Source: Paenibacillus sp. IHBB 10380
GTDB lineage: Bacteria; Bacillota; Bacilli; Paenibacillales; Paenibacillaceae
Assembly (NCBI RefSeq): GCF_000949425.1
Contig: NZ_CP010976.1
Span: 3,348,001 to 3,412,000 of the forward strand
Direction of reading: 5' to 3'
Length of the DNA: 64,000 bases
The notes under the pieces were generated by a model. The model saw only the letters and a list, made by a program, of their open reading frames with translations. It did no database searches and had not been told where the DNA came from. The stretch's first letter is position 1. Every line of letters begins with the position of its first letter. The translations under genes and the position numbers were made by a program. Shown one piece after another: positions 1-64,000 of the stretch.

Positions 1-265
1 TACGAAATAATTCAGGAAGGATGCCGATACACGAGGGTGATTCTTCAACATAAAATGTTGGATTATTCGCATTGATGTTAGCCCAAGTATGCGTAGGGAG
101 AACAAGTAACCCATCTTTCATATATTCTTCCAACACATTGAGCACAGTATCGGCTCCTCCCTCTACCTCTCCCAAGCTTTTTAAAGACGAGTGAACAAGA
201 ACGACCCCTTGTTGATTAATTCCCATGTGATGCAGTTGTTCCAAAAGACTAATGTGCGTATGCAT
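1..265 (-). CDS. AAC(3)-family aminoglycoside N-acetyltransferase-like protein, partial
   Basis: This is the N-terminal 88 residues of a gene whose 3' part lies outside the window. The translation carries the family's opening signature: a VLVHSSLKSLG strand, an EGGADTVLNVL helix, then LLVLPTHTW and SPSCIGILPELFR. In this family these residues shape the acetyl-CoA and substrate site that acetylates the 3-amino group of 2-deoxystreptamine aminoglycosides. Chromosomal members such as YokD-like proteins often lack a proven resistance role, so the substrate is an inference. The ATG at 263-265 has a GGAGG about 13 bases upstream, slightly far. A Fur-box-like palindrome lies some 190 bases upstream, and an APH-like kinase gene is the next gene. 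Confidence 0.85.
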   Translation of the reverse strand, partial: MHTHISLLEQLHHMGINQQGVVLVHSSLKSLGEVEGGADTVLNVLEEYMKDGLLVLPTHTWANINANNPTFYVEESPSCIGILPELFR

Positions 266-377
266 AATTCAATATAAACCTCCATATAGTTGCTTCATTC
301 TATGAAGTTAAGCTTACATGTCTATTTAACTTAGATCAACATTCTGTCATCCCATGTGTGAAAGATGCACCGTATCA

Positions 378-422
378 CTAAAATTTGTCCGAAAAATCCT
401 GTTCTTGTCCATTGAGTTCCAT
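378..422 (-). other. tiny ORF behind a Fur-box-like site, possible gene relic
   Basis: A 14-residue reading frame starting MELNGQEQ is preceded by a strong GGAGGACGGG ribosome binding site directly before its ATG (420-422). It ends after 14 residues. It sits between a Fur-box-like palindrome and the AAC(3)-like gene. It could be a leader peptide or, more likely, the start of a truncated iron-regulated gene. No function can be assigned. Confidence 0.25.
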
Positions 423-451
423 CCCGTCCTCCGCTAACATAACCATTAATC

Positions 452-470
452 GATAATAATTATCATTATT
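452..470. promoter_or_regulatory. Fur-box-like palindrome
   Basis: The 19 bases GATAATAATTATCATTATT match 16 of 19 positions of the classic Fur consensus. The site lies upstream of the tiny ORF and the AAC(3)-like gene, both reading leftwards, and downstream of the APH-like gene. Iron control of the leftward genes is an inference. Confidence 0.5.
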
Positions 471-511
471 GAACGACGCAACTCTCAATCAACATGTAGC
501 ATACCCTATGC

Positions 512-1426
512 TCATATTGTGTAGTTTGCCAAATACCAGTTCGGTACGTATGTACGAAATTCATCATACCAATTCAGAACATTTCCAGCTCGTTCCAGCA
601 TAATATCCACTTCCTCTTGTCCAAACGGAATCGCCCAGTGAATGCTTGAGAGTTGATTACTTGCTATATATAACGCCATTAATCTAAAAAACTGATCAGG
701 TACATCGTTATTAAAATATCCATTAATACGACCCGATGCGAACAATCCACTTAGGCTTGCATCCCACGTAATACGATTAAATTCCTCCCATGGGTCTCCA
801 TCATCCACTCTATTAAAATCAATGATACCCAGATCACTTGAATTTGTAACAATCATATTTCCGACATGATAGTCACCATGTTGAAATGACACAGAGCGGT
901 TTTCTAATAGATATCGATTATGTTCAACAAAGTTGATTATTGATTCTGCTCCCTTTAAATGAATACCACATGCTTTATAATTGGTTATATATTTGTCTAT
1001 TTTGAGATTATAAACTTCTGCCCACGACATTTGATTGTTCTCCGCCGGAACTCTATGTATTTTTCTTAATACTTCTCCTGCTTTAACTCCAAGTCGATAC
1101 TGATCAGTTTTGCTTATTGTAGGGATAACATCTTTGGCATCTTCCCCCTCGATCCAAGTAAGTAAGGAATATACGGACTGGCCGTTATTACAAATTCCAA
1201 AATCAATCGGTCGGGACATCAAAACATCAATATGATCAAGCTTTTTTAAATATTCAAATTCCCATTTCTTCTTCTCGTATTCGGATATATCCGACATTCT
1301 AAGCAACAATTCTCTGCAGTCCATAGCTTGAATATAATATTTCTTGTCATTTGACCAACCTTTATTAACCTCCTGCACTATGTTCCATGCACAGGAATCT
1401 GCTATTTCATTAAACATTTTATTCAT
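512..1426 (-). CDS. APH-family phosphotransferase (aminoglycoside/homoserine kinase-like)
   Basis: A 304-residue protein kinase-like fold enzyme that would transfer ATP phosphate to a small-molecule hydroxyl. The catalytic loop HGDYHVGNM (about residues 181-190) and the metal-binding IIDFNRVDDGDPWEEF (about 200-216) are both intact, as in aminoglycoside phosphotransferases and macrolide kinases. The N-terminal lobe carries the expected YYIQAMD strand. The substrate cannot be read from the sequence; chromosomal Paenibacillus copies may act on antibiotics or on cell metabolites. It is followed on the same strand by the AAC(3)-like gene, so the pair resembles a drug-modification locus, although roughly 250 bases and a Fur-like site separate them. 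Confidence 0.85.
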   Translation of the reverse strand: MNKMFNEIADSCAWNIVQEVNKGWSNDKKYYIQAMDCRELLLRMSDISEYEKKKWEFEYLKKLDHIDVLMSRPIDFGICNNGQSVYSLLTWIEGEDAKDVIPTISKTDQYRLGVKAGEVLRKIHRVPAENNQMSWAEVYNLKIDKYITNYKACGIHLKGAESIINFVEHNRYLLENRSVSFQHGDYHVGNMIVTNSSDLGIIDFNRVDDGDPWEEFNRITWDASLSGLFASGRINGYFNNDVPDQFFRLMALYIASNQLSSIHWAIPFGQEEVDIMLERAGNVLNWYDEFRTYVPNWYLANYTI

Positions 1427-1511
1427 CTGTTATACCTCCCCAGATTCGTTCGGCATTAATCGAACACCACTTGTTGAATTCTATCCTTGCCATTATCCGT
1501 GATTGTACAAA

Positions 1512-1541
1512 AGCAGCTCAAGTCTAAAAGACTGAGCTGCT
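1512..1541 (-). terminator. Rho-independent terminator of the 5'-nucleotidase gene
   Basis: AGCAGCTCA-AGTC and GACTGAGCTGCT pair with one bulged base around a short loop. On the minus strand the stem is followed by TTTTGT. It lies about 10 bases beyond the stop codon of the upstream gene. Confidence 0.8.
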
Positions 1542-1552
1542 CTCATACAAAA

Positions 1553-3796
1553 TTATTTTAACATATCTACATATTCACCGTACACATAGCCAGTAGACCC
1601 GTTATAAGAAACCTTCAACCAACCATACTTCGTTCCTAGCACTTCCAAAACAGTACCCTTCGGCACCGCCATATATATTTTCGCCGTTGAGGAAGCTTCG
1701 GCACGAACATTCAAGAAGTATGCTGTTACCTTAGCTTGATTCGTAACGACCGATCCCACTGGTGGTTCTGGTTCTGGTTTCGGTTCTGGTTTTGGCTCCG
1801 GTTTAGGCTTCGGTTCAGGATTAACTTCTTCTTGTCGAGTACTCGTTGCCGTCTTTATAGCCTCATTAAGCTTGTGATAGAACTCGCCTTTTGTCATAGC
1901 ACCTGCAGATAGGTCTGTACTCACCTTTGCTTTTTGAGACAATTCATCAATTTCTTTTCGAGTAATCATATCTAAAATGTTAATTGAAGCTACATTGGTG
2001 TATTTACCGTCATCCGTTTTGGGAATCTCCAATACGCCTGTGTTAATAAGCTCAATTACATCTGCACGTTCAGGTGAAGTAGTATCAACGCCTGTAATTT
2101 TCCAATTTTCTTGAACTTTAGGCTCGTATACACCATTTTTTTCTTCCTTCAGGTAAGCAATTGCACGATTACGAATGGTTCCATCTATTTCACCAAATGC
2201 TTTTACATCCTTTGAAGACCAGAGCTGTTGGAATTTCCGCCCTTCGAGTGCTCCTCCCTTTGCTTTAAGAGCTTCCATCCGGTATGCATTCATTCCCAAT
2301 TTGATAGTATCATCAGATTTGATGGAGGTTCCATCCATTTTTCTCAAATTTGTAATCCGACTGCCATATGGCTTCGTTAAGTCAATTTCATATTTGACGC
2401 CACCAAAAAAATCATTAGTACTGTACTTGGAAGCACGTCTTATCTTATCAAAACTAACTGTTACATCACCTGGTCGAGTCGAGTTAAAGTAGCCTACTGC
2501 CCATTCCATGTAATCTTTCAGATCTTTACCCGTTACTTGGTAAACTGTAATTTCACCGAGAGCGAACTGATAGTTATAAGCAATATCCTTTTTCTTGATG
2601 GGACCTACATCCAACCGCGCCTTATCGTTATCAATCTGATGGGAAACTACATCCGCTTTGCTGTAATGCAGCATAACATCGTTAAAAAAGTCTGATAACG
2701 GAGTTTCCTGAATTTGTACAGTAGGGATGCCGTCAATCTCATTCTTAGGTACAAGGTTCATTCCTTTAAGTTGTGCCACTTCGATATTGGCATTTTCTCT
2801 TGCGAACTCATGATACGGCTGCAATGTAGATTCCAATGCCGGATCCGATAATGCAGTTGTTCCATCCTCAGCTTTAACAGGTAATGCAGCCGCTTGCTTA
2901 TCCTTAAGGACTACTTTATCACCTTGCTTCGTGAATGTAAGGTCTATACGAGAAATATGAGTTCCGTATTTATCCGGTTCGACAATTAAAACACCGTTCA
3001 CTGTATCACCCTTAACAAGCTTGTGCATATGACCTGCAAAAATAGCAGCCAACTCCGGGTTCGCATTGGCGATATCTTTTACACCAGTACCTGGGACACC
3101 ATTCTCATTCTCCAGCCCCATATGCATAAGCCCAATCATTACATCTACTTTACCTTCTAATTCCTTGATAGCTTTTTTCGTTTCATCTACAGGATTCTTG
3201 AATACAAGCCCGTCTACATGATCAGAGCCTTTCTCAAATTCAGCCGTCATGGGAGTATCCATTCCAATAACCCCAATCTTTATCCCTGCTTTTTCAATAA
3301 TGGTATACGCAGGCATGAATCTTTCACCATTGTCCTTATAGATGTTCCCTGCCAGCATTTGGCCTTTATACTGAGAGGTAATTTTCTTAAACACGTCCAT
3401 TCCAAAATTGAATTCATGATTGCCCATCACCCAGGCATCATAATTCATTTCATTCATAGCTACCATCATTGGAGACTTGGGTTGGTCATTAAATAATTCC
3501 GCCGAATTATCCTGAATCATATCCCCTGCATCGAGTAAAATCGTATTTGGGTTTTCTCCACGAACTTTCTTGATGATTGTAAATAATTGCGTTAAACTCC
3601 CACTTGGATTGGGACCGTCCAACGCATAATCCCATGGCATGAAGCGTCCATGAATATCCGACGTACCTAAAATGGAAATCCGTGTGTCTTCATTTGCCGA
3701 TTCAGCCGCTTCTACCGAAACTGGGAGGGAAGTGACAACGCTTCCAAATAATAATAAAGCAGCAACAGTTAAACACCATTTTTTCTTAGCCTTCAC
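1553..3796 (-). CDS. secreted 5'-nucleotidase / 2',3'-cyclic phosphodiesterase with SH3b domain
   Basis: A 747-residue exported bimetal phosphoesterase that would release phosphate and nucleosides from extracellular nucleotides. I chose the GTG at 3794-3796, not the longer frame starting at 3877. An AAAGGAGAG site sits just upstream of it, and the protein then starts MKAKKKW followed by a hydrophobic signal peptide ending near VEAAE. Metal-binding motifs of the calcineurin-type domain follow: GTSDIHG (about 44-50), DAGDMIQDN, MGNHEF and AGHMHK. A 5'-nucleotidase C-terminal domain fills the middle. A Pro/Glu/Lys repeat linker then leads to a C-terminal bacterial SH3 domain (about the last 60 residues), which probably binds the cell wall. 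The gene is monocistronic with its own terminator. Confidence 0.92.
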   Translation of the reverse strand: MKAKKKWCLTVAALLLFGSVVTSLPVSVEAAESANEDTRISILGTSDIHGRFMPWDYALDGPNPSGSLTQLFTIIKKVRGENPNTILLDAGDMIQDNSAELFNDQPKSPMMVAMNEMNYDAWVMGNHEFNFGMDVFKKITSQYKGQMLAGNIYKDNGERFMPAYTIIEKAGIKIGVIGMDTPMTAEFEKGSDHVDGLVFKNPVDETKKAIKELEGKVDVMIGLMHMGLENENGVPGTGVKDIANANPELAAIFAGHMHKLVKGDTVNGVLIVEPDKYGTHISRIDLTFTKQGDKVVLKDKQAAALPVKAEDGTTALSDPALESTLQPYHEFARENANIEVAQLKGMNLVPKNEIDGIPTVQIQETPLSDFFNDVMLHYSKADVVSHQIDNDKARLDVGPIKKKDIAYNYQFALGEITVYQVTGKDLKDYMEWAVGYFNSTRPGDVTVSFDKIRRASKYSTNDFFGGVKYEIDLTKPYGSRITNLRKMDGTSIKSDDTIKLGMNAYRMEALKAKGGALEGRKFQQLWSSKDVKAFGEIDGTIRNRAIAYLKEEKNGVYEPKVQENWKITGVDTTSPERADVIELINTGVLEIPKTDDGKYTNVASINILDMITRKEIDELSQKAKVSTDLSAGAMTKGEFYHKLNEAIKTATSTRQEEVNPEPKPKPEPKPEPKPEPEPPVGSVVTNQAKVTAYFLNVRAEASSTAKIYMAVPKGTVLEVLGTKYGWLKVSYNGSTGYVYGEYVDMLK

Positions 3797-4012
3797 GATG
3801 ACTCTCCTTTGTTGTATTGGATTACCGTACACGCTAACTATATACGGCTTGCCCTCGATAGGATATGTACTACACATTCTCTATCCATTCGGGACATAAT
3901 CATTCTATAATATAAAATGTAATTTAGATATATTATTCACTCCATATCTCACAATTCTAATACTATTTCTATCTTAACTAGCTTATTAAACAAAAAAATA
4001 AGTGACAAGAAA

Positions 4013-4039
4013 AAAGCTCAAGCATATGATTTGAGCTTT
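4013..4039 (-). terminator. Rho-independent terminator
   Basis: AAAGCTCAA and TTGAGCTTT form a 9-bp stem around a 9-base loop, followed on the minus strand by TTTTTCTTG. It ends the glucosaminidase-like gene at 4147. The rest of the 3797-4146 gap is AT-rich promoter sequence for the nucleotidase gene, with no gene seen in it. Confidence 0.75.
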
Positions 4040-4146
4040 ACCTCGATAATCATCACCTAGATTATCCGTATAGTCTATTTTTAAAGATACACCTATATCC
4101 TATAACTTCTAACCAAACCTCAGTCTCCTTATACTATCTACTGTAA

Positions 4147-5253
4147 TTACGCAGGCCACTCAAAGGATTCATCTTCAATCTCTCTCTTCATCTCATCGAA
4201 GAACCAAGTGACTCCCTTCCACCAATTCGGGTCCTCGGCATAGGTTCGGTTTAGCCATTGGATCGGTTGACTCCCTCCTGGACGCCTACTGCTAATATTA
4301 GCTACCGTCTTCGCTGCAATGTTAGCTGAAGACGCAATCGTTGTGTTGTAGCTCTCCCAGCTGCCAAATACGTTAAAAGGATTATTCGCTATTTCTTTTA
4401 CACTTTTATGATCTTTTGATACGAATCCCTGCTCTTGTCCAGTAATGGCAAAAAGCAAGAGAGGGTGAATATCGTATTTCTTCCCGGCTTCCACAATCTC
4501 AGACAAATACGGTTCCTCGGCTAAAATGGAGTTCCTATCCCGCAAATATTGCTTCAGACGCTTCGTATCTATAGAAACATATTTGAGCCCCGTAGGGATT
4601 CCATCGACTGGTTGCGGTTCCTCGTTATCATTAATTATGGGTTGCAGTATATTTATCGGATCTGCATATGATGCGGGTGCAGGTGACTGTTGATCCAGTG
4701 GACGGATCAGCACGCACAAGAGAACAACCGCAAAGAAACACGCAATCGTAATAGATATCCTTCGATTGAACCATTTTTTGTTCCTTAATGGAACAAAAGG
4801 CTCACTGGCAACCGCAAGCTCCCTACAGACACTCCGGCCTTGTTCATCCCATTCCTGCACCAACGCTTGAAATGAGACTGTAGGCAATAGTTGCTGAGAC
4901 CATCGAAGAAGGATGTTTCGAACCATCTCTTCCTGTACAGGAAAAGTAGTTCTGCTGCTCACCCATACAACTAACGACGATAACAGATCCTCTTTGCTCA
5001 AATCCAGAGACATACAATGTTGAAGCACATCATCCGCCTGAATAACGAGAGAGTCTCTATGCTTTATAAGAAGCTCGTAGCAAACCTGCTTCTTCACCTC
5101 GTCTGGAAAAGAAGGTAGACGGCTCTCAATAATCCGATGCACCGCATCGGCTAATATAGATGCCCGTTGCTTCGGATCAAGACTATGGTGCTTGTGTTCA
5201 ATATAATGCTTCAGCCGTACAATTTCCCCACCAGATAAAACATACTCTTGCAT
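4147..5253 (-). CDS. membrane-anchored glucosaminidase/lysozyme-like protein
   Basis: A 368-residue protein with a cytoplasmic N-terminal half (about 1-165), one membrane segment (about 168-187, ISITIACFFAVVLLCVLI) and an external C-terminal domain. The external part (about 240-365) resembles the lysozyme-like endo-beta-N-acetylglucosaminidase fold: KKYDIHPLLLFAITGQEQGF with a candidate catalytic glutamate, then NNPFNVFGSWE and the SSANIAAKTVANI helix. Such enzymes cut the glycan strands of peptidoglycan. The long N-terminal region resembles nothing I can name. The start codon is uncertain because only a weak TAGGG precedes the ATG. Activity is inferred from the fold. Confidence 0.65.
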   Translation of the reverse strand: MQEYVLSGGEIVRLKHYIEHKHHSLDPKQRASILADAVHRIIESRLPSFPDEVKKQVCYELLIKHRDSLVIQADDVLQHCMSLDLSKEDLLSSLVVWVSSRTTFPVQEEMVRNILLRWSQQLLPTVSFQALVQEWDEQGRSVCRELAVASEPFVPLRNKKWFNRRISITIACFFAVVLLCVLIRPLDQQSPAPASYADPINILQPIINDNEEPQPVDGIPTGLKYVSIDTKRLKQYLRDRNSILAEEPYLSEIVEAGKKYDIHPLLLFAITGQEQGFVSKDHKSVKEIANNPFNVFGSWESYNTTIASSANIAAKTVANISSRRPGGSQPIQWLNRTYAEDPNWWKGVTWFFDEMKREIEDESFEWPA

Positions 5254-5359
5254 CCCTATGATCCCAGCCCATCCTGATGTTCAGTTAGAGAACGATCCCC
5301 TATGAAAATAATTCCACATCCAGGCTGGAATATCCTTCTTAGATGCATAAGCAAATCGA

Positions 5360-5587
5360 TTAAAACAAAAATTCTTGCATCAAAATATTGTTAAAATGAA
5401 ACTCTAGCATCTCTCCAACATCTGGATGAATACCGTTCCTCTCTAAATATTGTCCATTGGTGTATGCCGCTAATGTCTTACGCCAGAAATTTTGCGCTCT
5501 TGGATTTCGTTCCGTAGGATTGGTCTGCAGCGCCCAATTTCCACGAAATTGAGCCAACACTTGCCGTGCTGCTAAAACTATTGACAT
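5360..5587 (-). pseudogene. C-terminal relic of a GNAT acetyltransferase
   Basis: The 75 residues match the C-terminal part of a GNAT N-acetyltransferase: GNWALQTNPTERNPRAQNFWRK is the usual last strand and helix, followed by YTNGQYLER. The N-terminal acetyl-CoA-binding half is missing. Reading upstream of the ATG in the same frame meets a TAA within two codons, and neither other frame shows the missing half. There is no good ribosome binding site. This is a truncated remnant rather than a working enzyme. Confidence 0.65.
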
Positions 5588-5748
5588 ATCTTATTGTGCC
5601 GGGGGGCAGTCATAGGCCACACATGCTAAGAGAAAGTCCGATCTATGTAGATGATTCAATTCTTCAATTTTTGAATAAACATCCTATTCCCTAACGGTAA
5701 ACCTCATATCTGCTTAATCTTCCACGCAGTTTATTATTTTTAGAGGTT

Positions 5749-6663
5749 TCATTCATTAGAGGCATGCTCCAATTGCCCAATAATGCCAGCCAATTGTCTG
5801 GTTAGATAAGGCGAAACGTCTCCAATTTCGGATACTGCTTCTAGCAGCGCAAAGGTGGGCCCGCCCCATGGGCCTTGTGGATCGAATACTTGCCGGCCGA
5901 TTCGCAAGCCTGCTGCTTCGATATAGCTGTTCAGTCGTTGAATTCCTTCATTAAGCAGGTCGGCCGGCAGCGGTTTGTTCCTGCGCCGGGACCATTCTAC
6001 CAAGAAGGACATGCCGCGCAATATATCATATTCAAAAAACCTTGGAAAGCAAGGCTTCAGCCATTCCATATCGATGATGTGCCCATTTTGTTTGGAACAT
6101 ACAAGACGATGTTCAATCAAATAACGTGCGCCTTGATCCAAGAAAACGGCTTCCTGCGCAGTAAATGCGCGGTTCGTATACCACAGAATAGCCTCAAGTG
6201 GAGGCAGTGTTGAAACGATAGAACTCTTATTAGAATGAGTATAAGCTTCCGGATCGCAGTTCAGTCCGCCATCAGGCAGCTGATGCTTTAAGAACCATTC
6301 GCGAATCCAAGGCAGCTCCTTGTCCAAATCACAGCCATAGGCCATCAAAATCATATAGTACACGGCAAGCTCACAATGACAGCAATCCATCTTCATTCTA
6401 TCGGTTTCACTTATTGGATGGTCGTCGGCGGATATGATGAAGGTGGGCCAGGTTTGAGCTTTGAGCAAATATTTGGCTCTGGCAATAGCAGACTCGGGAA
6501 TTTGTTTCACTTCCCCCATTTCATAAAGAGCTGCCATATGCCACCAAGTTCCATCCCATTTTCTACGGCTGTCCTCGCAACGATCCATAGCCAAATCTGG
6601 AGTAGATTCAAGAAATCGTATAGATCCTTCGATTGCATAACGAATATTTTGATTTGTTTCCAT
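5749..6663 (-). CDS. alpha/alpha-toroid (prenyltransferase/terpene cyclase-like) protein
   Basis: A 304-residue soluble protein made of repeated helix pairs. Several repeat units carry the W-x-x-x-x-QLPDGG-type turn seen in squalene-hopene cyclases and prenyltransferase beta subunits: KWDGTWWHM near 36-44, WFLKHQLPDGGLN near 128-140 and FDPQGPWGGPTF near 262-273. The length is about half that of squalene-hopene cyclase and no DXDD acid motif is visible, so a cyclase reaction should not be assumed. A clean AAGGAGAT site precedes the ATG. It stands alone, with the GNAT relic downstream and a 438-base gene-free region upstream. Function unknown. Confidence 0.7.
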   Translation of the reverse strand: METNQNIRYAIEGSIRFLESTPDLAMDRCEDSRRKWDGTWWHMAALYEMGEVKQIPESAIARAKYLLKAQTWPTFIISADDHPISETDRMKMDCCHCELAVYYMILMAYGCDLDKELPWIREWFLKHQLPDGGLNCDPEAYTHSNKSSIVSTLPPLEAILWYTNRAFTAQEAVFLDQGARYLIEHRLVCSKQNGHIIDMEWLKPCFPRFFEYDILRGMSFLVEWSRRRNKPLPADLLNEGIQRLNSYIEAAGLRIGRQVFDPQGPWGGPTFALLEAVSEIGDVSPYLTRQLAGIIGQLEHASNE

Positions 6664-7101
6664 CTCGATATCTCCTTTTGTTTACCTCTACAAATTTAAA
6701 GAAAATAGCGTTTCCTCTGTCCACTTCGTAGTAACCAGCAGCTGAAATGCGCTCCCTCGTAATCATGCTTGGCAACCGGCGGCGGGCTGTCTTGTCTAGT
6801 GTAATTGTCTTTTGTCACTCGTTTTTACTAATCAAGCACTGATTCTGATAAGGATCCATGAACGCGTAGAAGGGTGAATGTCAAACAAATAAGTAGTATG
6901 ATGAAATGCTGATTCAGGTTGTCTTATTTTTTTGAAATCGCAGTTTTAACATATCTTTATCAATTATGCGGTAAATTGTTACAAAATGGAAGGTAGAAAT
7001 CATTGTTAATTGAATACCGTCACATCTCATCTATTTCTTTACGTTCCATCAATATCATACACTCCACATGTATGATGCTTACACTATGAACAACTCTCTT
7101 A
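6664..7101. other. gene-free intergenic region
   Basis: No convincing reading frame, RNA gene or terminator was seen in these 438 bases. The part next to 6664 must hold the promoter of the toroid protein gene. The part near 7100 joins the end of the MBL pseudogene. Confidence 0.5.
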
Positions 7102-7432
7102 TTAACGAACGATTGATTCCCCATCGGCTGGAACGAATATGTTGGCCGTGAGCCCCTTCTCTTCAATAAAGCTTGTCAATTAGTATCTTGGGAAAGCGCC
7201 TCGATCGCAACTGCATCGAAATGGTCGGGTGCAGGTGAGTCACAATGACTGCATCGGTCTGGACGATTTCCTCAACAGGAATCGGCAACTCGGCGGTCGG
7301 ATTGTTGACTTGGTTTGAAGTATTGGGAAAGGGTGGATAGACCCCTTTTGCTCCTAAAAATGGATCTATTAAAAAAGTCATGTTGCCATAGTTTAGAACC
7401 ATAGTCGCATTTCGTATTTGTCTGATCTTCAC
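7102..7432 (-). pseudogene. MBL-fold (UlaG-like) metal-dependent hydrolase with internal deletion
   Basis: The open frame from 7432 starts like a UlaG-type metallo-beta-lactamase-fold hydrolase (MKIRQIRNATMVLNYG, LIDPFLGAKG, then VIVTHLHP). Just at the metal-binding HxHxDH motif the frame breaks: the correct continuation DHFDAVAIEAL is readable one frame over. A short stretch later a third frame gives FIEEKGLTANIFVPADGESI and a stop at 7102, which matches the extreme C-terminus of the same family. So the front and the tail survive, and about 150 central residues are gone. The gene is dead. It is divergent from the neighbouring Lrp-type regulator, which may once have controlled it. Confidence 0.75.
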
Positions 7433-7549
7433 TGTGAATGCCTCCTTTTATAATCTTCTTCTATAGGATAATATTTAAAAAGAAAGTGGAACTATATAGA
7501 ATCATGTAAAACCGAAGAAATACTTGAATAATGAAAGAGGTTATCATAC

Positions 7550-7960
7550 ATGCTGGATCATACCGATAAACAAATTCTCGAAGAACTTAAAAATAATTCC
7601 AGAATTTCGATGAAAGAACTGGGAGAAAAAATTCATATGACTGGTCAGGCGACAGCTAACCGGGTGCTGAAATTAGAGGAAAGTGGAGTGATTGAAGGCT
7701 ATACGATTCATCAAAATCACATGAAAACGGGATACCCGGTCCATTCGTTTATAAACATTTATACGAAGAGCTTCGATCATAAACCATTCTTATCGTTTAT
7801 AGAAACTCAACACCCGTATATTGTAAATAATTTTAAAATTAGCGGAGAGGGATGTTATCTTCTAGAGTGCAGGTTCCCGTCCAACGAAGAGCTCGACAGG
7901 TTTTTAGGCGAATTAAACCATTATGTCAATTATAAATTGTCCCTCGTTATTAATTATTAA
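7550..7960 (+). CDS. Lrp/AsnC family transcriptional regulator
   Basis: A 136-residue regulator. Residues 1-50 form the AsnC winged helix-turn-helix (LDHTDKQILEELKNNSRISMKELGEKI, then ANRVLKLEESGVIEGYT). The rest is a ligand-binding alpha/beta ferredoxin-like domain, slightly shorter than usual. Members normally form octamers and answer to amino acids. An AGAGG site precedes the ATG. The gene diverges from the broken MBL hydrolase, the likely former target, so it may now act elsewhere or only on itself. Confidence 0.9.
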   Translation: MLDHTDKQILEELKNNSRISMKELGEKIHMTGQATANRVLKLEESGVIEGYTIHQNHMKTGYPVHSFINIYTKSFDHKPFLSFIETQHPYIVNNFKISGEGCYLLECRFPSNEELDRFLGELNHYVNYKLSLVINY

Positions 7961-8150
7961 TAAAAATAAAGCAGAAATTTGGCTAACTTCTTAGTGCTTG
8001 CCGCTGGATGCTTCAAAAATGTGCCTCCAATCCAGCTGATCTCCATAACATCTCGGCTGCGTTGACAGACGTTGTTCGAACTGCAAACTGCCTTAATGTT
8101 TGCGCTGGCCTTACACAGTCATCTATGAGCTTTCTGTTCAAACAAAAGAA

Positions 8151-8194
8151 GATAGCCAACCGCCTGAATAGACAGGTAGGGCTATCTTTTTTTT
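8151..8194 (+). terminator. Rho-independent terminator, plus strand
   Basis: GATAGCC and GGCTATC close a stem with partly paired CCGCCTG/CAGGTAG inside, followed by eight T residues. It is the first terminator downstream of the Lrp-type gene. The intervening 190 bases contain overlapping frames on both strands but no recognisable gene. Confidence 0.7.
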
Positions 8195-8251
8195 GGACTA
8201 TCCTTCGTATAATCAGTCTCAACTACCAAGTTCCACCCCAGTGGCAAATCT

Positions 8252-8440
8252 TCAAATGAGCGTGCTCTCTGGCGCTATCGGCGGACTTATTTCCAATTGT
8301 TCTGCCGGCGGTTCGATTTCAGGCAGCACGTTCGGCTTAATCTCGGGTTCAATATTCAGCGGCTTTGGTTCCGGAAATGCATCTGGCTTTACTTCGGGAA
8401 CGACTTTCAGAGGGATTTCAGTTGGAAAATCTTTTTTCAT
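8252..8440 (-). CDS. small proline/glutamate-rich protein
   Basis: A 62-residue protein built almost wholly of P, E, K, V and I, with recurring EIKP, EVKP and EPKP steps. It has no signal peptide or membrane segment. The start is the ATG at 8438-8440, because an ideal AGGAGGTGA lies 8 bases before it; the upstream in-frame GTG at 8449 would overlap that site. The strong ribosome binding site and repetitive in-frame composition support a real gene. I do not recognise a family. The repeats suggest an extended polyproline-like shape, perhaps spore- or wall-related, but that is a guess. Confidence 0.6.
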   Translation of the reverse strand: MKKDFPTEIPLKVVPEVKPDAFPEPKPLNIEPEIKPNVLPEIEPPAEQLEISPPIAPESTLI

Positions 8441-8622
8441 AACAGTCACCTCCTGTTATTTATTGTTAATGCCCACTCTAAACACCCCACTCATCTTTAT
8501 ATAACCAATTAAGGAGGCTACTATTCCAATGCATGACAATTTCAACAGAATCTAAGTTTCATGGTCAACAGTAGATATCTTTTATGCTTAGAGACATATC
8601 TCTGTAATAACAAGATATAATC

Positions 8623-9057
8623 TTATTGTTGTTTCATACGAAGCATTTGTTGCAACAGGCTCTCTACATCCTTTTCGGGAAAAACTCCTAATAAAGTTTC
8701 TTCAAAAGTTCCCTGTGCCCTATCAAGCTTGTCTTGGCCTAATTGTGTCAAAGAAGTATAGATACTTCTGCGATCATCGTCGCAAGCATGTCTTTTTAGA
8801 GCTCCGCAGCCCTTTGCTTCGAATCGGCTAACAAGTCTAGAGACAGCGCTCTGGCTTAAACCAAGCATTGACTCCAATTGTTGTAATTTCAGCTTCGTCT
8901 CTGGTGCCTCAGACAAAAATAACAGTAAATAAAATTCTTTTAAAGACAACTGGTGCTTCTCTTGCAAATTCGCTTCCAATTTATTAGCTACGTTCATTTG
9001 TATATGCGTTAAAGTCAACCAACTGGTTATAAGGTCATGGTTAGGGGTATTCTCCAT
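8623..9057 (-). CDS. MarR family transcriptional regulator
   Basis: A 144-residue dimeric winged-helix repressor. The DNA-binding core is clear (LKLQQLESMLGLSQSAVSRLVSRFEAKG, about 55-82), followed by the wing CDDDRRSIYTSLTQLG. The ATG is preceded by AAAGGA. It lies directly downstream of the old yellow enzyme gene on the same strand but about 200 bases away, so it has its own promoter. The word ACGAATTAAT occurs upstream of both genes (9090-9099 and 10332-10341), which may mark a shared operator. MarR control of flavin oxidoreductases by electrophiles or oxidants is a common arrangement, so NamA is the likely target. Confidence 0.9.
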   Translation of the reverse strand: MENTPNHDLITSWLTLTHIQMNVANKLEANLQEKHQLSLKEFYLLLFLSEAPETKLKLQQLESMLGLSQSAVSRLVSRFEAKGCGALKRHACDDDRRSIYTSLTQLGQDKLDRAQGTFEETLLGVFPEKDVESLLQQMLRMKQQ

Positions 9058-9260
9058 ATTATAATTTCCTTTCCGGGCTAAAGCTCATGACGAATTAATA
9101 TAAATTTCACCTTTATAATATTATAACATCAGGTTAACCATTTAACGAGCTTACACTACCGTATTCATCCCTTTACTATATTTAACTTCGCGTTCCTTTT
9201 TGTACAAAAAGAGACCCCATAAAACAGGTCTCCAAAGTCATATTACCCTAGTTATATTCT

Positions 9261-10298
9261 TTATCTTTTGCTTCTGGGAAATCCAAGTTCATACTGTTTA
9301 GGAATATCCGTCTCTTTATTAAGCTGAACTGCAGCTTCCAAAGTCCAGTAAGGATTTCTCAGCATTCCCCGTCCTACCGCAATAAGGTCAGCTTCTTCAT
9401 TTCCGATCACCGCATTGGCAAGAGCAGGTTCGTCCAATCTACCCACCGCAATAACCGGAATATTCAGACTCTGCTTGATTTCTCTAGCCAGAGGGACTTG
9501 ATAAGCAGCATGCGTTCCTGGCTTGCCTGCAGCGGCTATAGGCCCTTCACCGCCTGCGCTGACATGGAAAATATCTGCGCCCGCTTCTTTATATACTTTG
9601 CTGAACTCAAGGCTCTCATTAATTCCATATCCGCCCTCTACATATTCCTTAGCGGAAATACGCATGATTAGAGGCATACCTGTCGGCATTTCGCTTTTTG
9701 CCGCATGAATGACTTCTTTACCGAACAGGGTTAAATCTTGTCCATATTCATCCGTTCTGCGATTTGTTAAAGACGAATGAAACTGGTGAATGAGGTAACC
9801 GTGCGCACCATGAAGCTCAATGACATCAAATCCCGCTTTGACAGCCCGTTTTACGCCCATCCGGAATTTTTCGACCATTTCTTTCACTTCATCAGTCGTT
9901 AATTCCCTTGGCGTTTTAAATTCAGAGTTAAACGGAACTGCCGATGGAGCTACAGGAATCGTCGCATCTTCGGCTTTACGCCCTGCATGGGCAATTTGGA
10001 TGCCCACTTTAGCGCCATATGAATGACAGGCCTCAACGATTCTGGCCAATGCGGGAATCTGTTCATCTGACCAGATCCCGAGATCAAAATCGGTAATTCG
10101 GCCATCAGGCTCAACATCAGTCATTTCAATAATAATTAACCCGGCTCCACCAATTGCTCGGCTCACATAATGCATATAATGCCAATCGGTAGCGATTCCG
10201 TCTTTGTCGTTGACTGAATATTGACACATTGGAGGCATAACCACACGGTTTTTTAGTTTCAAATCCATTATTTCATAGGGGCTAAATAAATCCTTCAT
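9261..10298 (-). CDS. namA: NADPH dehydrogenase, old yellow enzyme family
   Basis: A 345-residue FMN-dependent ene-reductase that reduces activated C=C bonds and nitro compounds with NADPH. I take the ATG at 10296-10298 because AGAGGAGAG precedes it, and the protein then begins MKDLFSPYEI like B. subtilis YqjM/NamA. The YqjM-type signature is complete: MPPMCQYS with the redox-tuning cysteine near 26, IELHGAHGYLIHQF with the paired histidines near residue 165, SSLTNRRTDEYG, and AVGRG near the end. This places it in the thermophilic-like class of the family. It probably detoxifies electrophiles and is likely under the MarR gene next door. Confidence 0.93.
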   Translation of the reverse strand: MKDLFSPYEIMDLKLKNRVVMPPMCQYSVNDKDGIATDWHYMHYVSRAIGGAGLIIIEMTDVEPDGRITDFDLGIWSDEQIPALARIVEACHSYGAKVGIQIAHAGRKAEDATIPVAPSAVPFNSEFKTPRELTTDEVKEMVEKFRMGVKRAVKAGFDVIELHGAHGYLIHQFHSSLTNRRTDEYGQDLTLFGKEVIHAAKSEMPTGMPLIMRISAKEYVEGGYGINESLEFSKVYKEAGADIFHVSAGGEGPIAAAGKPGTHAAYQVPLAREIKQSLNIPVIAVGRLDEPALANAVIGNEEADLIAVGRGMLRNPYWTLEAAVQLNKETDIPKQYELGFPRSKR

Positions 10299-10658
10299 GA
10301 TTTCTCTCCTCTTTGTATAATACATTTAAGCACGAATTAATTATAAATGCATGCTCATGCATATATAATATCGTATAAAGCATTTTTCTGTCAACATCTA
10401 ATAAATCACACATTTTTTAATATGATAATAATAAATCTGTACCGATACAGATCCCTTTTTTTATTATTGCAGCATAAGCACGCTAGATTTAATATGATGG
10501 TAAGCACCTGATTGAAGCTTGGCATACAAACACTATAGAGAAATCATGAACCTGATGATAAACAGCCAAGAACGTTTATTGGTTGCTGTACTTCACGAAG
10601 CGTACTGTCGAACTATATTTCAAAAAAATATATCTTATAAAGTGAGGACTTTGAGATC
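10299..10658. promoter_or_regulatory. divergent promoter region between namA and the EamA gene
   Basis: The gap holds a perfect 7-2-7 inverted repeat ATGCATG-CT-CATGCAT at 10347-10362 close to the namA start, a good candidate operator for the MarR protein. A small hairpin ATCTGTA/TACAGAT at 10435-10452 is followed by a T run on the plus strand. No gene is visible here. Confidence 0.45.
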
Positions 10659-11531
10659 ATGAACAGGATAAATTATTTACTGTTGCTAGGTATCGGCATG
10701 ATCTGGGGTTCGCAATTTTTCTTTGTCGATTTGGTGATCAACTCCATTACGCCGATTACATTAGCGGCCTGCAAAGCTTTGCTAGGAACCCTCACACTTG
10801 CCATGTTAAATTTGTTCTCCGCTAAAAAGGAGAGCACGCAAGGACAATCTAAACTATGGAGCTCATTCATCTGGATTGGGGTGCTGGAGGCGGTTGTGCC
10901 CTTCATCTTGATCGGTTGGGGACAGCAGTATATTAACAGTAGCACGGCTTCTATTTTATTGGGTACCGTGCCGATCTTCACCATTATTTTTGTTAAAATT
11001 TTTGCACCGAACGAAAAGCTGCCATTCAAGAAATGGATGAGTATTATCATCGGATTTGGGGGGTTATGCCTACTATTCGCTCCTGATATTTCTTCAATCT
11101 CTTTTGCTGGGAATTTTATTGGTTATGTGGCTTTATTAGGCGCGTCTATTAGCTTTGCCGCATCGCTGCTTCTGATTAAACGGCTCCCTCCTATGTCTTC
11201 AATTCTAGCTATGCGAAATGTTCTATTCGTTGCGTCAATCATTTTACTGCCGCTTGCTTTTATATTTGAGGACCCATTAAGTATTCAATTGAGCTGGCAG
11301 CAAATCCTTGACGTTATTATATTAGGTGTACTTCAAGCTGGAATAGTATACATGCTGTATAATATGTTGATTAGGCGGACAAGCGCCGCATTTGCATCGC
11401 TCACTAACTATTTGGTACCCCTGTTCGGTATTTTGTTAGGAACAATAGTGTTGGGTGATCAGTTAACATGGAATTCTATCGTTGCGCTAATCGTTATTTT
11501 AGTTTCACTAGCAGTTGGTGAAAAAAGCTAG
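10659..11531 (+). CDS. EamA/DMT family transporter
   Basis: A 290-residue inner-membrane protein with about ten hydrophobic segments in two EamA repeats (about 7-140 and 150-285). The opening GMIWGSQFFFVDL matches the drug/metabolite transporter superfamily, and each repeat ends with the usual LGTxPIF or YNMLIRRTSAAFASLTNYLVPLFG helix. Members export amino acids, metabolites or drugs by proton exchange; the substrate here is not readable. A GAGG lies about 12 bases before the ATG. It is divergent from namA and stands alone. Confidence 0.88.
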   Translation: MNRINYLLLLGIGMIWGSQFFFVDLVINSITPITLAACKALLGTLTLAMLNLFSAKKESTQGQSKLWSSFIWIGVLEAVVPFILIGWGQQYINSSTASILLGTVPIFTIIFVKIFAPNEKLPFKKWMSIIIGFGGLCLLFAPDISSISFAGNFIGYVALLGASISFAASLLLIKRLPPMSSILAMRNVLFVASIILLPLAFIFEDPLSIQLSWQQILDVIILGVLQAGIVYMLYNMLIRRTSAAFASLTNYLVPLFGILLGTIVLGDQLTWNSIVALIVILVSLAVGEKS

Positions 11532-11686
11532 CTACCACCAACCATCATCATGCCTGCGAAAATAGAAAAATCCCTGCGTTGGCAGGGCTGGCAGGCTTCA
11601 GTGGTAATGTTACTATGGAGTCGATGAGACCCCTTATTCTTCATCCTTTCGTACTTCTTATATTTCAATTCATAACGTGACAAAGA

Positions 11687-11717
11687 ATAGGCCGGGAGAT
11701 GCTTGCTCCCGGCCTAT
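11687..11717 (-). terminator. bidirectional terminator between EamA gene and polysaccharide operon
   Basis: ATAGGCCGGGAG and CTCCCGGCCTAT form a perfect 12-bp stem around ATGCTTG. The minus-strand tail ATTCTTTG and plus-strand tail CATCTCTT are both pyrimidine-rich, so it may stop transcripts from both convergent sides. Confidence 0.75.
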
Positions 11718-11803
11718 CATCTCTTATTACCTATTAATTATGGTGCTTGCTGAAACAGTCTTTTTACCATCGCTCGAGATAAGATCATGACACTTCTTTC
11801 CTT

Positions 11804-12892
11804 CTATTGATTCAATTCTTGAATCGTTAACTGCCCAAGTTCGCCCAGCCTCCATATTGCAATTTTGTAGTATCCCCTTTGCCGTAAAGTACTCATCCAC
11901 TGGGATATTGTCACATCGTCGGCATACCACACGGTATGCCTCACATGGTTATCATCGATATAGTCGAAGTACATACTGCCACTTGCGTTATCTCGCTTGG
12001 GAGAACTCACACTCTGAAGAGATAATTCCGCTGCCCGTTTCTCTGTCACTGCGGTCACCTTACCCTGCTCTGCCCAATCAAATCCTCCTGCTGATAACGC
12101 AATAATATTCTCTCCAGGCAACCGATCCATTCTCTTTGCCAGCTTGGTAATGAAGGCCAGATCTGCTTTGGGTCCTGGACCACTGTGAGTGCCGTATAGA
12201 TTGTATGCCATCATAACGTAAGCTGGGCCTTCCGGCAGCTGCAATTTCTCAATGGGCATCCTTGATTCCAGCACGATTCTAAGCGATTTGCCCATCGCAT
12301 GCAGTCTTTGGTACAACTCTCTATAAAAGGCGCAGACATGATCCCAATCGCTATCCTTGATTTTCTCGTAATCAATTTCTACACCGTGAAAGTCATATTT
12401 CGTTACCGCAGCCAATATCTCTTCTATATGCTTTTCTCGGCTTTTGTCTGTGGACATAAGCCTTGTAATCATGTCCGAATCCTTCTGTACCTCGGTTCCA
12501 TCCTTCTTTATAAGGTCATTTACCAATGTCAGATCCACTTCTGTTAAGCCAGATTGTTTCGCAGTCTCAAATATCCGTGGCAGTGCTTCTTGCATTTGTT
12601 CCGTATAATACAGACTATCGCTTTCATCGAAATAAGCTGCGAATACTTGGAAACTAGTAAGACCCTTCGAAATTTCCCGAAGATCTTCAATACTAGATTT
12701 CCACTGCCAGTCTACAACCCAGGCCGATAATTCCAGACTCGGCTCTACCCGAACCAACTTCTTTTCTTCGTGGGATCGGCCTTCGCATCCCATATACATG
12801 GCAGTTATACCTATGATAATCGTGATCGTTACAACAACTCGCCATTTACCTGTCACCTTGAACACCTTGGGTCCTTCCCCTTTACTCACCAT
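11804..12892 (-). CDS. GH18-like glycoside hydrolase, membrane/lipid anchored
   Basis: A protein of up to 362 residues with a positively charged N-terminus, one hydrophobic segment ending MYMGC, and an external TIM-barrel of glycoside hydrolase family 18. The active-site strand reads DFHGVEIDYE (about 167-176), keeping the last Asp and the catalytic Glu of the family. MMAYNLYG and LSAGGFDW are the usual product-side strands. GH18 enzymes cut beta-1,4-linked N-acetylhexosamine chains. The ATG directly abuts the upstream stop (TAAATG). A GTG at 12863-12865 behind GGGGAAGGA may be the true start. It is the last gene of the polysaccharide operon and probably trims or releases the polymer. Confidence 0.78.
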   Translation of the reverse strand: MVSKGEGPKVFKVTGKWRVVVTITIIIGITAMYMGCEGRSHEEKKLVRVEPSLELSAWVVDWQWKSSIEDLREISKGLTSFQVFAAYFDESDSLYYTEQMQEALPRIFETAKQSGLTEVDLTLVNDLIKKDGTEVQKDSDMITRLMSTDKSREKHIEEILAAVTKYDFHGVEIDYEKIKDSDWDHVCAFYRELYQRLHAMGKSLRIVLESRMPIEKLQLPEGPAYVMMAYNLYGTHSGPGPKADLAFITKLAKRMDRLPGENIIALSAGGFDWAEQGKVTAVTEKRAAELSLQSVSSPKRDNASGSMYFDYIDDNHVRHTVWYADDVTISQWMSTLRQRGYYKIAIWRLGELGQLTIQELNQ

Positions 12893-14656
12893 TTAGAAGC
12901 TTTCAATCGCCCAATCAATGGAAGTACTAATTGCTTTTTGTATTTGGGTTACTACTCCTTTGAAGCCTTTAGACTTACTACTGAACAATACAGATGATTG
13001 ACTGTCTTTTTGGTTTAAAGACTCTATTCTCAAATCGCCAAACACCCCATCGTATATATCATCTTTCTTATTCTGAGGGTTATATTCGGATTCGAGCACC
13101 ACACCACCTGTATTGACCGCACTGTCGATATTCACTTCCGTGAGCAATTCCTGATCTACCTTTAATTTCAACTGATTTCCTTGAACGGTGAGTTCAAGAT
13201 TCCTCGTCTGCTTATTATTGACTGGGTACTCCGTTTCGGTAGATAAGGCCCCTTCCGCTGTCTGCTCCTTCGTATACACCGTAGCCTTATCGAAGGCAAG
13301 ATCCTCCGAACGCCATTGAACAGCATCCAATGTACGGGTGAAAATTTGCTCGACTGTGTGCCCCTGCTTCTTCTGATCCACCTGAATCACGTTATTATCC
13401 AACGAAACACGGAGATAGGAATCCTTCTCTTCGTTATAACGAACATATACCGTCTGTTTACCTACAACATTCCCGGTGAGCTTCGTGCTCAGCTTCATAT
13501 CCGTATAATGGCTACTGCCATTCAAGTAAATCTTCCCTGCCCCAGCGGAAGGAGAAGTGAGTGCAATGCGGTCTTCTACGAACTCAGCTGCTCCGCTGAT
13601 GGTTTTCCACTGCTCGGCACGCTTTGCATCGCCGTGAATAAACTGCATACTCTGCTTGCTATCCTTGCCAATCTTCATCAACAGGTGATTAGTGTACCAG
13701 TAAGGCTCCGGCTGAACCCTCGTCAGATCATATAGATTCTGTGTACTGTCATTATACACATGTCCTTCCCGGTTAAAATGCATTTTGAACAGACGCTGGA
13801 TATTAGCATCGTTGGCATCGGACACTAACCGGTTCATCCCCTCATATAGGGTATTAGCATGCATAATCATATACACATTCGGTACAAAGCCCAAAGTATC
13901 TGTATAGATGTCTCTCATTTGCTTGTAATCCCCGTTGATACGGGATTCCATCTCATTGCGGTCTTCCAGCGGAATCATGTTCTCATCACGAATGAAGTCC
14001 ATCAAATAATGATTATAATACTCCACGTTCTCCTTATTACGTAATTGATTCTCACTCTTCATTCCAATAAAGCGGCCCTCTTTATCAAAGATATTAATAT
14101 ACGTCAGACGATAACCATTGGAACCGAGCTCCCAGTATCCCGTCTTCATCATCTTTAGCATGTCTTTGGGCTGTAGAAATTTCCGATCACTATTTCCCAT
14201 TTTATTGGCATAAGAGAGGAAGGTTGCCTTGAAGTTGTATCTCTCCAGAAGGGGCTGCGCAAATAAGCTGGAGTCGTTACGCCCATCCTCAAAGGATAGA
14301 AACAGCGCTTTATCAGGCAGAGCCTTCCCTTTCTGATAGAAATCCATAATATCTTGCTGCGATATCGTCGTATATCCTTGATCATACAACGCCTTCAGCT
14401 GCTGATTTAGTTGCTTCTTCGCCACCAATTTCGGAGTTCCAGAGCGATCTACGCCAAAATAAGATAAGGCGATGAATCCCTTGTCATTGGCCCACGTCGA
14501 CTTAACCGGTTCGTCATAATGCCTTACATTAAATATCACTTGAAACAAAAATATACCCACAGTTAGCAAAATCGCAGCTTGTATAATGGTCTTTATAAAT
14601 TTCTTGCGATCTTTGCGGTGATAATCAAGGGTAGAACTTCGCCTTCCCTTTATCAT
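12893..14656 (-). CDS. membrane NodB-fold pseudo-deacetylase with C-terminal beta domain
   Basis: A 587-residue membrane-anchored protein: one transmembrane helix (about 26-43), then a polysaccharide-deacetylase-like (NodB) domain, then a beta-rich C-terminal region (about 330-560) resembling a carbohydrate-binding jelly roll. The catalytic motif is altered: SFEDGR (121-126) replaces TFDDG, and ELGSNGYRL (176-184) stands where the two zinc-binding histidines are expected. It is therefore probably not a working deacetylase and may bind the polymer instead. The ATG at 14654-14656 with GAGGGTGG ahead is preferred to the GTG five codons earlier. It lies between the synthase and GH18 genes in the operon. 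Confidence 0.72.
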   Translation of the reverse strand: MIKGRRSSTLDYHRKDRKKFIKTIIQAAILLTVGIFLFQVIFNVRHYDEPVKSTWANDKGFIALSYFGVDRSGTPKLVAKKQLNQQLKALYDQGYTTISQQDIMDFYQKGKALPDKALFLSFEDGRNDSSLFAQPLLERYNFKATFLSYANKMGNSDRKFLQPKDMLKMMKTGYWELGSNGYRLTYINIFDKEGRFIGMKSENQLRNKENVEYYNHYLMDFIRDENMIPLEDRNEMESRINGDYKQMRDIYTDTLGFVPNVYMIMHANTLYEGMNRLVSDANDANIQRLFKMHFNREGHVYNDSTQNLYDLTRVQPEPYWYTNHLLMKIGKDSKQSMQFIHGDAKRAEQWKTISGAAEFVEDRIALTSPSAGAGKIYLNGSSHYTDMKLSTKLTGNVVGKQTVYVRYNEEKDSYLRVSLDNNVIQVDQKKQGHTVEQIFTRTLDAVQWRSEDLAFDKATVYTKEQTAEGALSTETEYPVNNKQTRNLELTVQGNQLKLKVDQELLTEVNIDSAVNTGGVVLESEYNPQNKKDDIYDGVFGDLRIESLNQKDSQSSVLFSSKSKGFKGVVTQIQKAISTSIDWAIESF

Positions 14657-14695
14657 TTCTGCCACCCTCACTCTTTATATTCTTCGATAATGGAC

Positions 14696-16558
14696 TTAGA
14701 AAGGTAGTCCGAATTTTTTTTTTTTTTTCTTTCTTGCCTCTTTTTTATTTCTGGCTTCGACATCCTGAGGTGTTTCTCTCGTTCCCCAAGTCGATTTCCA
14801 GAAGGTCACCCAGGCGACAGGCATTTGCCATAACAGCACAAATTCATAGAAAATACAGAATACAAGTCCAAAAATCCATAGTTTACTTTTACGTAACAGA
14901 AGATGTGCGAGGCTCATAAGCATCGCCATCAGAAATAATCCCATTAGGAAAGTACCTGGAAAGACATGATGCACGAGCGGAACATATATCAAATTGTATA
15001 GCACGATGACAGGCGCAGCGATCGGCACAATCAGACCAATATAGAAGAATAGAGTCATGAAGGGTTCTTTGCGCCAGATAAAACCTCCGGCTCTGAGCGA
15101 TTCCCGGAGCCATGATCGTTTCCATCTCATTTGTTGTTTCAAGAAAATCCCCATATCTGAAGGAACAATGGTCGAGCAGATCGCCCTATCCTGATAACCG
15201 GTTCGATGAGTTTTCAATATAAAATTCGTCATGCTCCGGTCATCACCAAAGGTAGCAGGTTGTCCCAGAAACTTCTGATTGAGCCAGGCTTCAGAATGCT
15301 TCACAATTAGTTCCTTTCGATAGCAGGATAGAGGCCCCGATAAGCAGGTTACGCTATCGAACCATGATTCAGCCGCTTTCATGATACGAAAAGCAATATA
15401 ATATCTGACGGTCTGCAGCTTGGTCACCGAGTTGGTATATTTGTTCTCCACATCCGTTCGACCGGCAACACCGCCCATACGGGGGTCCTGAAAGGGCTGA
15501 ACCAGATGCTTAATCGCTAATGGGTCTAGGAAACTATCGGAATCCACGAACACAACCAGATCATGCTTAGCCATTTCTACACCCTTAACCAGAGCTACCC
15601 GTTTTCCCCCATTTTCCGTCAAAACGTGCATTCTCAAGCGTTCTTTAGTCATATATCGATCTGCTTCTCTATGAATCATATCGATTGTCTTGTGTATCTG
15701 CTCCACGGATCTGTCTGTTGAACGGTCATCAACAACGATAACCTCCAGTTTATCAATCGGATAATCCTGATTCATACAACTTAATATCGTGCGGTGTATC
15801 CATTCCTCCTCATTGAAGCAAGGAATAATAATCGATACCCCCGGCATATAATCAGCATTGATTGGTACATCACGGTACAAAGCTCCGAATAAATAGCGTG
15901 TTAGCAGAAAAGCCGCGGCCGTAAGGCTGTATAAATACAGCAACAGATTATATTTAAAATAAATAATACTCTCCACACGCATTAGCATAATGAAGATAAC
16001 AGCTACAAACAGCAAACCACTGGCTGTATAAACTGAATAACCCCAGCGTTTCCTCTGAAAATAGTCCGTCAAAGGTTTTACAAATTCAAACGCAATCATA
16101 TGCTTCTCTTGTTTCTCCGTCTGCTGCTTAAATATGCGAATTATCACCGCATCCGTCTTTACCCTCGACTCAAAGCCTTCAGGCATCGTACCTGGGGGAA
16201 TATCGAATCGAATCGACACGGTATCTTCGACCTTGAAGTGATCTATTTCATCATGAAGTTCAACTAATACCCCTGTAGAAGAAACATCCACGGCCCGCGC
16301 CTTTATACCAGCTTTACTCTTCTGACCCTTCGCAACAATCAGAACCTCAAAGTCTGCCGTATATCTTAAGCTAAGCATACGCAACTTACTGCGATACTCG
16401 GAATCCATTTCTGCATCAACCGTTATATCATTCTGTATTCCTCTACGATCAAGCGTTACCCTGATATTCTCAGGATCGGGTACATTGGATAATGTACGTC
16501 TATCTGACCGTGGAGAAGTTAGTACCTCATCAATCCTTTTCCTTTTTCTTCTTATCAC
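14696..16558 (-). CDS. PilZ domain-family 2 glycosyltransferase fusion (polysaccharide synthase)
   Basis: A 620-residue processive glycosyltransferase with an N-terminal c-di-GMP receptor domain. PilZ motifs are complete: RSKLR at 56-60 and DVSSTG at 91-96. Two membrane helices follow (about 176-225), then a GT-A domain with VSIIIPCFNE (241-250), VVDDRSTD, DSD (339-341), GDD (438-440) and QQMRW (475-479), the QxxRW of chitin, hyaluronan and cellulose synthases. More membrane helices close the protein. Unlike BcsA the PilZ domain is N-terminal. The start is GTG with GGAGA upstream. The last codons lie in a run of 15 A residues encoding six lysines. It is the core of the operon and should build and extrude the polymer. 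Confidence 0.88.
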   Translation of the reverse strand: MIRRKRKRIDEVLTSPRSDRRTLSNVPDPENIRVTLDRRGIQNDITVDAEMDSEYRSKLRMLSLRYTADFEVLIVAKGQKSKAGIKARAVDVSSTGVLVELHDEIDHFKVEDTVSIRFDIPPGTMPEGFESRVKTDAVIIRIFKQQTEKQEKHMIAFEFVKPLTDYFQRKRWGYSVYTASGLLFVAVIFIMLMRVESIIYFKYNLLLYLYSLTAAAFLLTRYLFGALYRDVPINADYMPGVSIIIPCFNEEEWIHRTILSCMNQDYPIDKLEVIVVDDRSTDRSVEQIHKTIDMIHREADRYMTKERLRMHVLTENGGKRVALVKGVEMAKHDLVVFVDSDSFLDPLAIKHLVQPFQDPRMGGVAGRTDVENKYTNSVTKLQTVRYYIAFRIMKAAESWFDSVTCLSGPLSCYRKELIVKHSEAWLNQKFLGQPATFGDDRSMTNFILKTHRTGYQDRAICSTIVPSDMGIFLKQQMRWKRSWLRESLRAGGFIWRKEPFMTLFFYIGLIVPIAAPVIVLYNLIYVPLVHHVFPGTFLMGLFLMAMLMSLAHLLLRKSKLWIFGLVFCIFYEFVLLWQMPVAWVTFWKSTWGTRETPQDVEARNKKEARKKKKKKFGLPF

Positions 16559-16582
16559 GGTTGTGATTCTCCAATCTATTCA

Positions 16583-17908
16583 TTATAGCCTCCAGTAATG
16601 ATACCCACGGCTCTCATAGTCGGCCTTGTTATAAACTCCCTTTATATCTACCAACACCTTCGGTTGGTGGATACTGTACATTTGGTCAATTTCCTGGAAG
16701 CTCATTTGAGCGATTGATTGATGCGGGACGGCGACAATCAGAACGTTCAATTGATTCAAATCAGACGGCTCGGACAGTTTAAGCCTATACTCCGAATAAA
16801 CCTGCTCTTTATCAACTAATGGATCTACTATGATAGGTTGAATGCCATACTCCTGAAGCTCATCGATAATATCGATAACCTTCGTATTACGAGTATCCGA
16901 ACTGTCCTCTTTATAGGACAAGCCCAACAATCCAATCCTCACATCGATTAAATCTAGCCTCATATGGACCAGTATTTTAATAATATACTGTGCAATATAT
17001 TTACCCATTCCATCGTTAATATGGCGGCCTGCAAGAATAATCTGTGAGTGATAACCTATATCCTCAGCTTTGTACGTTAAATAATATGGATCAATACCGA
17101 TACAATGCCCCCCCACAAGACCAGGAGAAAAGTTAAGGAAATTCCACTTGGTGCCAGCAGCCTGAAGAACCTCTTTCGTGTCGATTTTCATCCGATTGAA
17201 CAACATCGACAGCTCGTTCATGAAGGCGATGTTAATGTCCCTCTGCGCATTCTCGATGACTTTCGCTGCCTCCGCTACTTTAATACTCTCTGCTCGGTAT
17301 ACACCAGCTTCGATGACAAGCTCGTACACATTTGCTATCGTTTCCAGCGCATCCTTATCGATACCGGAAACGATTTTAACGATGTTCTCCAGTCGATGAA
17401 CCGTATCACCCGGATTAATTCGTTCAGGAGAATACCCAACCTTAAAGTCATCGCCACAGCGTAGGCCCGATTCCGCCTCCAGAATAGGAATGCATACTTC
17501 CTCCGTCACCCCTGGATAGACCGTCGATTCGAACACAACGATAGCACCCTTCGTCAATTTTTTAGCGACAATTTGACTGGCACTTTGAACATATTTCAGG
17601 TCCGGCACATTCCCGCTTTGGACGGGTGTGGGAACCGCTATAATGAAGAATTTCACTCCACTCAATTGCTCTATATCCGAAGTAAAGTCTACGGAGCAAT
17701 TCTTGATTTCTCCATCTTCCATCTCACCCGTTGCATCGATACCGCTGCGGTATCCATTTACCTTCTGTACATTCACATCAAACCCGATCACGTTAACCTT
17801 TTTCGAAAAGGCAACAGCTATGGGGAGACCCACATATCCAAGACCAACGACAGCCAAAGGCGCTTGCCGATTAACAATTCCCTCATACGTTTCTGACTTA
17901 GTTCTCAT
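16583..17908 (-). CDS. UDP-N-acetylhexosamine 6-dehydrogenase (TviB/WbpO-like)
   Basis: A 441-residue NAD-dependent nucleotide-sugar dehydrogenase that oxidises the C6 hydroxyl of a UDP-N-acetylhexosamine to the uronic acid. The Rossmann motif GLGYVGLP (22-29), IIAVPTPV, the central helix and the catalytic cysteine in GGHCIGIDPYYLTYKA (Cys 269) are intact, and SYKEDSSDTRN begins the C-terminal domain. The sequence looks closer to Vi-antigen TviB and WbpO than to UDP-glucose dehydrogenases, so UDP-GlcNAc or UDP-GalNAc is the likelier substrate. The ATG at 17906-17908 fits the GGAG spacing better than the TTG three codons earlier. It would feed the PilZ-GT2 synthase next to it. Confidence 0.88.
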   Translation of the reverse strand: MRTKSETYEGIVNRQAPLAVVGLGYVGLPIAVAFSKKVNVIGFDVNVQKVNGYRSGIDATGEMEDGEIKNCSVDFTSDIEQLSGVKFFIIAVPTPVQSGNVPDLKYVQSASQIVAKKLTKGAIVVFESTVYPGVTEEVCIPILEAESGLRCGDDFKVGYSPERINPGDTVHRLENIVKIVSGIDKDALETIANVYELVIEAGVYRAESIKVAEAAKVIENAQRDINIAFMNELSMLFNRMKIDTKEVLQAAGTKWNFLNFSPGLVGGHCIGIDPYYLTYKAEDIGYHSQIILAGRHINDGMGKYIAQYIIKILVHMRLDLIDVRIGLLGLSYKEDSSDTRNTKVIDIIDELQEYGIQPIIVDPLVDKEQVYSEYRLKLSEPSDLNQLNVLIVAVPHQSIAQMSFQEIDQMYSIHQPKVLVDIKGVYNKADYESRGYHYWRL

Positions 17909-17929
17909 GTCACCCAACTCCAGTTTCTA

Positions 17930-19387
17930 TCATTTTTGACTGATCATATCTGTCATGGTTACAAAGGTAAATCCTTTACGTTCCAAGCTTTCAATCGCAA
18001 TTGGCAGTGCCTCAATCGTCTGGATATCATCTAACATGTGCAGCAAAATAACACTCCCGCTACGGGTCTGCCCCAGAATCCCCTTCACAATATCATCTGC
18101 AGACTTGTTCTTATTCCAGTCGTTAGGGTCTACATCATAATTCGCAATCGTCTCATACCCAGTAGCGGCTATAATTCCTGCCTCTGTGTCATTAATATTG
18201 CCGGTTGGAGGTCTGAACAGCATCGCCGGTTTCTCCTGAATGGCCTCCGTAATGACCTGGTAAGCTTTCACGACCTCCTCCTGCAATTGGGTTGGAGTTA
18301 TCGTTGATAACACGGGATGGCTGTACGTATGATTGCCCACATCATGTCCCGCTTCTGCAATCGCTCTTGCCAGATTGGGATTCTTCTCCACTCCATCTGC
18401 CCGCAGGAAGAAGGATGCCTTAATATGATACTTGTCCAAAATATCCAGAATTTTGGTTATTGTATAATCCGTTCCCCAGTCATCAAAAGTGAGTACCACT
18501 TTCTTCTTCGATGTCTCTTTTCTATAAATCAAATCATACTTAGCTTTGTTATTCGGGTTGATCTGGACTGTATCATAACCCTCTATGGCCTCTAACGGTT
18601 TTCTCTCCCCGCCTTGCTCTACAAGCTTGTTCAGCGTAACAAATTCGTAGCCTACATCAGCAGCGGCCTCAGCAATAAGCGGAATCGTCTTCAGAATATG
18701 CGTGTTTTCCTCTATATCCAGTGTAATGATTCCACCGCGATTGATATATTTTCGCAGATAATTCTTCTTCTGCTGCTCGGTTTCGTTCTGCCAATTGTGA
18801 AGAAATAAACTATAAGAAATAACAGCGTCCTGCCCATTGTGTGCCGCCGCTAGGCGTACATCATCGGTAAATTCACCGGATTTGGTTCTGACATACTTAG
18901 GGGTTACGCCTGTTTCCTTTGTAATAATCTGGTCGCTCAGTTGAATTTCCTTATACACTTGATCATATCTGAGCTTGCTCATATCAAGTTGATTCAAGGT
19001 GTTATTCTCAATCTCATGACCTCGAGCAAGGATGTCTTGGGCGATATCAGGCTCTTCTGCTACTCTCATTCCTGGAAGAAAGAAGGTCGCCTTAATATGA
19101 TAGAGATCCAACTCATCTAACAGCTGATTCATCGTCTTGGCATCCCCCATCCCGTTAAAAGTAAGCGCTAATGTCCGTTTAGTGGTATACACGAAGGAAA
19201 TAGCCTTGCTCTTCTCGCCCGTATAGCGTGAGACCGGTTGCTCCGCACTTTTCTTACCTTCCATGTTCTTAGCGGAATCATCGCTGCCTCCAAATATTCC
19301 GCAGCCGGCAAGAAATGTCAGTGCCAGTAGCACAACTACTATTGGGATGAAATGTCGTTTGGGGATTGCCTCTTTACCTACTCTCAT
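17930..19387 (-). CDS. lipoprotein with two NodB deacetylase domains, second one active
   Basis: A 485-residue lipoprotein (lipobox LAGC, Cys 29) anchored outside the membrane. It carries two tandem polysaccharide-deacetylase domains. The first (about 70-255) is degenerate: TFNGMG and ENNTLNQLD replace the metal-binding motifs. The second (about 295-480) is complete: TFDD (300-303), NHTYSH (352-357) and RPPTG near 400. It should remove N-acetyl groups from an extracellular amino-sugar polymer. AAGAAGGAG precedes the ATG. It is the first gene of the operon, 21 bases ahead of the dehydrogenase gene, and is transcribed from the repeat-containing promoter upstream. Confidence 0.88.
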   Translation of the reverse strand: MRVGKEAIPKRHFIPIVVVLLALTFLAGCGIFGGSDDSAKNMEGKKSAEQPVSRYTGEKSKAISFVYTTKRTLALTFNGMGDAKTMNQLLDELDLYHIKATFFLPGMRVAEEPDIAQDILARGHEIENNTLNQLDMSKLRYDQVYKEIQLSDQIITKETGVTPKYVRTKSGEFTDDVRLAAAHNGQDAVISYSLFLHNWQNETEQQKKNYLRKYINRGGIITLDIEENTHILKTIPLIAEAAADVGYEFVTLNKLVEQGGERKPLEAIEGYDTVQINPNNKAKYDLIYRKETSKKKVVLTFDDWGTDYTITKILDILDKYHIKASFFLRADGVEKNPNLARAIAEAGHDVGNHTYSHPVLSTITPTQLQEEVVKAYQVITEAIQEKPAMLFRPPTGNINDTEAGIIAATGYETIANYDVDPNDWNKNKSADDIVKGILGQTRSGSVILLHMLDDIQTIEALPIAIESLERKGFTFVTMTDMISQK

Positions 19388-19892
19388 TCCTCTACTCCTT
19401 CTTGTAAGTCTTCTTACTAGCCGTCGTCTAATCCCCCTGCGAATTCACTAGTTTCACAGTTAGAATCGGCACGAACCTCACATATAATAACAACTTTCTG
19501 CAACTTTCTGCAAATCTCAGCAATTTTCTACATTTATAATTTAACAATTACACCTATACAAAAACTATACGAAAATCTTTTTCAAATTATGATAGACTTC
19601 ATCCAGTAGTGATGGTCTGGAAATTGTGCGCTCATTGTCAAGTTATCATAATCAGAATCATTGAGATTTCACGAAGACATCAAAAAATACGCCATGTGAC
19701 CACAGCCTAACACTAAATTATACACTAGAAAAAAACAAAAAAACATCGGGAAAGTCCGATGTTTCACTATAAATTTATGGTAGATACTAGGGTTTCACTG
19801 CCCCTTACCTTTGAAGCTCATTTTAATTCTGCTTCATCAATCTAATCTGTAAGACAACAACTTGGACTTGTTGTGCCCACTACTACTGAGGC
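19388..19892. promoter_or_regulatory. polysaccharide operon promoter with phased 10-bp repeats
   Basis: At 19491-19530 four tandem 10-base units run CAACTTTCTG, CAACTTTCTG, CAAATCTCAG and CAATTTTCTA. On the minus strand a TTGCAG, an 18-base spacer and TATTAT form a possible promoter that overlaps the units, giving a leader of about 95 bases before the operon start. One helical turn per unit suggests a cooperative regulator lining one DNA face. The rest of the gap is AT-rich with no gene, apart from the terminator at 19741-19764. Confidence 0.5.
19741..19764 (-). terminator. Rho-independent terminator of the ABC-2 permease gene
   Basis: AAACATCGG and CCGATGTTT form a 9-bp stem with loop GAAAGT. 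On the minus strand the stem runs into a long T-rich tail (TTTTTTTG then more T). Confidence 0.8.
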
Positions 19893-21065
19893 TTAACTGC
19901 TACTCGGCAGAACGTCCGAATTCACAAGCGGTTCCCGGCTAGGAGTAGCTTTCCTTGCTTCCTGTAGTACCAGCAATCCAATTAACAAGGACACAACACC
20001 AATAATGATCAGCAGTGCCCCTATCTCCTGACTATAGGCTGTTAGCGCCCCATCCCGAAAAGCCATCCCGCGTATAAGGCGGTTAAGCCAGTTCATAGGT
20101 AATACCCATGCAGAGATTTGAAAGGGCTCCGGAAACGCTAGCGGAGTCAGTTGAATTCCAGTAGCAAGAAACGACGGATACAATACGAAGTTGGTCCGTG
20201 AATTGACTTTGGACAGGTCTTTGGCAGAATAACCGATCAACAATCCCATGAGTGACAAGGCAAAAGCATAAACAAGCAGTGGGATGATAAAAAGATAAGG
20301 CTCCGCTTCAAACCGCATTCCTCCCACCTGCTTTAATAATCCATAGCATAGGAGCAGAGAAAGGGAAGTCATGACAGCGTAAGGTACAATACGAATCCAA
20401 AGCTGCACAGGCGACTTTCCATTTGCAAAGAGCTTCCCTTCCTGACGCAGGCGAGGTACAATCGAGCCTGCTGCGCTTGTTGTAATCATCAAAACCACGA
20501 TATTCACAAATCCAAGCACCATAAAGCCTACATAACTTGTGGTCGGATTAAACAGCATCCGCTGCTGAAGGGACAACGGAGAAACAAGCCCTTTAGATGT
20601 TTCGGCATCCATCCCTTTTTGAAGCAGACGGGTCATTGAGAGGGTCATATTTTCCGTTACGATGATTTCCTGAATCGCAGTCCGGATACCAGTCAACCCT
20701 GAGGGCATCGTGTTATCCATTAAGATGCCGATATTCGTTGATATCCCCTGCTGCTGACGTATCTCCAACTGTTTCGGAAGCATGATGACCGCTACAGCTT
20801 GCTCATTTGCCAGCAATGTTTCTGGGGCCATACGGCTGGAGTACACGTTTGTGACATTCATGTATGGGGAAGCATTTATTTTAGAGATCAGCTGCCGTGA
20901 ATACAGACTGTGATCCTCATCAATGACAACAACTGGCGATTCGCTAATTTGGTTCTGCGAAAACATCAAACCAAAAAATATGGCCGCGACAAGCGGACCG
21001 ATAAAGATCAAGCGAAAATATTTGCTGCCCGCTACGTACTTCCACTCGTCAATCAGCGAATTCAT
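19893..21065 (-). CDS. ABC-2 type transporter permease (YhhJ/YbhR-like)
   Basis: A 390-residue membrane protein with one N-terminal helix (about 17-38), a large external domain (about 40-170) and five or six C-terminal helices. SQNQISESPVVVIDEDHSLYSRQLISKI and the later FNPTTSYVGFMVLGFVNI are typical of ABC-2 exporter permeases. The ATG at 21063-21065 follows GGAGGTGA by six bases and overlaps the end of the HlyD-like gene by 17 bases, so the two are translationally coupled. No ATPase gene is next to it, so the ATPase must come from elsewhere, or the set is incomplete. Substrate unknown. Confidence 0.85.
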   Translation of the reverse strand: MNSLIDEWKYVAGSKYFRLIFIGPLVAAIFFGLMFSQNQISESPVVVIDEDHSLYSRQLISKINASPYMNVTNVYSSRMAPETLLANEQAVAVIMLPKQLEIRQQQGISTNIGILMDNTMPSGLTGIRTAIQEIIVTENMTLSMTRLLQKGMDAETSKGLVSPLSLQQRMLFNPTTSYVGFMVLGFVNIVVLMITTSAAGSIVPRLRQEGKLFANGKSPVQLWIRIVPYAVMTSLSLLLCYGLLKQVGGMRFEAEPYLFIIPLLVYAFALSLMGLLIGYSAKDLSKVNSRTNFVLYPSFLATGIQLTPLAFPEPFQISAWVLPMNWLNRLIRGMAFRDGALTAYSQEIGALLIIIGVVSLLIGLLVLQEARKATPSREPLVNSDVLPSSS

Positions 21066-21681
21066 CAAGTCTCACCTCCGCTGTCATACCCGGAAGCAAA
21101 TCAGCATTCGAATCCATAGATATTCGAACAAGGAACATACTTAAATCCGCTTGTCCTCTTTCACGTGTCATACGCAAGTTGGCAAATTGAGGGGCAGCTG
21201 CAATCGAAGCGACAACACCATCGACCTGAACTAAACGATCCAAATACGGAAAATGAACATCAACACTTTGATTGACCTCAAGCTTATCAATTTCACTTTC
21301 CTGAATGTAGAGCTCTGTATAATAGGTATTCTTTTGCAGAATCACAACCGGCATACCTTGCAGCAGCTGATCCCCCGACTTTACAACAATCCTGTTGATC
21401 AATCCGTCATCCGGCGCGATTACATCCATTTCTCCTTCTTCAGCTGATTTAACCTTGAATAGCACCTCTCCCTGTTTCACAGAATCGCCTACATCCACAC
21501 TGACCTCTACAATCGACCCTGGACTCTTCTGATAAAATATTGTCGTTTGCTCCGCCTCAAGCATACCTTGCTTCCTGCTCTCAGCCTGACTGACAGCATC
21601 CTTTCCTTTAACAGCAAGAAGCGAACCTCCAACGATCAGCGCAATCGCAATCCCGATATAAAAACCTACTTTTATCTTCAT
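21049..21681 (-). CDS. HlyD-family membrane fusion/efflux adaptor-like protein
   Basis: A 210-residue protein with an N-terminal signal anchor (about 6-24) and a biotinyl-lipoyl-like barrel (SPGSIVEVSVDVGDSVKQGEVLF, about 53-75, and APDDGLINRIVVKSGDQL, about 88-105), followed by a beta-barrel domain. It is the periplasmic-adaptor type used in Gram-positives with ABC-2 exporters. GGGAGAG precedes the ATG. It sits between the lipoamide dehydrogenase and the permease, with a 17-base overlap with the latter. It lacks the long coiled coil of Gram-negative adaptors. Role: linking the permease to export across the wall, by inference. Confidence 0.83.
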   Translation of the reverse strand: MKIKVGFYIGIAIALIVGGSLLAVKGKDAVSQAESRKQGMLEAEQTTIFYQKSPGSIVEVSVDVGDSVKQGEVLFKVKSAEEGEMDVIAPDDGLINRIVVKSGDQLLQGMPVVILQKNTYYTELYIQESEIDKLEVNQSVDVHFPYLDRLVQVDGVVASIAAAPQFANLRMTRERGQADLSMFLVRISMDSNADLLPGMTAEVRLDEFAD

Positions 21682-21723
21682 TCTTCAATCTCTCCCATTC
21701 CCATTCCCATTCTCTATATGTTG

Positions 21724-23127
21724 TTAAATCTGCTGTTCTTTTTTACTTTTCATCATCATTTTTCTGACCGCGTTTTCGGCAGCATCCATAATCACTTCTC
21801 CCAATGTAGGATGGGGATGAATCGTCATAGCCAAGTCCTCCACGGTTGCCCCCATCTCGATAGCAAGTGCTAGCTCCGATACGAGTGTTGATGCCTCCAC
21901 GCCAACGATTTGTGCGCCCATCACGATTCCTGAGGTCTGGTCCGCCACAATTTTAACTAATCCTTCGGTTTCCCTCAGTGCCAATGCTCTGCCGTTGATC
22001 CCGAAAGAGGCTTTGCCAATAACAATCGGGATGGCTTTTGCCTTTGCTTCCGTTTCACTTAAGCCAACGCTAGCCAGCTCTGGATTAGAAAAGACGACGA
22101 GCGGCATGGCTTTATAATCAACCTCGGAGGCATGACCTGCAATGGCTTCTGCCGCAATCTTAGCTTCATAGGACGCCTTGTGAGCGAGTGCCGGACCAGC
22201 CGTAATATCTCCAATTGCGAAAATATGCGGGATAGCCGTTCTGCACTGTTCGTCCGTCCCGATCAGTCCCCTGCTCGTCACTGGTAAGCCTATGCGCTCC
22301 AGCCCTAACTTACCGTCTGTATTTGGTTTTCTGCCGATAGTGACTAACACATATTCCGCTGTAACATGATGCTGCTCCTGATCTTTTAAATAATGCAGTG
22401 TAATTGTATCCGCATTCTGCACCACTTTCTCAGCTGTCGCCCCGGTTATAATGTTTATACCATCGGCTTTCAACTTCCGGACAACAGGGACCGCAAGGTC
22501 CGCCTCGAATCCCGGCAGCACTTGTTCTCCTCCCTCCAGGATCGTTACCCTTGTTCCAAATTTGGCATACATTTGCCCCAGTTCGACACCAATATATCCA
22601 CCGCCGATAACTACCAGACTGGTCGGAACCTCAAGGAGAGACAGCGCTTCTGTGGAAGACAAAATACGCCCTCCAACCGGAAATGCTTGCAACTCAATCG
22701 GACGAGAACCCGTTGCCAGTATGGCGTACTTAAAAGAAATGGTTTGCTCCTGTCCAGTTTGTTTGATAATAGCTGTATGTTCATCAACCAAACTAGCCTC
22801 TCCTTCCAGAATGCTCACACCGGCAGTCTTCAATAAATAACTAACTCCGCCTGCCTGCTTATTCACAATCCCCTGCTTGAAATCCTGAGCATTCTTAAAT
22901 GACGCTACCGCATCTGCATTACTGAACTGTCTGAGCAAATCATAGCGATGCGATTCTGCAATTAATGCTTTGGATGGAATGCAGCCAACATGCGTGCAGA
23001 CTCCGCCAAGCTGACTGCGTTCGACAATCGCTGTCTTCATACCAAGTTGTGAAGATCGCAACGCCGCCACGTAACCTCCCGGACCTGATCCAATGACCAG
23101 CGTTTCTACGGATTCAAGCTTACTCAT
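21724..23127 (-). CDS. lpdA: dihydrolipoyl dehydrogenase (E3)
   Basis: A 467-residue FAD-dependent disulfide oxidoreductase that reoxidises dihydrolipoyl groups with NAD. All key parts are present: GSGPGGYVAA for FAD (about 13-22), the redox pair in GGVCTHVGCIPSKAL (about 40-54), GGGYIGVELG for NAD, AIGDI, and the C-terminal base HPHPTLGE. It stands apart from any E1/E2 dehydrogenase genes and is instead first in an operon with an HlyD-like adaptor and an ABC-2 permease, which is unusual. A TetR gene diverges from it across a long palindrome, so expression is probably inducible. The true electron acceptor or partner may be something other than a 2-oxoacid dehydrogenase. Confidence 0.9.
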   Translation of the reverse strand: MSKLESVETLVIGSGPGGYVAALRSSQLGMKTAIVERSQLGGVCTHVGCIPSKALIAESHRYDLLRQFSNADAVASFKNAQDFKQGIVNKQAGGVSYLLKTAGVSILEGEASLVDEHTAIIKQTGQEQTISFKYAILATGSRPIELQAFPVGGRILSSTEALSLLEVPTSLVVIGGGYIGVELGQMYAKFGTRVTILEGGEQVLPGFEADLAVPVVRKLKADGINIITGATAEKVVQNADTITLHYLKDQEQHHVTAEYVLVTIGRKPNTDGKLGLERIGLPVTSRGLIGTDEQCRTAIPHIFAIGDITAGPALAHKASYEAKIAAEAIAGHASEVDYKAMPLVVFSNPELASVGLSETEAKAKAIPIVIGKASFGINGRALALRETEGLVKIVADQTSGIVMGAQIVGVEASTLVSELALAIEMGATVEDLAMTIHPHPTLGEVIMDAAENAVRKMMMKSKKEQQI

Positions 23128-23153
23128 ATCCTAATACCTCCTGTTGAAGTTGT

Positions 23154-23203
23154 TTTTTTAAATATGATGATCATAATATATTATAACCATCATATTTAAA
23201 AAA
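23154..23203. promoter_or_regulatory. long palindrome, candidate TetR operator
   Basis: TTTTTTAAATATGATG and CATCATATTTAAAAAA form 16-base inverted arms around 18 bases that themselves contain GATCAT and ATATAT. The site lies 27 bases before the lpdA start and about 120 bases before the divergent TetR gene, the place expected of an autoregulated operator. Confidence 0.6.
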
Positions 23204-23323
23204 CGTCAACAGCCTTGTTAGCCTTTCTTGAGCTAACAGTTACAAGATGCCTACATTGACACGTTTTATTATGACGCTTATAATATTTTGAAGGTGGAAT
23301 TATGAAGCTGTGGAGTGATTACA

Positions 23324-23890
23324 ATGCCGTATCCCAAAGACCATAAGATGAAAGTGCGAAAAACGATCATTGAAAGTGCTGCCCAGGCTTTTCGCACCAA
23401 TGGTATCCACGATGTAAGTGTTCCGTTCATTATGAAGGGGGCCGGGTTGACTCATGGAGGGTTTTATTCACACTTTAACAATAAAGAACAGCTGGTCGCC
23501 GAAGCCTGTCGATATGCCATTAGCGATACCATCGCACTTCTGCAGGAGGCCGCTGACCAGGAGGGGCAGATCCCCAAGATCAATGTTGTCATTGACTACT
23601 ATTTAAGTCCGTATCACCGCGATAGAACGGAGATGGGCTGCATTCTTCCTGCCCTTTCCGGAGAAATATCCCGTACTTCAGAAGAGGTTCGACAGGTATT
23701 CACCCATGAGCTGGAGCGGATGATTTCGTTCATCTCCAATCTGGCGGAAATTGACGCGTCCAAGGGTAGTGCACTACTGAGTACCATGGTCGGTTCTCTT
23801 GTGCTTGCTCGTTCTGTCAGTGATCCTGAGCTGAGCGACAACCTTCTCTCAGCAGGCAAGCAGTATGCCAAAGAGCTGGTTAAAACCTAG
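23324..23890 (+). CDS. TetR family transcriptional regulator
   Basis: A 188-residue repressor. The helix-turn-helix covers about residues 10-55 (IIESAAQAFRTNGIHDVSVPFIMKGAGLTHGGFYSHFNNKEQL), with the recognition-helix GGFYSHF typical of the AcrR/NemR-like branch. The C-terminal part is a ligand-binding domain with a cysteine near EMGCILPAL. The ATG at 23324 is chosen over the upstream GTG because GGAG lies 8 bases ahead. It diverges from lpdA-hlyD-permease and very probably represses that operon through the palindrome between them. Confidence 0.88.
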   Translation: MPYPKDHKMKVRKTIIESAAQAFRTNGIHDVSVPFIMKGAGLTHGGFYSHFNNKEQLVAEACRYAISDTIALLQEAADQEGQIPKINVVIDYYLSPYHRDRTEMGCILPALSGEISRTSEEVRQVFTHELERMISFISNLAEIDASKGSALLSTMVGSLVLARSVSDPELSDNLLSAGKQYAKELVKT

Positions 23891-24080
23891 TCTCGTCTAA
23901 GCCTTAGAAGGCATAAACAATAGACTCCTTAACCACATATCCTTCCTTAAGGAATCAAACAATTGAGCGTTATACAATTTGAATCGGTATCAGAGGACAT
24001 TTAAAAAAAATGACTCCTGATAAATTGGAGAGCACTGAGAAACTTGTGTTATTAATTTCATAGAGTGTATCCCTAATTAA

Positions 24081-24121
24081 AAAGGCGACTTTTCGTTCAT
24101 TGTGAACGAAAAATCGCCTTT
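24081..24121. terminator. long inverted repeat / terminator
   Basis: AAAGGCGACTTTTCGTTCA and TGAACGAAAAATCGCCTTT pair over 18 of 19 positions with loop TTG. On the minus strand a T run follows. It can end the TetR transcript. No other function is visible in the 23,891-24,151 gap. Confidence 0.6.
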
Positions 24122-24151
24122 CTCTATACTCTTTTTCACTTTAGTTTCTTC

Positions 24152-24567
24152 ATGAGGGTCATGATCCGTGTGAGATTGACAGCGAATATGACCATAGATT
24201 ACGAAAATCATCACTCTGTTCTTTGTATTCTGAACGAATTCATGCTAACGGCCGGACGTGATGAAAAATATGCAGATCGTCTAATTTCCATGCAGCAGGA
24301 GTTTTTAGACGGATTTCGCGTTTTATTACTAAGGGAGTAGAATTAGGTGCTGTCTCACCTCAGAATACGGAGACTAAAGCACATATGCTTGCACTTGTCA
24401 TAGATAGTATTACAAACTATATGATGACGGGATTTAGGTTAGACTTTGCTGATATATGGAAAGAGACTATTAAGTGTGTCCTAATGGATGGATTGGGATT
24501 GGATGTGCGCCCCGCATTTGAACATGATGACGAATTCCCTTGTATCGTCCAGCACGATATCGGTTAG
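24152..24567 (+). pseudogene. TetR-family regulator relic, N-terminus lost and frameshifted
   Basis: Two consecutive frames give one protein: ILNEFMLTAGRDEKYADRLISMQQEF in the first, then, after a frameshift near 24,318, TKGVELGAVSP and LVIDSITNYMMTGFRLDFADIWKETI in another. Together these match the C-terminal ligand-binding half of a TetR/AcrR regulator. The DNA-binding helix-turn-helix is absent upstream. It is a decayed second TetR gene beside the intact one. Confidence 0.65.
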
Positions 24568-24607
24568 CGTAAATAAAGCCGCTGGTCATGCGCCAGATTA
24601 AAACAAA

Positions 24608-24627
24608 AAACGGCATCTCTGCCGTTT
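24608..24627 (-). terminator. Rho-independent terminator with tRNA-Ala flank similarity
   Basis: AAACGGCA and TGCCGTTT form an 8-bp stem with loop TCTC and a minus-strand tail TTTTTTGTTTT. It ends the DinB-like gene and probably the heme operon. About 42 bases here, including the following TTGGTGGA, match the region beyond the tRNA-Ala gene at 38,824-38,866 at 36 positions. Confidence 0.75.
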
Positions 24628-24724
24628 ATGTTTAAGATATTGGTGGAGTTTATGCCCCATATAACATAGCCATAATTCCGTAATCCTTGGTATTCCGCAG
24701 TAACATGGGGCACTTCTTAACTTC

Positions 24725-25174
24725 TTAGATGCGAGCGTTTTTCTGAATGAGAGAAATCTGTCCAGAATGAATCCCTGTATGATACATAAGTCTGCCTACG
24801 GCTTCAAGTGGTGTTGATGCACCCATGGGCGATTCAACACTCTGATGCCACGCCTCCTCTGGAAGCTCTCGCATGGCTTCGATTAAATTCGCGTTCGATG
24901 CCTTCAGCAAATCAACCAACTCTTCTAAACAGGCGAAAGACTTGTTGTTATCCACCAATCCCGGGCTCTTTGCATTATTACACTCCTCCGGTATACTCCT
25001 GCCGAAGAACCAATCCGCGAACATAAATTCCACTTCCGCGTTATGACGAAGCAAAGATTCGATGGATGTTGAACCGATCTGCAGGCTCAAGTCCTCTTCC
25101 GATAACGCCTTCGCCGTTTTGTGAAATCGTTCTTGAATTGCTTGCCAAATCGGCAGGACAGTAGAAAAAGTCAT
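24725..25174 (-). CDS. DinB-like four-helix protein
   Basis: A 149-residue protein of the DinB/YfiT metal-binding four-helix family. Histidines occur at the usual places: LLRHNAEVEF near 43 and GRLMYHTGIHSGQISLI near 127-143. Bacterial members bind a divalent metal, and some are thiol-dependent transferases, but most have no known role. AAAGGAG lies upstream of the ATG, and only 15 bases separate it from the HugZ-like gene, so it is co-transcribed with the heme operon. Confidence 0.8.
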   Translation of the reverse strand: MTFSTVLPIWQAIQERFHKTAKALSEEDLSLQIGSTSIESLLRHNAEVEFMFADWFFGRSIPEECNNAKSPGLVDNNKSFACLEELVDLLKASNANLIEAMRELPEEAWHQSVESPMGASTPLEAVGRLMYHTGIHSGQISLIQKNARI

Positions 25175-25189
25175 ATGAAATAGGCTCCT

Positions 25190-25696
25190 TTATACAACAT
25201 CTTTCTTCTTATCAATGACAACATGATTGAATACATTCGCATCCACGTCTATATCGAATGCCATACCGAAACCAACCACATAACGACCTTGCAGAGGGGT
25301 CAACTCGAACAGTGAGAAATCTAGTCCGCGCAACAAATCCATCGTCTTTGCACCGTGATTGGTATTGAACAACTCGAAGATGTCCTCATGACCATCATTA
25401 CCCATATTACTGGAAGTACAATTCAAACGTACACGTTCCGTTGCAAATTTATTGTTCGTTGCAGACTCATCTGCAATAAGAAGCACATCGACATATTCGT
25501 TTTTTTCCGTATATCTATAGTGATCTGCGATCTTACTAATATAGATATAAAGCTTACCTTCTTTCTTAACGAAAGGGGCACAACTAATGAATGGCTTACC
25601 TTCGTCGTCTATTAAGCTCAAAATTAGATTTCTACGATTCGCAATAAACTGTAAATAGTTTTCCTTATACTTCTCCAAATCAATAGACTTTTTCAA
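25190..25696 (-). CDS. HugZ-like heme utilization protein (PNPOx fold)
   Basis: A 168-residue protein with the split-barrel fold of pyridoxamine-phosphate oxidases, closest to the HugZ/HutZ heme-utilization group (LILSLIDDEGKPFISCAPFV, KLYIYISKIADHYRYTEKN, then VGFGMAFDI). HugZ enzymes open heme to release iron. The start is the TTG at 25694-25696, because GGAGGG stands 8 bases ahead and the protein then begins MKKSIDLEKY. The upstream ATG at 25711 would overlap that site. Its place directly behind the uptake ABC genes supports a heme role for the whole operon. Confidence 0.82.
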   Translation of the reverse strand: MKKSIDLEKYKENYLQFIANRRNLILSLIDDEGKPFISCAPFVKKEGKLYIYISKIADHYRYTEKNEYVDVLLIADESATNNKFATERVRLNCTSSNMGNDGHEDIFELFNTNHGAKTMDLLRGLDFSLFELTPLQGRYVVGFGMAFDIDVDANVFNHVVIDKKKDVV

Positions 25697-25736
25697 TGTA
25701 AATCCCTCCATAATGTGGTTTTTGAATTTATTCGGA

Positions 25737-26516
25737 CTATTTCACGGTACTTAACAAATGAATGCGAGGTTTCTGCTCTGATGGAATATATTGAATCTCC
25801 GAATCCATCCGATAAACCTGCCGGATCATGTCCGTTGTCATAACTTGATTCGGTGTGCCGTACATCGCCTTCTCGCCATCTTGCACGACAACAATACTAT
25901 CGCTGTAACAAGAAGCTTGATTGAGGTCATGCAGTACCATGACAACAGTCATCCCCATATCCTGGTTTAACTCACGAACAAGCTCAAGCACTTCATGTTG
26001 ATGGGAAATATCCAGGTAAGTTGTCGGTTCGTCAAGCAACATCACTTTAGGGCGCTGCGCAAGCGCCATGGCAATCCATGCACGCTGCGATTCACCGCCG
26101 GATAACGAAACGACCGGTCGATCCTTATATGCTGCAAGATGAGTTTTCTCAAGTGCCCAATAGACGATTTCCATATCATCATGATTTAATTTCTCAAACC
26201 ACTTTTTGTGCGGATATCTGCCATAAGAGACAAGATCGATCACACTCATATCACTCGGTGCTTGATTCTTTTGACTTAACATGCACATTTTACGCGCAAC
26301 TTGTTTGGCGCTCATTGATTTTAAATTCGTGCCTTCGAGCACTACAGAACCTGTATGATAAGGAATAAGCCGCGAGACTGCTTTGAGTAATGTTGATTTT
26401 CCCGAGCCATTCGGTCCAATGATGGACACGATTTCACCTTGTTTAACGGAGAAGGAGAAGTCGTTAATTACGCTCTTCTGCTCATACCGAATCGAAATGG
26501 AATCAACAGTAAACAT
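25737..26516 (-). CDS. heme/siderophore ABC transporter ATP-binding protein
   Basis: A 259-residue FecE/FhuC-type ATPase. Walker A GPNGSGKST (about 34-42), signature LSGGESQRAWIA, Walker B VMLLDEP and the switch histidine in VLHDLNQA are intact. The start ATG lies two bases beyond the permease stop, with GGAGGAC ahead. It energises uptake with the permease and lipoprotein upstream. An iron-chelate or heme substrate follows from the HugZ-like neighbour and the Fur boxes ahead of the operon. Confidence 0.9.
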   Translation of the reverse strand: MFTVDSISIRYEQKSVINDFSFSVKQGEIVSIIGPNGSGKSTLLKAVSRLIPYHTGSVVLEGTNLKSMSAKQVARKMCMLSQKNQAPSDMSVIDLVSYGRYPHKKWFEKLNHDDMEIVYWALEKTHLAAYKDRPVVSLSGGESQRAWIAMALAQRPKVMLLDEPTTYLDISHQHEVLELVRELNQDMGMTVVMVLHDLNQASCYSDSIVVVQDGEKAMYGTPNQVMTTDMIRQVYRMDSEIQYIPSEQKPRIHLLSTVK

Positions 26517-26517
26517 A

Positions 26518-27507
26518 TTAGAATGTCCTCCTTCTCATCAGGTACAGAAAATATGGCGCGCCTATGACAGCCATGAGAATTCCTGAAGGTATATCCAACG
26601 GTGAGAACAGTGTGCGTCCACCCGTATCCGCAATCAACAGCACAAGTGCTCCAAGTGCCATGCTCATCGGCAATAAATACTTATAGTCTGAGCCAACTAG
26701 CATTCTAGCCATATGCGGTACAACGAGACCGACAAACCCGATCATCCCAATGGCAGCTACAGAGATAGCAGCCAAGAATACAGCTAATAAGGACAATATG
26801 ATACGGATCCGGTTAACATTCTCACCCAGATTAGAAGCGACCTGATCGCCCAACCGAATGATATTCGCCTTGCGTATGGCGAAGAACGATAGTATCCAGC
26901 CAACAATCGCATACGGTAAAACCATCACCAAGGCATTACTACCTTTCGCAGCCAAACTACCGTTTAACCATTGGACAGCGGTGGGGAGCCGATCGCTGTA
27001 CATAATCGTCAGAAATCCAATGACTCCCCCACACAAGGCATTCACCGCAACGCCAGATAAGATAATTGTGATCGGTGAAATACCGTTCCGCCTCCATGCT
27101 AGTGCATAAACAATGGATGCAGCTATGATTCCGCCGACAAAAGCAGCAATCGGAATGAATTGAGTATATTCTGGCGCAGCAAGCATAATCACCAGTACAC
27201 AAGCCGCCGCACCGCTAGTCACACCCGTCAAACCAGGATCAGCAAGAGGGTTACCCATTACAGCTTGCAAGAGTGCGCCCGAAATCGCTATATTCGCCCC
27301 GATGATCATCGCCAACAATACACGCGGCAATCGAATATCCCATATGATTGTGGCGTTCACCGCTTCGGAGGATGAACTAAAGATTGTACTTAATATTTCT
27401 GGTATCGAGATGGACACACCACCTAGTCCGATTGCGATTATCGCAGCTATGATCGTCAAAATTAACGTAAAAATAACAATGGTCCTGCTTCGAGATGTTT
27501 TTATCAC
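26518..27507 (-). CDS. FecCD-family iron/heme ABC transporter permease
   Basis: A 329-residue permease with about ten membrane segments. It shows the FecCD features LPRVLLAMIIGANIAISGALLQAVMGNPLADPGLTGVTSGAA (about 58-100) and the cytoplasmic coupling region FVGLVVPHMARMLVG (about 254-268). It begins with GTG behind AGAGGAGAT. Sole permease of the operon, so it probably works as a homodimer. Confidence 0.9.
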   Translation of the reverse strand: MIKTSRSRTIVIFTLILTIIAAIIAIGLGGVSISIPEILSTIFSSSSEAVNATIIWDIRLPRVLLAMIIGANIAISGALLQAVMGNPLADPGLTGVTSGAAACVLVIMLAAPEYTQFIPIAAFVGGIIAASIVYALAWRRNGISPITIILSGVAVNALCGGVIGFLTIMYSDRLPTAVQWLNGSLAAKGSNALVMVLPYAIVGWILSFFAIRKANIIRLGDQVASNLGENVNRIRIILSLLAVFLAAISVAAIGMIGFVGLVVPHMARMLVGSDYKYLLPMSMALGALVLLIADTGGRTLFSPLDIPSGILMAVIGAPYFLYLMRRRTF

Positions 27508-27522
27508 TTGCTATCTCCTCTA

Positions 27523-28536
27523 TTATTCATAGAAATAATTTGCGATTTGAGTTAGGGCTGTCTCCGCGTTAATTATCGAGGTTACGCCAAAAACACTGTA
27601 ATCCAGAATATGAATTTTGTCATTTTTATAGGCTGAGAGTTTGGTCCATATGTTATTCTTTTCTACTTCTTTCTGAAACTTGTCTACTGAAGCGCCATGA
27701 TCGCCTGATGCCAATACTAGAATAATATCTGGATCAGCAGCTACTATGTTCTCCATGTTAATTGGAGAGTAAACCTCTGACACTTTCAGTACGGAAGTCG
27801 CGATATTATCTGCATTAAGCTTCTTCACCAAACTACCTAGATAGGAGCGATCACTCATAACCATGAAAGAATCAGAAGTTCCGATCATCAGCATGACACT
27901 CGGCATTTTCTTGCCTTTCGCTAGTTTGATCAACTCATTTTCCTTTTCTATTATCTTGGTCAGTACAACGTTCATCTCATCTATTTTATTAAAATAAGTG
28001 CCCAATACTTTCATACTAAGTTTCAAATCCTCAAATGATTCAGTACGTAAATAAGCTTTTTCCAACTTAATACCTTCTAGATTTTTATCTAACGTGCTTC
28101 GAAGCGACTCCGCACCGAGAAGCAAATCTGGCTCAAGCTTAGTCACAACTTCAATATCCGGCGACATGGGCGAGCCAATGCGCTGTATCGCTTCGAATTC
28201 CGCAGGAATCGGATTAGTAGAGGTTGGTACACCCACCGGTGTAATCCCCAGCAAATGTAGCATCTCTGTTAATGGCACGGATGTCGTGACAATTCGCTCC
28301 GGCACCTTCGCAGGAAATTGGCTTAACGCTTCAGTGAACAACGCTTTATCGACACCATCGTTCTCCAAACTGTATACCTTATCTGTATCTTCGCTTGTAT
28401 TAGTCTTAATCGTCTCATTACTTACGGTGTTTGTTACCGCTTCATTCTTCGCTTGATTGTCCGCTTTATTGGTGGACGAACAGGCAGACATTACGCTAAG
28501 AGCCGTAATAAGCAAAAATACGATTAACTTTTTCAA
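27523..28536 (-). CDS. iron/heme ABC transporter substrate-binding lipoprotein
   Basis: A 337-residue lipoprotein: signal peptide with lipobox MSAC (Cys near 19), a Ser/Thr/Asn-rich spacer, then a class III periplasmic-binding fold (PERIVTTSVPLTEMLHLLGITPVGVPTS, and DIEVVTKLEPDLLLGAESL). This resembles the IsdE/HmuT/FecB group. It starts with TTG behind GGAGGGAT. It is first in a five-gene operon (binding protein, permease, ATPase, HugZ-like, DinB-like) and lies directly behind two Fur boxes, so it should be induced when iron is short. Confidence 0.9.
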   Translation of the reverse strand: MKKLIVFLLITALSVMSACSSTNKADNQAKNEAVTNTVSNETIKTNTSEDTDKVYSLENDGVDKALFTEALSQFPAKVPERIVTTSVPLTEMLHLLGITPVGVPTSTNPIPAEFEAIQRIGSPMSPDIEVVTKLEPDLLLGAESLRSTLDKNLEGIKLEKAYLRTESFEDLKLSMKVLGTYFNKIDEMNVVLTKIIEKENELIKLAKGKKMPSVMLMIGTSDSFMVMSDRSYLGSLVKKLNADNIATSVLKVSEVYSPINMENIVAADPDIILVLASGDHGASVDKFQKEVEKNNIWTKLSAYKNDKIHILDYSVFGVTSIINAETALTQIANYFYE

Positions 28537-28588
28537 AATCTATCCCTCCGCATATGTATAGTTGTAATAATCACTTAATAACCTCAAA

Positions 28589-28634
28589 TGATAATTATTC
28601 TCACTTACTATTATGATAATGGTTATCATTATCA
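28589..28634. promoter_or_regulatory. two Fur boxes ahead of the heme uptake operon
   Basis: GATAATGGTTATCATTATC at 28615-28633 matches 17 of 19 consensus positions. TGATAATTATTCTCA at 28589-28603 matches 13 of 15 positions of the 7-1-7 motif. Both lie 50-100 bases before the lipoprotein start. Confidence 0.85.
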
Positions 28635-28738
28635 ACTGTCAAGAAGTTTATTTGGAATATTTATGCAGACGTCTTTGCTTATTGTCTCTGAATGTGTAGA
28701 TATTCCTTCCAGTTCGTTGAAAGAAATCGTATTACTTC

Positions 28739-30293
28739 TTGAGTTATCGTATTACAAATCCAGGAACACAAGGAACGGCAGTCATTACAAACCCCTTAAC
28801 TGGTGACTTCATCTATACTCCAAAAGCTGGAGCTACGGGTATCGATACAATCAAGTTTACAGCCAATGACGGTAAAGCCCTTTCCGCAGAAGGAACCATG
28901 AGTGTTAGTATTACGGATCCCAACAGTAACCAGGGCGTAGTTGCCCATTGGCGCTTTGAGAGCGATCCATCTGTTGACGGACAGCCTCTTACAGGCGACG
29001 GAGCCGTTGTCGTAAAAGATTTATCCGGCAACAATAATAATTTGCACCGAGTTGATGAAGGAAAAAGTAAGCCGGGAGATATGATCTGGTCTTCGGACAA
29101 GCCTATTGATTCAGCTACAAAAAACAGCATTCGTATTTTCGGTGATAAGACCGCAGGTAAAGCATCTTACCTGAAGACTAATGATAATGCTCAGGTTAAT
29201 AACCTAGAATTCGATAAAGGATATACGATCGAAGCCTATATGAAAATCGCGCCTGAATGGGATCCAATTAAAAACGGTTGGATGGGTATCCTTACACGCG
29301 ATGATACCGGCAGCGATATCGGTAATACTGGTGGAGACAAGGATGAGCCAACTGCTACCTTGGCTATATCTACGCTAAGAGAGATGCAATGCCGTATTCC
29401 CGAAAAAGAATAATGATAGTGTTACGAACTGGTCTGGGGAGCTCTTCTTTAAATGGCATCATGTTGCCGTTGTAAATGATGGTGTGAAGACGATCATGTA
29501 TATCGACGGTGCTCCGGTACTTCGGAATCCAGATGGCGAACAAGGCGGTATGATGACAACAGGAAAATCCTGGATAATTGGATCCAACCAATATGACCAT
29601 GTCCATGAGGGATCTTTTAACGGCTGGATTAGTGAAATTCGGATCACAGACCGCGCATTGAAGAAGAGTGAGCTTCTGAATATGCAAAATAAGTCTACAA
29701 CATCGACGCCGCAGGTTGAGTCTCCAAAGCCGAATGAAACACCATCGGCTCAGCCAGTAGAGTACAAAGACATGAATAATCACTGGGCTAATAAATCAGT
29801 CACGCAATTGAGTGACAATAAACTGTTTAGTGGATTCTCTGACAGATCCTTTAAACCAGACAAAGCAATGACTCGTGCCGAATTAATAACTGTTATTTCA
29901 CGTCATCTTAATTTCGATAAGACTAGCGCCGATAAAGCCTTATTCAAGGATACAAATAACCATTGGGCGTCTAATGCCATTTCTACAGCCGTTGCAAAAG
30001 GGATTGTGGCAGGCATAGATGCTGACTCATTCGGACCGGATAAACCGGTAACACGAGAACAAATGATAGTCATTCTCGTCAACGCTTTCGGACTGTCGGG
30101 CACCGAGAAACACGTGAACAAATTCAAAGATAGCTCCAACATATCCGATTGGTCTAAAAAATCCATCTCAACGATGGTCGAACTTGATCTAGTTAACGGA
30201 TATAACGATGGAACCTTCCATCCGAAAGAGCCTGCTACACGAGCAGAGGCTGCAACCATACTTGTGCGCCTGTTCGACCTGATCAAGGAGTAA
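28739..30293 (+). pseudogene. SLH-domain surface protein, 5'-truncated and frameshifted
   Basis: Two frames make one surface protein C-terminus. The first (28739-29413) starts in the middle of a cadherin-like repeat (ITNPLTGDFIYTP, IDTIKFTANDG), followed by a LamG/concanavalin-type domain. The frame breaks near 29,385; one frame over, AVFPKKNNDSVTNWSGEL continues the same domain and runs on through YIDGAPVLRNPDG to three SLH domains (about the last 180 residues, each with the HWA/F-DxxNHWA pattern). A stop lies in frame just before 28,730, so the large N-terminal part is missing. SLH domains bind secondary cell wall polymer. The remnant lies right behind the Fur boxes of the divergent heme operon. 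Confidence 0.8.
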
Positions 30294-30371
30294 TCCCATT
30301 GGCAGTAAAAAATACGGAAGATCGCCTAATTAGCGGTATATAATCATATATTTCAGCTTTAAACAACAAAA

Positions 30372-30403
30372 AAACACAAACGGTATCTCTCCCGTTTGTG
30401 TTT
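30372..30403. terminator. bidirectional Rho-independent terminator
   Basis: AAACACAAACGG and CCGTTTGTGTTT form a perfect 12-bp stem around 8 bases. T runs follow on both strands. It lies between two converging surface-protein relics. Confidence 0.75.
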
Positions 30404-30414
30404 TTTCCCATCCT

Positions 30415-30893
30415 TCGGCACAGATCCATCTGTATGACCATTACCGTTGTAAGTGACAGTGTACATCAGGCTATTGGTCCATTCTGCATCTCTGCCGTTT
30501 TTTTGAGTAGCTCGGGGATTAATCCACTTGGAACAAGACAGGCGCTGCATCTGTGATCTGATTGGCAAACGCTAGGGCTTCCTTAAGTCCTTGAGTGTTC
30601 ACGCCATGATCTGCAGGTTTGAAAGATACAGGTGTCCCACCTGCTACATACTTCTGACCTAATTCCTCAATTCCGTATATCAACATAAACACTGCTTGAT
30701 CGATGCTTTCCTGGCTTGCACTTGGATCTGTAACGAACTGTCGTACATATTCCCTGATTAATACGAACTCTCCATATCTGGTACTTTGATTATTCTTACT
30801 CAGATCTACATAAGTCACTACATCCTTCATCTGATCAGCAAACACAAGTAACAGACCTACCTGAAGCCCCTTATTTTTGAAAATCCAATACAA
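30415..30893 (-). pseudogene. fragments of a cell-surface protein (FIVAR-like and InlB B-repeat-like)
   Basis: The upstream frame (30519-30893) reads YVRQFVTDPSASQESIDQAV, the spacing of a FIVAR-type helical repeat. The overlapping downstream frame contains MYTVTYNGNGHTDGSVPKDG, the signature of the InlB B-repeat/Flg_new domain. Neither has a start signal, and the pieces are in different frames. They look like the eroded end of a large wall protein whose other parts are gone. Confidence 0.5.
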
Positions 30894-31002
30894 CTGTGGT
30901 TTACCGTTCTCAAATATCCGTAGACTCTAGTCTATTTAGCCCAATCTTGCTTCCTGATATCGATGTAGCCTTCAAAAAAAATGCAAAAGACCTTCTTGAA
31001 CA

Positions 31003-31707
31003 TTAAAAAATAAACATGAGCCAAATAAACAACAGACATGGCCACCACTGCTTGCCTGCCTTTACAAACAGCCAGCCAAACACCAAAGCAAAAGCAGTGA
31101 TATACAATCCACTAGCCAGACCATGTGTCAGATGACTAAGCCCCCAAGTCACCATCAAGCCTATACCTCCGTAAGGAAGATTAGGCTTTTTAAACCACAT
31201 TTCTCCAGCACACTGCATCAAAGCAACTAATAGCACAACTAGAATGGATTCTACTATGTAATATACATTTTGAGTTAAAGAAACTAATAAGCCCATAGAG
31301 CCATGAGCACGTGTGAATTTTTGGTATTCATCGTATATTTGTAGCAAGTTCCCTTCCAACAGCAAGGACTCAACCACTGCGAACAAAAAGCTCATTATAA
31401 CAGCCACGCTCATCAACAAAGGAATTCCTTTAGAGCTCCATCGCAGAGATATAACGTTCTTTAACACCTTTTTCTTCTTTAACCACACAAAAAAAAGAAC
31501 GGCTCCAACAGCCCATAATAAAATTACAATACTCCAATGTACAACAAGTACGTACCATGGGCTGCTAAAAAAGTCGTCCATATTGAACAGATCTCCCCAT
31601 AACCACTGATCCATGACCATGACAAACATATCCATTCCCAATATTAAAAACACAAGCAAACCTAACAAAAAGTATTGTAAAGCTGATATATTCTCTTTTT
31701 CACGCAT
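31003..31707 (-). CDS. polytopic membrane protein, CPBP-protease-like
   Basis: A 234-residue protein with about six to seven hydrophobic helices. The C-terminal part (EMWFKKPNLPYGGIGLMVTWGLSHLTHGLASGLY) is laid out like a CPBP/CAAX-type intramembrane protease, with a His-x-x-His pair in SHLTHG, but the usual EExxxR motif is missing, so activity is doubtful. AAGGGGG lies about 11 bases before the ATG. No partner gene is close; the upstream 400 bases hold tRNA-like relics. Confidence 0.55.
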   Translation of the reverse strand: MREKENISALQYFLLGLLVFLILGMDMFVMVMDQWLWGDLFNMDDFFSSPWYVLVVHWSIVILLWAVGAVLFFVWLKKKKVLKNVISLRWSSKGIPLLMSVAVIMSFLFAVVESLLLEGNLLQIYDEYQKFTRAHGSMGLLVSLTQNVYYIVESILVVLLVALMQCAGEMWFKKPNLPYGGIGLMVTWGLSHLTHGLASGLYITAFALVFGWLFVKAGKQWWPCLLFIWLMFIF

Positions 31708-32111
31708 GTATTGCCTGCCCCCTTACTCTTGTTAGTATATGTATATATTTCCCATGACCCTAACGCTTCAAGTATGGCATTATTGCATTTCATTTGTATG
31801 TAACAAATTGCTCAATACAGATTGGTTTGGAACTTTGAATTTATCCGAAGATTGTTGAAATACTCACCCTATTGGGGCCATAAAAATATCCCCTCCAAGT
31901 TTACTCTTTTCCCCGTGATAACATGCGGGATTTTGAGTGTCTCCTTAAAGGGGATAATATCCTGTTTTTATGTTTGATAGAGCCAGAGGGATCAAACACC
32001 TGAAATCATCACTGCCAGCGATGCGCACTCCGGGGTTGTTGGTTACACCCATATGAATATTGAATAGAAGATCATTCAATATCTCACTAACAAACTTTTA
32101 CTTTTGCTTAG
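31708..32111. other. intergenic region with tRNA-Ala-like relics
   Basis: No intact gene. The stretch 31988-32031 matches the T-arm to anticodon-arm part of the tRNA-Ala(GGC) gene at 36 of 44 positions without gaps (minus orientation), and TTCCCCGTGATA at about 31,910 repeats the 5' end and flank of the same tRNA. Acceptor and D arms do not pair, so it cannot be a working tRNA. Confidence 0.55.
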
Positions 32112-33134
32112 CTAATAAAACATTACAATAGCATCAAGTTGAAGCTCCAACGAGTAAGGATCCTCCATTACAAATTCATCGCCTTTATCGTCGAATGAAC
32201 CGTACATATATACCTGACCTTTTTGAACAGCCGGAATCTTCTTCCACAGGTCACTGTCTATAACTTGATTTGCTCCTTCATCGCGTGCACCATATACAAA
32301 TATATGATCACCCATATATTCAGGCAAAACCTCAAGAGTAATGTTCTCAAATCCTTCTTTCATATTCAGAGCTTTTTCCGTAGGCGGCAACTGCAGCATT
32401 TGATAAATGGTCGAGCTGCCATAATTGCCTCCCTCCGCCGCCAACACATACAATGATTTATTCGCGACTTGCACGATGGAGACTGTCTCTCCTTCTTTAA
32501 CAATACCAGCAATTTTCTTTCTGGCCTCTGCGGCTTTCTCTTCATATTCAGTTATCCATTGTTCCGCTTCCTGCTGCTTTCCGAAGATTTCACTGATTCT
32601 GCGGAACTTCTCCAGCGGCCCCGCTGTAGATAGACCTTCCCAATAAGGCAGGAACACCGTTGTTCCTATTTTTTGGTAAGACTCAATATTTTCTTCTATC
32701 GAACCTATGATCAAATCCGGTTCCAAATAAGTCAATTTCTCCAAATTCATAGGAAATGCGCCGAGATCCTCTATTCCAGCCAAAATGTCTTTTGAAATAC
32801 CCACTTGATTGATCCAAGCCTCACCCAGCATAAAGCTTCTGACCCCTACAGGAATAATTCCTAGTTTCAAAAGATGACCCATATATTGATCTGATGCTAC
32901 CCGTTTAGGATCAGCCGGTATCTCTACATCCCCCTTCAAAGTAGATACAATTCTTGTTTTTGCTGGTACCTCTGCTTGCTGGCCTTCTTTAAGTTGTTCG
33001 GAATTTGTTCCTGCCGAATTATTAATTGGAGCTTGTGAACCTACGTTTGTATTTGCCGGACTTGAGCAAGCACCCACTAATAATGAAAGGCACATCACCA
33101 AAGTCATTACCGCTATCTTAGTTCTTCTTTGCAT
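32112..33134 (-). CDS. siderophore-binding lipoprotein (independent start within the fused frame)
   Basis: The downstream half of the fused frame can be made alone as a 340-residue lipoprotein from the ATG at 33132-33134, preceded by GGGAGAGAG. The signal peptide RRTKIAVMTLVMCLSLLVGAC is complete, and the mature part shows the FeuA/FhuD-type layout (RIVSTLKGDVEIPADPKRV, then LTYLEPDLIIGS). It should hand ferric siderophore to a FecCD/FecE transporter. None is encoded directly beside it, so it may borrow one from elsewhere. A TATACT box and a Fur box just upstream give it its own iron-controlled promoter. Confidence 0.8.
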   Translation of the reverse strand: MQRRTKIAVMTLVMCLSLLVGACSSPANTNVGSQAPINNSAGTNSEQLKEGQQAEVPAKTRIVSTLKGDVEIPADPKRVASDQYMGHLLKLGIIPVGVRSFMLGEAWINQVGISKDILAGIEDLGAFPMNLEKLTYLEPDLIIGSIEENIESYQKIGTTVFLPYWEGLSTAGPLEKFRRISEIFGKQQEAEQWITEYEEKAAEARKKIAGIVKEGETVSIVQVANKSLYVLAAEGGNYGSSTIYQMLQLPPTEKALNMKEGFENITLEVLPEYMGDHIFVYGARDEGANQVIDSDLWKKIPAVQKGQVYMYGSFDDKGDEFVMEDPYSLELQLDAIVMFY

Positions 33135-34091
33135 CAATAACTCTCTCCCTGTCTGTTGAAAATGATTTTCATTATCAGTATAGAGACAAAGATTATTATG
33201 CAGAACGGCAAATCCTTGCATAGATATGGGCAATTCCCGATCTGGGCTCTGCTTCTCTCTAAAGTGTGCAGGAGATAATCCTTTGTATTTCTTGAAACTG
33301 CGGCTTAACGAATGGGCATCCGGAAATCCAACACGTTCAGCAATTTCTTGTAAAGTTGCATCTGTCCGCATCAGTAACTGCGTCGTTCTGTCCGACCGTA
33401 CCTGACCCAAGTAATGAATCGGACTATTCTGCATTTTTCTCTTGAACAGTCTGGACAGATGTCCCGCGCTGCAATCCAGTGCTTCCGCAATCGAATCTAG
33501 CGTAAGTGGCTTATTGAAATGCTCGTGGATATAACGGACCGCCAATGTAACCAGATCAGGCCTTATCGGTTCAATTTTCTGTTGGTGCAACTGCCATAGC
33601 AACTCATAAACGAACTGATAAAATGTCGCTTTAACTTGCAATTTCCCTAATACAGTAGACTGATGCCATTCTTTGTCCAATCGTTCGATGTTGTCAAATA
33701 GAGATAACGGATAGCTTGGAGCAAAGGCATATTGATATTGAAATGGATTGTCCTCCTTCATCCGTTGTACAATCTCCTGACGACAGGGCAAGGGTAGTGT
33801 CGGCTTGTACAAAATCATATAATATTCCAACTCATCCTCGGCCAAAATATTCAGGTTCATGCCCTTCCCGCCATGAAAAATATGAAACCGCTTTGCCATA
33901 TGGACGTTGCGATCCAACCCTATCGGCGCACTTCCACGCACTGTATAGAGGAATGCACTGACAGGCAGTCGATAGGACCGCAACTCCTCCCCCTGCTCCA
34001 TCACTGTATGCCGGATATCAATAACTTTTATAAAAACATGATTCCACAACAATATGTGATCATTTAATTTCATTTCATCATTTAATTTCAT
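32112..34091 (-). CDS. AraC-family regulator reading in frame into a siderophore-binding lipoprotein
   Basis: One open frame of 659 residues joins two proteins. Residues 1-285 are an AraC regulator: a cupin-like sensor part, then two helix-turn-helices (LTLDSIAEALDCSAGHLSRLFKRK and ATLQEIAERVGFPDAHSLSRSFKKYKG). From residue 320 a full lipoprotein begins (MQRRTKIAVM, lipobox LVGAC) with an iron-siderophore binding fold. AraC-binding-protein fusions such as B. subtilis Btr are known, but those lack an internal signal peptide. Here the linker also encodes a Fur box and a ribosome binding site. Probably the stop of the AraC gene was lost. Start: ATG at 34089-34091 behind GGGGGAG. Confidence 0.75.
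   Translation of the reverse strand: MKLNDEMKLNDHILLWNHVFIKVIDIRHTVMEQGEELRSYRLPVSAFLYTVRGSAPIGLDRNVHMAKRFHIFHGGKGMNLNILAEDELEYYMILYKPTLPLPCRQEIVQRMKEDNPFQYQYAFAPSYPLSLFDNIERLDKEWHQSTVLGKLQVKATFYQFVYELLWQLHQQKIEPIRPDLVTLAVRYIHEHFNKPLTLDSIAEALDCSAGHLSRLFKRKMQNSPIHYLGQVRSDRTTQLLMRTDATLQEIAERVGFPDAHSLSRSFKKYKGLSPAHFREKQSPDRELPISMQGFAVLHNNLCLYTDNENHFQQTGRELLMQRRTKIAVMTLVMCLSLLVGACSSPANTNVGSQAPINNSAGTNSEQLKEGQQAEVPAKTRIVSTLKGDVEIPADPKRVASDQYMGHLLKLGIIPVGVRSFMLGEAWINQVGISKDILAGIEDLGAFPMNLEKLTYLEPDLIIGSIEENIESYQKIGTTVFLPYWEGLSTAGPLEKFRRISEIFGKQQEAEQWITEYEEKAAEARKKIAGIVKEGETVSIVQVANKSLYVLAAEGGNYGSSTIYQMLQLPPTEKALNMKEGFENITLEVLPEYMGDHIFVYGARDEGANQVIDSDLWKKIPAVQKGQVYMYGSFDDKGDEFVMEDPYSLELQLDAIVMFY
33158..33176. 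promoter_or_regulatory. Fur box inside the AraC-lipoprotein frame
   Basis: GAAAATGATTTTCATTATC matches 16 of 19 Fur consensus positions. On the minus strand it directly follows a TATACT -10-like box and precedes the lipoprotein start by about 25 bases, the usual place for Fur repression. Confidence 0.85.
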
Positions 34092-34500
34092 CGTACCACT
34101 CCCCCGTTCCAAACCATTCCATGAACAACGATTCTGGATTTAAGTTCATTATAATTGATAACCATTCTAACGAGCAATTGCTTCGTCTAAACACCTCATT
34201 AGCAGATAAAGTCAGGCAGCTATATGATGCAAACGTAAAGAAGTGTGTGGTTATATTTCGTTTATGATGGGGCCAAGTGGGATCGCCCTTGTGCAAGGAC
34301 CGAAGCGGATGAGTACGGCGTCTGAAACTAGCGCTAAAAGACTTCTTCTAGTAAGCTTCGTTAATCTGTGATTAGAGTTTCATAAATCCGCTTAGGTTTT
34401 CCAAATACAAATAGAGGCTACCCCTCGGCAGCCTCGGTTTTACAGTTACTGAAAATAAGGATTAAAAAGCCGATCTCTCGGCTTTTCCTAAGGTAGTCTA
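34092..34500. other. intergenic region
   Basis: Holds the AraC gene promoter, with a weak Fur-like ATAATTGATAACCATTCT near 34,150-34,168, and a hairpin GAGGCT/AGCCTC at 34414-34435 followed by GGTTTT on the plus strand. No gene or known RNA was recognised in the middle part. Confidence 0.35.
34465..34486 (-). terminator. Rho-independent terminator
   Basis: AAAAGCCGA and TCGGCTTTT close a 9-bp stem with loop TCTC, followed by TTTTAATCC-type sequence on the minus strand, 15 bases beyond the secreted protein gene. Confidence 0.75.
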
Positions 34501-34908
34501 TTACCACCCAGAAACGATATTCGCATTGATTGTCCATCTCTTGAAAGGCGTTCCTATAATTTCGACTTTGTACGTTCCTGATGGATGTGAGGTTGCTGGA
34601 TGCATGGTTGCTAGACGAATATACTTGGATGTGGTTTGATTCGGGGTGATAGAGAATTCATTATAAGAGATCCCATCCCAATTTCCTGTTGACGTATTAT
34701 AGTAATATAGTAATGCAATGACGGATTCAGTGGCGGACGACGGACCTTCAACATCAGCGACGAGAAAGTCGCCACTGAGGTAAACATGTGAGCTACCACT
34801 ATGATAACCAGTAATTATCTGCCTGTAAGGAGGATCAGCGAAAGCGGAAGAAGCCAAGCTAAACATTAACACTAGCATCAATAGTCCAACAGTAAGCTTT
34901 TTTCTCAT
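34501..34908 (-). CDS. small secreted protein of unknown function
   Basis: A 135-residue protein with a clear signal peptide (MRKKLTVGLLMLVLMFSLASSAFA, cleavage after AFA near residue 24). The mature 110 residues are rich in S, T and Y and look all-beta (ITGYHSGSSHVYLSGDF, TYKVEIIGTPFKRW). AAGGAGATAAC precedes the ATG, and a terminator follows, so it is a single-gene unit. I do not recognise the family. Confidence 0.7.
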   Translation of the reverse strand: MRKKLTVGLLMLVLMFSLASSAFADPPYRQIITGYHSGSSHVYLSGDFLVADVEGPSSATESVIALLYYYNTSTGNWDGISYNEFSITPNQTTSKYIRLATMHPATSHPSGTYKVEIIGTPFKRWTINANIVSGW

Positions 34909-35028
34909 CAGTTATCTCCTTCGTTTTTAGAAGTCAGGATGCTACGGCAGTATACTTGAACCGTAGTTCCCAAATAACTATATGACGAGGACTTCTTATT
35001 TAGAACGATGTAAAAGATTGTACCCGTA

Positions 35029-35057
35029 TTGATCTTTTTAATTTGATTGTATATACT
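35029..35057 (+). promoter_or_regulatory. sigma-A promoter of the pbuE riboswitch transcript
   Basis: TTGATC (35029-35034), a 17-base spacer and TATACT (35052-35057) place the start of transcription a few bases before the first aptamer stem. Confidence 0.7.
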
Positions 35058-35060
35058 TGA

Positions 35061-35169
35061 ACTTGTATAATCTCAATAATATGGTTTGAGAGTCTCTACC
35101 GGATGCCGTAAAAATCCTGATTACAAGAAAAATGTGAACTCACATTTTTTTGTAATCAGGATTTTTTTT
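35061..35169 (+). ncRNA. purine (adenine) riboswitch with overlapping terminator
   Basis: The aptamer spans about 35061-35127. P1 is CTTGTA/TACAAG, P2 is TCTCAA/TTGAGA with loop TAATATGG, and P3 carries the loop GCCGTAA. The conserved joining segments GTCTCTACC and CCTGATTAC are present. The specificity base after CCTGA is T (35121), as in the adenine-sensing pbuE and add switches, not the C of guanine switches. The 3' strand of P1 and P3 can instead join a hairpin of about 26 bp (35110-35166) followed by eight T residues. Adenine would stabilise the aptamer and prevent termination, switching the downstream efflux gene on. Confidence 0.95.
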
Positions 35170-35204
35170 CGTAGACTTGATAACCGCCCAAAGGAGAAAT
35201 ATCA

Positions 35205-36374
35205 ATGAATCTTAAAATTTTTCTACTCACTATGGCCACATTTACTGTAGGTCTGATAGAACTGATAATTGGAGGTGTCTTACCGAGCATTGCTCAAGAT
35301 CTCAATGTCTCGCTAAGCACCGCCGGACAGCTTATTACGATCTATGCTTTAATCTATGCTATTTCCGGGCCTACTTTGTTGGCACTTACCGGAAAGATAG
35401 AGAGAAAACGTTTGTATTTATGGTCCATGCTTATTTTCACTCTCGGCAGCTTCTTAGCTTTCTGGAGTCCGAACTACCTGGTGCTCTTTATCTCCCGAAT
35501 CATTACAGCCGCCAGTGGATCTTTAATTGTGACCCTATCACTGACCATAGCTGTCAAGATTGTGCCTAAAGCCTTTCAAGCCAGGGTCATCGGGATTATC
35601 TCTATGGGCGTCAGCTCTTCTATTGTGTTAGGTGTACCACTAGGTGTTCTAGCTCAGGATGTTCTGGGATGGCGTGCTTTATTTTTAATCATTGGCCTGT
35701 TAACTCTCGTTGCAATGGCTACGATTCATCTATATTTGCATAAAATTCCTACGGAGCAGCTTGTGCCATTGAGATCCCAATTGCAGTCTCTCAAAAATGC
35801 AAAAATCATCAGTGCGCATCTCGTTACAACTTTGGCTTTAGCCGGACATTATACGCTCTACGCTTACTTTACGCCATTTTTAGAAAACTTATTAAATCTG
35901 GATGCCAACTGGATCAGCGTAGCATATTTTGTGTTCGGTCTCTCTGCAGTAAGCGGAGGCTTGATTGGAGGCTTTCTGGCAGATACTGTGGGCGCAACAA
36001 AGAGTGTTTTGATTATTATCGCTGTGTTTGTCCTTGTCATGTTTATTTTGCCGTTCTCTACATTAAACCTGTATTTATTTACATTCGTGCTTATACTCTG
36101 GGGAGCCCTGAGTTGGGCATTATCACCGGCACAGCAAAGCTATTTAATTCAAAACGCGCCTGAATCGTCGGATATTCAACAAAGTTTTAACTTCTCCGCT
36201 CTGCAAATCGGAATTGCACTGGGCTCTGCATTAGGGGGAGTAGTAATTACAAAAGCTGATTCCATTGAGAGTAATGCCTGGGTGGGCGGAATATTGATGA
36301 TTGCTGCGTTTTTCTGCTGCCTTTACTCGATTTCCAGAAAACCAGCCTTTCAGACACCGGAAAATGTGAATTAG
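35205..36374 (+). CDS. pbuE: purine efflux pump, MFS
   Basis: A 389-residue major facilitator with 12 predicted helices, very similar along its length to B. subtilis PbuE (YdhL): IAQDLNVSLSTAGQLI, GKIERKRLYLW, the HYTLYAYFTPFLE region, and the late PAQQSYLIQNAPESSDIQQSFN. PbuE exports hypoxanthine and other purine bases with protons. AAAGGAGAAAT precedes the ATG. The adenine riboswitch in its leader fixes the assignment and its control: expression rises when adenine accumulates. Confidence 0.95.
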   Translation: MNLKIFLLTMATFTVGLIELIIGGVLPSIAQDLNVSLSTAGQLITIYALIYAISGPTLLALTGKIERKRLYLWSMLIFTLGSFLAFWSPNYLVLFISRIITAASGSLIVTLSLTIAVKIVPKAFQARVIGIISMGVSSSIVLGVPLGVLAQDVLGWRALFLIIGLLTLVAMATIHLYLHKIPTEQLVPLRSQLQSLKNAKIISAHLVTTLALAGHYTLYAYFTPFLENLLNLDANWISVAYFVFGLSAVSGGLIGGFLADTVGATKSVLIIIAVFVLVMFILPFSTLNLYLFTFVLILWGALSWALSPAQQSYLIQNAPESSDIQQSFNFSALQIGIALGSALGGVVITKADSIESNAWVGGILMIAAFFCCLYSISRKPAFQTPENVN

Positions 36375-36527
36375 AGGCTTTCATCACTGGTGGAGTCCAT
36401 ATACAATCAATCCAAATGGGCTTCAACTCCGGGGCTGCTTTATTGGAACCAACCAAGCTGACGCAGGGCTAACACCGTTTATTCAATCTTTATAGAATCC
36501 CAAAATTTCTAAGGGGGAAGTTGACTG

Positions 36528-37460
36528 ATGCTGCCACAAGGATTGCAGAAAGATTTAGAGAGATTCATCCAGACACAAGAACTTGATGAGCGAGTCGCGA
36601 AACTGGTGAATAGTCAGGCGGAGCCTTTGCTCAGATTTACACTTGCAGGAGAGGAAGATTATGTCTGCACCGGCAACAGCCGGGTTGCCGGCTGCCCGGA
36701 TCTGCCGCCTTCGTTCGAATGGCCGCTGGACTCCGACGGGGAATATTGGACGTTCATTGCCCAGATTAATTTGGACGAGCTTCCTATTACGCCTTATGCG
36801 GGTCTACCACTGCGTGGAATCTTATATTTTTTCCTTGGGCTGGATGAACCTGCGTATGATATCGAACACCGGATTTATTATTACGATGCCGATTTAACTG
36901 TTCTGAAGAAGACCGCTCCGCCGGATGGACGGGAGGAAATTTCCGAGGAGAACCGCGGGTTCGTCTCCCATAAAATATCGTTTGAACCGGACTGGACTCT
37001 CCCCGAAGAAGCTATGGATACTTTAATGGAGGATTTCCCCGATGCCTATGATGCGCTAGAGAATGGTGGCGATACCTTCTGGGGCCAGCACCAGAGCTGG
37101 GCCGGAGATACACCATTGGATGCCTACTTGTGCCGCAACGGGATGCAGGATATCCTGTTCAGCCACCATAAGACAGCGGATCAAATACGACTGGAAGCTC
37201 GCGAAGCCGAGGAAAGAGGCAGCTTAGAGTACGCACAACGTCTGTTGACTCAAGCGATACCGCAACTGGAAGAGTATAACAGGAATAAGGGAAGGCATAA
37301 GACCCGTACGGCAAACTGGCATGTACTGCTGTCTATTTCCTCCCTTGACGAAGTGGGCATGTGCTGGTGGGACGCTGGTTATGTGGAATTTTTGATCGAT
37401 AAATCCGATTTGGAGTGTCTGGATTTTAGCCGTACTTATGTGAATCTAGCAACGAGTTGA
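36528..37460 (+). CDS. DUF1963 (YwqG-like) protein
   Basis: A 310-residue cytoplasmic protein of the DUF1963/YwqG family. Typical features are NSRVAGCPDLPPSFEWP (about 49-65), WTFIAQINLDELP, LRGILYFFLG and the late VLLSISSLDEVGMCWWDAGYVEFLI. The family is widespread and acidic, and its molecular role is unknown; it occurs next to YeeF-type toxins in some Bacilli. AAGGGGG precedes the ATG. No toxin gene is visible here. Confidence 0.85.
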   Translation: MLPQGLQKDLERFIQTQELDERVAKLVNSQAEPLLRFTLAGEEDYVCTGNSRVAGCPDLPPSFEWPLDSDGEYWTFIAQINLDELPITPYAGLPLRGILYFFLGLDEPAYDIEHRIYYYDADLTVLKKTAPPDGREEISEENRGFVSHKISFEPDWTLPEEAMDTLMEDFPDAYDALENGGDTFWGQHQSWAGDTPLDAYLCRNGMQDILFSHHKTADQIRLEAREAEERGSLEYAQRLLTQAIPQLEEYNRNKGRHKTRTANWHVLLSISSLDEVGMCWWDAGYVEFLIDKSDLECLDFSRTYVNLATS

Positions 37461-38363
37461 TAACGCACTTTAACAGCTCCAAACGCTGTTTGGGTAGTAA
37501 TCAGCAGTTGGCCGTACTCCTGATACTGAAATTATGCATGACCACTCCTTAAGACCTATATTCTGATTCTATTCCTTTATCGGTTTTTCTTAACAATTTT
37601 TTAATATAAGGTTCTGTTTTCTTTTATTGTTATTTTTAACCAAGGGAAAATAACTCACAAATAAAATAGTTAAATAAACTCGTATTGTCCACAAGCAACC
37701 GAGAAGCCACCGAGTATGCAAAAAAATTTCCACTGTTACCAGAGGTTTGACCACGAGAGTAAAAAGCTTAGAAATTTGCATACCTAAGAACCGCTAAACA
37801 CTCTGAAATCTTTGTGTTTAGCGGCTTTTTTCTTTCTGGAGCCTTGGGGGGCCCCCCTAACCTCTCGCATGCCCATGCAGGCGCTCTCCCGCAGCGCTTA
37901 GTTTCACTGCCCCCTGCCCCTTCGTTTCCATGTTCCCTCAAATACATCCTTGGCAACCTGTAACGCGGATGCGGCGCGCGGCCAGCTACATAAAACGCAA
38001 GATAAGTTATCACTTTAATCAGTACTTCTTTGGTCAGACCGTTCTCTTGGGCCAGACGGAGATGATAAGGAAACTGTCCTGTAGTCCTGTAGTTCCCCAG
38101 CTACTAGCGCGGATACCGTAAGGAGACTGCGTTCCCTAAGCGATATTTGTTCTCTCCTCCACCGCCTGATCAATATTGTGTGTTAATTCAACTATCGTGT
38201 TCCGTCGTATTATGAGGATAGCCAGTTTTTACTGGTTGATTAAGCCAATTCAGCAGCAGCTCAAAACTCAAAAAAAAACCGCCACAATTAATAGCCGTTA
38301 CAGCTATAAAAAATGACAGTTATTTTTATATCTTTGTCGTCGTATCCAGTATGGATATGTTCA
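37461..38363. other. gene-poor region with repeats and a terminator
   Basis: Nine hundred bases without a supportable gene. Contents: a plus-strand terminator at 37791-37831, an abrupt GC-rich block (about 37,840-38,000) with the 12-base palindrome GGGGGGCCCCCC at 37846-37857, and CCTGTAGTCCTGTAGTTCCC near 38,080, a short direct repeat that looks like a worn member of a dispersed repeat family. The sharp change in base composition suggests imported or recombined DNA. Confidence 0.45.
37791..37831 (+). terminator. Rho-independent terminator, plus strand
   Basis: CCGCTAAACAC and GTGTTTAGCGG make an 11-bp stem around 12 bases, followed by CTTTTTTC. It is the first terminator after the DUF1963 gene but lies 330 bases away, so it may be left over from a lost gene. 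Confidence 0.75.
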
Positions 38364-38669
38364 TTATATACGTTTAAATTCCATATTTGCTGTTTCCAAC
38401 ATGGATTTCCAATTAGCAAATTCCGTTTCCCTATTAACATGCCGATCAAAAAGTTCATCAGGTATGTTATTGATATCTTCTTCTGTCTTTACTTGAAAAT
38501 TCCCTTTGATTAAAAACTCATCAAAACTCTTGTAACTGGAATGCTTACTCATGAACGCTTCATTAAACAAATTCTCTAAAGAAATATGATTCGGATCTTC
38601 TTGATTCGTTTTCTGACCTTGTAAATCGATCATCAGTTCTTCTAGTGTCATTGGTTTTTGTCTTCTCAA
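38364..38669 (-). CDS. small acidic protein of unknown function
   Basis: A 101-residue cytoplasmic protein starting with TTG, supported by TAGGAGTGG about 5-8 bases upstream. It is acidic and helix-rich (LENLFNEAFMSKHSSYKSFDEFL, TEEDINNIPDELFDRHV), with no membrane segment. I do not recognise the family. It lies just beyond the tRNA-Ala gene. Confidence 0.6.
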   Translation of the reverse strand: MRRQKPMTLEELMIDLQGQKTNQEDPNHISLENLFNEAFMSKHSSYKSFDEFLIKGNFQVKTEEDINNIPDELFDRHVNRETEFANWKSMLETANMEFKRI

Positions 38670-38824
38670 ATTACCACTCCTAATTTTATATATTGTTTCA
38701 AACTAACGTGTTGATTATCCTGAAAACCACGTGGATACAATCACCCTAACATCATATCATCTATTTCACTATGATAAGGCGATAAACTGCCTTTACATGT
38801 CTTGAGTGTAGTGACAAAAATAAA

Positions 38825-38844
38825 AAACGGCATTTCTGCCGTTT
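38825..38844 (-). terminator. Rho-independent terminator of tRNA-Ala
   Basis: AAACGGCA and TGCCGTTT form an 8-bp stem with loop TTTC, followed on the minus strand by TTTTTTATTTTTG, 14 bases after the tRNA end. Confidence 0.85.
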
Positions 38845-38857
38845 GGATTTAAGGTGT

Positions 38858-38933
38858 TGGTGGAAAATAGGGGGATCGAACCCCTGACCTCTTCGCTGCC
38901 AGCGAAGCGCTCTCCCAGCTGAGCTAATTCCCC
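38858..38933 (-). tRNA. tRNA-Ala (anticodon GGC)
   Basis: The 76-base minus-strand sequence folds as a full cloverleaf: acceptor GGGGAAT/ATTTTCC, D arm GCTC/GAGC, anticodon arm CTTCG-CTGGCAG-CGAAG with anticodon GGC, variable loop AGGTC, and T arm AGGGG-TTCGATC-CCCCT. CCA is encoded. It is followed by a terminator and is therefore a single-tRNA transcript. Parts of it recur at 24.6 and 32.0 kb. Confidence 0.97.
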
Positions 38934-39070
38934 GTGATAAATCTTTATGCTGGTATTCAATTTCTTTGGGGGTAGTGTAACCAACCACCAACTCCCAGTG
39001 AGCTATGGATCCATTGATTTAACAACACTCATTAATTTACCAGAAATTCATTGCTGTGTCAATGAATTTT

Positions 39071-39538
39071 TTATTCCTCCAATGTGCTTTTGGACAGAAG
39101 GCCTTTCAGTTCCTTCATGAACATATTAATGTCCTTGAACTGTCTGTATACGGAGGCGAAACGTACGTAAGCCACCTCATCAACAGGATGCAGTTCTTGC
39201 ATCACTAGCTTACCTATTTGCTGGCTATCTACTTCGGCTACAGCGGTATTGCGAAGCGCTTTCTCTACTTCAGACACAATCATATCAAGCTGCTCAGCAG
39301 AGACTGGGCGCTTCTCGCATGCACGGATTAAACCGCGCAGTATTTTGTCACGACTAAATTCCTCTCGGTTACCATTCTTCTTAATAACGATCAGTGGTGT
39401 TTCTTCCACTTTCTCGAACGTAGTGAATCTACGGCTACATTGTTCACATTCTCGTCTGCGACGAATTGATTTGTTCTCATTCGCAGGACGTGAGTCAAGT
39501 ACTTTGGTACCCGCATAGTCACAAAATGGGCATTTCAT
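39071..39538 (-). CDS. nrdR: transcriptional repressor NrdR
   Basis: A 155-residue repressor of ribonucleotide reductase genes. An N-terminal zinc ribbon ([18 protein letters not shown] and [12 protein letters not shown], four cysteines) is followed by an ATP-cone that senses ATP/dATP ([24 protein letters not shown]). Length and start match the family exactly. AAAGGAAGTG precedes the ATG. No nrd genes lie in the window, so its targets are elsewhere. Confidence 0.97.
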
Positions 39539-39674
39539 TAACGTTTCACTTCCTTTTCAATTAGACTTACCAAAAAAATGACTTTATTTCCATAAATTAA
39601 GTATCTCTTACATGTTATGAAGATTGTATTTATGACACATAATACTTTTACCAACAGCGAGGAGGTGAACGATA

Positions 39675-39890
39675 ATGAGCACAAACAACTCCAACAACTT
39701 AGTTGTAACAAAAGCTACAGCCGCACTAGAACAATTGAAGTACGAAATCGCTCAAGAACTAGGAATAAGCATTCCTCAAGACGGATATCAAGGTAATATG
39801 ACTTCTTACGAGAATGGTTCCATCGGAGGTTATATCACTAAACGCTTGGTAACCATTGGTGAACAACAACTAGCTGGTCAATTTAAATAA
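39675..39890 (+). CDS. small acid-soluble spore protein, alpha/beta type
   Basis: A 71-residue DNA-binding spore protein that protects the spore chromosome. It has the GPR protease site (KYEIAQELGI) and the conserved second half (GYITKRLVTIGEQQL). The ribosome binding site GAGGAGGTG is very strong, and a terminator follows. Expression should come from the forespore sigma-G. It points to a spore-former. Confidence 0.96.
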   Translation: MSTNNSNNLVVTKATAALEQLKYEIAQELGISIPQDGYQGNMTSYENGSIGGYITKRLVTIGEQQLAGQFK

Positions 39891-39912
39891 TTAAAATAAT
39901 TTAGAAATGAAA

Positions 39913-39953
39913 GTGTTGGGACAGGCTGTGAAGCCGCACCAACGCTTTTTTTT
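39913..39953 (+). terminator. Rho-independent terminator of the SASP gene
   Basis: GTGTTGG and CCAACGC pair, with a second small stem GGCT/AGCC inside, followed by eight T residues on the plus strand. Confidence 0.85.
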
Positions 39954-39962
39954 CATATTCGT

Positions 39963-40526
39963 CTAGAATTCGTCGTAGATATCTGTATATTGCTCATAAT
40001 AATATAATACACGCTGCACATAATGCCTAGTCTCACCAATAGGAATTTCTTTAACCGTTTCTTGTTGTCCATCCCACAGACCCTTGTCCATCCAACTTCG
40101 TACATTTCCTTGACCTGCATTATAAGCTGCAATGGCTAATGTTCTATTACCGTCAAATTGCTTAGTTAAGAATGCAATGTACCAAGTACCAAGCTGAATA
40201 TTAGGTTTTACTTCATACTTGATACGATCCAAAGAAACTTCAGGAAGCTTGACCATCTCCATTGCCCACGTCGCCGTATCTGGCATAAGCTGCATAATTC
40301 CAAGCGCGCCCTTCTTCGACACTTTACCTGGCTTAAAGTTAGACTCTGCTCGGATGATAGCTGCAATTAAGAAGGGATCGACTTCATATATTTCAGCTTG
40401 TTCATTAATCTCTTCTTTATAATGAATCGGATAGAACCAGGACATCCAATTGGTATTAAAAAAAAGTAGGACCACAAAAGACAAAAATAGAAGTAACAAC
40501 ACTCTTTTTTTACGTAACATCTTCAT
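39963..40526 (-). CDS. lytic murein transglycosylase, SLT family
   Basis: A 187-residue protein with an N-terminal membrane anchor (about 7-25) and an external SLT domain. The catalytic glutamate lies in AAIIRAESNFKPG (about residue 61), followed by GALGIMQLMPDTATW and AIAAYNAGQGNV. It cleaves glycan strands of peptidoglycan to 1,6-anhydro ends. Its ATG overlaps the coaE stop by four bases (ATGA), so it is translationally coupled to coaE. Confidence 0.92.
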   Translation of the reverse strand: MKMLRKKRVLLLLFLSFVVLLFFNTNWMSWFYPIHYKEEINEQAEIYEVDPFLIAAIIRAESNFKPGKVSKKGALGIMQLMPDTATWAMEMVKLPEVSLDRIKYEVKPNIQLGTWYIAFLTKQFDGNRTLAIAAYNAGQGNVRSWMDKGLWDGQQETVKEIPIGETRHYVQRVLYYYEQYTDIYDEF

Positions 40527-41119
40527 AAGAGACCCTTTTGAATCCAGAATTCATCCACTTGTCGCGCTGTATCCGTTAAACTGTGGCTATTATCAATGAC
40601 CCAATCCGCCCTACTTCTCTTATCTTCAATATCCATTTGAGCCTGAAGACGTAATTCAGCTTGTCCCGAGTCCAATTGATCTCGCTCCATAAGGCGCTCC
40701 TTCTGAAGTACTCGTGACGTATAGACAACCAAGACTTCATGAAACATGGACTCAAGTGCTGACTCATACAGCAGCGGAATATCTACAACAACAAGCCGAT
40801 CAGGATACTTCTCTTCTAATGTCTCCATACTTGTTCTTATTTCTTGACGAATCGCTGGATGACTTATGGCATTTAGAGCCTTGAGCGCTTCTGGATCATT
40901 AAATACGATACTACCAAGCTTCTTCCGATCAAGCGTACCATCACTTTGTATTAGAGCTTGTCCAAAGTGTTCAGCTACCGCCACCAATACGGGATGGCCC
41001 GGGAGCATAACTTCCCGAGCAATCGCATCCGCATCGACAAGCATAGCTCCTTTCTTGACCAGAAGGGAGGACACGGTACTCTTACCTGTGGCTATACCTC
41101 CCGTTAACCCGATATGCAT
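40523..41119 (-). CDS. coaE: dephospho-CoA kinase
   Basis: A 198-residue P-loop kinase doing the last step of coenzyme A synthesis, phosphorylating the 3' hydroxyl of dephospho-CoA. The Walker A GGIATGKS (about 7-14), DADAIAREVM, the lid region and VVVDIPLLYES are all in place. The order mutM-ytaF-coaE is that of Bacillus. It is followed with overlap by the transglycosylase gene. Confidence 0.96.
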   Translation of the reverse strand: MHIGLTGGIATGKSTVSSLLVKKGAMLVDADAIAREVMLPGHPVLVAVAEHFGQALIQSDGTLDRKKLGSIVFNDPEALKALNAISHPAIRQEIRTSMETLEEKYPDRLVVVDIPLLYESALESMFHEVLVVYTSRVLQKERLMERDQLDSGQAELRLQAQMDIEDKRSRADWVIDNSHSLTDTARQVDEFWIQKGLL

Positions 41120-41128
41120 GATTTCACC

Positions 41129-41821
41129 TCATAACAGCTTCATTATTCCCATAATAATTAACATTAACGCCGGCAATGCCGTAACATGACGTGTCCATGA
41201 CTTAGTAGCAAATCGGAATCCTGCCTTCATTCCCATGACTAAGAAGCTTCCACTGAATACTGCAATAACAACAGCCGTCCATAGTGGTGAGAATCCTAGA
41301 AGTGCTGCCCCAAGCCCTGCACCGAACGCATCAAGAGATAGCGCAATACCAAGCCACATCGCTTCAAAACCTGAAATACTTCCTGACTTATCTACATCTG
41401 CTGATGAAGGTGTCCGTAATATTTGAATCACAAGTCCAAACTTACGAATTTCAAGTGAGAATACAGGCCGTTCTAAAACTTCCTCGGCTTGATCATACTC
41501 TGCCACTACACTGTTCTGTTTCGGTACATCAGCAACTACGCTCTTTTCCTTCTGCAACAATAATTGCACTAATGACCATGATCCCATCACAATTAAAATA
41601 GTAGCACCTACTACAGACGCTACCGTCTCTGATACTACATGACTGAGAAGAACGCCTACTTGCATCGACAAGTAAATGATCACTCCAGAAAGCATCGAAA
41701 TAATAACAATCGAAAGGAGTGGTATTTTCATTTTCCTCAGACCATATGTAATACCGACTCCAAAACTGTCCAAACTCAGCGCGAAGGCTAACAACATCAA
41801 TGAAACCATTTGACTGAGCAC
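41129..41821 (-). CDS. ytaF: sporulation membrane protein YtaF (MntP-like)
   Basis: A 230-residue membrane protein with six helices in two similar halves, each starting ALSLDSFGVGI or ALSLDAFGAGLG, a metal-coordinating pattern shared with the MntP manganese exporters. The GTG at 41819-41821 is the start because GGGAGGGGA lies just upstream, and the longer frame from 41860 would begin before it. Located between mutM and coaE as in Bacillus. Reported as a sporulation protein; a cation transport role is inferred. Confidence 0.92.
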   Translation of the reverse strand: MLSQMVSLMLLAFALSLDSFGVGITYGLRKMKIPLLSIVIISMLSGVIIYLSMQVGVLLSHVVSETVASVVGATILIVMGSWSLVQLLLQKEKSVVADVPKQNSVVAEYDQAEEVLERPVFSLEIRKFGLVIQILRTPSSADVDKSGSISGFEAMWLGIALSLDAFGAGLGAALLGFSPLWTAVVIAVFSGSFLVMGMKAGFRFATKSWTRHVTALPALMLIIMGIMKLL

Positions 41822-41953
41822 CCGGTCCCCTCCCTGTCTCAAGCGGATTTCCCGGAACATTCAACTTTACCCGGTAATGATCCGCATCCAGTTAATATTC
41901 TCTCCGTTATTATATGGAGGAACAAACGAGGGGGTGCACATTCATCTACATAT

Positions 41954-42784
41954 TCACTTGTTCAATTGGCACCTAGGGCAATAATGCGTTCCTCGGCCTC
42001 CAACGACCGTCCTCTCAATCATAGAACCACACTTCTCACAAGGCTGAGACTGTCGTCCATACACTTGAAGTTGATGCTGGAACATTCCCATCTCTCCTTG
42101 GCCATTTACATAAGACTTAATGGATGATCCGCCTGCTTTCACCGATTCCAATAATGTACTTACCACAGAAGCATGTAAACGTTCAAACTGAGAATCACTC
42201 AATGAATTTACGCTTTGTTCCGGGTGAATTCCCGCCTTGAATAAGGCTTCATCCACATAGATATTCCCAATCCCAACCACATATGCTTGATTCAACAGCA
42301 CGGACTTAATCTTCGTCTTCTTACCTACTAAGACACCTTTAAATTGCTCTAAAGTGAATGATTCATCTAATGGCTCAAGTCCAAGCTTAGACAAGGGTGG
42401 AAGTTGGAATTCCTCCCCTGGATTGAACAAATGCATCGTTCCGAATTGACGTACGTCCTTATATCGTAATTCAGTTCCATCATTAAAATGAAAAATAACA
42501 TGTGTATGTTTATCTACAGGGTCTGAACTCTTAAAGAGTCCATACCGCCCTTCCATCCGTAGATGGGAGACCAGTACTAGACCATCCATGACGATCCGTA
42601 GAAATTTCCCACGTCGATCCACTTCAACAATGGTATGTCCTGCAAGCATGATTTCGAATTGCTTTATATCATCAGGGCGCTGAATAATCCGCGCCAAATT
42701 TACAGTTACATAATCTATCTTTTTACCTTTAATTAATTGATTTAAGGTTCTTTTAATCGTTTCTACTTCCGGCAACTCCGGCAT
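41954..42784 (-). CDS. mutM: formamidopyrimidine-DNA glycosylase
   Basis: A 276-residue base-excision repair enzyme that removes 8-oxoguanine and nicks the abasic site. The catalytic N-terminus MPELPEVETIKR (Pro1 nucleophile after Met removal), the helix-two-turn-helix (GIGNIYVDEALF) and the C-terminal zinc finger CEKCGSMIERTVVGGRGTHYCPRC are complete. GAGGTGAG precedes the ATG. It lies 50 bases after polA, as in Bacillus. Confidence 0.97.
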   Translation of the reverse strand: MPELPEVETIKRTLNQLIKGKKIDYVTVNLARIIQRPDDIKQFEIMLAGHTIVEVDRRGKFLRIVMDGLVLVSHLRMEGRYGLFKSSDPVDKHTHVIFHFNDGTELRYKDVRQFGTMHLFNPGEEFQLPPLSKLGLEPLDESFTLEQFKGVLVGKKTKIKSVLLNQAYVVGIGNIYVDEALFKAGIHPEQSVNSLSDSQFERLHASVVSTLLESVKAGGSSIKSYVNGQGEMGMFQHQLQVYGRQSQPCEKCGSMIERTVVGGRGTHYCPRCQLNK

Positions 42785-42835
42785 GATGTACTCACCTCTA
42801 TACTATTATAACGGAATTTGAAGCATTTAGGGTGT

Positions 42836-45499
42836 TTATTTAGCCTCATACCAGTTCATTCCAAAGCTAACTTCCGATTTCAACGGTACAACAAGTTTTA
42901 ATGCTTGGCCCATGATTTCCGGTACCAAAAATTTCATAGTCTCCAGCTCATCCGCAGGAACTTCAAATACTAATTCATCGTGTACTTGAAGCAGCATGCG
43001 GCTTTTCAATTCTCGATCTGCGAGCGCCTGATCCATGTGTACCATAGCCAGCTTAATAATGTCTGCAGCCGTTCCTTGAATAGGCGTATTCATTGCCGTC
43101 CGTTCAGCAAAGGAGCGGATATTGAAGTTACTTGCATTAATCTCTGGTAAATAACGTCGTCTTCCCAATAACGTTGTGACGTAACCGTCGTTTTTGGCTA
43201 CTTTTACGATATCATCCATATATTTACGCACACCTTGAAACACTTCAAAATACTGTTCAATAAATTTAGCAGCCTCTTTGCGTGGAATATTGAGGTTCTG
43301 TGACAGTCCATAATCACTAATTCCATATACAATACCGAAATTAACCGCTTTGGCCGAGCGACGCATATCAGCGCCTACCTCTTCTGCCTTCACTCCGAAC
43401 ACATCCATTGCCGTCTTCGTATGAATGTCCATATCATGGATGAATGCATCCTTTAAGCGTTCATCATCTGATATATGAGCTAACACACGCAGTTCGATCT
43501 GTGAATAATCGGCTGCCAAAATGGACCATCCCGGTTCAGAAGGTACGAATACTTTACGTATTTTGCGCCCTTCTTCAAGTCTAATCGGAATGTTCTGAAG
43601 ATTCGGAAATTGACTGCTAAGTCTGCCTGTTGCAGCAATGGTCTGCCGATAATACGTATGCACTTTACCCGTCTGTGGTGATATCTCTTTCAGAAGACCT
43701 TCTACATATGTAGACTGTAACTTCGCCAGGGTACGATATTTCAATATCAGCTGAACAATATCATGGTAAGGAGCTAGCTTCTCCAGCACTTCCGCATCGG
43801 TGGAATAACCCGTTTTTGTTTTCTTAATGACAGGTAAACCTAACTTCACGAACAGAATTTCTCCGAGTTGCTTAGGCGAATTAAGATTAAATTCAATGCC
43901 TGCGATACTATAAATTTGTTCCGTTAGTCCGTTGATCTGCTCTTCAAATTCCTTACCCAACTGCTGTAATTCCTCGGTATGAACAGCAATACCCTGCTTC
44001 TCCATATCTGCCAGGATACGAGATAACGGCATCTCAAGATCATGAAACAATGAACTCATCTCATTCTCACTTAGAGCTAATTCCTGCTTCGGAATGATGT
44101 TCAGTAGCGTAGCCGTCTTGCTTGCAAGATGCTTGCTTAGAATGTCCGTATCTGGCACCTTATATTTCGCACCTTTGCCAAACACATCCTCATCAGCAAC
44201 CATGAACGATAAACCATATTTGGATGCCAAGTCACTTACCGTCTGGTTAGCCTCGGTAGGATCGAGGATATATGCCGCAAGCTGCACATCGAAAGAAGCC
44301 CCTGCAAAAGGTACACCATGCCAATGTAACGCGAGATCCATCCGATGTAGATCATATCCTCGTTTCGGTGCATCAGCATCTTGTAACCAGTTCACGATCG
44401 GCTGGGCTTGACTCGATTTCACAAGATCAAAGGGAATATAATAATGTCGATCTTCTGTGGACAATACCATGCCTATAACATCTGCACGATGCGGATTATC
44501 GCCATGAGTCTCCACATGTAACACTTGAACCTCTGGTAAACGTTCAATCAATTCATTCATATTGTTTTCTGTAATGACTGTAACTTCAACATTTATGGCT
44601 GGCTGGGCAACCGTCCCTTCTTCACCCTCTGCATGACCAGCTGAGAAAGATAAACGTTCAAGCAGTGATTTAAATTCTAACTTGGCCATGGCTGGACCTG
44701 CCGTCTCTTCCTTGAGGCCGCTAAATGTCATATCATCCAGTGACTCATCTAGTGGCACTTCACGGAAAATTGTAGCCAGTTTCTTGCTGAGCGTTGCATC
44801 ATCGGCATGAGTCTCAATTTTCTCTTTCATTTTGCCCTTCAGTTCATGCGTATTCGCAAGTACTTCCTCTACTGATCCGTATTGATGTAGTAACTTGAGT
44901 GCTGTCTTCTCTCCAACGCCCGGTACACCCGGAATGTTATCTGAAGGATCACCCATTAACCCTTTTAAATCAATAATTTGATGAGGTTGTAAACCATACC
45001 TTTCTTGGATACTCTCTGGTGTGTAGAGTTCAATCTCTGTCACTCCTTTACGAGTCAGGCCGACCTGAACATTATCAGACGCTAGCTGGAACATATCCTT
45101 GTCCCCCGTGATGACCATGACCTGCCGTCCTGCCTGATCCGCTTCTAAGGAGAGCGTACCGATAATATCATCAGCTTCATATCCAGCAAGCTCAAATTGA
45201 GCAATCCCGAATCCACGCAATAGTTCCTTAAGCAATGGAAATTGTTCGGATAGCTCAGGTGGTGTCTTTTGACGCCCCCCTTTGTAATCCTGATAGTCGC
45301 TATGTCGGAAAGTGACTTTCCCTGCATCAAAGGCAACCATCATATGCGTCGGTTTATAGTCTTCAATAAGCCGCAAAAGCATCGTTGTAAAACCATATAC
45401 GGCATTCGTATGTAGCCCCTTGGTATTCGTAAGTGGTGGCATTGCAAAAAATGCACGATAAATGATACTATTTCCATCAATAAGAATTAACTTGTCCAT
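42836..45499 (-). CDS. polA: DNA polymerase I
   Basis: An 887-residue polymerase. Residues 1-290 form the 5'-3' flap nuclease (LILIDGNSIIYRAFF, GYEADDIIGT, GLMGDPSDNIPGV). The middle 3'-5' exonuclease-like domain (about 310-480) lacks the catalytic DxE, as is usual in Bacilli, so there is no proofreading. The polymerase domain has LAADYSQIELRVLAHIS (motif A), RRSAKAVNFGIVYG (motif B) and QVHDELVFE (motif C). AAGGGAAGG precedes the ATG. It fills gaps in repair and replaces Okazaki primers. Confidence 0.98.
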   Translation of the reverse strand: MDKLILIDGNSIIYRAFFAMPPLTNTKGLHTNAVYGFTTMLLRLIEDYKPTHMMVAFDAGKVTFRHSDYQDYKGGRQKTPPELSEQFPLLKELLRGFGIAQFELAGYEADDIIGTLSLEADQAGRQVMVITGDKDMFQLASDNVQVGLTRKGVTEIELYTPESIQERYGLQPHQIIDLKGLMGDPSDNIPGVPGVGEKTALKLLHQYGSVEEVLANTHELKGKMKEKIETHADDATLSKKLATIFREVPLDESLDDMTFSGLKEETAGPAMAKLEFKSLLERLSFSAGHAEGEEGTVAQPAINVEVTVITENNMNELIERLPEVQVLHVETHGDNPHRADVIGMVLSTEDRHYYIPFDLVKSSQAQPIVNWLQDADAPKRGYDLHRMDLALHWHGVPFAGASFDVQLAAYILDPTEANQTVSDLASKYGLSFMVADEDVFGKGAKYKVPDTDILSKHLASKTATLLNIIPKQELALSENEMSSLFHDLEMPLSRILADMEKQGIAVHTEELQQLGKEFEEQINGLTEQIYSIAGIEFNLNSPKQLGEILFVKLGLPVIKKTKTGYSTDAEVLEKLAPYHDIVQLILKYRTLAKLQSTYVEGLLKEISPQTGKVHTYYRQTIAATGRLSSQFPNLQNIPIRLEEGRKIRKVFVPSEPGWSILAADYSQIELRVLAHISDDERLKDAFIHDMDIHTKTAMDVFGVKAEEVGADMRRSAKAVNFGIVYGISDYGLSQNLNIPRKEAAKFIEQYFEVFQGVRKYMDDIVKVAKNDGYVTTLLGRRRYLPEINASNFNIRSFAERTAMNTPIQGTAADIIKLAMVHMDQALADRELKSRMLLQVHDELVFEVPADELETMKFLVPEIMGQALKLVVPLKSEVSFGMNWYEAK

Positions 45500-45687
45500 A
45501 AAGCACCTTCCCTTTTTAAGAACGTTCTCATGTCATGATAACATACGAGCATGCAATTAGAGAAAAATCGACCCTATATTCAGCAAGAAGAAACAGCTTC
45601 GCCGTCCTTAAAGAGACGGTAACCGTTTCTCGTAGAGATATAAGCAAAGTATATTGGAGACTTAACCATTCTTATATTCCAAAAAAG

Positions 45688-45724
45688 AGACTAACCAAAG
45701 GTCTTGTTGACCTTTGGTTAGTCT
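45688..45724 (-). terminator. Rho-independent terminator of phoU
   Basis: AGACTAACCAAAGGTC and GACCTTTGGTTAGTCT form a perfect 16-bp stem with loop TTGTT, followed by CTTTTTTGG on the minus strand. Confidence 0.88.
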
Positions 45725-45741
45725 CCGAATATAAAACCCCA

Positions 45742-46401
45742 CTACTGATTCAAATCTGGACGATGGCCTGTTACAAGATAGACCACACTTTCTCCAATAT
45801 TCGTTGCATGATCTCCGATCCGCTCAATATAACGTCCCACTAGTGTAAGTAACATAATCTGCGAAGAGGATTCCGGATGACTAATCATGAATCCGTATAA
45901 TTCCGTTATCATTTGACTGTAGAGATGGTCTACTTGATCATCATCCTGAGCCATTTTGTAAGCAAGATCTGTATTCTCATCTAAATAAGAAGTAATGGCA
46001 TCCGTTGTCATCGTTTTCACGAGCTCGGCCATATGCGGGATGTCCACGAGAGGTTTAATTAATTGTTGCCCTTGTAGACGCATCGTGACTTTAGCTACAT
46101 CAAGAGCCAAATCCCCCATACGCTCCAAGTCACTGGAAATTTTGAATGCCACCAAAATTCTTCTTAAATCTTTAGCAACAGGCTGTTGAGTTACGATCAA
46201 GCGGGAACCAATCTCCATAATTTGTTCTTCCATAGCATTCAACTTAGCGTCATCTTTCACGATTTGTTGAGCTTTCTCTGTATCCAACGTATGAAGTGCT
46301 GTCACAGCACCTTCTAAAGCATGAATCACATGCTGCCCCATGCTTTGTAACAATAAGCGCAACTCTCCTAAATTATGATCTAGCTCTTTTCTCTGAATCA
46401 T
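45742..46401 (-). CDS. phoU: phosphate signalling complex protein PhoU
   Basis: A 219-residue all-helical protein of two three-helix bundles that links phosphate transport to PhoR signalling. The internal start MIQRKELDHNLGELR at 46399-46401 matches the family N-terminus; the longer frame from 46464 would overrun the pstB spacing. E/DxxxD metal-cluster motifs lie in both halves (SDLERMGDLALDVA, and YIERIGDHATNIGE). It follows pstB by 77 bases, so it is in the same transcript. Confidence 0.95.
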   Translation of the reverse strand: MIQRKELDHNLGELRLLLQSMGQHVIHALEGAVTALHTLDTEKAQQIVKDDAKLNAMEEQIMEIGSRLIVTQQPVAKDLRRILVAFKISSDLERMGDLALDVAKVTMRLQGQQLIKPLVDIPHMAELVKTMTTDAITSYLDENTDLAYKMAQDDDQVDHLYSQMITELYGFMISHPESSSQIMLLTLVGRYIERIGDHATNIGESVVYLVTGHRPDLNQ

Positions 46402-46478
46402 GCAGGTTATAATCCCCTTTCTCGTCATAACTGTCTCTTCTATATATACTATTCTATTCTTCAAATCAGTACTTCATC

Positions 46479-47234
46479 TTATCCAAAACGACCTGAAATA
46501 TAATCTTCCGTACGCGAGTCTTGAGGATTCGTGAATAGAACCTTCGTATCATTAGACTCCACCACTTCACCATTAAGGAAAAATACAGTTCGTCCCGAGA
46601 CACGTGCAGCTTGGTGCATATTATGTGTAACCATTACGATGGTATAATCCTCTTTCAGTTCTTGAACCAACTCTTCTATTTTAAGTGTAGAAATAGGATC
46701 AAGTGCAGAAGTGGCTTCATCCATGAGTAGTATATCAGGTTGCACAGCTAAGGCACGAGCAATACACAGTCGCTGTTGTTGTCCCCCAGAAAGACTTAAC
46801 GCGGATCGTTTCAAATAATCTTTGACCTCATCCCATAGAACCGCTTGACGTAAACTTTGTTCTACCAGCTGATCGAGTTCCGCTTTTTGCCGAATGCCAT
46901 GCAGTCTCGGACCGTATGCAACATTATCATATATTGATTTAGGAAAAGGATTCGGCTGTTGAAAAACCATGCCCACTTGCTTACGCAGAGCTTCCACATG
47001 AACATCATCCCCATATATTTCTTTGCCACCGATCTTCACAGAACCTACAATTTGCGTTCCGTTAATCATATCGTTCATACGGTTCAACGTACGTAGCAAA
47101 GTGGATTTCCCGCAGCCAGAGGGGCCGATAAATGACGTTATCGTTTTTTCCGGAATATCAAGATCTATATCCTTCAAAGCGTGGTAATCTTCATAGAATA
47201 GATTTAATTGCTTAATATGGATGATAGGTTCCAT
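46479..47234 (-). CDS. pstB: phosphate ABC transporter ATP-binding protein
   Basis: A 251-residue ATPase of the high-affinity phosphate importer. Walker [10 protein letters not shown] (about 35-43), [16 protein letters not shown], the signature [16 protein letters not shown] and Walker [15 protein letters not shown] identify PstB. pstS, pstC and pstA are not beside it, so the rest of the transporter must be elsewhere. A PhoP box precedes it. Confidence 0.96.
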
Positions 47235-47290
47235 TTGCAGTTCGTGTCTCCTTATTTTTTACGTTATATTTATATATTTTAAAGCTTATA

Positions 47291-47329
47291 TGTAAATGCT
47301 GTGCCCCTGAATTGTAAACTCTGTGTAAA
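47291..47329 (-). promoter_or_regulatory. PhoP box upstream of pstB
   Basis: On the minus strand TTTACA occurs at 47324-47329, 47313-47318 and 47291-47296, so starts are 11 and 22 bases apart, the phase of direct PhoP repeats. The missing fourth unit at 47302 keeps only two matching bases. The array ends at the upstream gene stop and about 60 bases before the pstB start. Confidence 0.7.
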
Positions 47330-47340
47330 ATATAGTGTAC

Positions 47341-48501
47341 CTACTTCTCCTTATAATCATTTCCTAACTCCATTCGTACATTCGCAGCTTGCCTCGCAGT
47401 TGCTTCAGCTAATTGATGAACCACTTCCCCGGCATGCTCGACGGATATAGCCACCTGCTCCATCTCACCAAATATACGGCTACTTTCGCTTATGTCAATC
47501 GCACTTTCTTGTATTTGAATCATACCTGCTGAGGTCGATTCATTGGTTTCAACGGCTATGTTGCTAATGTTACCTAACAAGTTCGAAATATCTTCAGCAA
47601 GATGACGTGTCTGGAGCGCAAGTGTCCTAACCTCATTAGCGACCACTTGAAATCCACGTCCATGTTCTCCAGCATGTGCAGCCTCAATCGTAGCATTCAG
47701 AGCTAGTAAACCACTTCTACCCGCTACCTCGGCTATGTCTTTAGTTAACTTAGATATGATTCCTACATCCTGAAGTAGCTTGCTCACCTGTTGTTGCCTA
47801 GATGTAAGACTATTTACTACATCTTTGTAGGATTTCTGTACTTCTTCCAGCTTAGTCTTCCCCGTTATCGACCATTCTTTCATATTTCTACATTCTATAA
47901 TGGTGCTATTTGCCGCATCCGCTACTTGGAGAAGAGAGGCCTCTATACTCTCTACATGACCATAGTTGTCTTGGACCGTTAGTTTACGGCGTTCCTCTGC
48001 TTCGAATTGTAAACGCCCTGATACCATCATTAAATCTTGAACCGTCAATACACCTTTAAATTTATATCTCTCCACCAAAATCACACAATCATAAAAACGT
48101 ATCTCAGGTCGATTTAACGCTCGTTCTATAAGCTGACTAGCTGATTCACGAATATCGATCACGAGTGCTTCATAGTCAGCAAACTTATGAATCGGTCTCA
48201 GTTCATATAAATCAGCAGCAAATCGTCCCATCAACCTACTGTTAAAAGCGTCTCTCATCACAAGTGCCTTAGGCACGTTATCTTTATCTGTTATAACTAG
48301 ACAGGGGTAATCGGGATGATCGCGAAATATATTCATCACCTCTCGACAGGTAGCCTCCGAATTCACCATTGCAACAGCCCGTGAGTAGGTATCAATGGAC
48401 ACCGAAGTTGTTATAACGCTTTGTTCGTTACCGTTCTTAGCATTGATCTGAATGTCCATCTCGTCTTTCATAGTACTCTCGGGTGCTTCTTCTAATAGCA
48501 T
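47341..48501 (-). CDS. soluble CBS-domain methyl-accepting chemotaxis-like protein
   Basis: A protein of about 386 residues without membrane segments. Two CBS-like modules (about 40-165) are followed by a coiled linker and a methyl-accepting signalling hairpin containing [32 protein letters not shown] pairs usually bind adenine nucleotides, so this may report energy or nucleotide state to CheA. The start is uncertain: ATG at 48501 has GGGGGAG 15 bases ahead, while the longer frame begins with a TTG lacking a site. It sits between phoP and pstB, which suggests a link to phosphate sensing. Confidence 0.82.
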
Positions 48502-48640
48502 AAGTGTTATGACGATCTCCCCCAACGAATCAATGTAAAGTTCATTATATTAGGTATATTTACCTAATTGTAATATATCAGAGGATTGTTATCGCAATGT
48601 TAGAGCACATTGAGTGTATTGTAAATACTGCCATGTAAAA

Positions 48641-48681
48641 AAGAAGCACTCATCATTTACGTCAAATGATGAGCGCTTCTT
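48641..48681 (-). terminator. terminator overlapping the phoP stop region
   Basis: AAGAAGCACTCATCATTT and AAATGATGAGCGCTTCTT pair almost completely with loop ACGTC, and a T-rich tail follows on the minus strand. The stem includes the last codons of phoP. Confidence 0.8.
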
Positions 48682-49391
48682 TTCTTATTAACAACTAACT
48701 TGTACCCTACACCCCTTATGGAGTCAATGTGTACTGAGTCTGGATCTAGTTCAAGCTTTTTACGGAGTGAACTGACGTGCACATCTACCGTTCTCTGTCC
48801 ACCTATATAATCAAATCCCCATACCTCGTTCATTAAGTCATCTCTTGTAAGGACCACTCCAGGCTTTCGCGCTAAGTACAGTAATACCTCGAATTCCTTG
48901 GGTCGCAAATTAATACTCTGCCCTCCCAAAATGACTTCATATTTCTCAGGAAATATTTCGAGTAGTCCCAAAGAAATCATGGATGAGGTGGATTCCACCA
49001 TATTCTTATCCTCTTCAATTCGTCCAGAGACACGCCGCATCACTGCACTTACGCGAGCTAAGAGCTCTGAGACACCAAAGGGCTTCGTAATATAATCATC
49101 GGCCCCTGACTTAAGTCCCTGAACAACCTCTTCCTCTGCATTTCTAGCTGTCAAGATAATGATAGGCGTTACAATACCTTGTCCTCTTAATTTACTCAAT
49201 ATTTCAAATCCATTCATTCCAGGCAACATAAGATCTAACAAAATGAGGTCAAATGACTCCTGTGAAGCTCTCTCATACCCAACCGAACCGTGGTCTTCCA
49301 TCGTAACTTCGTAGCCCTCTTGTGATAAATTATAAGATAGTAACCGGGCCAGTGTAGGCTCATCCTCAATTACCAATAATCGTTGTGACAT
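48657..49391 (-). CDS. phoP: phosphate response regulator PhoP
   Basis: A 244-residue OmpR-type response regulator. The receiver domain (1-120) has the acidic pair near 10-11, the phosphorylated Asp in LLDLMLPG (about 54) and the KP loop. The winged-helix effector (about 145-235) ends GVGYKLV. It activates the phosphate-starvation genes through TTAACA-type repeats, such as those ahead of pstB. Its partner PhoR is encoded directly upstream. Confidence 0.94.
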   Translation of the reverse strand: MSQRLLVIEDEPTLARLLSYNLSQEGYEVTMEDHGSVGYERASQESFDLILLDLMLPGMNGFEILSKLRGQGIVTPIIILTARNAEEEVVQGLKSGADDYITKPFGVSELLARVSAVMRRVSGRIEEDKNMVESTSSMISLGLLEIFPEKYEVILGGQSINLRPKEFEVLLYLARKPGVVLTRDDLMNEVWGFDYIGGQRTVDVHVSSLRKKLELDPDSVHIDSIRGVGYKLVVNKKRSAHHLT

Positions 49392-49521
49392 GTGGTACCC
49401 CCATCTATAAATAAACTTAATTAATCCTGACTCCCCATATCATATCACCGTAATGTTAACGGAGTGTAAATAATACAAGTCGTAAAAAAATAATTTCCAC
49501 ACATTGTTAGTCAGGCAACTC

Positions 49522-51315
49522 TTATTCCGAGTCTTGTAGCATGGGTAACTCTACTCTGAAGGAAGAACCAATATTAAGCTCACTTTCTACGGATAATGTA
49601 CCATGATGTAGATCAACTAGATGCTTCACAATAGAGAGTCCTAGTCCAGTCCCCCCCGAAATTCGTGAACGTGCCTTATCTACCCGATAGAAGCGTTCGA
49701 ATATGCGCGGCAAATCTTTTTTCGGAATCCCCATGCCTGTATCGGTAACTGTAAAGGAAATGGTCTCTTCTTCTTTAGATAGCTCATGATGATCCACAAC
49801 CACCCTTACTCTGCCTCCATCTTGGGTGTAATTAATGGCGTTAGCTAAAAGGTTCATCAATATTTGCCTTAGTTTATCCTCATCTGCTTCCATATACAAT
49901 TCTTCGGGAACTTCCGCTTGTAGACTAATCCTTTTTTTCTGTGCAACAGTTTCCATCGTCTCTAACATTGAAGCGACAAACGAAGAGAGATGAACGGGTG
50001 AGAGGGATAGCGGAATTCGTTTAGATTCAATCTTAGATAATTCAAGAATGTCACCAATTAATCGATTCAGTCTTTCACTTTCATCATATATGATTTGTAA
50101 AAAAGATCGCACCGTCTTCTCATCTTTCACGCCCCCAGCGAGTAATGTCTCAGAGAACCCCTTCACGGCTGCTACGGGTGTTTTCAACTCGTGTGATACA
50201 TTAGCAACGAATTCACTGCGCATATTCTCCAATCGACGTATGTCTGTCACATCCTGAAATAAGAATAGCATACCCTTATATGGACCGCCTTCTGCATTCA
50301 TCGGAACACCGTCCAAACGTACGATTTTCTCATCTGGATTATATAAAGTTCGTTCTTCATGAATGGGCTTACGATGGTAGAGTCCTTCTTTAAGAATTTT
50401 TGTTAATTCGTAGTGCTGCTTCATCTCTAAATAGGATTTACCTAGAAGCTGGGAGCTTTTAATACCAAGCGTCTTTTCTGCAAATGGATTTACCATGGCT
50501 ATGTTATCTTTATCATCAATCATAACAATGCCGCCGGCCATATTGTCTAATACACTCTGTAGTAAATCCTCATTATCTTGAATAATCTTCAATTGTGTCT
50601 GAAGACTATCTGCCATAGTATTAATCGCATGCGATAATTGCCCCACTTCATCATGACGTTCTATTTTAACGCGAGCTGTATAATCCAGATGGGAGAATCG
50701 TCTTGCGACCTTGGTTATTTTCTCAAGTGGGGATGTAAGACTACCCGCTACACGGTAACTAACAATTGCTGCTACTGCGAATAACACAATAAACCATACC
50801 GCTACAAGCGTCCAAGCACGTCTCATCCCCTCGTCCACGAATTTCAAGCTCACAGACAATCGGATATACCCATCATATACATCGCCCGATTTAACAGGTG
50901 CTGCTACATATAACATGTCTTGTCCAAGTGTTGCACTGTATCTGATGGCGTATCCGATGTTATTCTCATCGGCTGATTGAATTTCTTCCCGCCCCCTATG
51001 ATTATCCATCTCATCTGCGTCACTCTCAGAATCGCCAATGACATCACCGTCATGATCAATAAACGTTACTCTAGCGTTCGTTAATTCACTAATCTCCTTA
51101 GCCTCAGTTGAATAGTACAATTCGGCCTCCTCTCCTACGATGGAGTGAAAATCAAATGTGCTACTTAGAAGCATAATCTCTCGATACATGTTATCTTCAA
51201 GCACTTCAATATGAGAATCTTTGAATACTTTAGCCATCACTATACCGGCTCCAAGTATGGTTACTCCGATCATAATCATCAGAATAAGTGTTAGCCTCGA
51301 ACGAAAGGGTCTCAT
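49522..51315 (-). CDS. phoR: phosphate sensor histidine kinase PhoR
   Basis: A 597-residue membrane kinase: transmembrane helices near 9-28 and 166-190 flank an external sensor region; then a HAMP, a PAS (DNMAGGIVMIDDKDNI) and the kinase core with FVANVSHELKTPVAAVKGF, phosphorylated His near 379. The N, G1 and G2 boxes are complete. PAS, HAMP and length fit Bacillus PhoR. It lies upstream of phoP here, the opposite of the B. subtilis phoPR order. Confidence 0.92.
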   Translation of the reverse strand: MRPFRSRLTLILMIMIGVTILGAGIVMAKVFKDSHIEVLEDNMYREIMLLSSTFDFHSIVGEEAELYYSTEAKEISELTNARVTFIDHDGDVIGDSESDADEMDNHRGREEIQSADENNIGYAIRYSATLGQDMLYVAAPVKSGDVYDGYIRLSVSLKFVDEGMRRAWTLVAVWFIVLFAVAAIVSYRVAGSLTSPLEKITKVARRFSHLDYTARVKIERHDEVGQLSHAINTMADSLQTQLKIIQDNEDLLQSVLDNMAGGIVMIDDKDNIAMVNPFAEKTLGIKSSQLLGKSYLEMKQHYELTKILKEGLYHRKPIHEERTLYNPDEKIVRLDGVPMNAEGGPYKGMLFLFQDVTDIRRLENMRSEFVANVSHELKTPVAAVKGFSETLLAGGVKDEKTVRSFLQIIYDESERLNRLIGDILELSKIESKRIPLSLSPVHLSSFVASMLETMETVAQKKRISLQAEVPEELYMEADEDKLRQILMNLLANAINYTQDGGRVRVVVDHHELSKEEETISFTVTDTGMGIPKKDLPRIFERFYRVDKARSRISGGTGLGLSIVKHLVDLHHGTLSVESELNIGSSFRVELPMLQDSE

Positions 51316-51372
51316 CAGTTGTCATTCTCCCTTATCTAATATCATGCAATCTTTTTGAACACGCACTTATAG

Positions 51373-52383
51373 TTATAAATTATTCATCTCAATCGTCTTG
51401 ACTGGCGTTTGTGGAACACAATTCATTGGAAGCCATTTCTTCACACAGGCATGAAAAAGAGTAGCTAACGGCTGTTGAACCATAATACCTAGTACGACTG
51501 GAACAGATGCCTTTGGAGAAAAATAAGTCATCGCGATGACCATCCCAAGCGATATATTCCGCATGCCTGAAGCATAGGATAAGGTTACTTTTATTTCTCT
51601 AGAGGGCTTACTTAGGATATTCGATCCATAGAACCCTAGAATGTAACTTAATCCAACTACAAGCACAACAGAAGGGATAACAATAACCATATCTCGCTTC
51701 AACTGCGTTACATGTGGAGCTATAGCAGCAGCATTCAACATGACAACCGCAGTAAATCCAAGTTTGGACAAGGGGATCGCTACAGGAGCTGTCTTGTCCT
51801 TGAGCTTACCACGCGATATTTCATACAGCGTAACCCCAATCACGGTGGGTAGAACAACGATGACAAGAAGATCCTTCATCAATTTCATGCTATCAAATGT
51901 AATCTGTGTGCTAAAGAAAGCTTCAATAAGACCTGGTACCACTACTAAACTTAATGCGGAATCTAGTACGACCATAGCTAACATAAGAGGAATATGTCCA
52001 TGGGACATCCCCACCCACAACACAGAAGAAACACCAAGCGGAATAATCGTAAACAGAACTAATCCTACCGTATAATCCGATTGAGCTCCGAAAGACAACC
52101 AGCCTATACCATAAGCCAACAAAGGGGCAACACCATGACTTAATATAATGGTTAGTATCATAGGTGCCGGACGTTTCACTACCCATTTCAGGTGTTCAAC
52201 CCCACAGCCAAGCGCCATAACGAACGTCACATAACCAAAAATATAAGGAGACCATGACACAAAAGGCATTAACCAACGACTTAGTATGAATCCAATAATA
52301 AGCGAACTTGGAATAATGAGAAACATATATTTTTCGTAACCTCTACTAAAAGACAGCCCCCAGCTTCTCACGAAGTTCATCAT
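51373..52383 (-). CDS. bile acid:sodium symporter (BASS) family transporter
   Basis: A 336-residue membrane protein with about nine or ten helices. It has the BASS features FVMALGCGVEHLKWVVKRP (about 55-75), IIPLGVSSVLWVGMSHG and the late SYASGMRNISLGMVIA. Bacterial relatives move organic anions such as pantoate or 2-keto acids with sodium. Substrate unknown. It is inserted, with the next two genes, between mdh and phoR, which are adjacent blocks in Bacillus. Confidence 0.85.
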   Translation of the reverse strand: MMNFVRSWGLSFSRGYEKYMFLIIPSSLIIGFILSRWLMPFVSWSPYIFGYVTFVMALGCGVEHLKWVVKRPAPMILTIILSHGVAPLLAYGIGWLSFGAQSDYTVGLVLFTIIPLGVSSVLWVGMSHGHIPLMLAMVVLDSALSLVVVPGLIEAFFSTQITFDSMKLMKDLLVIVVLPTVIGVTLYEISRGKLKDKTAPVAIPLSKLGFTAVVMLNAAAIAPHVTQLKRDMVIVIPSVVLVVGLSYILGFYGSNILSKPSREIKVTLSYASGMRNISLGMVIAMTYFSPKASVPVVLGIMVQQPLATLFHACVKKWLPMNCVPQTPVKTIEMNNL

Positions 52384-52457
52384 CCTCTCTCTCTTCTGTA
52401 ATATAATAGCACATCATTAAGCTAGTAACGTCTACAGCATCTTTTTTAGCACCATAC

Positions 52458-52498
52458 AAAAAGATCCTTACCATTTCATTCATGGATAAGGATCTTTT
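52458..52498 (-). terminator. Rho-independent terminator of the SDR gene
   Basis: AAAAAGATCCTTA and TAAGGATCTTTT pair over 12 bases with a 16-base loop, followed by TTTTTGTATG on the minus strand. Confidence 0.8.
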
Positions 52499-52534
52499 CC
52501 GGTTAAGCCTCAAATGATTCTTAATGACAACTTA

Positions 52535-53404
52535 CTATCCATTCACAACTTCTCCGCCATTCACATGCATGACTTGTCCACTAACATATGAAGAATCATC
52601 AGATGCCAAGTATACATAAGCTGGCGCTAATTCCTCTGGTTGTCCAGGTCGCTTCATGGGCTGCGTAGATCCGAATTCACTCACTTTCTGCTCATCAAAG
52701 GTAGATGGGATTAGCGGCGTCCAGATTGGACCGGGAGCTACAGCGTTCACACGAATTCCTTTTTCTATTACGTTCATAGATAGTGCTCGTGTAAAGCTAA
52801 CGATTGCTCCCTTCGTTGATGAATAATCAATAAGTGTAGGATTGCCTCGATAAGCTGTAATGGAAGCTGTATTAATAATGGTACTTCCCTTCTTCAGATG
52901 CGGCATTGCCGCCTTAGTCAGGAAGAACATGCTAAATATATTCGTACGGAATGTACGCTCTAATTGTTCCTTCGTAATATCTTCAATGCGTCCTTGAGGA
53001 TGTTGCTCGGCTGCATTATTAACAAGCGTATCTAACTTGCCAAGTTCCTCTACCGTTTGCTGTACAGACGTTTTGCAGAAATCCTCATCTCCAATATCAC
53101 CTGCAATTAGAAAACATTTACGACCTTCCTGCTCTACTTGGCGCTTCGTTTCCTTCGCATCGTCATGTTCATTCAGATACATAATTGCTAGATTTGCACC
53201 TTCCTTGGCAAAAGCGACTGCTATCGCTCGGCCAATGCCGCTATCTCCACCTGTAATTAAAGCAACTTTACCTTCAAGCTTACCTGCTGCTTTATAATCA
53301 TTAGCCTCATATTGAGGGCGTGGGTTCATCTTACTCTCTATTCCAGGTTGCTCATCCTGATGCTGTGGAGGTAAGGTCTTCTTGGTTTGTTGATTGTCTG
53401 GCAT
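52535..53404 (-). CDS. SDR-family NAD(P)-dependent oxidoreductase (YhxC/YdaD group)
   Basis: A 289-residue short-chain dehydrogenase with an extra polar N-terminal 45 residues. The core shows TGGDSGIGRA for cofactor binding (about 51-60), NNAAEQ, catalytic Ser in INTASITAYRGN and YSSTKGAI with Tyr/Lys. The ATG at 53402-53404 is preferred because AAAGGAGA precedes it. This general-stress SDR group (YhxC, YdaD, YhdF) is common in Bacilli; substrate unknown. Confidence 0.9.
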   Translation of the reverse strand: MPDNQQTKKTLPPQHQDEQPGIESKMNPRPQYEANDYKAAGKLEGKVALITGGDSGIGRAIAVAFAKEGANLAIMYLNEHDDAKETKRQVEQEGRKCFLIAGDIGDEDFCKTSVQQTVEELGKLDTLVNNAAEQHPQGRIEDITKEQLERTFRTNIFSMFFLTKAAMPHLKKGSTIINTASITAYRGNPTLIDYSSTKGAIVSFTRALSMNVIEKGIRVNAVAPGPIWTPLIPSTFDEQKVSEFGSTQPMKRPGQPEELAPAYVYLASDDSSYVSGQVMHVNGGEVVNG

Positions 53405-53551
53405 GTTACATTCTCCTTTCATATGCATACTTGTTAGGATGTCATAAGTGAGGTTAAATATACTTCCATGCTTCAAGCACAACGAATCAAGCTTTATTAC
53501 TACATTGTCGCAGTCATTAAACACTAAATTTCAAGACGTAGTCACAAAAAA

Positions 53552-53593
53552 GAGACTGTCCTAAGATCTGATTAGACCTACTAGGACCGTCCC
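53552..53593 (-). terminator. Rho-independent terminator
   Basis: On the minus strand GGTCCTAGTAGGTCT and AGATCTTAGGAC pair imperfectly around AATC and run into CTCTTTTTTG. It ends the small membrane protein gene. Confidence 0.7.
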
Positions 53594-53626
53594 TCGACGA
53601 AACGATATTACATTTCGAATCGTGTA

Positions 53627-54052
53627 TTATATAACTTGGCTAAATACCATTAAATAAACCATAACAAGCATGCACACTGCGATGATACTACTCATCATAC
53701 GTAGTTTTCCTGTTTCTACTGCAATGCTTTTATTTTCCTTAATCCCTGCAATAGCCGCCTTTAACGGTTTGCTCATCATGCCACTTACAGCGAATAAAGC
53801 AACCAGTAGTACGATAACTACAATCATCCAAGCAACTGAATAACTTCCCTTTGACAACATATAACCACCTGATATGAACTGTACGAGTAGTCCAAATTGA
53901 GCAATAATGTTCAAGCTACGAATCGCGACAGCGCTTCCTTCTTGAGCCGGCAATGACAACTTAGAGATTTTAGCAACTACAAATGGTAACAATAAATAGA
54001 AACCTACTGATAGAGAACCCAAAATATGTACAAAATACATAACTGAACTCAT
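53627..54052 (-). CDS. small membrane protein of unknown function
   Basis: A 141-residue protein with four membrane helices (about 5-25, 45-63, 73-90 and 118-138), arranged like DUF2269-type integral membrane proteins. No catalytic motif is visible. It lies alone between mdh and the SDR gene with its own terminator. Confidence 0.7.
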   Translation of the reverse strand: MSSVMYFVHILGSLSVGFYLLLPFVVAKISKLSLPAQEGSAVAIRSLNIIAQFGLLVQFISGGYMLSKGSYSVAWMIVVIVLLVALFAVSGMMSKPLKAAIAGIKENKSIAVETGKLRMMSSIIAVCMLVMVYLMVFSQVI

Positions 54053-54130
54053 ATTTACGCCTCCTTATACCTTTTCTATGATATCAATCACATTTTATTA
54101 TACTAAACTAAACTAATAAGTAAAAGAAAA

Positions 54131-54170
54131 GAAACCTCCTAAACCCATTTAGATGGATCTTGGAGGTTTC
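54131..54170 (-). terminator. Rho-independent terminator of the citZ-icd-mdh operon
   Basis: GAAACCTCC and GGAGGTTTC pair, with further inner pairing, and TTTTCTTTTAC follows on the minus strand. Confidence 0.8.
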
Positions 54171-54181
54171 ATTATCAATCT

Positions 54182-55123
54182 CTATGCGCTTACTACTGCA
54201 ATAACATTCCTTACGGAATCAGCGGATTTATCCAGTGCTGCTTTCTCAGAGGATGTTAACTCTAATTCAAAGATCTTCTCGATACCGTTACCGCCTAGAA
54301 TACTCGGTACACCCATGAATAGGTTGTCGTATCCATACTCTCCTTCAAGTAGAGCAATAACTGGGATGATCCGTTTCTTATCCTTCAATACCGCTTCTGT
54401 CATTTGCACCAGCGAAGCAGCTGGAGCATAATAAGCGCTACCGTTTCCTAGTAGATTGACGATTTCCCCGCCACCAACACGAGTACGTTGTACAATCGCT
54501 TCAATACGTTCAGAGCTAATTAACGTGTCAATTGGAATACCTCCAACACTAGAGTAGCGTACTAGAGGAACCATATCATCACCGTGACCCCCAAGAACAA
54601 AGCCACGTACATCTTCTACAGAAACATTTAGCTCTTGTGCAATAAACGTACAATAACGAGCAGTATCTAGAACACCTGATTGTCCGATAACACGATTCTT
54701 AGGAAATCCTAACGTTTGATAAGCTACATAAGTCATAGCATCAACAGGATTACTCAGAATAATTACAACGGAATTCGGTGCATAGGTCTTAATATTCTCA
54801 CAGACTGACTTAACGATTCCAGCGTTAATATTAACTAGGTCATCCCGGCTCATGCCTGGCTTACGTGCAACGCCTGCTGTAATAATAACGACATCAGAAT
54901 CAGCTGCATCCTCATAGTTAGAAGTACCTGTGATCTGACTGTCAAATCCTTGAACAGGACTCGCTTCCATCATATCCAGCGCCTTACCTTTAGTTGGATT
55001 CTCAAGTGCAGGAATATCAATAAGTACAACATCCCCTAGTTCCTTCTGCGCTAACATAAGTGCTGTAGTTGCTCCGGTAAACCCTGCTCCGACTACTGAA
55101 ATCTTATTCCGTTTCAAACCCAT
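54182..55123 (-). CDS. mdh: malate dehydrogenase
   Basis: A 313-residue NAD-dependent enzyme converting malate to oxaloacetate in the TCA cycle. It is of the LDH-like bacterial type: [10 protein letters not shown] for NAD (about 11-20), [17 protein letters not shown], the catalytic His in [13 protein letters not shown] and Arg residues for the dicarboxylate. GGGGGAGAT precedes the ATG. It is third in citZ-icd-mdh, 20 bases after icd. Confidence 0.97.
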
Positions 55124-55143
55124 GAGTAATATCTCCCCCTAGA

Positions 55144-56439
55144 CTACATATTATTAATAACTTCGTCTGCAAACTCCGAACATTTCACTTCTTTAGCGCC
55201 TTCCATTTGACGGGCAAAATCATAAGTTACTGTCTTAAGGTTAATGGATGTCTCCATACCTTTGTAGATCAAGTCAGCAGCTTCTGTCCATCCCAAATGC
55301 TCAAGTAGCATAACTCCGGATAGAATAACGGAACCTGGATTCACAAGGTCTTTATCCGCATATTTCGGTGCAGTACCATGCGTAGCTTCAAAAATAGCAT
55401 GTCCTGTGACATAATTGATATTTGCTCCTGGAGCAATACCAATACCACCAATTTGTGCTGCTAATGCATCCGATAAGTAATCTCCATTCAAGTTAAGCGT
55501 AGCAATAACGTCAAAATCGGTAGGACGTGTAAGCACTTGTTGTAAAGCGATATCCGCAATCGCATCTTTCACGATGATCTTGCCCGCTTCTTCTGCTTCC
55601 TTCTGTGCTGCATTAGCTGCTGCTTCACCATCTTTTTCCTTAATGATGTCATACTGAGCCCACGTGAATACTTTATCTCCGAACTCTTGTTCAGCTACTT
55701 CATATCCCCAGTTCTTGAATGCACCTTCGGTGAACTTCATAATGTTACCTTTGTGAACTAGCGTCACCGTTTTGCGGTTGTGCTCGATAGCATATTCAAT
55801 CGCTGCACGAACAAGACGCTTAGACCCATCTTCAGATACTGGCTTGATCCCAATTCCCGATGTTTCTGGGAAGCGAATTTTGTTCACACCCATTTCATCT
55901 TGTAGGAACTTAATAACTTTCTTAACTTCTTCAGAACCTTCTTGATACTCTATACCTGCATAAATATCCTCCGTATTCTCACGGAAAATAACCATATCCA
56001 CAAGTTCAGGGCGTTTCACTGGAGATGGAACACCTTTGAAGTAACGTACTGGACGTAGACAAACATATAAGTCTAACTCTTGGCGCAATGCCACGTTCAA
56101 GGAGCGAATACCTCCACCAATCGGAGTTGTCAAAGGTCCTTTAATCGCTACGATATATTCACGGATCGCTTCAAGCGTATCGTTCGGTAGCCACTCTCCG
56201 TAGTTGTTAAATGCCTTTTCACCTGCAAAAACTTCATACCAAGCAATTTTCTTAGAACCGCCATATGCCTTATCAACAGCTGCATCCAGAACACGCTTCG
56301 AAGCTTTCCAGATGTCACGTCCTGTTCCGTCACCTTCGATGAAAGGAATGATCGGGAAATTAGGAACTTTCAGTACCCCATCTTGAATTTCAATCTTGTC
56401 ACCTTCAGTAGGAAGTTCGTACTTTTCAAGTTTAAACAT
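55144..56439 (-). CDS. icd: isocitrate dehydrogenase (NADP)
   Basis: A 431-residue enzyme making 2-oxoglutarate. I chose the ATG at 56437-56439 ([10 protein letters not shown]) with AAGGAGG about 11 bases ahead. Typical features are [53 protein letters not shown] and [20 protein letters not shown] with the NADP-site lysine and tyrosine residues. Middle gene of the TCA operon. Confidence 0.97.
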
Positions 56440-56511
56440 ATTTAATATATCCTCCTTACAAGTTTTATTTATCAATGCAAGATGTACCTGCTCTAGTCAT
56501 TCTATCTTAAA

Positions 56512-57624
56512 TTAACGTAACTCAATAGGAATATATTTCTGATCTAACAATCCTACATATTCCGCACGTGGACGAATAATACGATTGTCTACCCATTGCT
56601 CTAGAATATGCGCAGTCCATCCTGATACACGACTTATAGCAAATATCGGAGTGAACAGTTCACTCTCGATGCCAAGTTGAGTGTACACAGATGCGGAATA
56701 GAAATCAACGTTAGGTCTTAGTCCTTTTTGTGTCGTAATCATTTCATCAATTTTAATAGACATATTATAAAGATTCATATTTTCTTTCATTTCACCAAGC
56801 TCGCGGGACATCTTCTGAAGATGCTTAGCACGTGGATCTCCGTTCTTGTATACACGATGACCAAATCCCATAATCTTCTCTCGCTTGTCTAGCTTTTGCT
56901 GAATGTAGCTCTCAACCTGATCAACCGTTCCGATACTTTCTAGCATTTTCATAACTGCTTCATTAGCTCCACCGTGTAGGGGACCTTTGAGCGCTCCAAG
57001 AGCCGATGTAACGCCTGAATAAATATCAGAGAGTGTAGCTACAGTTACACGTCCAGCAAACGTAGAAGCATTAAACTCATGATCCGCATGTAATACAAGA
57101 GCTTGATCTAAAGCTTTAATAGAAGTCTCATCTGGTTGCTCATCTCTAAGCATGTAGAGGAAGTTCTCTGCAATAGACAATCCCTTTTTAGGAGCTACAG
57201 GTTCCTTACCTTGGCGAATACGAGATAAAGCGGCTATTATGGTTGGCAATTGCGCTTGCAATTTAATAGCCTTCTTCTCATTCGCTTCACGACTCATATC
57301 ATCTGCTTCTTCGTCATACAAGGCAAGTGCAGATACGGCTGAGCGAAGTGCTGCCATCGTATTGGCGTCTTTGGGATACAGCTTTATTTGCTCAATAAGA
57401 TGCTGTGGGATAGGTGCATAGGTGTCCAAATCCTGCTGTAACTTCTGTAATTCAGCAGCATTTGGTAACTTGCCAAACCACAATAAATAAGCTACTTCTT
57501 CAAAGCTCGCATGTTCCGCAAGGTCATCTATATCAATGCCTCTGTATGTAAGAACACCGTCCACGATTGAACTAATGGAAGAAGTTGCGGCTACAATGCC
57601 TTCCAATCCTTTGGTAGCTGTCAT
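56512..57624 (-). CDS. citZ: citrate synthase
   Basis: A 370-residue enzyme joining acetyl-CoA and oxaloacetate. The ATG at 57622-57624 follows AAAAGGAGAG; upstream in-frame codons lack a site. Catalytic residues lie in LHADHEFNAST, GFGHRVYK and the late RVSGWTAHILEQ. It is the first gene of citZ-icd-mdh. A cre-like operator lies some 55-65 bases ahead, so glucose should repress it through CcpA. Confidence 0.97.
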   Translation of the reverse strand: MTATKGLEGIVAATSSISSIVDGVLTYRGIDIDDLAEHASFEEVAYLLWFGKLPNAAELQKLQQDLDTYAPIPQHLIEQIKLYPKDANTMAALRSAVSALALYDEEADDMSREANEKKAIKLQAQLPTIIAALSRIRQGKEPVAPKKGLSIAENFLYMLRDEQPDETSIKALDQALVLHADHEFNASTFAGRVTVATLSDIYSGVTSALGALKGPLHGGANEAVMKMLESIGTVDQVESYIQQKLDKREKIMGFGHRVYKNGDPRAKHLQKMSRELGEMKENMNLYNMSIKIDEMITTQKGLRPNVDFYSASVYTQLGIESELFTPIFAISRVSGWTAHILEQWVDNRIIRPRAEYVGLLDQKYIPIELR

Positions 57625-57676
57625 CGTACATCTCTCCTTTTGTAAAAAATGAAATTTAAACGAGGACTCAATAACC

Positions 57677-57691
57677 ATGAAAACATTTACA
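57677..57691. promoter_or_regulatory. cre-like CcpA site upstream of citZ
   Basis: ATGAAAACATTTACA fits the cre consensus WTGNAANCGNWNNCW at every fixed position except the central G. Its place close before citZ agrees with known CcpA control of citZ in Bacillus. Confidence 0.5.
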
Positions 57692-57919
57692 TTTTAAAAT
57701 ATTAAAAATGCTGCCAAACGATGGAACCTTTAATTATCATACTGGATTTTGTCTGATATGTGAACATTGGACGCGCTTTTTCACGCATTAAATTGTTTTA
57801 TCGCTACTATAAACATTTTTTTTGTAACCCTTTTCAAAAAAAAATATTTATACCCTTAAATTTGTATTTTTACATTTATTTGACTTTGTTATATAATTCC
57901 AATAAAAGGGGAATGACTC

Positions 57920-59053
57920 TTGGACAAAGTGATGACCAAACGAATTTTAAGAGGGTTATGGGTTTGTGTTGCTTTTGTTAGTTTAGGATTCGCCATATAC
58001 TGGCTCCTCCCTCTGTTATACCCTTTCGTGATAGCTTGGTTAATCGCTTATCTTATCCATCCGTTGGTCACTTTTCTACACCTTAGAATAAAATTTCCGA
58101 AGTGGCTCGCCGTCACTTTCTCTATATTCGTAACCTTCGGGGGAGCTATTCTTATCTTTTCCGCGGCAGTGACAAGAATCGTCAAAGAATTAATAGGATT
58201 AAGTCAGACTTTTGATCTACATACAGAAACGTGGAGGGACTTTTTTACCTCTTGGACGGATAATGCCCACATACAGAGTATCATCAGCGAAATTAATAAA
58301 TTCTACACAGACAATCCCAATTATCAGAATGCCATCAATAATAATATTAGTAAAACTACACAAACCGTGGGTACAGCGGTAACAGACTTTGTCACAGGAT
58401 TCTTTAACGTTGTGCTTGGATTCATCTCTGCATTACCCTCTATGGGGACTATTCTAGTCATCATCCTTCTTGCTACCTTTTTTCTCAGTAAAAACTGGGA
58501 TCAACATAATTCGACACTAATCGGTTTATTTCCTTCTCGAGTTCGTCAACCTATCCGTGAGATTTGGAGTGATCTCAAAAAAGCTTTTCATGGATACATC
58601 CGAGCACAGCTTATTCTCATTTCAATTACTGCTGTCATTGTAATGACCGGTCTTCTCATCCTTCAGGTTCCCTCAGCTTTTACAATTGGTCTCATGATCG
58701 GTCTGGTTGATTTACTACCCTATCTAGGTGTTGGCATTGTATTGGTTCCTTGGGCCATCTACACACTTCTAATTGGGGATATGGTTCTAGGGATCGGATT
58801 ATCCATTCTTTATCTAGTGATTCTAATTGTGCGTCAGATTATGGAGCCCAAAGTTCTAGCAAGCAGTGTAGGTTTAGATCCTCTAGCAACACTCATTGGC
58901 ATGTTCGTTGGACTTAAGCTATTTGGGGTATTGGGCCTGTTAATTGGCCCCGTCAGTCTAATTATTATCGGTGCATTCAATGGAGCTAACGTATTTAGAG
59001 ATCTCCGTAATTACATTGTGGGGGGGGGAGATTACGATGACCTGAGAAAGTAA
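57920..59053 (+). CDS. ytvI: sporulation integral membrane protein YtvI (AI-2E family)
   Basis: A 377-residue membrane protein with seven or eight helices of the AI-2E/PerM family. Its hallmarks are the long middle region, PSMGTILVIILLATFFLSKNW and the conserved YLGVGIVLVPWAIY ... MEPKVLASSVGLDPLATLIGMFVGLKLFG. It starts with TTG behind AAAAGGGGAA. It is divergent from citZ, next to fxsA and pyk as in Bacillus. Transport role unproven. Confidence 0.9.
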   Translation: MDKVMTKRILRGLWVCVAFVSLGFAIYWLLPLLYPFVIAWLIAYLIHPLVTFLHLRIKFPKWLAVTFSIFVTFGGAILIFSAAVTRIVKELIGLSQTFDLHTETWRDFFTSWTDNAHIQSIISEINKFYTDNPNYQNAINNNISKTTQTVGTAVTDFVTGFFNVVLGFISALPSMGTILVIILLATFFLSKNWDQHNSTLIGLFPSRVRQPIREIWSDLKKAFHGYIRAQLILISITAVIVMTGLLILQVPSAFTIGLMIGLVDLLPYLGVGIVLVPWAIYTLLIGDMVLGIGLSILYLVILIVRQIMEPKVLASSVGLDPLATLIGMFVGLKLFGVLGLLIGPVSLIIIGAFNGANVFRDLRNYIVGGGDYDDLRK

Positions 59054-59061
59054 ACGATCTG

Positions 59062-59457
59062 TTAAAGTCTCTTGTGGAATGTCATATTTCCATTATCAAT
59101 CTTTTTCTTGATCCATTTCAGTATCATGAAGCGGTATAAAGGGCGTGTGAGTGGGAATAGCATCGTAAAACCGATAGCATCAGTCACAAACCCAGGCAAC
59201 ACTAACAACATTCCTCCTATAAAAACACATAACCCATCTACCATGTTTCTACCCGGGATTTGGCCAGAATTCATCTGAACTTTGGAGTTCTCAATGACCT
59301 TACGTCCTTCAAAGCGCATCATAACAAATCCAATAGCTGAAGTCATAATGGTCAAGAATAGTGTGTTGGTTCCTCCGATTCTATCTGCAACCCAGTTGAA
59401 ACCAAATATTTCAACCATAGGGATAGTAATAATAGCTAATACGATCCATTTCAACAT
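59062..59457 (-). CDS. fxsA: FxsA family membrane protein
   Basis: A 131-residue protein with two or three membrane helices and the FxsA core (VEIFGFNWVADRIGGTNTLFLTIMTSAIGFVMMRFEG, DGLCVFIGGMLLVLPGFVTDAIGFTMLFP). E. coli FxsA relieves phage F exclusion when overproduced; the native role is unknown. GGGAGGAATC precedes the ATG. It lies after pyk, the same position as ytzA in B. subtilis. Confidence 0.92.
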   Translation of the reverse strand: MLKWIVLAIITIPMVEIFGFNWVADRIGGTNTLFLTIMTSAIGFVMMRFEGRKVIENSKVQMNSGQIPGRNMVDGLCVFIGGMLLVLPGFVTDAIGFTMLFPLTRPLYRFMILKWIKKKIDNGNMTFHKRL

Positions 59458-59618
59458 GATGATTCCTCCCTTACTTATGTGCTATATAACAAATCATAAC
59501 GTTTCCAGATGTAATAATCCAGTCGACTAGTCGAGAGCCCCTAGGATGATGGGTAAATATTAAAAAAACATTTCACAAATTGCCTCCGGAGGGTTGTATG
59601 AGACTACAAATCCAAAAA

Positions 59619-59645
59619 AGCAGTAGCCCATAACGGCTACTGCTT
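59619..59645 (-). terminator. Rho-independent terminator of pyk
   Basis: AAGCAGTAGCC and GGCTACTGCTT form an 11-bp stem with loop CATAAC or shorter, followed on the minus strand by TTTTTTGG. Confidence 0.87.
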
Positions 59646-59685
59646 CCAATCTAGCTATAATAAAGCAATTATAATTAAGTTAATT

Positions 59686-61101
59686 CTACACTAGGCTGAT
59701 TTTGATAAGGTTCGTGGAACCTGAACGGCCAAGTGGAACACCAGCTGTAATAACAACTAGTTCGCCTTCTTTAACTAGTCCGGAATCAAGACCACCTTTA
59801 AGAGCATAATCAAACATTTCATCCGTTGTAGATGCTAGCATACCTTTAACTGGAGTAACACCCCATGTAAGAGTTAGACGACGCATTGTACGATCTTCCG
59901 TCGTTACAGCAATAATCGGTGCCTCAGGACGATACTTGGATACGACACGAGCCGTATGGCCTGTCTCTGTTGAAGAGATAATCGCCTTAGCATGCAAGTC
60001 CAATGCAGAAATGGCAACAGATTGGCTGATTGCTTCCGTAATGGTTGTTTCTTGAGCTGTACTTTGTTTCAAGAAAAGATCACGATAATTAAGTGCTGAT
60101 TCTGCTTTCTCAGCAATGCGAGACATTGTGAGTACAGATTCAACTGGATATTTACCAGCAGCTGTTTCACCAGACAACATGATAGCGTCAGTTCCATCAA
60201 AGATGGCATTAGCTACGTCACTTGCTTCAGCGCGAGTAGGACGTGGGTTACGTTGCATGGAATCCAACATTTGAGTAGCTGTGATGACAGGCTTACCTGC
60301 ACGGTTGGATTTTTGAATCATGCTCTTCTGTACCAATGGTACTTCTTCAGCTGGAATTTCAACCCCAAGATCTCCACGTGCAACCATTAGGCCGTCAGAA
60401 ACTGCTAGAATTTCATCGAGATTATCTACACCCTGTTGGTTCTCAATCTTGGAAATAATGTGAATGTGACCCGCATTGTGACTGTTCAACAATTCACGAA
60501 TTTCAAGAACGTCTGATGCTTTACGAACGAAAGAAGCTGCAACAAAGTCGATGTCCTGTTCGATTCCAAAAATGATATCATTAGCATCTTTCTCTGTAAT
60601 ACCTGGCAGAGAAATGTTAACACCCGGTACGTTAACGCCTTTTTTGCTCTTAATCGTACCTCCATTGACAATGCGGCATTTAATTTCAGTTCCCTGAACT
60701 TCTACAACTGTCAGACCAATCAAACCGTCATCGATAAGAATAGTTGAACCCGCTTGTACATCTCCTGGAAGGTCAGAATACGTTATCGAAAGACGATCTT
60801 TGTCTCCCAAAATTTCTTCCGTTGTCAGAGTGATAAATTCATCCTGAACCAGTTCAATCGGTTCTACTGCAAGCTTACCTGTACGAATTTCTGGGCCTTT
60901 AGTATCAAGCAAGATGGCAACAGTCTTGCCTAGTTCCTGACATGCTTGACGAATGACTTTGATCCGGTTTCCGTGTTCTTCAAAGTCACCATGAGAAAAG
61001 TTCAGGCGAGCTACGTTCATGCCAGCTAGAATCAATTTTTTGATGTTTTCTAACGACTCACTAGCAGGACCGATAGTACATACAATCTTAGTTTTGCGCA
61101 T
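59686..61101 (-). CDS. pyk: pyruvate kinase
   Basis: A 471-residue glycolytic kinase making pyruvate and ATP from phosphoenolpyruvate. It shows [23 protein letters not shown], the signature [18 protein letters not shown] with the catalytic Lys/Glu and [12 protein letters not shown], and ends after the allosteric domain. The extra C-terminal domain that makes Bacillus enzymes about 585 residues long is absent. GGAGGAAAT precedes the ATG. It follows accA directly; no pfkA lies between. Confidence 0.97.
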
Positions 61102-61198
61102 TAAGGATTTCCTCCGTTTTTATGTTATCTCTGTTTGTAATCTTTTCAACTATTAAATTTACTACATTTACATCAATTTGTATAGGAACTTTATCATA

Positions 61199-62203
61199 CT
61201 ATTCATTAATTAACGGCTGAGGATTAGCCGTATCTGAGGGTAAATTCTGTTCAATGGCGAACTTACCAAGCTTACGGAATTTAAGATAACGATCTTCCTT
61301 CAGTTCTTCAGCATCCATCGCCAAGAGCTCTTCCACATGCCGAGTTAAACTGTTCTTAATCGCATCTGCTGTTATTACATAGTCCCGTTGCGCTCCCCCT
61401 TGAGGTTCAGGAATAATTTCCTCAATCACTTCAAATTGGAGTAGATCTTGGGCCGTAATTTTCATAGCTTGTGCTGCTTGATCCGCTCTGGTGGCATCCT
61501 TCCAAAGAATCGAGGCTGCTCCATTAGGGGAAATAACAGAGTAGATCGCGTGCTCTAGCATAAGTACCCGATTTCCGACTGCCATCGCAAGTGCTCCGCC
61601 ACTTCCACCTTCTCCAATGACCACACAAATAACAGGCACGCCCAGAATAGACATTTCCCGTAGATTTCGAGCAATTGCCTCAGATTGACCTCTCTCTTCA
61701 GCAGTATTCCCAGGATATGCTCCCTTAGTATCAATAAACGTAATGATAGGGCGCTTGAACTTGTCCGCTTGTTTCATAAGTCGAAGCGCTTTTCTAAAAC
61801 CTTCCGGGTGTGGACTTCCAAAGAAACGAGCAATATTCTCTTTAGTATCCTTGCCGCGCTGATGCCCTAGAACCGTTATAGGAATACCATTCAGTTTAGC
61901 AATTCCGCCAACAACAGCTAGATCATCTCCGAACATTCGATCCCCGTGCAACTCAATAAAATCTGTGAATATAAGTTGTATTAAGTCTAGCGATGTTGGA
62001 CGTTGTTGATGCCTTGCAAGATGCATTTTTTGAGGTGCTGAAATTTGAGAATAAATTTCCTTCTCAAGTGTGCTATAACGTTCTTCTAATCTGGCAATCT
62101 CATCGGTAAAGTCAATCTCTTTTTCATGTCCGAACGTCTTTAGTTCTTCAATCTTCTTGCGCATTTCAACTAAAGGCATTTCAAAGGGCAACTCCCCCGC
62201 CAT
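61199..62203 (-). CDS. accA: acetyl-CoA carboxylase carboxyltransferase subunit alpha
   Basis: A 334-residue subunit that, with AccD, moves the carboxyl group from biotin to acetyl-CoA for fatty acid synthesis. The ATG follows the accD stop directly (TAAATG), so the two are co-translated. [16 protein letters not shown] and [43 protein letters not shown] are the family's oxyanion-hole regions. Confidence 0.97.
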
Positions 62204-63094
62204 TTAAATGCCCCCTTTCACACAATGAAATTCCAAAAGATTTGCGAGCATCGTGCGCATCTCTTTCCGGTGCGTAACTAAATCCAATTGGCCATGAGCC
62301 ATATTATATTCCGCTGTTTGGAAATCGTCTGGAAGTTTCTGACGAATGGTTTGTTCAATAACAAGCCGACCTGCAAAGCCGAATACTGCCCCTGGCTCCG
62401 CGATATTAATATCACCAAGCATAGCAAAGCTAGCAGACACGCCCCCAGTAGTCGGGTCAGTGATTACAGAAATATAGAGCCCTCCCTGTTCATTAAAACG
62501 TGCAAGAGCCGCACTTGTCTTGGCCATTTGCATTAGGCTGAGTATACTCTCCTGCATTCTGGCACCACCAGATGTTGAGAAAATAATGAGTGGTAGCTGT
62601 CTTTCCGTAGCTGTCTCAATAGCTCGGGTAATTTTCTCCCCAACCACTGATCCCATACTTCCACTAAAGAAGTCAAAGCTCATAACCGCTACTACAACTG
62701 GGTATCCTGAGAGAGTACCTTGTCCCGTAATAACAGCTTCACGCAGACCGGATTTCATGGCCTGCTCTTCAAGCTTTGTCACGTAACCTGGAAACTGAAG
62801 TGGATCTACAGATATCATTTGACTATCAAACTCTTCAAATCCTTCTGGATCTAAAGTGATCTGTATCCGTTCTACAGCATTTAAACGCATATGATAACCG
62901 CAGGTAGCACAAACCTTCAAATTCTTCTCCAGTTCTTTACTATACTGGATTGTGCCGCACTTACTACATTTGCTCATTAGACCTTCCGGAACTTCCCGTT
63001 TTGGGCGTTCGCCCTCTACGTTGCTATCCCGTCCCATGCGTTCTGAAGGAATGGTCGCGTATTTTCTTTTTTTCTGAAATAAGTCTTTAAACAC
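62204..63094 (-). CDS. accD: acetyl-CoA carboxylase carboxyltransferase subunit beta
   Basis: A 296-residue partner of AccA. It has the N-terminal zinc finger ([26 protein letters not shown], four cysteines about 42-64) and the crotonase-like core [26 protein letters not shown] and [35 protein letters not shown]. It is first in accD-accA. Confidence 0.97.
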
Positions 63095-63182
63095 AACTAC
63101 ACCTCTTCAGCCGTTGATTTGTTGGCCGTTCTTTCCTTTAAACCTCTATTATACACAATTTAAAAAATCTTATAAAATAACG

Positions 63183-63371
63183 TTACGGACGTAAAATAGA
63201 ATTTAGCACTTCCTGAACCTCTTCAAGTTCTCCAGAAGGAACCAAAATCTCAAATTGTTGTTTGGACAGGTTGATTGGACGGCTTTGAACCAAAAATCCT
63301 TCTTCTGTTAACTTGGCTTGAATCCTGTCCGCAACCTTAGCGGTAGGCGCGATGTAGATTACCGTCCACAC
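63183..63371 (-). CDS. small DUF2007-like protein
   Basis: A 62-residue alpha/beta protein starting with GTG behind AGGGGG. VIYIAPTAKVADRIQAKLTEEGFLVQSRPI and the end VQEVLNSIL look like a small ferredoxin-like fold of the putative signal-transducing DUF2007 type. It precedes accDA at 90 bases and may be co-transcribed. Function unknown. Confidence 0.75.
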   Translation of the reverse strand: MWTVIYIAPTAKVADRIQAKLTEEGFLVQSRPINLSKQQFEILVPSGELEEVQEVLNSILRP

Positions 63372-63457
63372 TTCAAATGCCCCCTAATCTCATTTTCTGA
63401 GCTGATATAATGAACTCATAATACCATAATTATCTTTTTTTTCGCAACAGAGGGGGC

Positions 63458-63970
63458 CTAATTCAGGCCCGTTTCAACATCCTCAGATAGTAAATAAAGA
63501 GTAGCTCCTTCAAATCGATGTGCAATTCTCGCTGAAGCAGCAGCGGCCAATCCGGCAACTAAATCATCCAAAAATACATGGATCTCATCTTTTTTACTGT
63601 TTAATCTATCAATAATGCCTACCTTTTCTTTATCCAAATAACCAAAACTTGTAAGTCCGATCATTCCATAGACATTAATAATACCGAGCGCCAAAGTCTC
63701 GTCTACTCCATACAACGGCTCATCCGCTTCCATAATGGATTGCAGTGGCTGTGGTAGAAGCTTGCGCTCTGCTAATTGATCTAGGGCAATACCTGTATAA
63801 AGTGTATATTGTACTTCACGTTTATTAAGCACTGATCTGACACTGAGCAAGCATTCTTCTACTGTTAACTGTGGATGATACACAATCTGAAGTTTATATA
63901 CGATCTCCGCTATATCTTCAATTGTGACTCCTCTAGATTTAAGCAAAGCTTCAGCTATTGCATATGACAT
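63458..63970 (-). CDS. phosphatidylglycerophosphatase A-like protein
   Basis: A 170-residue helical protein of the PgpA/YutG family. The ATG at 63968-63970 (MSYAIAEALLKSRG) has GGGAGGAATGACT ahead and is chosen over an upstream codon at 63997. Features are RGVTIEDIAEIVYKLQ, YHPQLTVEECLLSV and YGVDETLALGIINVYG. PgpA removes phosphate from phosphatidylglycerol phosphate; the short Bacillus-type members are less studied. Confidence 0.8.
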   Translation of the reverse strand: MSYAIAEALLKSRGVTIEDIAEIVYKLQIVYHPQLTVEECLLSVRSVLNKREVQYTLYTGIALDQLAERKLLPQPLQSIMEADEPLYGVDETLALGIINVYGMIGLTSFGYLDKEKVGIIDRLNSKKDEIHVFLDDLVAGLAAAASARIAHRFEGATLYLLSEDVETGLN

Positions 63971-64000
63971 AGTCATTCCTCCCGCATTTGGATACACCTA

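Follow-up and report, generated by a model that had tools for sequence, protein, structure and literature searches.

A putative exopolysaccharide operon built around a hyaluronan-synthase-like glycosyltransferase with an N-terminal PilZ part, in Paenibacillus and other Bacillota

Five adjacent genes in the 5.79-Mb genome of Paenibacillus sp. IHBB 10380 are best explained, on balance, as a synthase-dependent exopolysaccharide system contained in one operon, in which a hyaluronan-synthase-like enzyme gated by c-di-GMP would make a polymer of N-acetylhexosamine (HexNAc) and its uronate (HexNAcA). The operon and its unusual synthase recur over several Bacillota families. The observations behind this explanation are the content and order of the genes, their conservation, the state of their motifs and the predicted folds of their products. 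An original prediction, made from the window (the whole stretch of 64,000 nucleotides that was analyzed), had proposed a polysaccharide operon centered on a GT2 synthase that bears PilZ at its N-terminus. The analysis supports that core, with a processive GT2 enzyme in a synthase-dependent system, and the first interpretation as a whole proved half right.

Organization of the operon

The five open reading frames lie on the same strand of the window and run from 19387 to 11804, with the following features:

17930..19387, minus strand: NodB2, 485 aa, a lipoprotein with an LAGC lipobox read from the sequence and two NodB domains (PF01522 in two stretches)
18608..19210, minus strand: N-terminal pseudo-NodB domain of NodB2, about residues 60-260, limits estimated
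17948..18520, minus strand: C-terminal NodB domain of NodB2, about residues 290-480, with the full catalytic set
16583..17917, minus strand: UGD, 444 aa, a TviB-like nucleotide-sugar 6-dehydrogenase with GGHCIGIDP; UDP-HexNAc oxidation predicted from NCBIfam, motif conservation and PDB relatives
14696..16558, minus strand: PilZ-GT2, 620 aa, a membrane processive glycosyltransferase with its PilZ part N-terminal
16439..16510, minus strand: Arg-rich N-terminal segment of PilZ-GT2, residues 17-40, consensus PRxDRRxLSNVPDPExIRxxxDRRG
16064..16366, minus strand: PilZ domain, about residues 65-165, with R65 and DxSxxG invariant
16271..16288, minus strand: DVSSTG motif, residues 91-96 of PilZ-GT2
15059..15847, minus strand: GT-A core, residues 238-500 of PilZ-GT2, with GGKR, DSD, GDDR and QQMRW
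14777..14788, minus strand: WGTR gating-loop motif of the hyaluronan synthase (HAS) type, residues 591-594 of PilZ-GT2
12893..14671, minus strand: pNodB, 592 aa, a pseudo-deacetylase; its N-terminal helix is a probable anchor, and its C-terminal domain is lectin-like
13658..14497, minus strand: PgaB/IcaB-fold domain of pNodB, which lacks metal histidines and has a distinct set of invariant residues
13010..13615, minus strand: CBM66-like concanavalin-fold domain of pNodB
11804..12892, minus strand: GH18-family protein, 362 aa, PF00704 at 42.2 bits, with a conserved ExDxE (E172, D174, E176)
11687..11717, no strand assigned: terminator-like hairpin 3' of the operon, 12 pairs, 8 of them G-C, for which the scan gave a score only on the plus strand
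19740..19765, minus strand: terminator-like hairpin of the preceding gene, taken as the upstream limit of the operon, 10 pairs followed by a T-rich tail

The predicted set of five adjacent genes was thus borne out, and Pfam and NCBIfam support the assignments, among them the double-NodB lipoprotein, the TviB-like dehydrogenase and the GH18 protein. The genes are read as one operon because terminator-like hairpins lie on both sides; the stem of the 3' hairpin is symmetrical, so that it also follows the operon on the minus strand, with the tail TTCTTTG. Farther upstream on this strand (19893-21681) are genes for an ABC-2 permease and an HlyD-like protein; a terminator-like hairpin stands between them and the operon, and neither has a match in loci L026-L105 with flanks of up to 8 kb. 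No riboswitch was found between window positions 8000 and 24000 with Rfam at gathering thresholds, and a scan of 8 of the 80 compared loci detected a SAM riboswitch only. The promoter scan gave roughly the shuffled level (22 hits against a mean of 18.2, sd 4.3) and was not used.

Conservation and distribution

Gene neighborhoods were compared in the best 80 of 288 loci, ranked by GT2 similarity, and the locus counts therefore apply to close relatives. Among the matches listed, the closest GT2 relatives are those of Paenibacillus macquariensis (91%) and P. antarcticus (89%). In the neighborhood search suggested with the original prediction, GT2 and pNodB are adjacent in 80/80 of these loci, more than chance would give, and the complete window order (NodB2-UGD-PilZ-GT2-pNodB-GH18) is found in 55/80, five of which (L032, L047, L048, L058 and L072) carry one or two additional NodB2 copies in tandem ahead of UGD. 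Within the same best 80, UGD precedes NodB2 in 12 loci, lies downstream in one, and is absent from the block in five, one of which is truncated where its contig stops; the block includes GH18 in 74 loci. In one locus from a MAG contig (L103:2195-3863), pNodB is split across two overlapping frames, through either a sequencing error or a real break.

Residue counts for GT2 come from an alignment of 103 rows (the window plus L004-L105), of which 86 are distinct and 17 duplicate another row because the genome set and the locus set overlap. The other genes were aligned from the window plus L026-L105 after proteins below length limits were dropped, leaving, with the window counted, 77 rows for NodB2, 80 for pNodB, 76 for GH18 and 76 for UGD. 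Two structure alignments, A1 with 55 rows and A2 with 42, were built from homologues picked by hand; A1 omits L117, which has one stop, and L116, taken as the same contig as L073.

The spread of the system is patchy. It is present in 23 of the 148 family genomes, with the source genome counted. All 14 other genomes of the genus that are listed lack it; a further 105 genomes, outside the listing, gave no match. Near full-length PilZ-GT2 is present in 8 of the 398 genomes of a phylum sample (own genome counted), three more of which have a PilZ-free GT2 that is 38-40% identical. In a set of 72,556 plasmid records, a single entry, an 897-kb plasmid from P. cellulositrophicus, matches over most of the query. 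The GT2 tree mixes genera, with 9 changes for Paenibacillus, of which the starred branches force only 3; this mixture suggests, without proving, both loss and transfer of the system. No characterization of the operon turned up among the matches listed for searches of open-licence PubMed Central papers, an absence that is not proof.

One relative of the operon (L126:7155-11703, genome G077) has lost its catalytic parts while its frames stay open. Its synthase lacks DSD, QxxRW and WGTR and retains R33, R38, R39, R65 and DxSxxG; its NodB2 is shortened to 270 aa with the pseudo-domain motif only; its pNodB is full-length; and no UGD or GH18 match was found in the stretch. Its branch in the GT2 tree is very long (1.88). 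This locus could represent decay or a non-synthetic derivative.

A synthase related to hyaluronan synthase

The motifs of class I HAS, namely DxD, GDDR, QxxRW and WGTS/R, are present in 102-103 of the 103 GT2 rows at each position (M477 in 101/103), and the lone exceptions, where shown, are letters of the degenerate locus L126/L025. The top-scoring NCBIfam models for the enzyme are NodC and PgaC/IcaA; the NodC score of 187.9 bits falls below that model's cut-off of 550. At the positions that discriminate between these families, R385, GDDR and WGTR side with HAS against the two NodC and one PgaC sequences compared, the NodC pair having GEDR, Glu at the R385 position, and WLSR. The predicted fold is also nearest to HAS. 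Contacts to GlcNAc and GlcA in XlHAS1, taken from the excerpted account in PMC11750622 and located by counting residues (chain-numbering offset 13), are matched at R287, Y288, F292, C307, W382 and S385, with Lys in place of R296; the two uronate-contact positions are basic. From R385, GDDR, WGTR and the predicted fold, the enzyme is classed as hyaluronan-synthase-like, and a BcsA-type synthase, one of the comparators named originally, was rejected as the nearest relative.

The resemblance to class I HAS (CvHAS, XlHAS1) has limits. The window synthase differs in its N-terminal PilZ part, its dehydrogenase partner scores as HexNAc-type rather than UDP-glucose-type, and the operon adds a deacetylase, a pseudo-deacetylase and a GH18 protein. 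BcsA shares the combination of GT2 and PilZ on a single chain, with the difference that its PilZ domain is C-terminal, while that of the window lies at about residues 65-165 of 620 and has a non-canonical arginine pair; no BcsB-like gene was found by Pfam among the five operon genes.

Sugar supply and the nature of the polymer

UGD belongs to the Pfam family UDPG_MGDP_dh and scores above the cut-off for the general NDP-sugDHase model (TIGR03026, 375.3 bits against 189.8). Its best equivalog is TviB, at 443.1 bits, which is below the cut-off of 592, and the UDP-glucose dehydrogenase models score far lower (TuaD 105.9, AglM 139.7 bits). The Cys of GGHC, C272, is present in 76/76 rows. In 12 loci of Lysinibacillus and Metasolibacillus another dehydrogenase, 32-37% identical, takes the place of UGD, and in the two of these that were typed (L095, L089) UDP-ManNAc-dehydrogenase models score above TuaD. 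That the substitute is again a dehydrogenase of this type suggests a requirement of the synthase for a UDP-HexNAcA. For the uronate-containing polymer originally proposed, a supply gene is supported, with the amendment that the uronate, given the UDP-N-acetylhexosamine-type score, is probably an amino-uronate. The Vi antigen system has a TviB-like dehydrogenase in common with the operon and differs in that the window's five genes include no epimerase and its synthase is HAS-like.

A genuinely hyaluronan-type system, in which UGD would oxidize UDP-glucose to give a GlcA/GlcNAc product, is improbable. It would fit a synthase so strongly like HAS, and some sources label homologues "hyaluronan synthase"; against it stand the wide gap between the TviB and the TuaD and AglM scores and the preference of both typed replacement enzymes for UDP-ManNAc-dehydrogenase models.

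It is somewhat unlikely, if better placed than true hyaluronan, that the product is a GlcNAc homopolymer of the chitin or poly-N-acetylglucosamine (PNAG) type, with UGD serving another pathway or decoration only. The family models with the highest scores lean this way for GT2 and also for pNodB, GH18 and NodB enzymes typically act on GlcNAc polymers, and UGD is absent from the block in five loci among the best 80 of 288. Yet UGD is in the other 75 blocks, and the five exceptions have relatives of it elsewhere: four genomes carry one of 56-60% identity (one partial), and the fifth has only a 33% relative in which the GGHC motif is present. The discriminating GT2 positions likewise argue for HAS rather than NodC or PgaC, and two of the three PilZ-free GT2 relatives adjoin HexNAc-dehydrogenase-like genes. 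In these two loci (L123:6345-9048 and L124:7311-10319) the paired GT2 is itself HAS-like, and it is possible that they belong to a wider clade of aminouronate synthases; the third, L125, has no adjoining HexNAc-type dehydrogenase.

The PilZ part and c-di-GMP

The Pfam PilZ model scored 22.9 bits in the genome search (cut-off 22.5) and 19.1 bits, under that cut-off, in the whole-protein scan, and both alignments begin at model position 7-8. The original prediction saw an intact c-di-GMP site composed of RSKLR and DVSSTG. The second motif holds up, since D91, S93 and G96 are each found in 103/103 rows, in agreement with (D/N)xSxxG (in A1, D91 is replaced in 1/55 by Asn, a letter the motif permits). 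The first does not: R56 of RSKLR is Arg in 5/103 rows and R60 in 67/103, while R65 is Arg in 103/103. In the genome's other PilZ protein (L001), an Ile follows 7 residues after the final Arg of RRTFLR, and the DVSGGG Asp 23 residues after that Arg. In PilZ-GT2 the distances to V72 and D91 are 7 and 26 from R65, compared with 12 and 31 from R60. RSKLR was rejected as the c-di-GMP arginine motif on the grounds of this poor conservation and the canonical spacing of R65.

No canonical RxxxR is found at the start of the PilZ part. The canonical first Arg would stand at position 61, four residues before R65. This position is occupied by Met in the window, Arg in 1/103 and Lys in 4/103 rows, and neither in 98, five of which are gaps; in A1 the counts are Arg in 2/55 and Lys in 7/55. 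Farther upstream, R33, R38 and R39 are Arg in 103/103 rows and R20 and R21 in 55/55 of A1, and the linker from this Arg-rich segment to R65 varies in length. Our reading of these alignments is of a putative, non-canonical c-di-GMP site in which part of the arginine set has shifted upstream, and R33, R38 and R39 may supply the contacts of the missing canonical Arg. The predicted model cannot probe such a split site because its pLDDT is below 50 at residues 36-52. The predicted-fold comparison was taken up by GT2 residues 172-594 and is silent on the PilZ part, and a PDB sequence search with a 114-aa piece that included this part gave no match.

It is less likely, though a fair possibility, that the PilZ part is structural or docks a protein and binds no c-di-GMP, the synthase being constitutive or controlled in some other way. 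The rarity of a basic residue at position 61 favors this view, as do precedents: RiGT2 of Romboutsia ilealis, likewise a Firmicutes GT2 carrying PilZ, makes a mixed-linkage glucan and has a C-terminal PilZ with full RxxxR and NxSxxG that is needed for activity, and no binding of c-di-GMP was found according to the excerpt of that study (PMC10374906), while the excerpt of a review (PMC10333796) covers non-binding PilZ domains. On the other side, D91, S93, G96, R65, R33, R38 and R39 are all fixed, in a domain where just 10 of the 101 columns of residues 65-165 are invariant, R65, D91, S93 and G96 included (102 rows, with the degenerate L025 omitted). GGDEF proteins occur in 33/33 genomes checked, and their support for c-di-GMP control is weak since three genomes with a PilZ-free GT2 are among them.

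Deacetylase, pseudo-deacetylases and GH18

Two catalytically dead NodB domains were foreseen in the original prediction, and both are confirmed. The N-domain of NodB2 has TFNG where TFDD is expected and lacks metal histidines (N78 in 72/77, N128 in 70/77). Its C-domain carries the CE4/NodB deacetylase set, with D302 and D303 each in 76/77 and H353, H357, R392, D423 and H450 each in 77/77, which we take to be the CE4 Asp base, the metal Asp-His-His, and the Arg, Asp and His motifs. For pNodB the best NCBIfam model is PgaB/IcaB and the fold is that of PgaB/IcaB; the first metal-His position is N185 in 79/80 rows, and the second has no His at either spacing (L189 in 80/80; Thr, Ser or Ala at 190 in 78/80). 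Many Foldseek matches of pNodB, including receptor-binding parts of toxins, were set aside as unrelated lectin-fold proteins with only the concanavalin fold in common. In the GH18 protein, catalytic E176 and D174 are present in 76/76 rows and PF00704 is above its cut-off; within DxxDxDxE, the second Asp is E172 in 76/76, and the first is Asp in 24/76 and His in the window.

The PNAG systems (PgaBCD/IcaABD) likewise combine a processive GT2 with a PgaB-fold protein, and the excerpt of PMC4125290 places the E. coli PNAG synthase under c-di-GMP control. In the window, by contrast, the metal histidines are missing from the PgaB-like domain, a GH18 protein encoded apart from it is the hydrolase, a dehydrogenase is added, and PilZ replaces the PgaCD sites.

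Relatives in LpxC-positive Bacillota

Three LpxC-positive Bacillota genomes (G175, G288, G318) have the same gene set together with a putative outer-membrane barrel protein of 546-603 aa, encoded ahead of UGD in two and directly after it in the third. A similar 521-aa protein is encoded ahead of UGD in G423, which shows no LpxC.

Putative barrel genes, in or before the block: L120:2840-4480, L121:3412-5118, L122:3268-5079, L118:13282-14847

The barrel assignment is based only on signal-like N-termini, common stretches (GNxYDSxFxG-like, HxMxG) and aromatic-rich final strands; the exact C-terminal Phe is present in 2/4, and none of the four has a Pfam family above cut-off. In one LpxC-positive genome a GH114-like protein (L120:368-1381, E 1.2e-15) is encoded just upstream of the block; GH114 is a polygalactosaminidase family. 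The system, described at first as Gram-positive, extends beyond the Gram-positives.

A PilZ part, a GT2 enzyme and a sugar dehydrogenase also make up the alginate system (Alg8, Alg44, AlgD, with AlgE), to which the putative barrel of the LpxC-positive genomes adds a further likeness. The window operon differs in that PilZ is fused to the synthase, the dehydrogenase is of another class, and NodB and GH18 genes stand where alginate has epimerase, acetylation and lyase genes.

A model for polymer synthesis

We infer the sugars, the linkage, the binding and effect of c-di-GMP and the roles of the pseudo-enzymes in the following scheme. UGD would convert UDP-N-acetylhexosamine, probably UDP-GlcNAc, to the UDP-aminouronate, and PilZ-GT2 would join HexNAc and HexNAcA alternately and pass the chain out through a channel that it forms in the membrane. 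The PilZ part would gate the enzyme on c-di-GMP at a site that comprises the DxSxxG loop and R65, probably joined by the invariant arginines farther upstream. On the outer side of the membrane, NodB2 would remove part of the acetyl groups with its C-domain, leaving both charges on the chain; the anchored pseudo-NodB/CBM66 protein, pNodB, may hold or guide the chain, and GH18 may cut or release it. A bolder and distinctly more tentative version has a c-di-GMP-gated HAS relative making an "aminohyaluronan" in which HexNAc and HexNAc-uronate alternate and which becomes zwitterionic by partial deacetylation. Its PilZ site would be split, with arginines of the conserved DRR-containing segment, about 26 residues before R65 and joined to it by a linker of variable length, in place of the missing first Arg, and the two fixed pseudo-deacetylase domains would serve as chain guides.

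If the favored explanation is right, it would add a synthase-dependent matrix polysaccharide system that is spread across several Bacillota families, and it would tie the HAS mechanism to c-di-GMP control. It would also allow a test of the extent to which ligand binding depends on the complete PilZ arginine motif. The fixed non-catalytic NodB domains offer a clean case for the role of pseudo-deacetylases in polymer secretion, and through the LpxC-positive relatives with their putative barrel, one cassette could be compared across one- and two-membrane cells.
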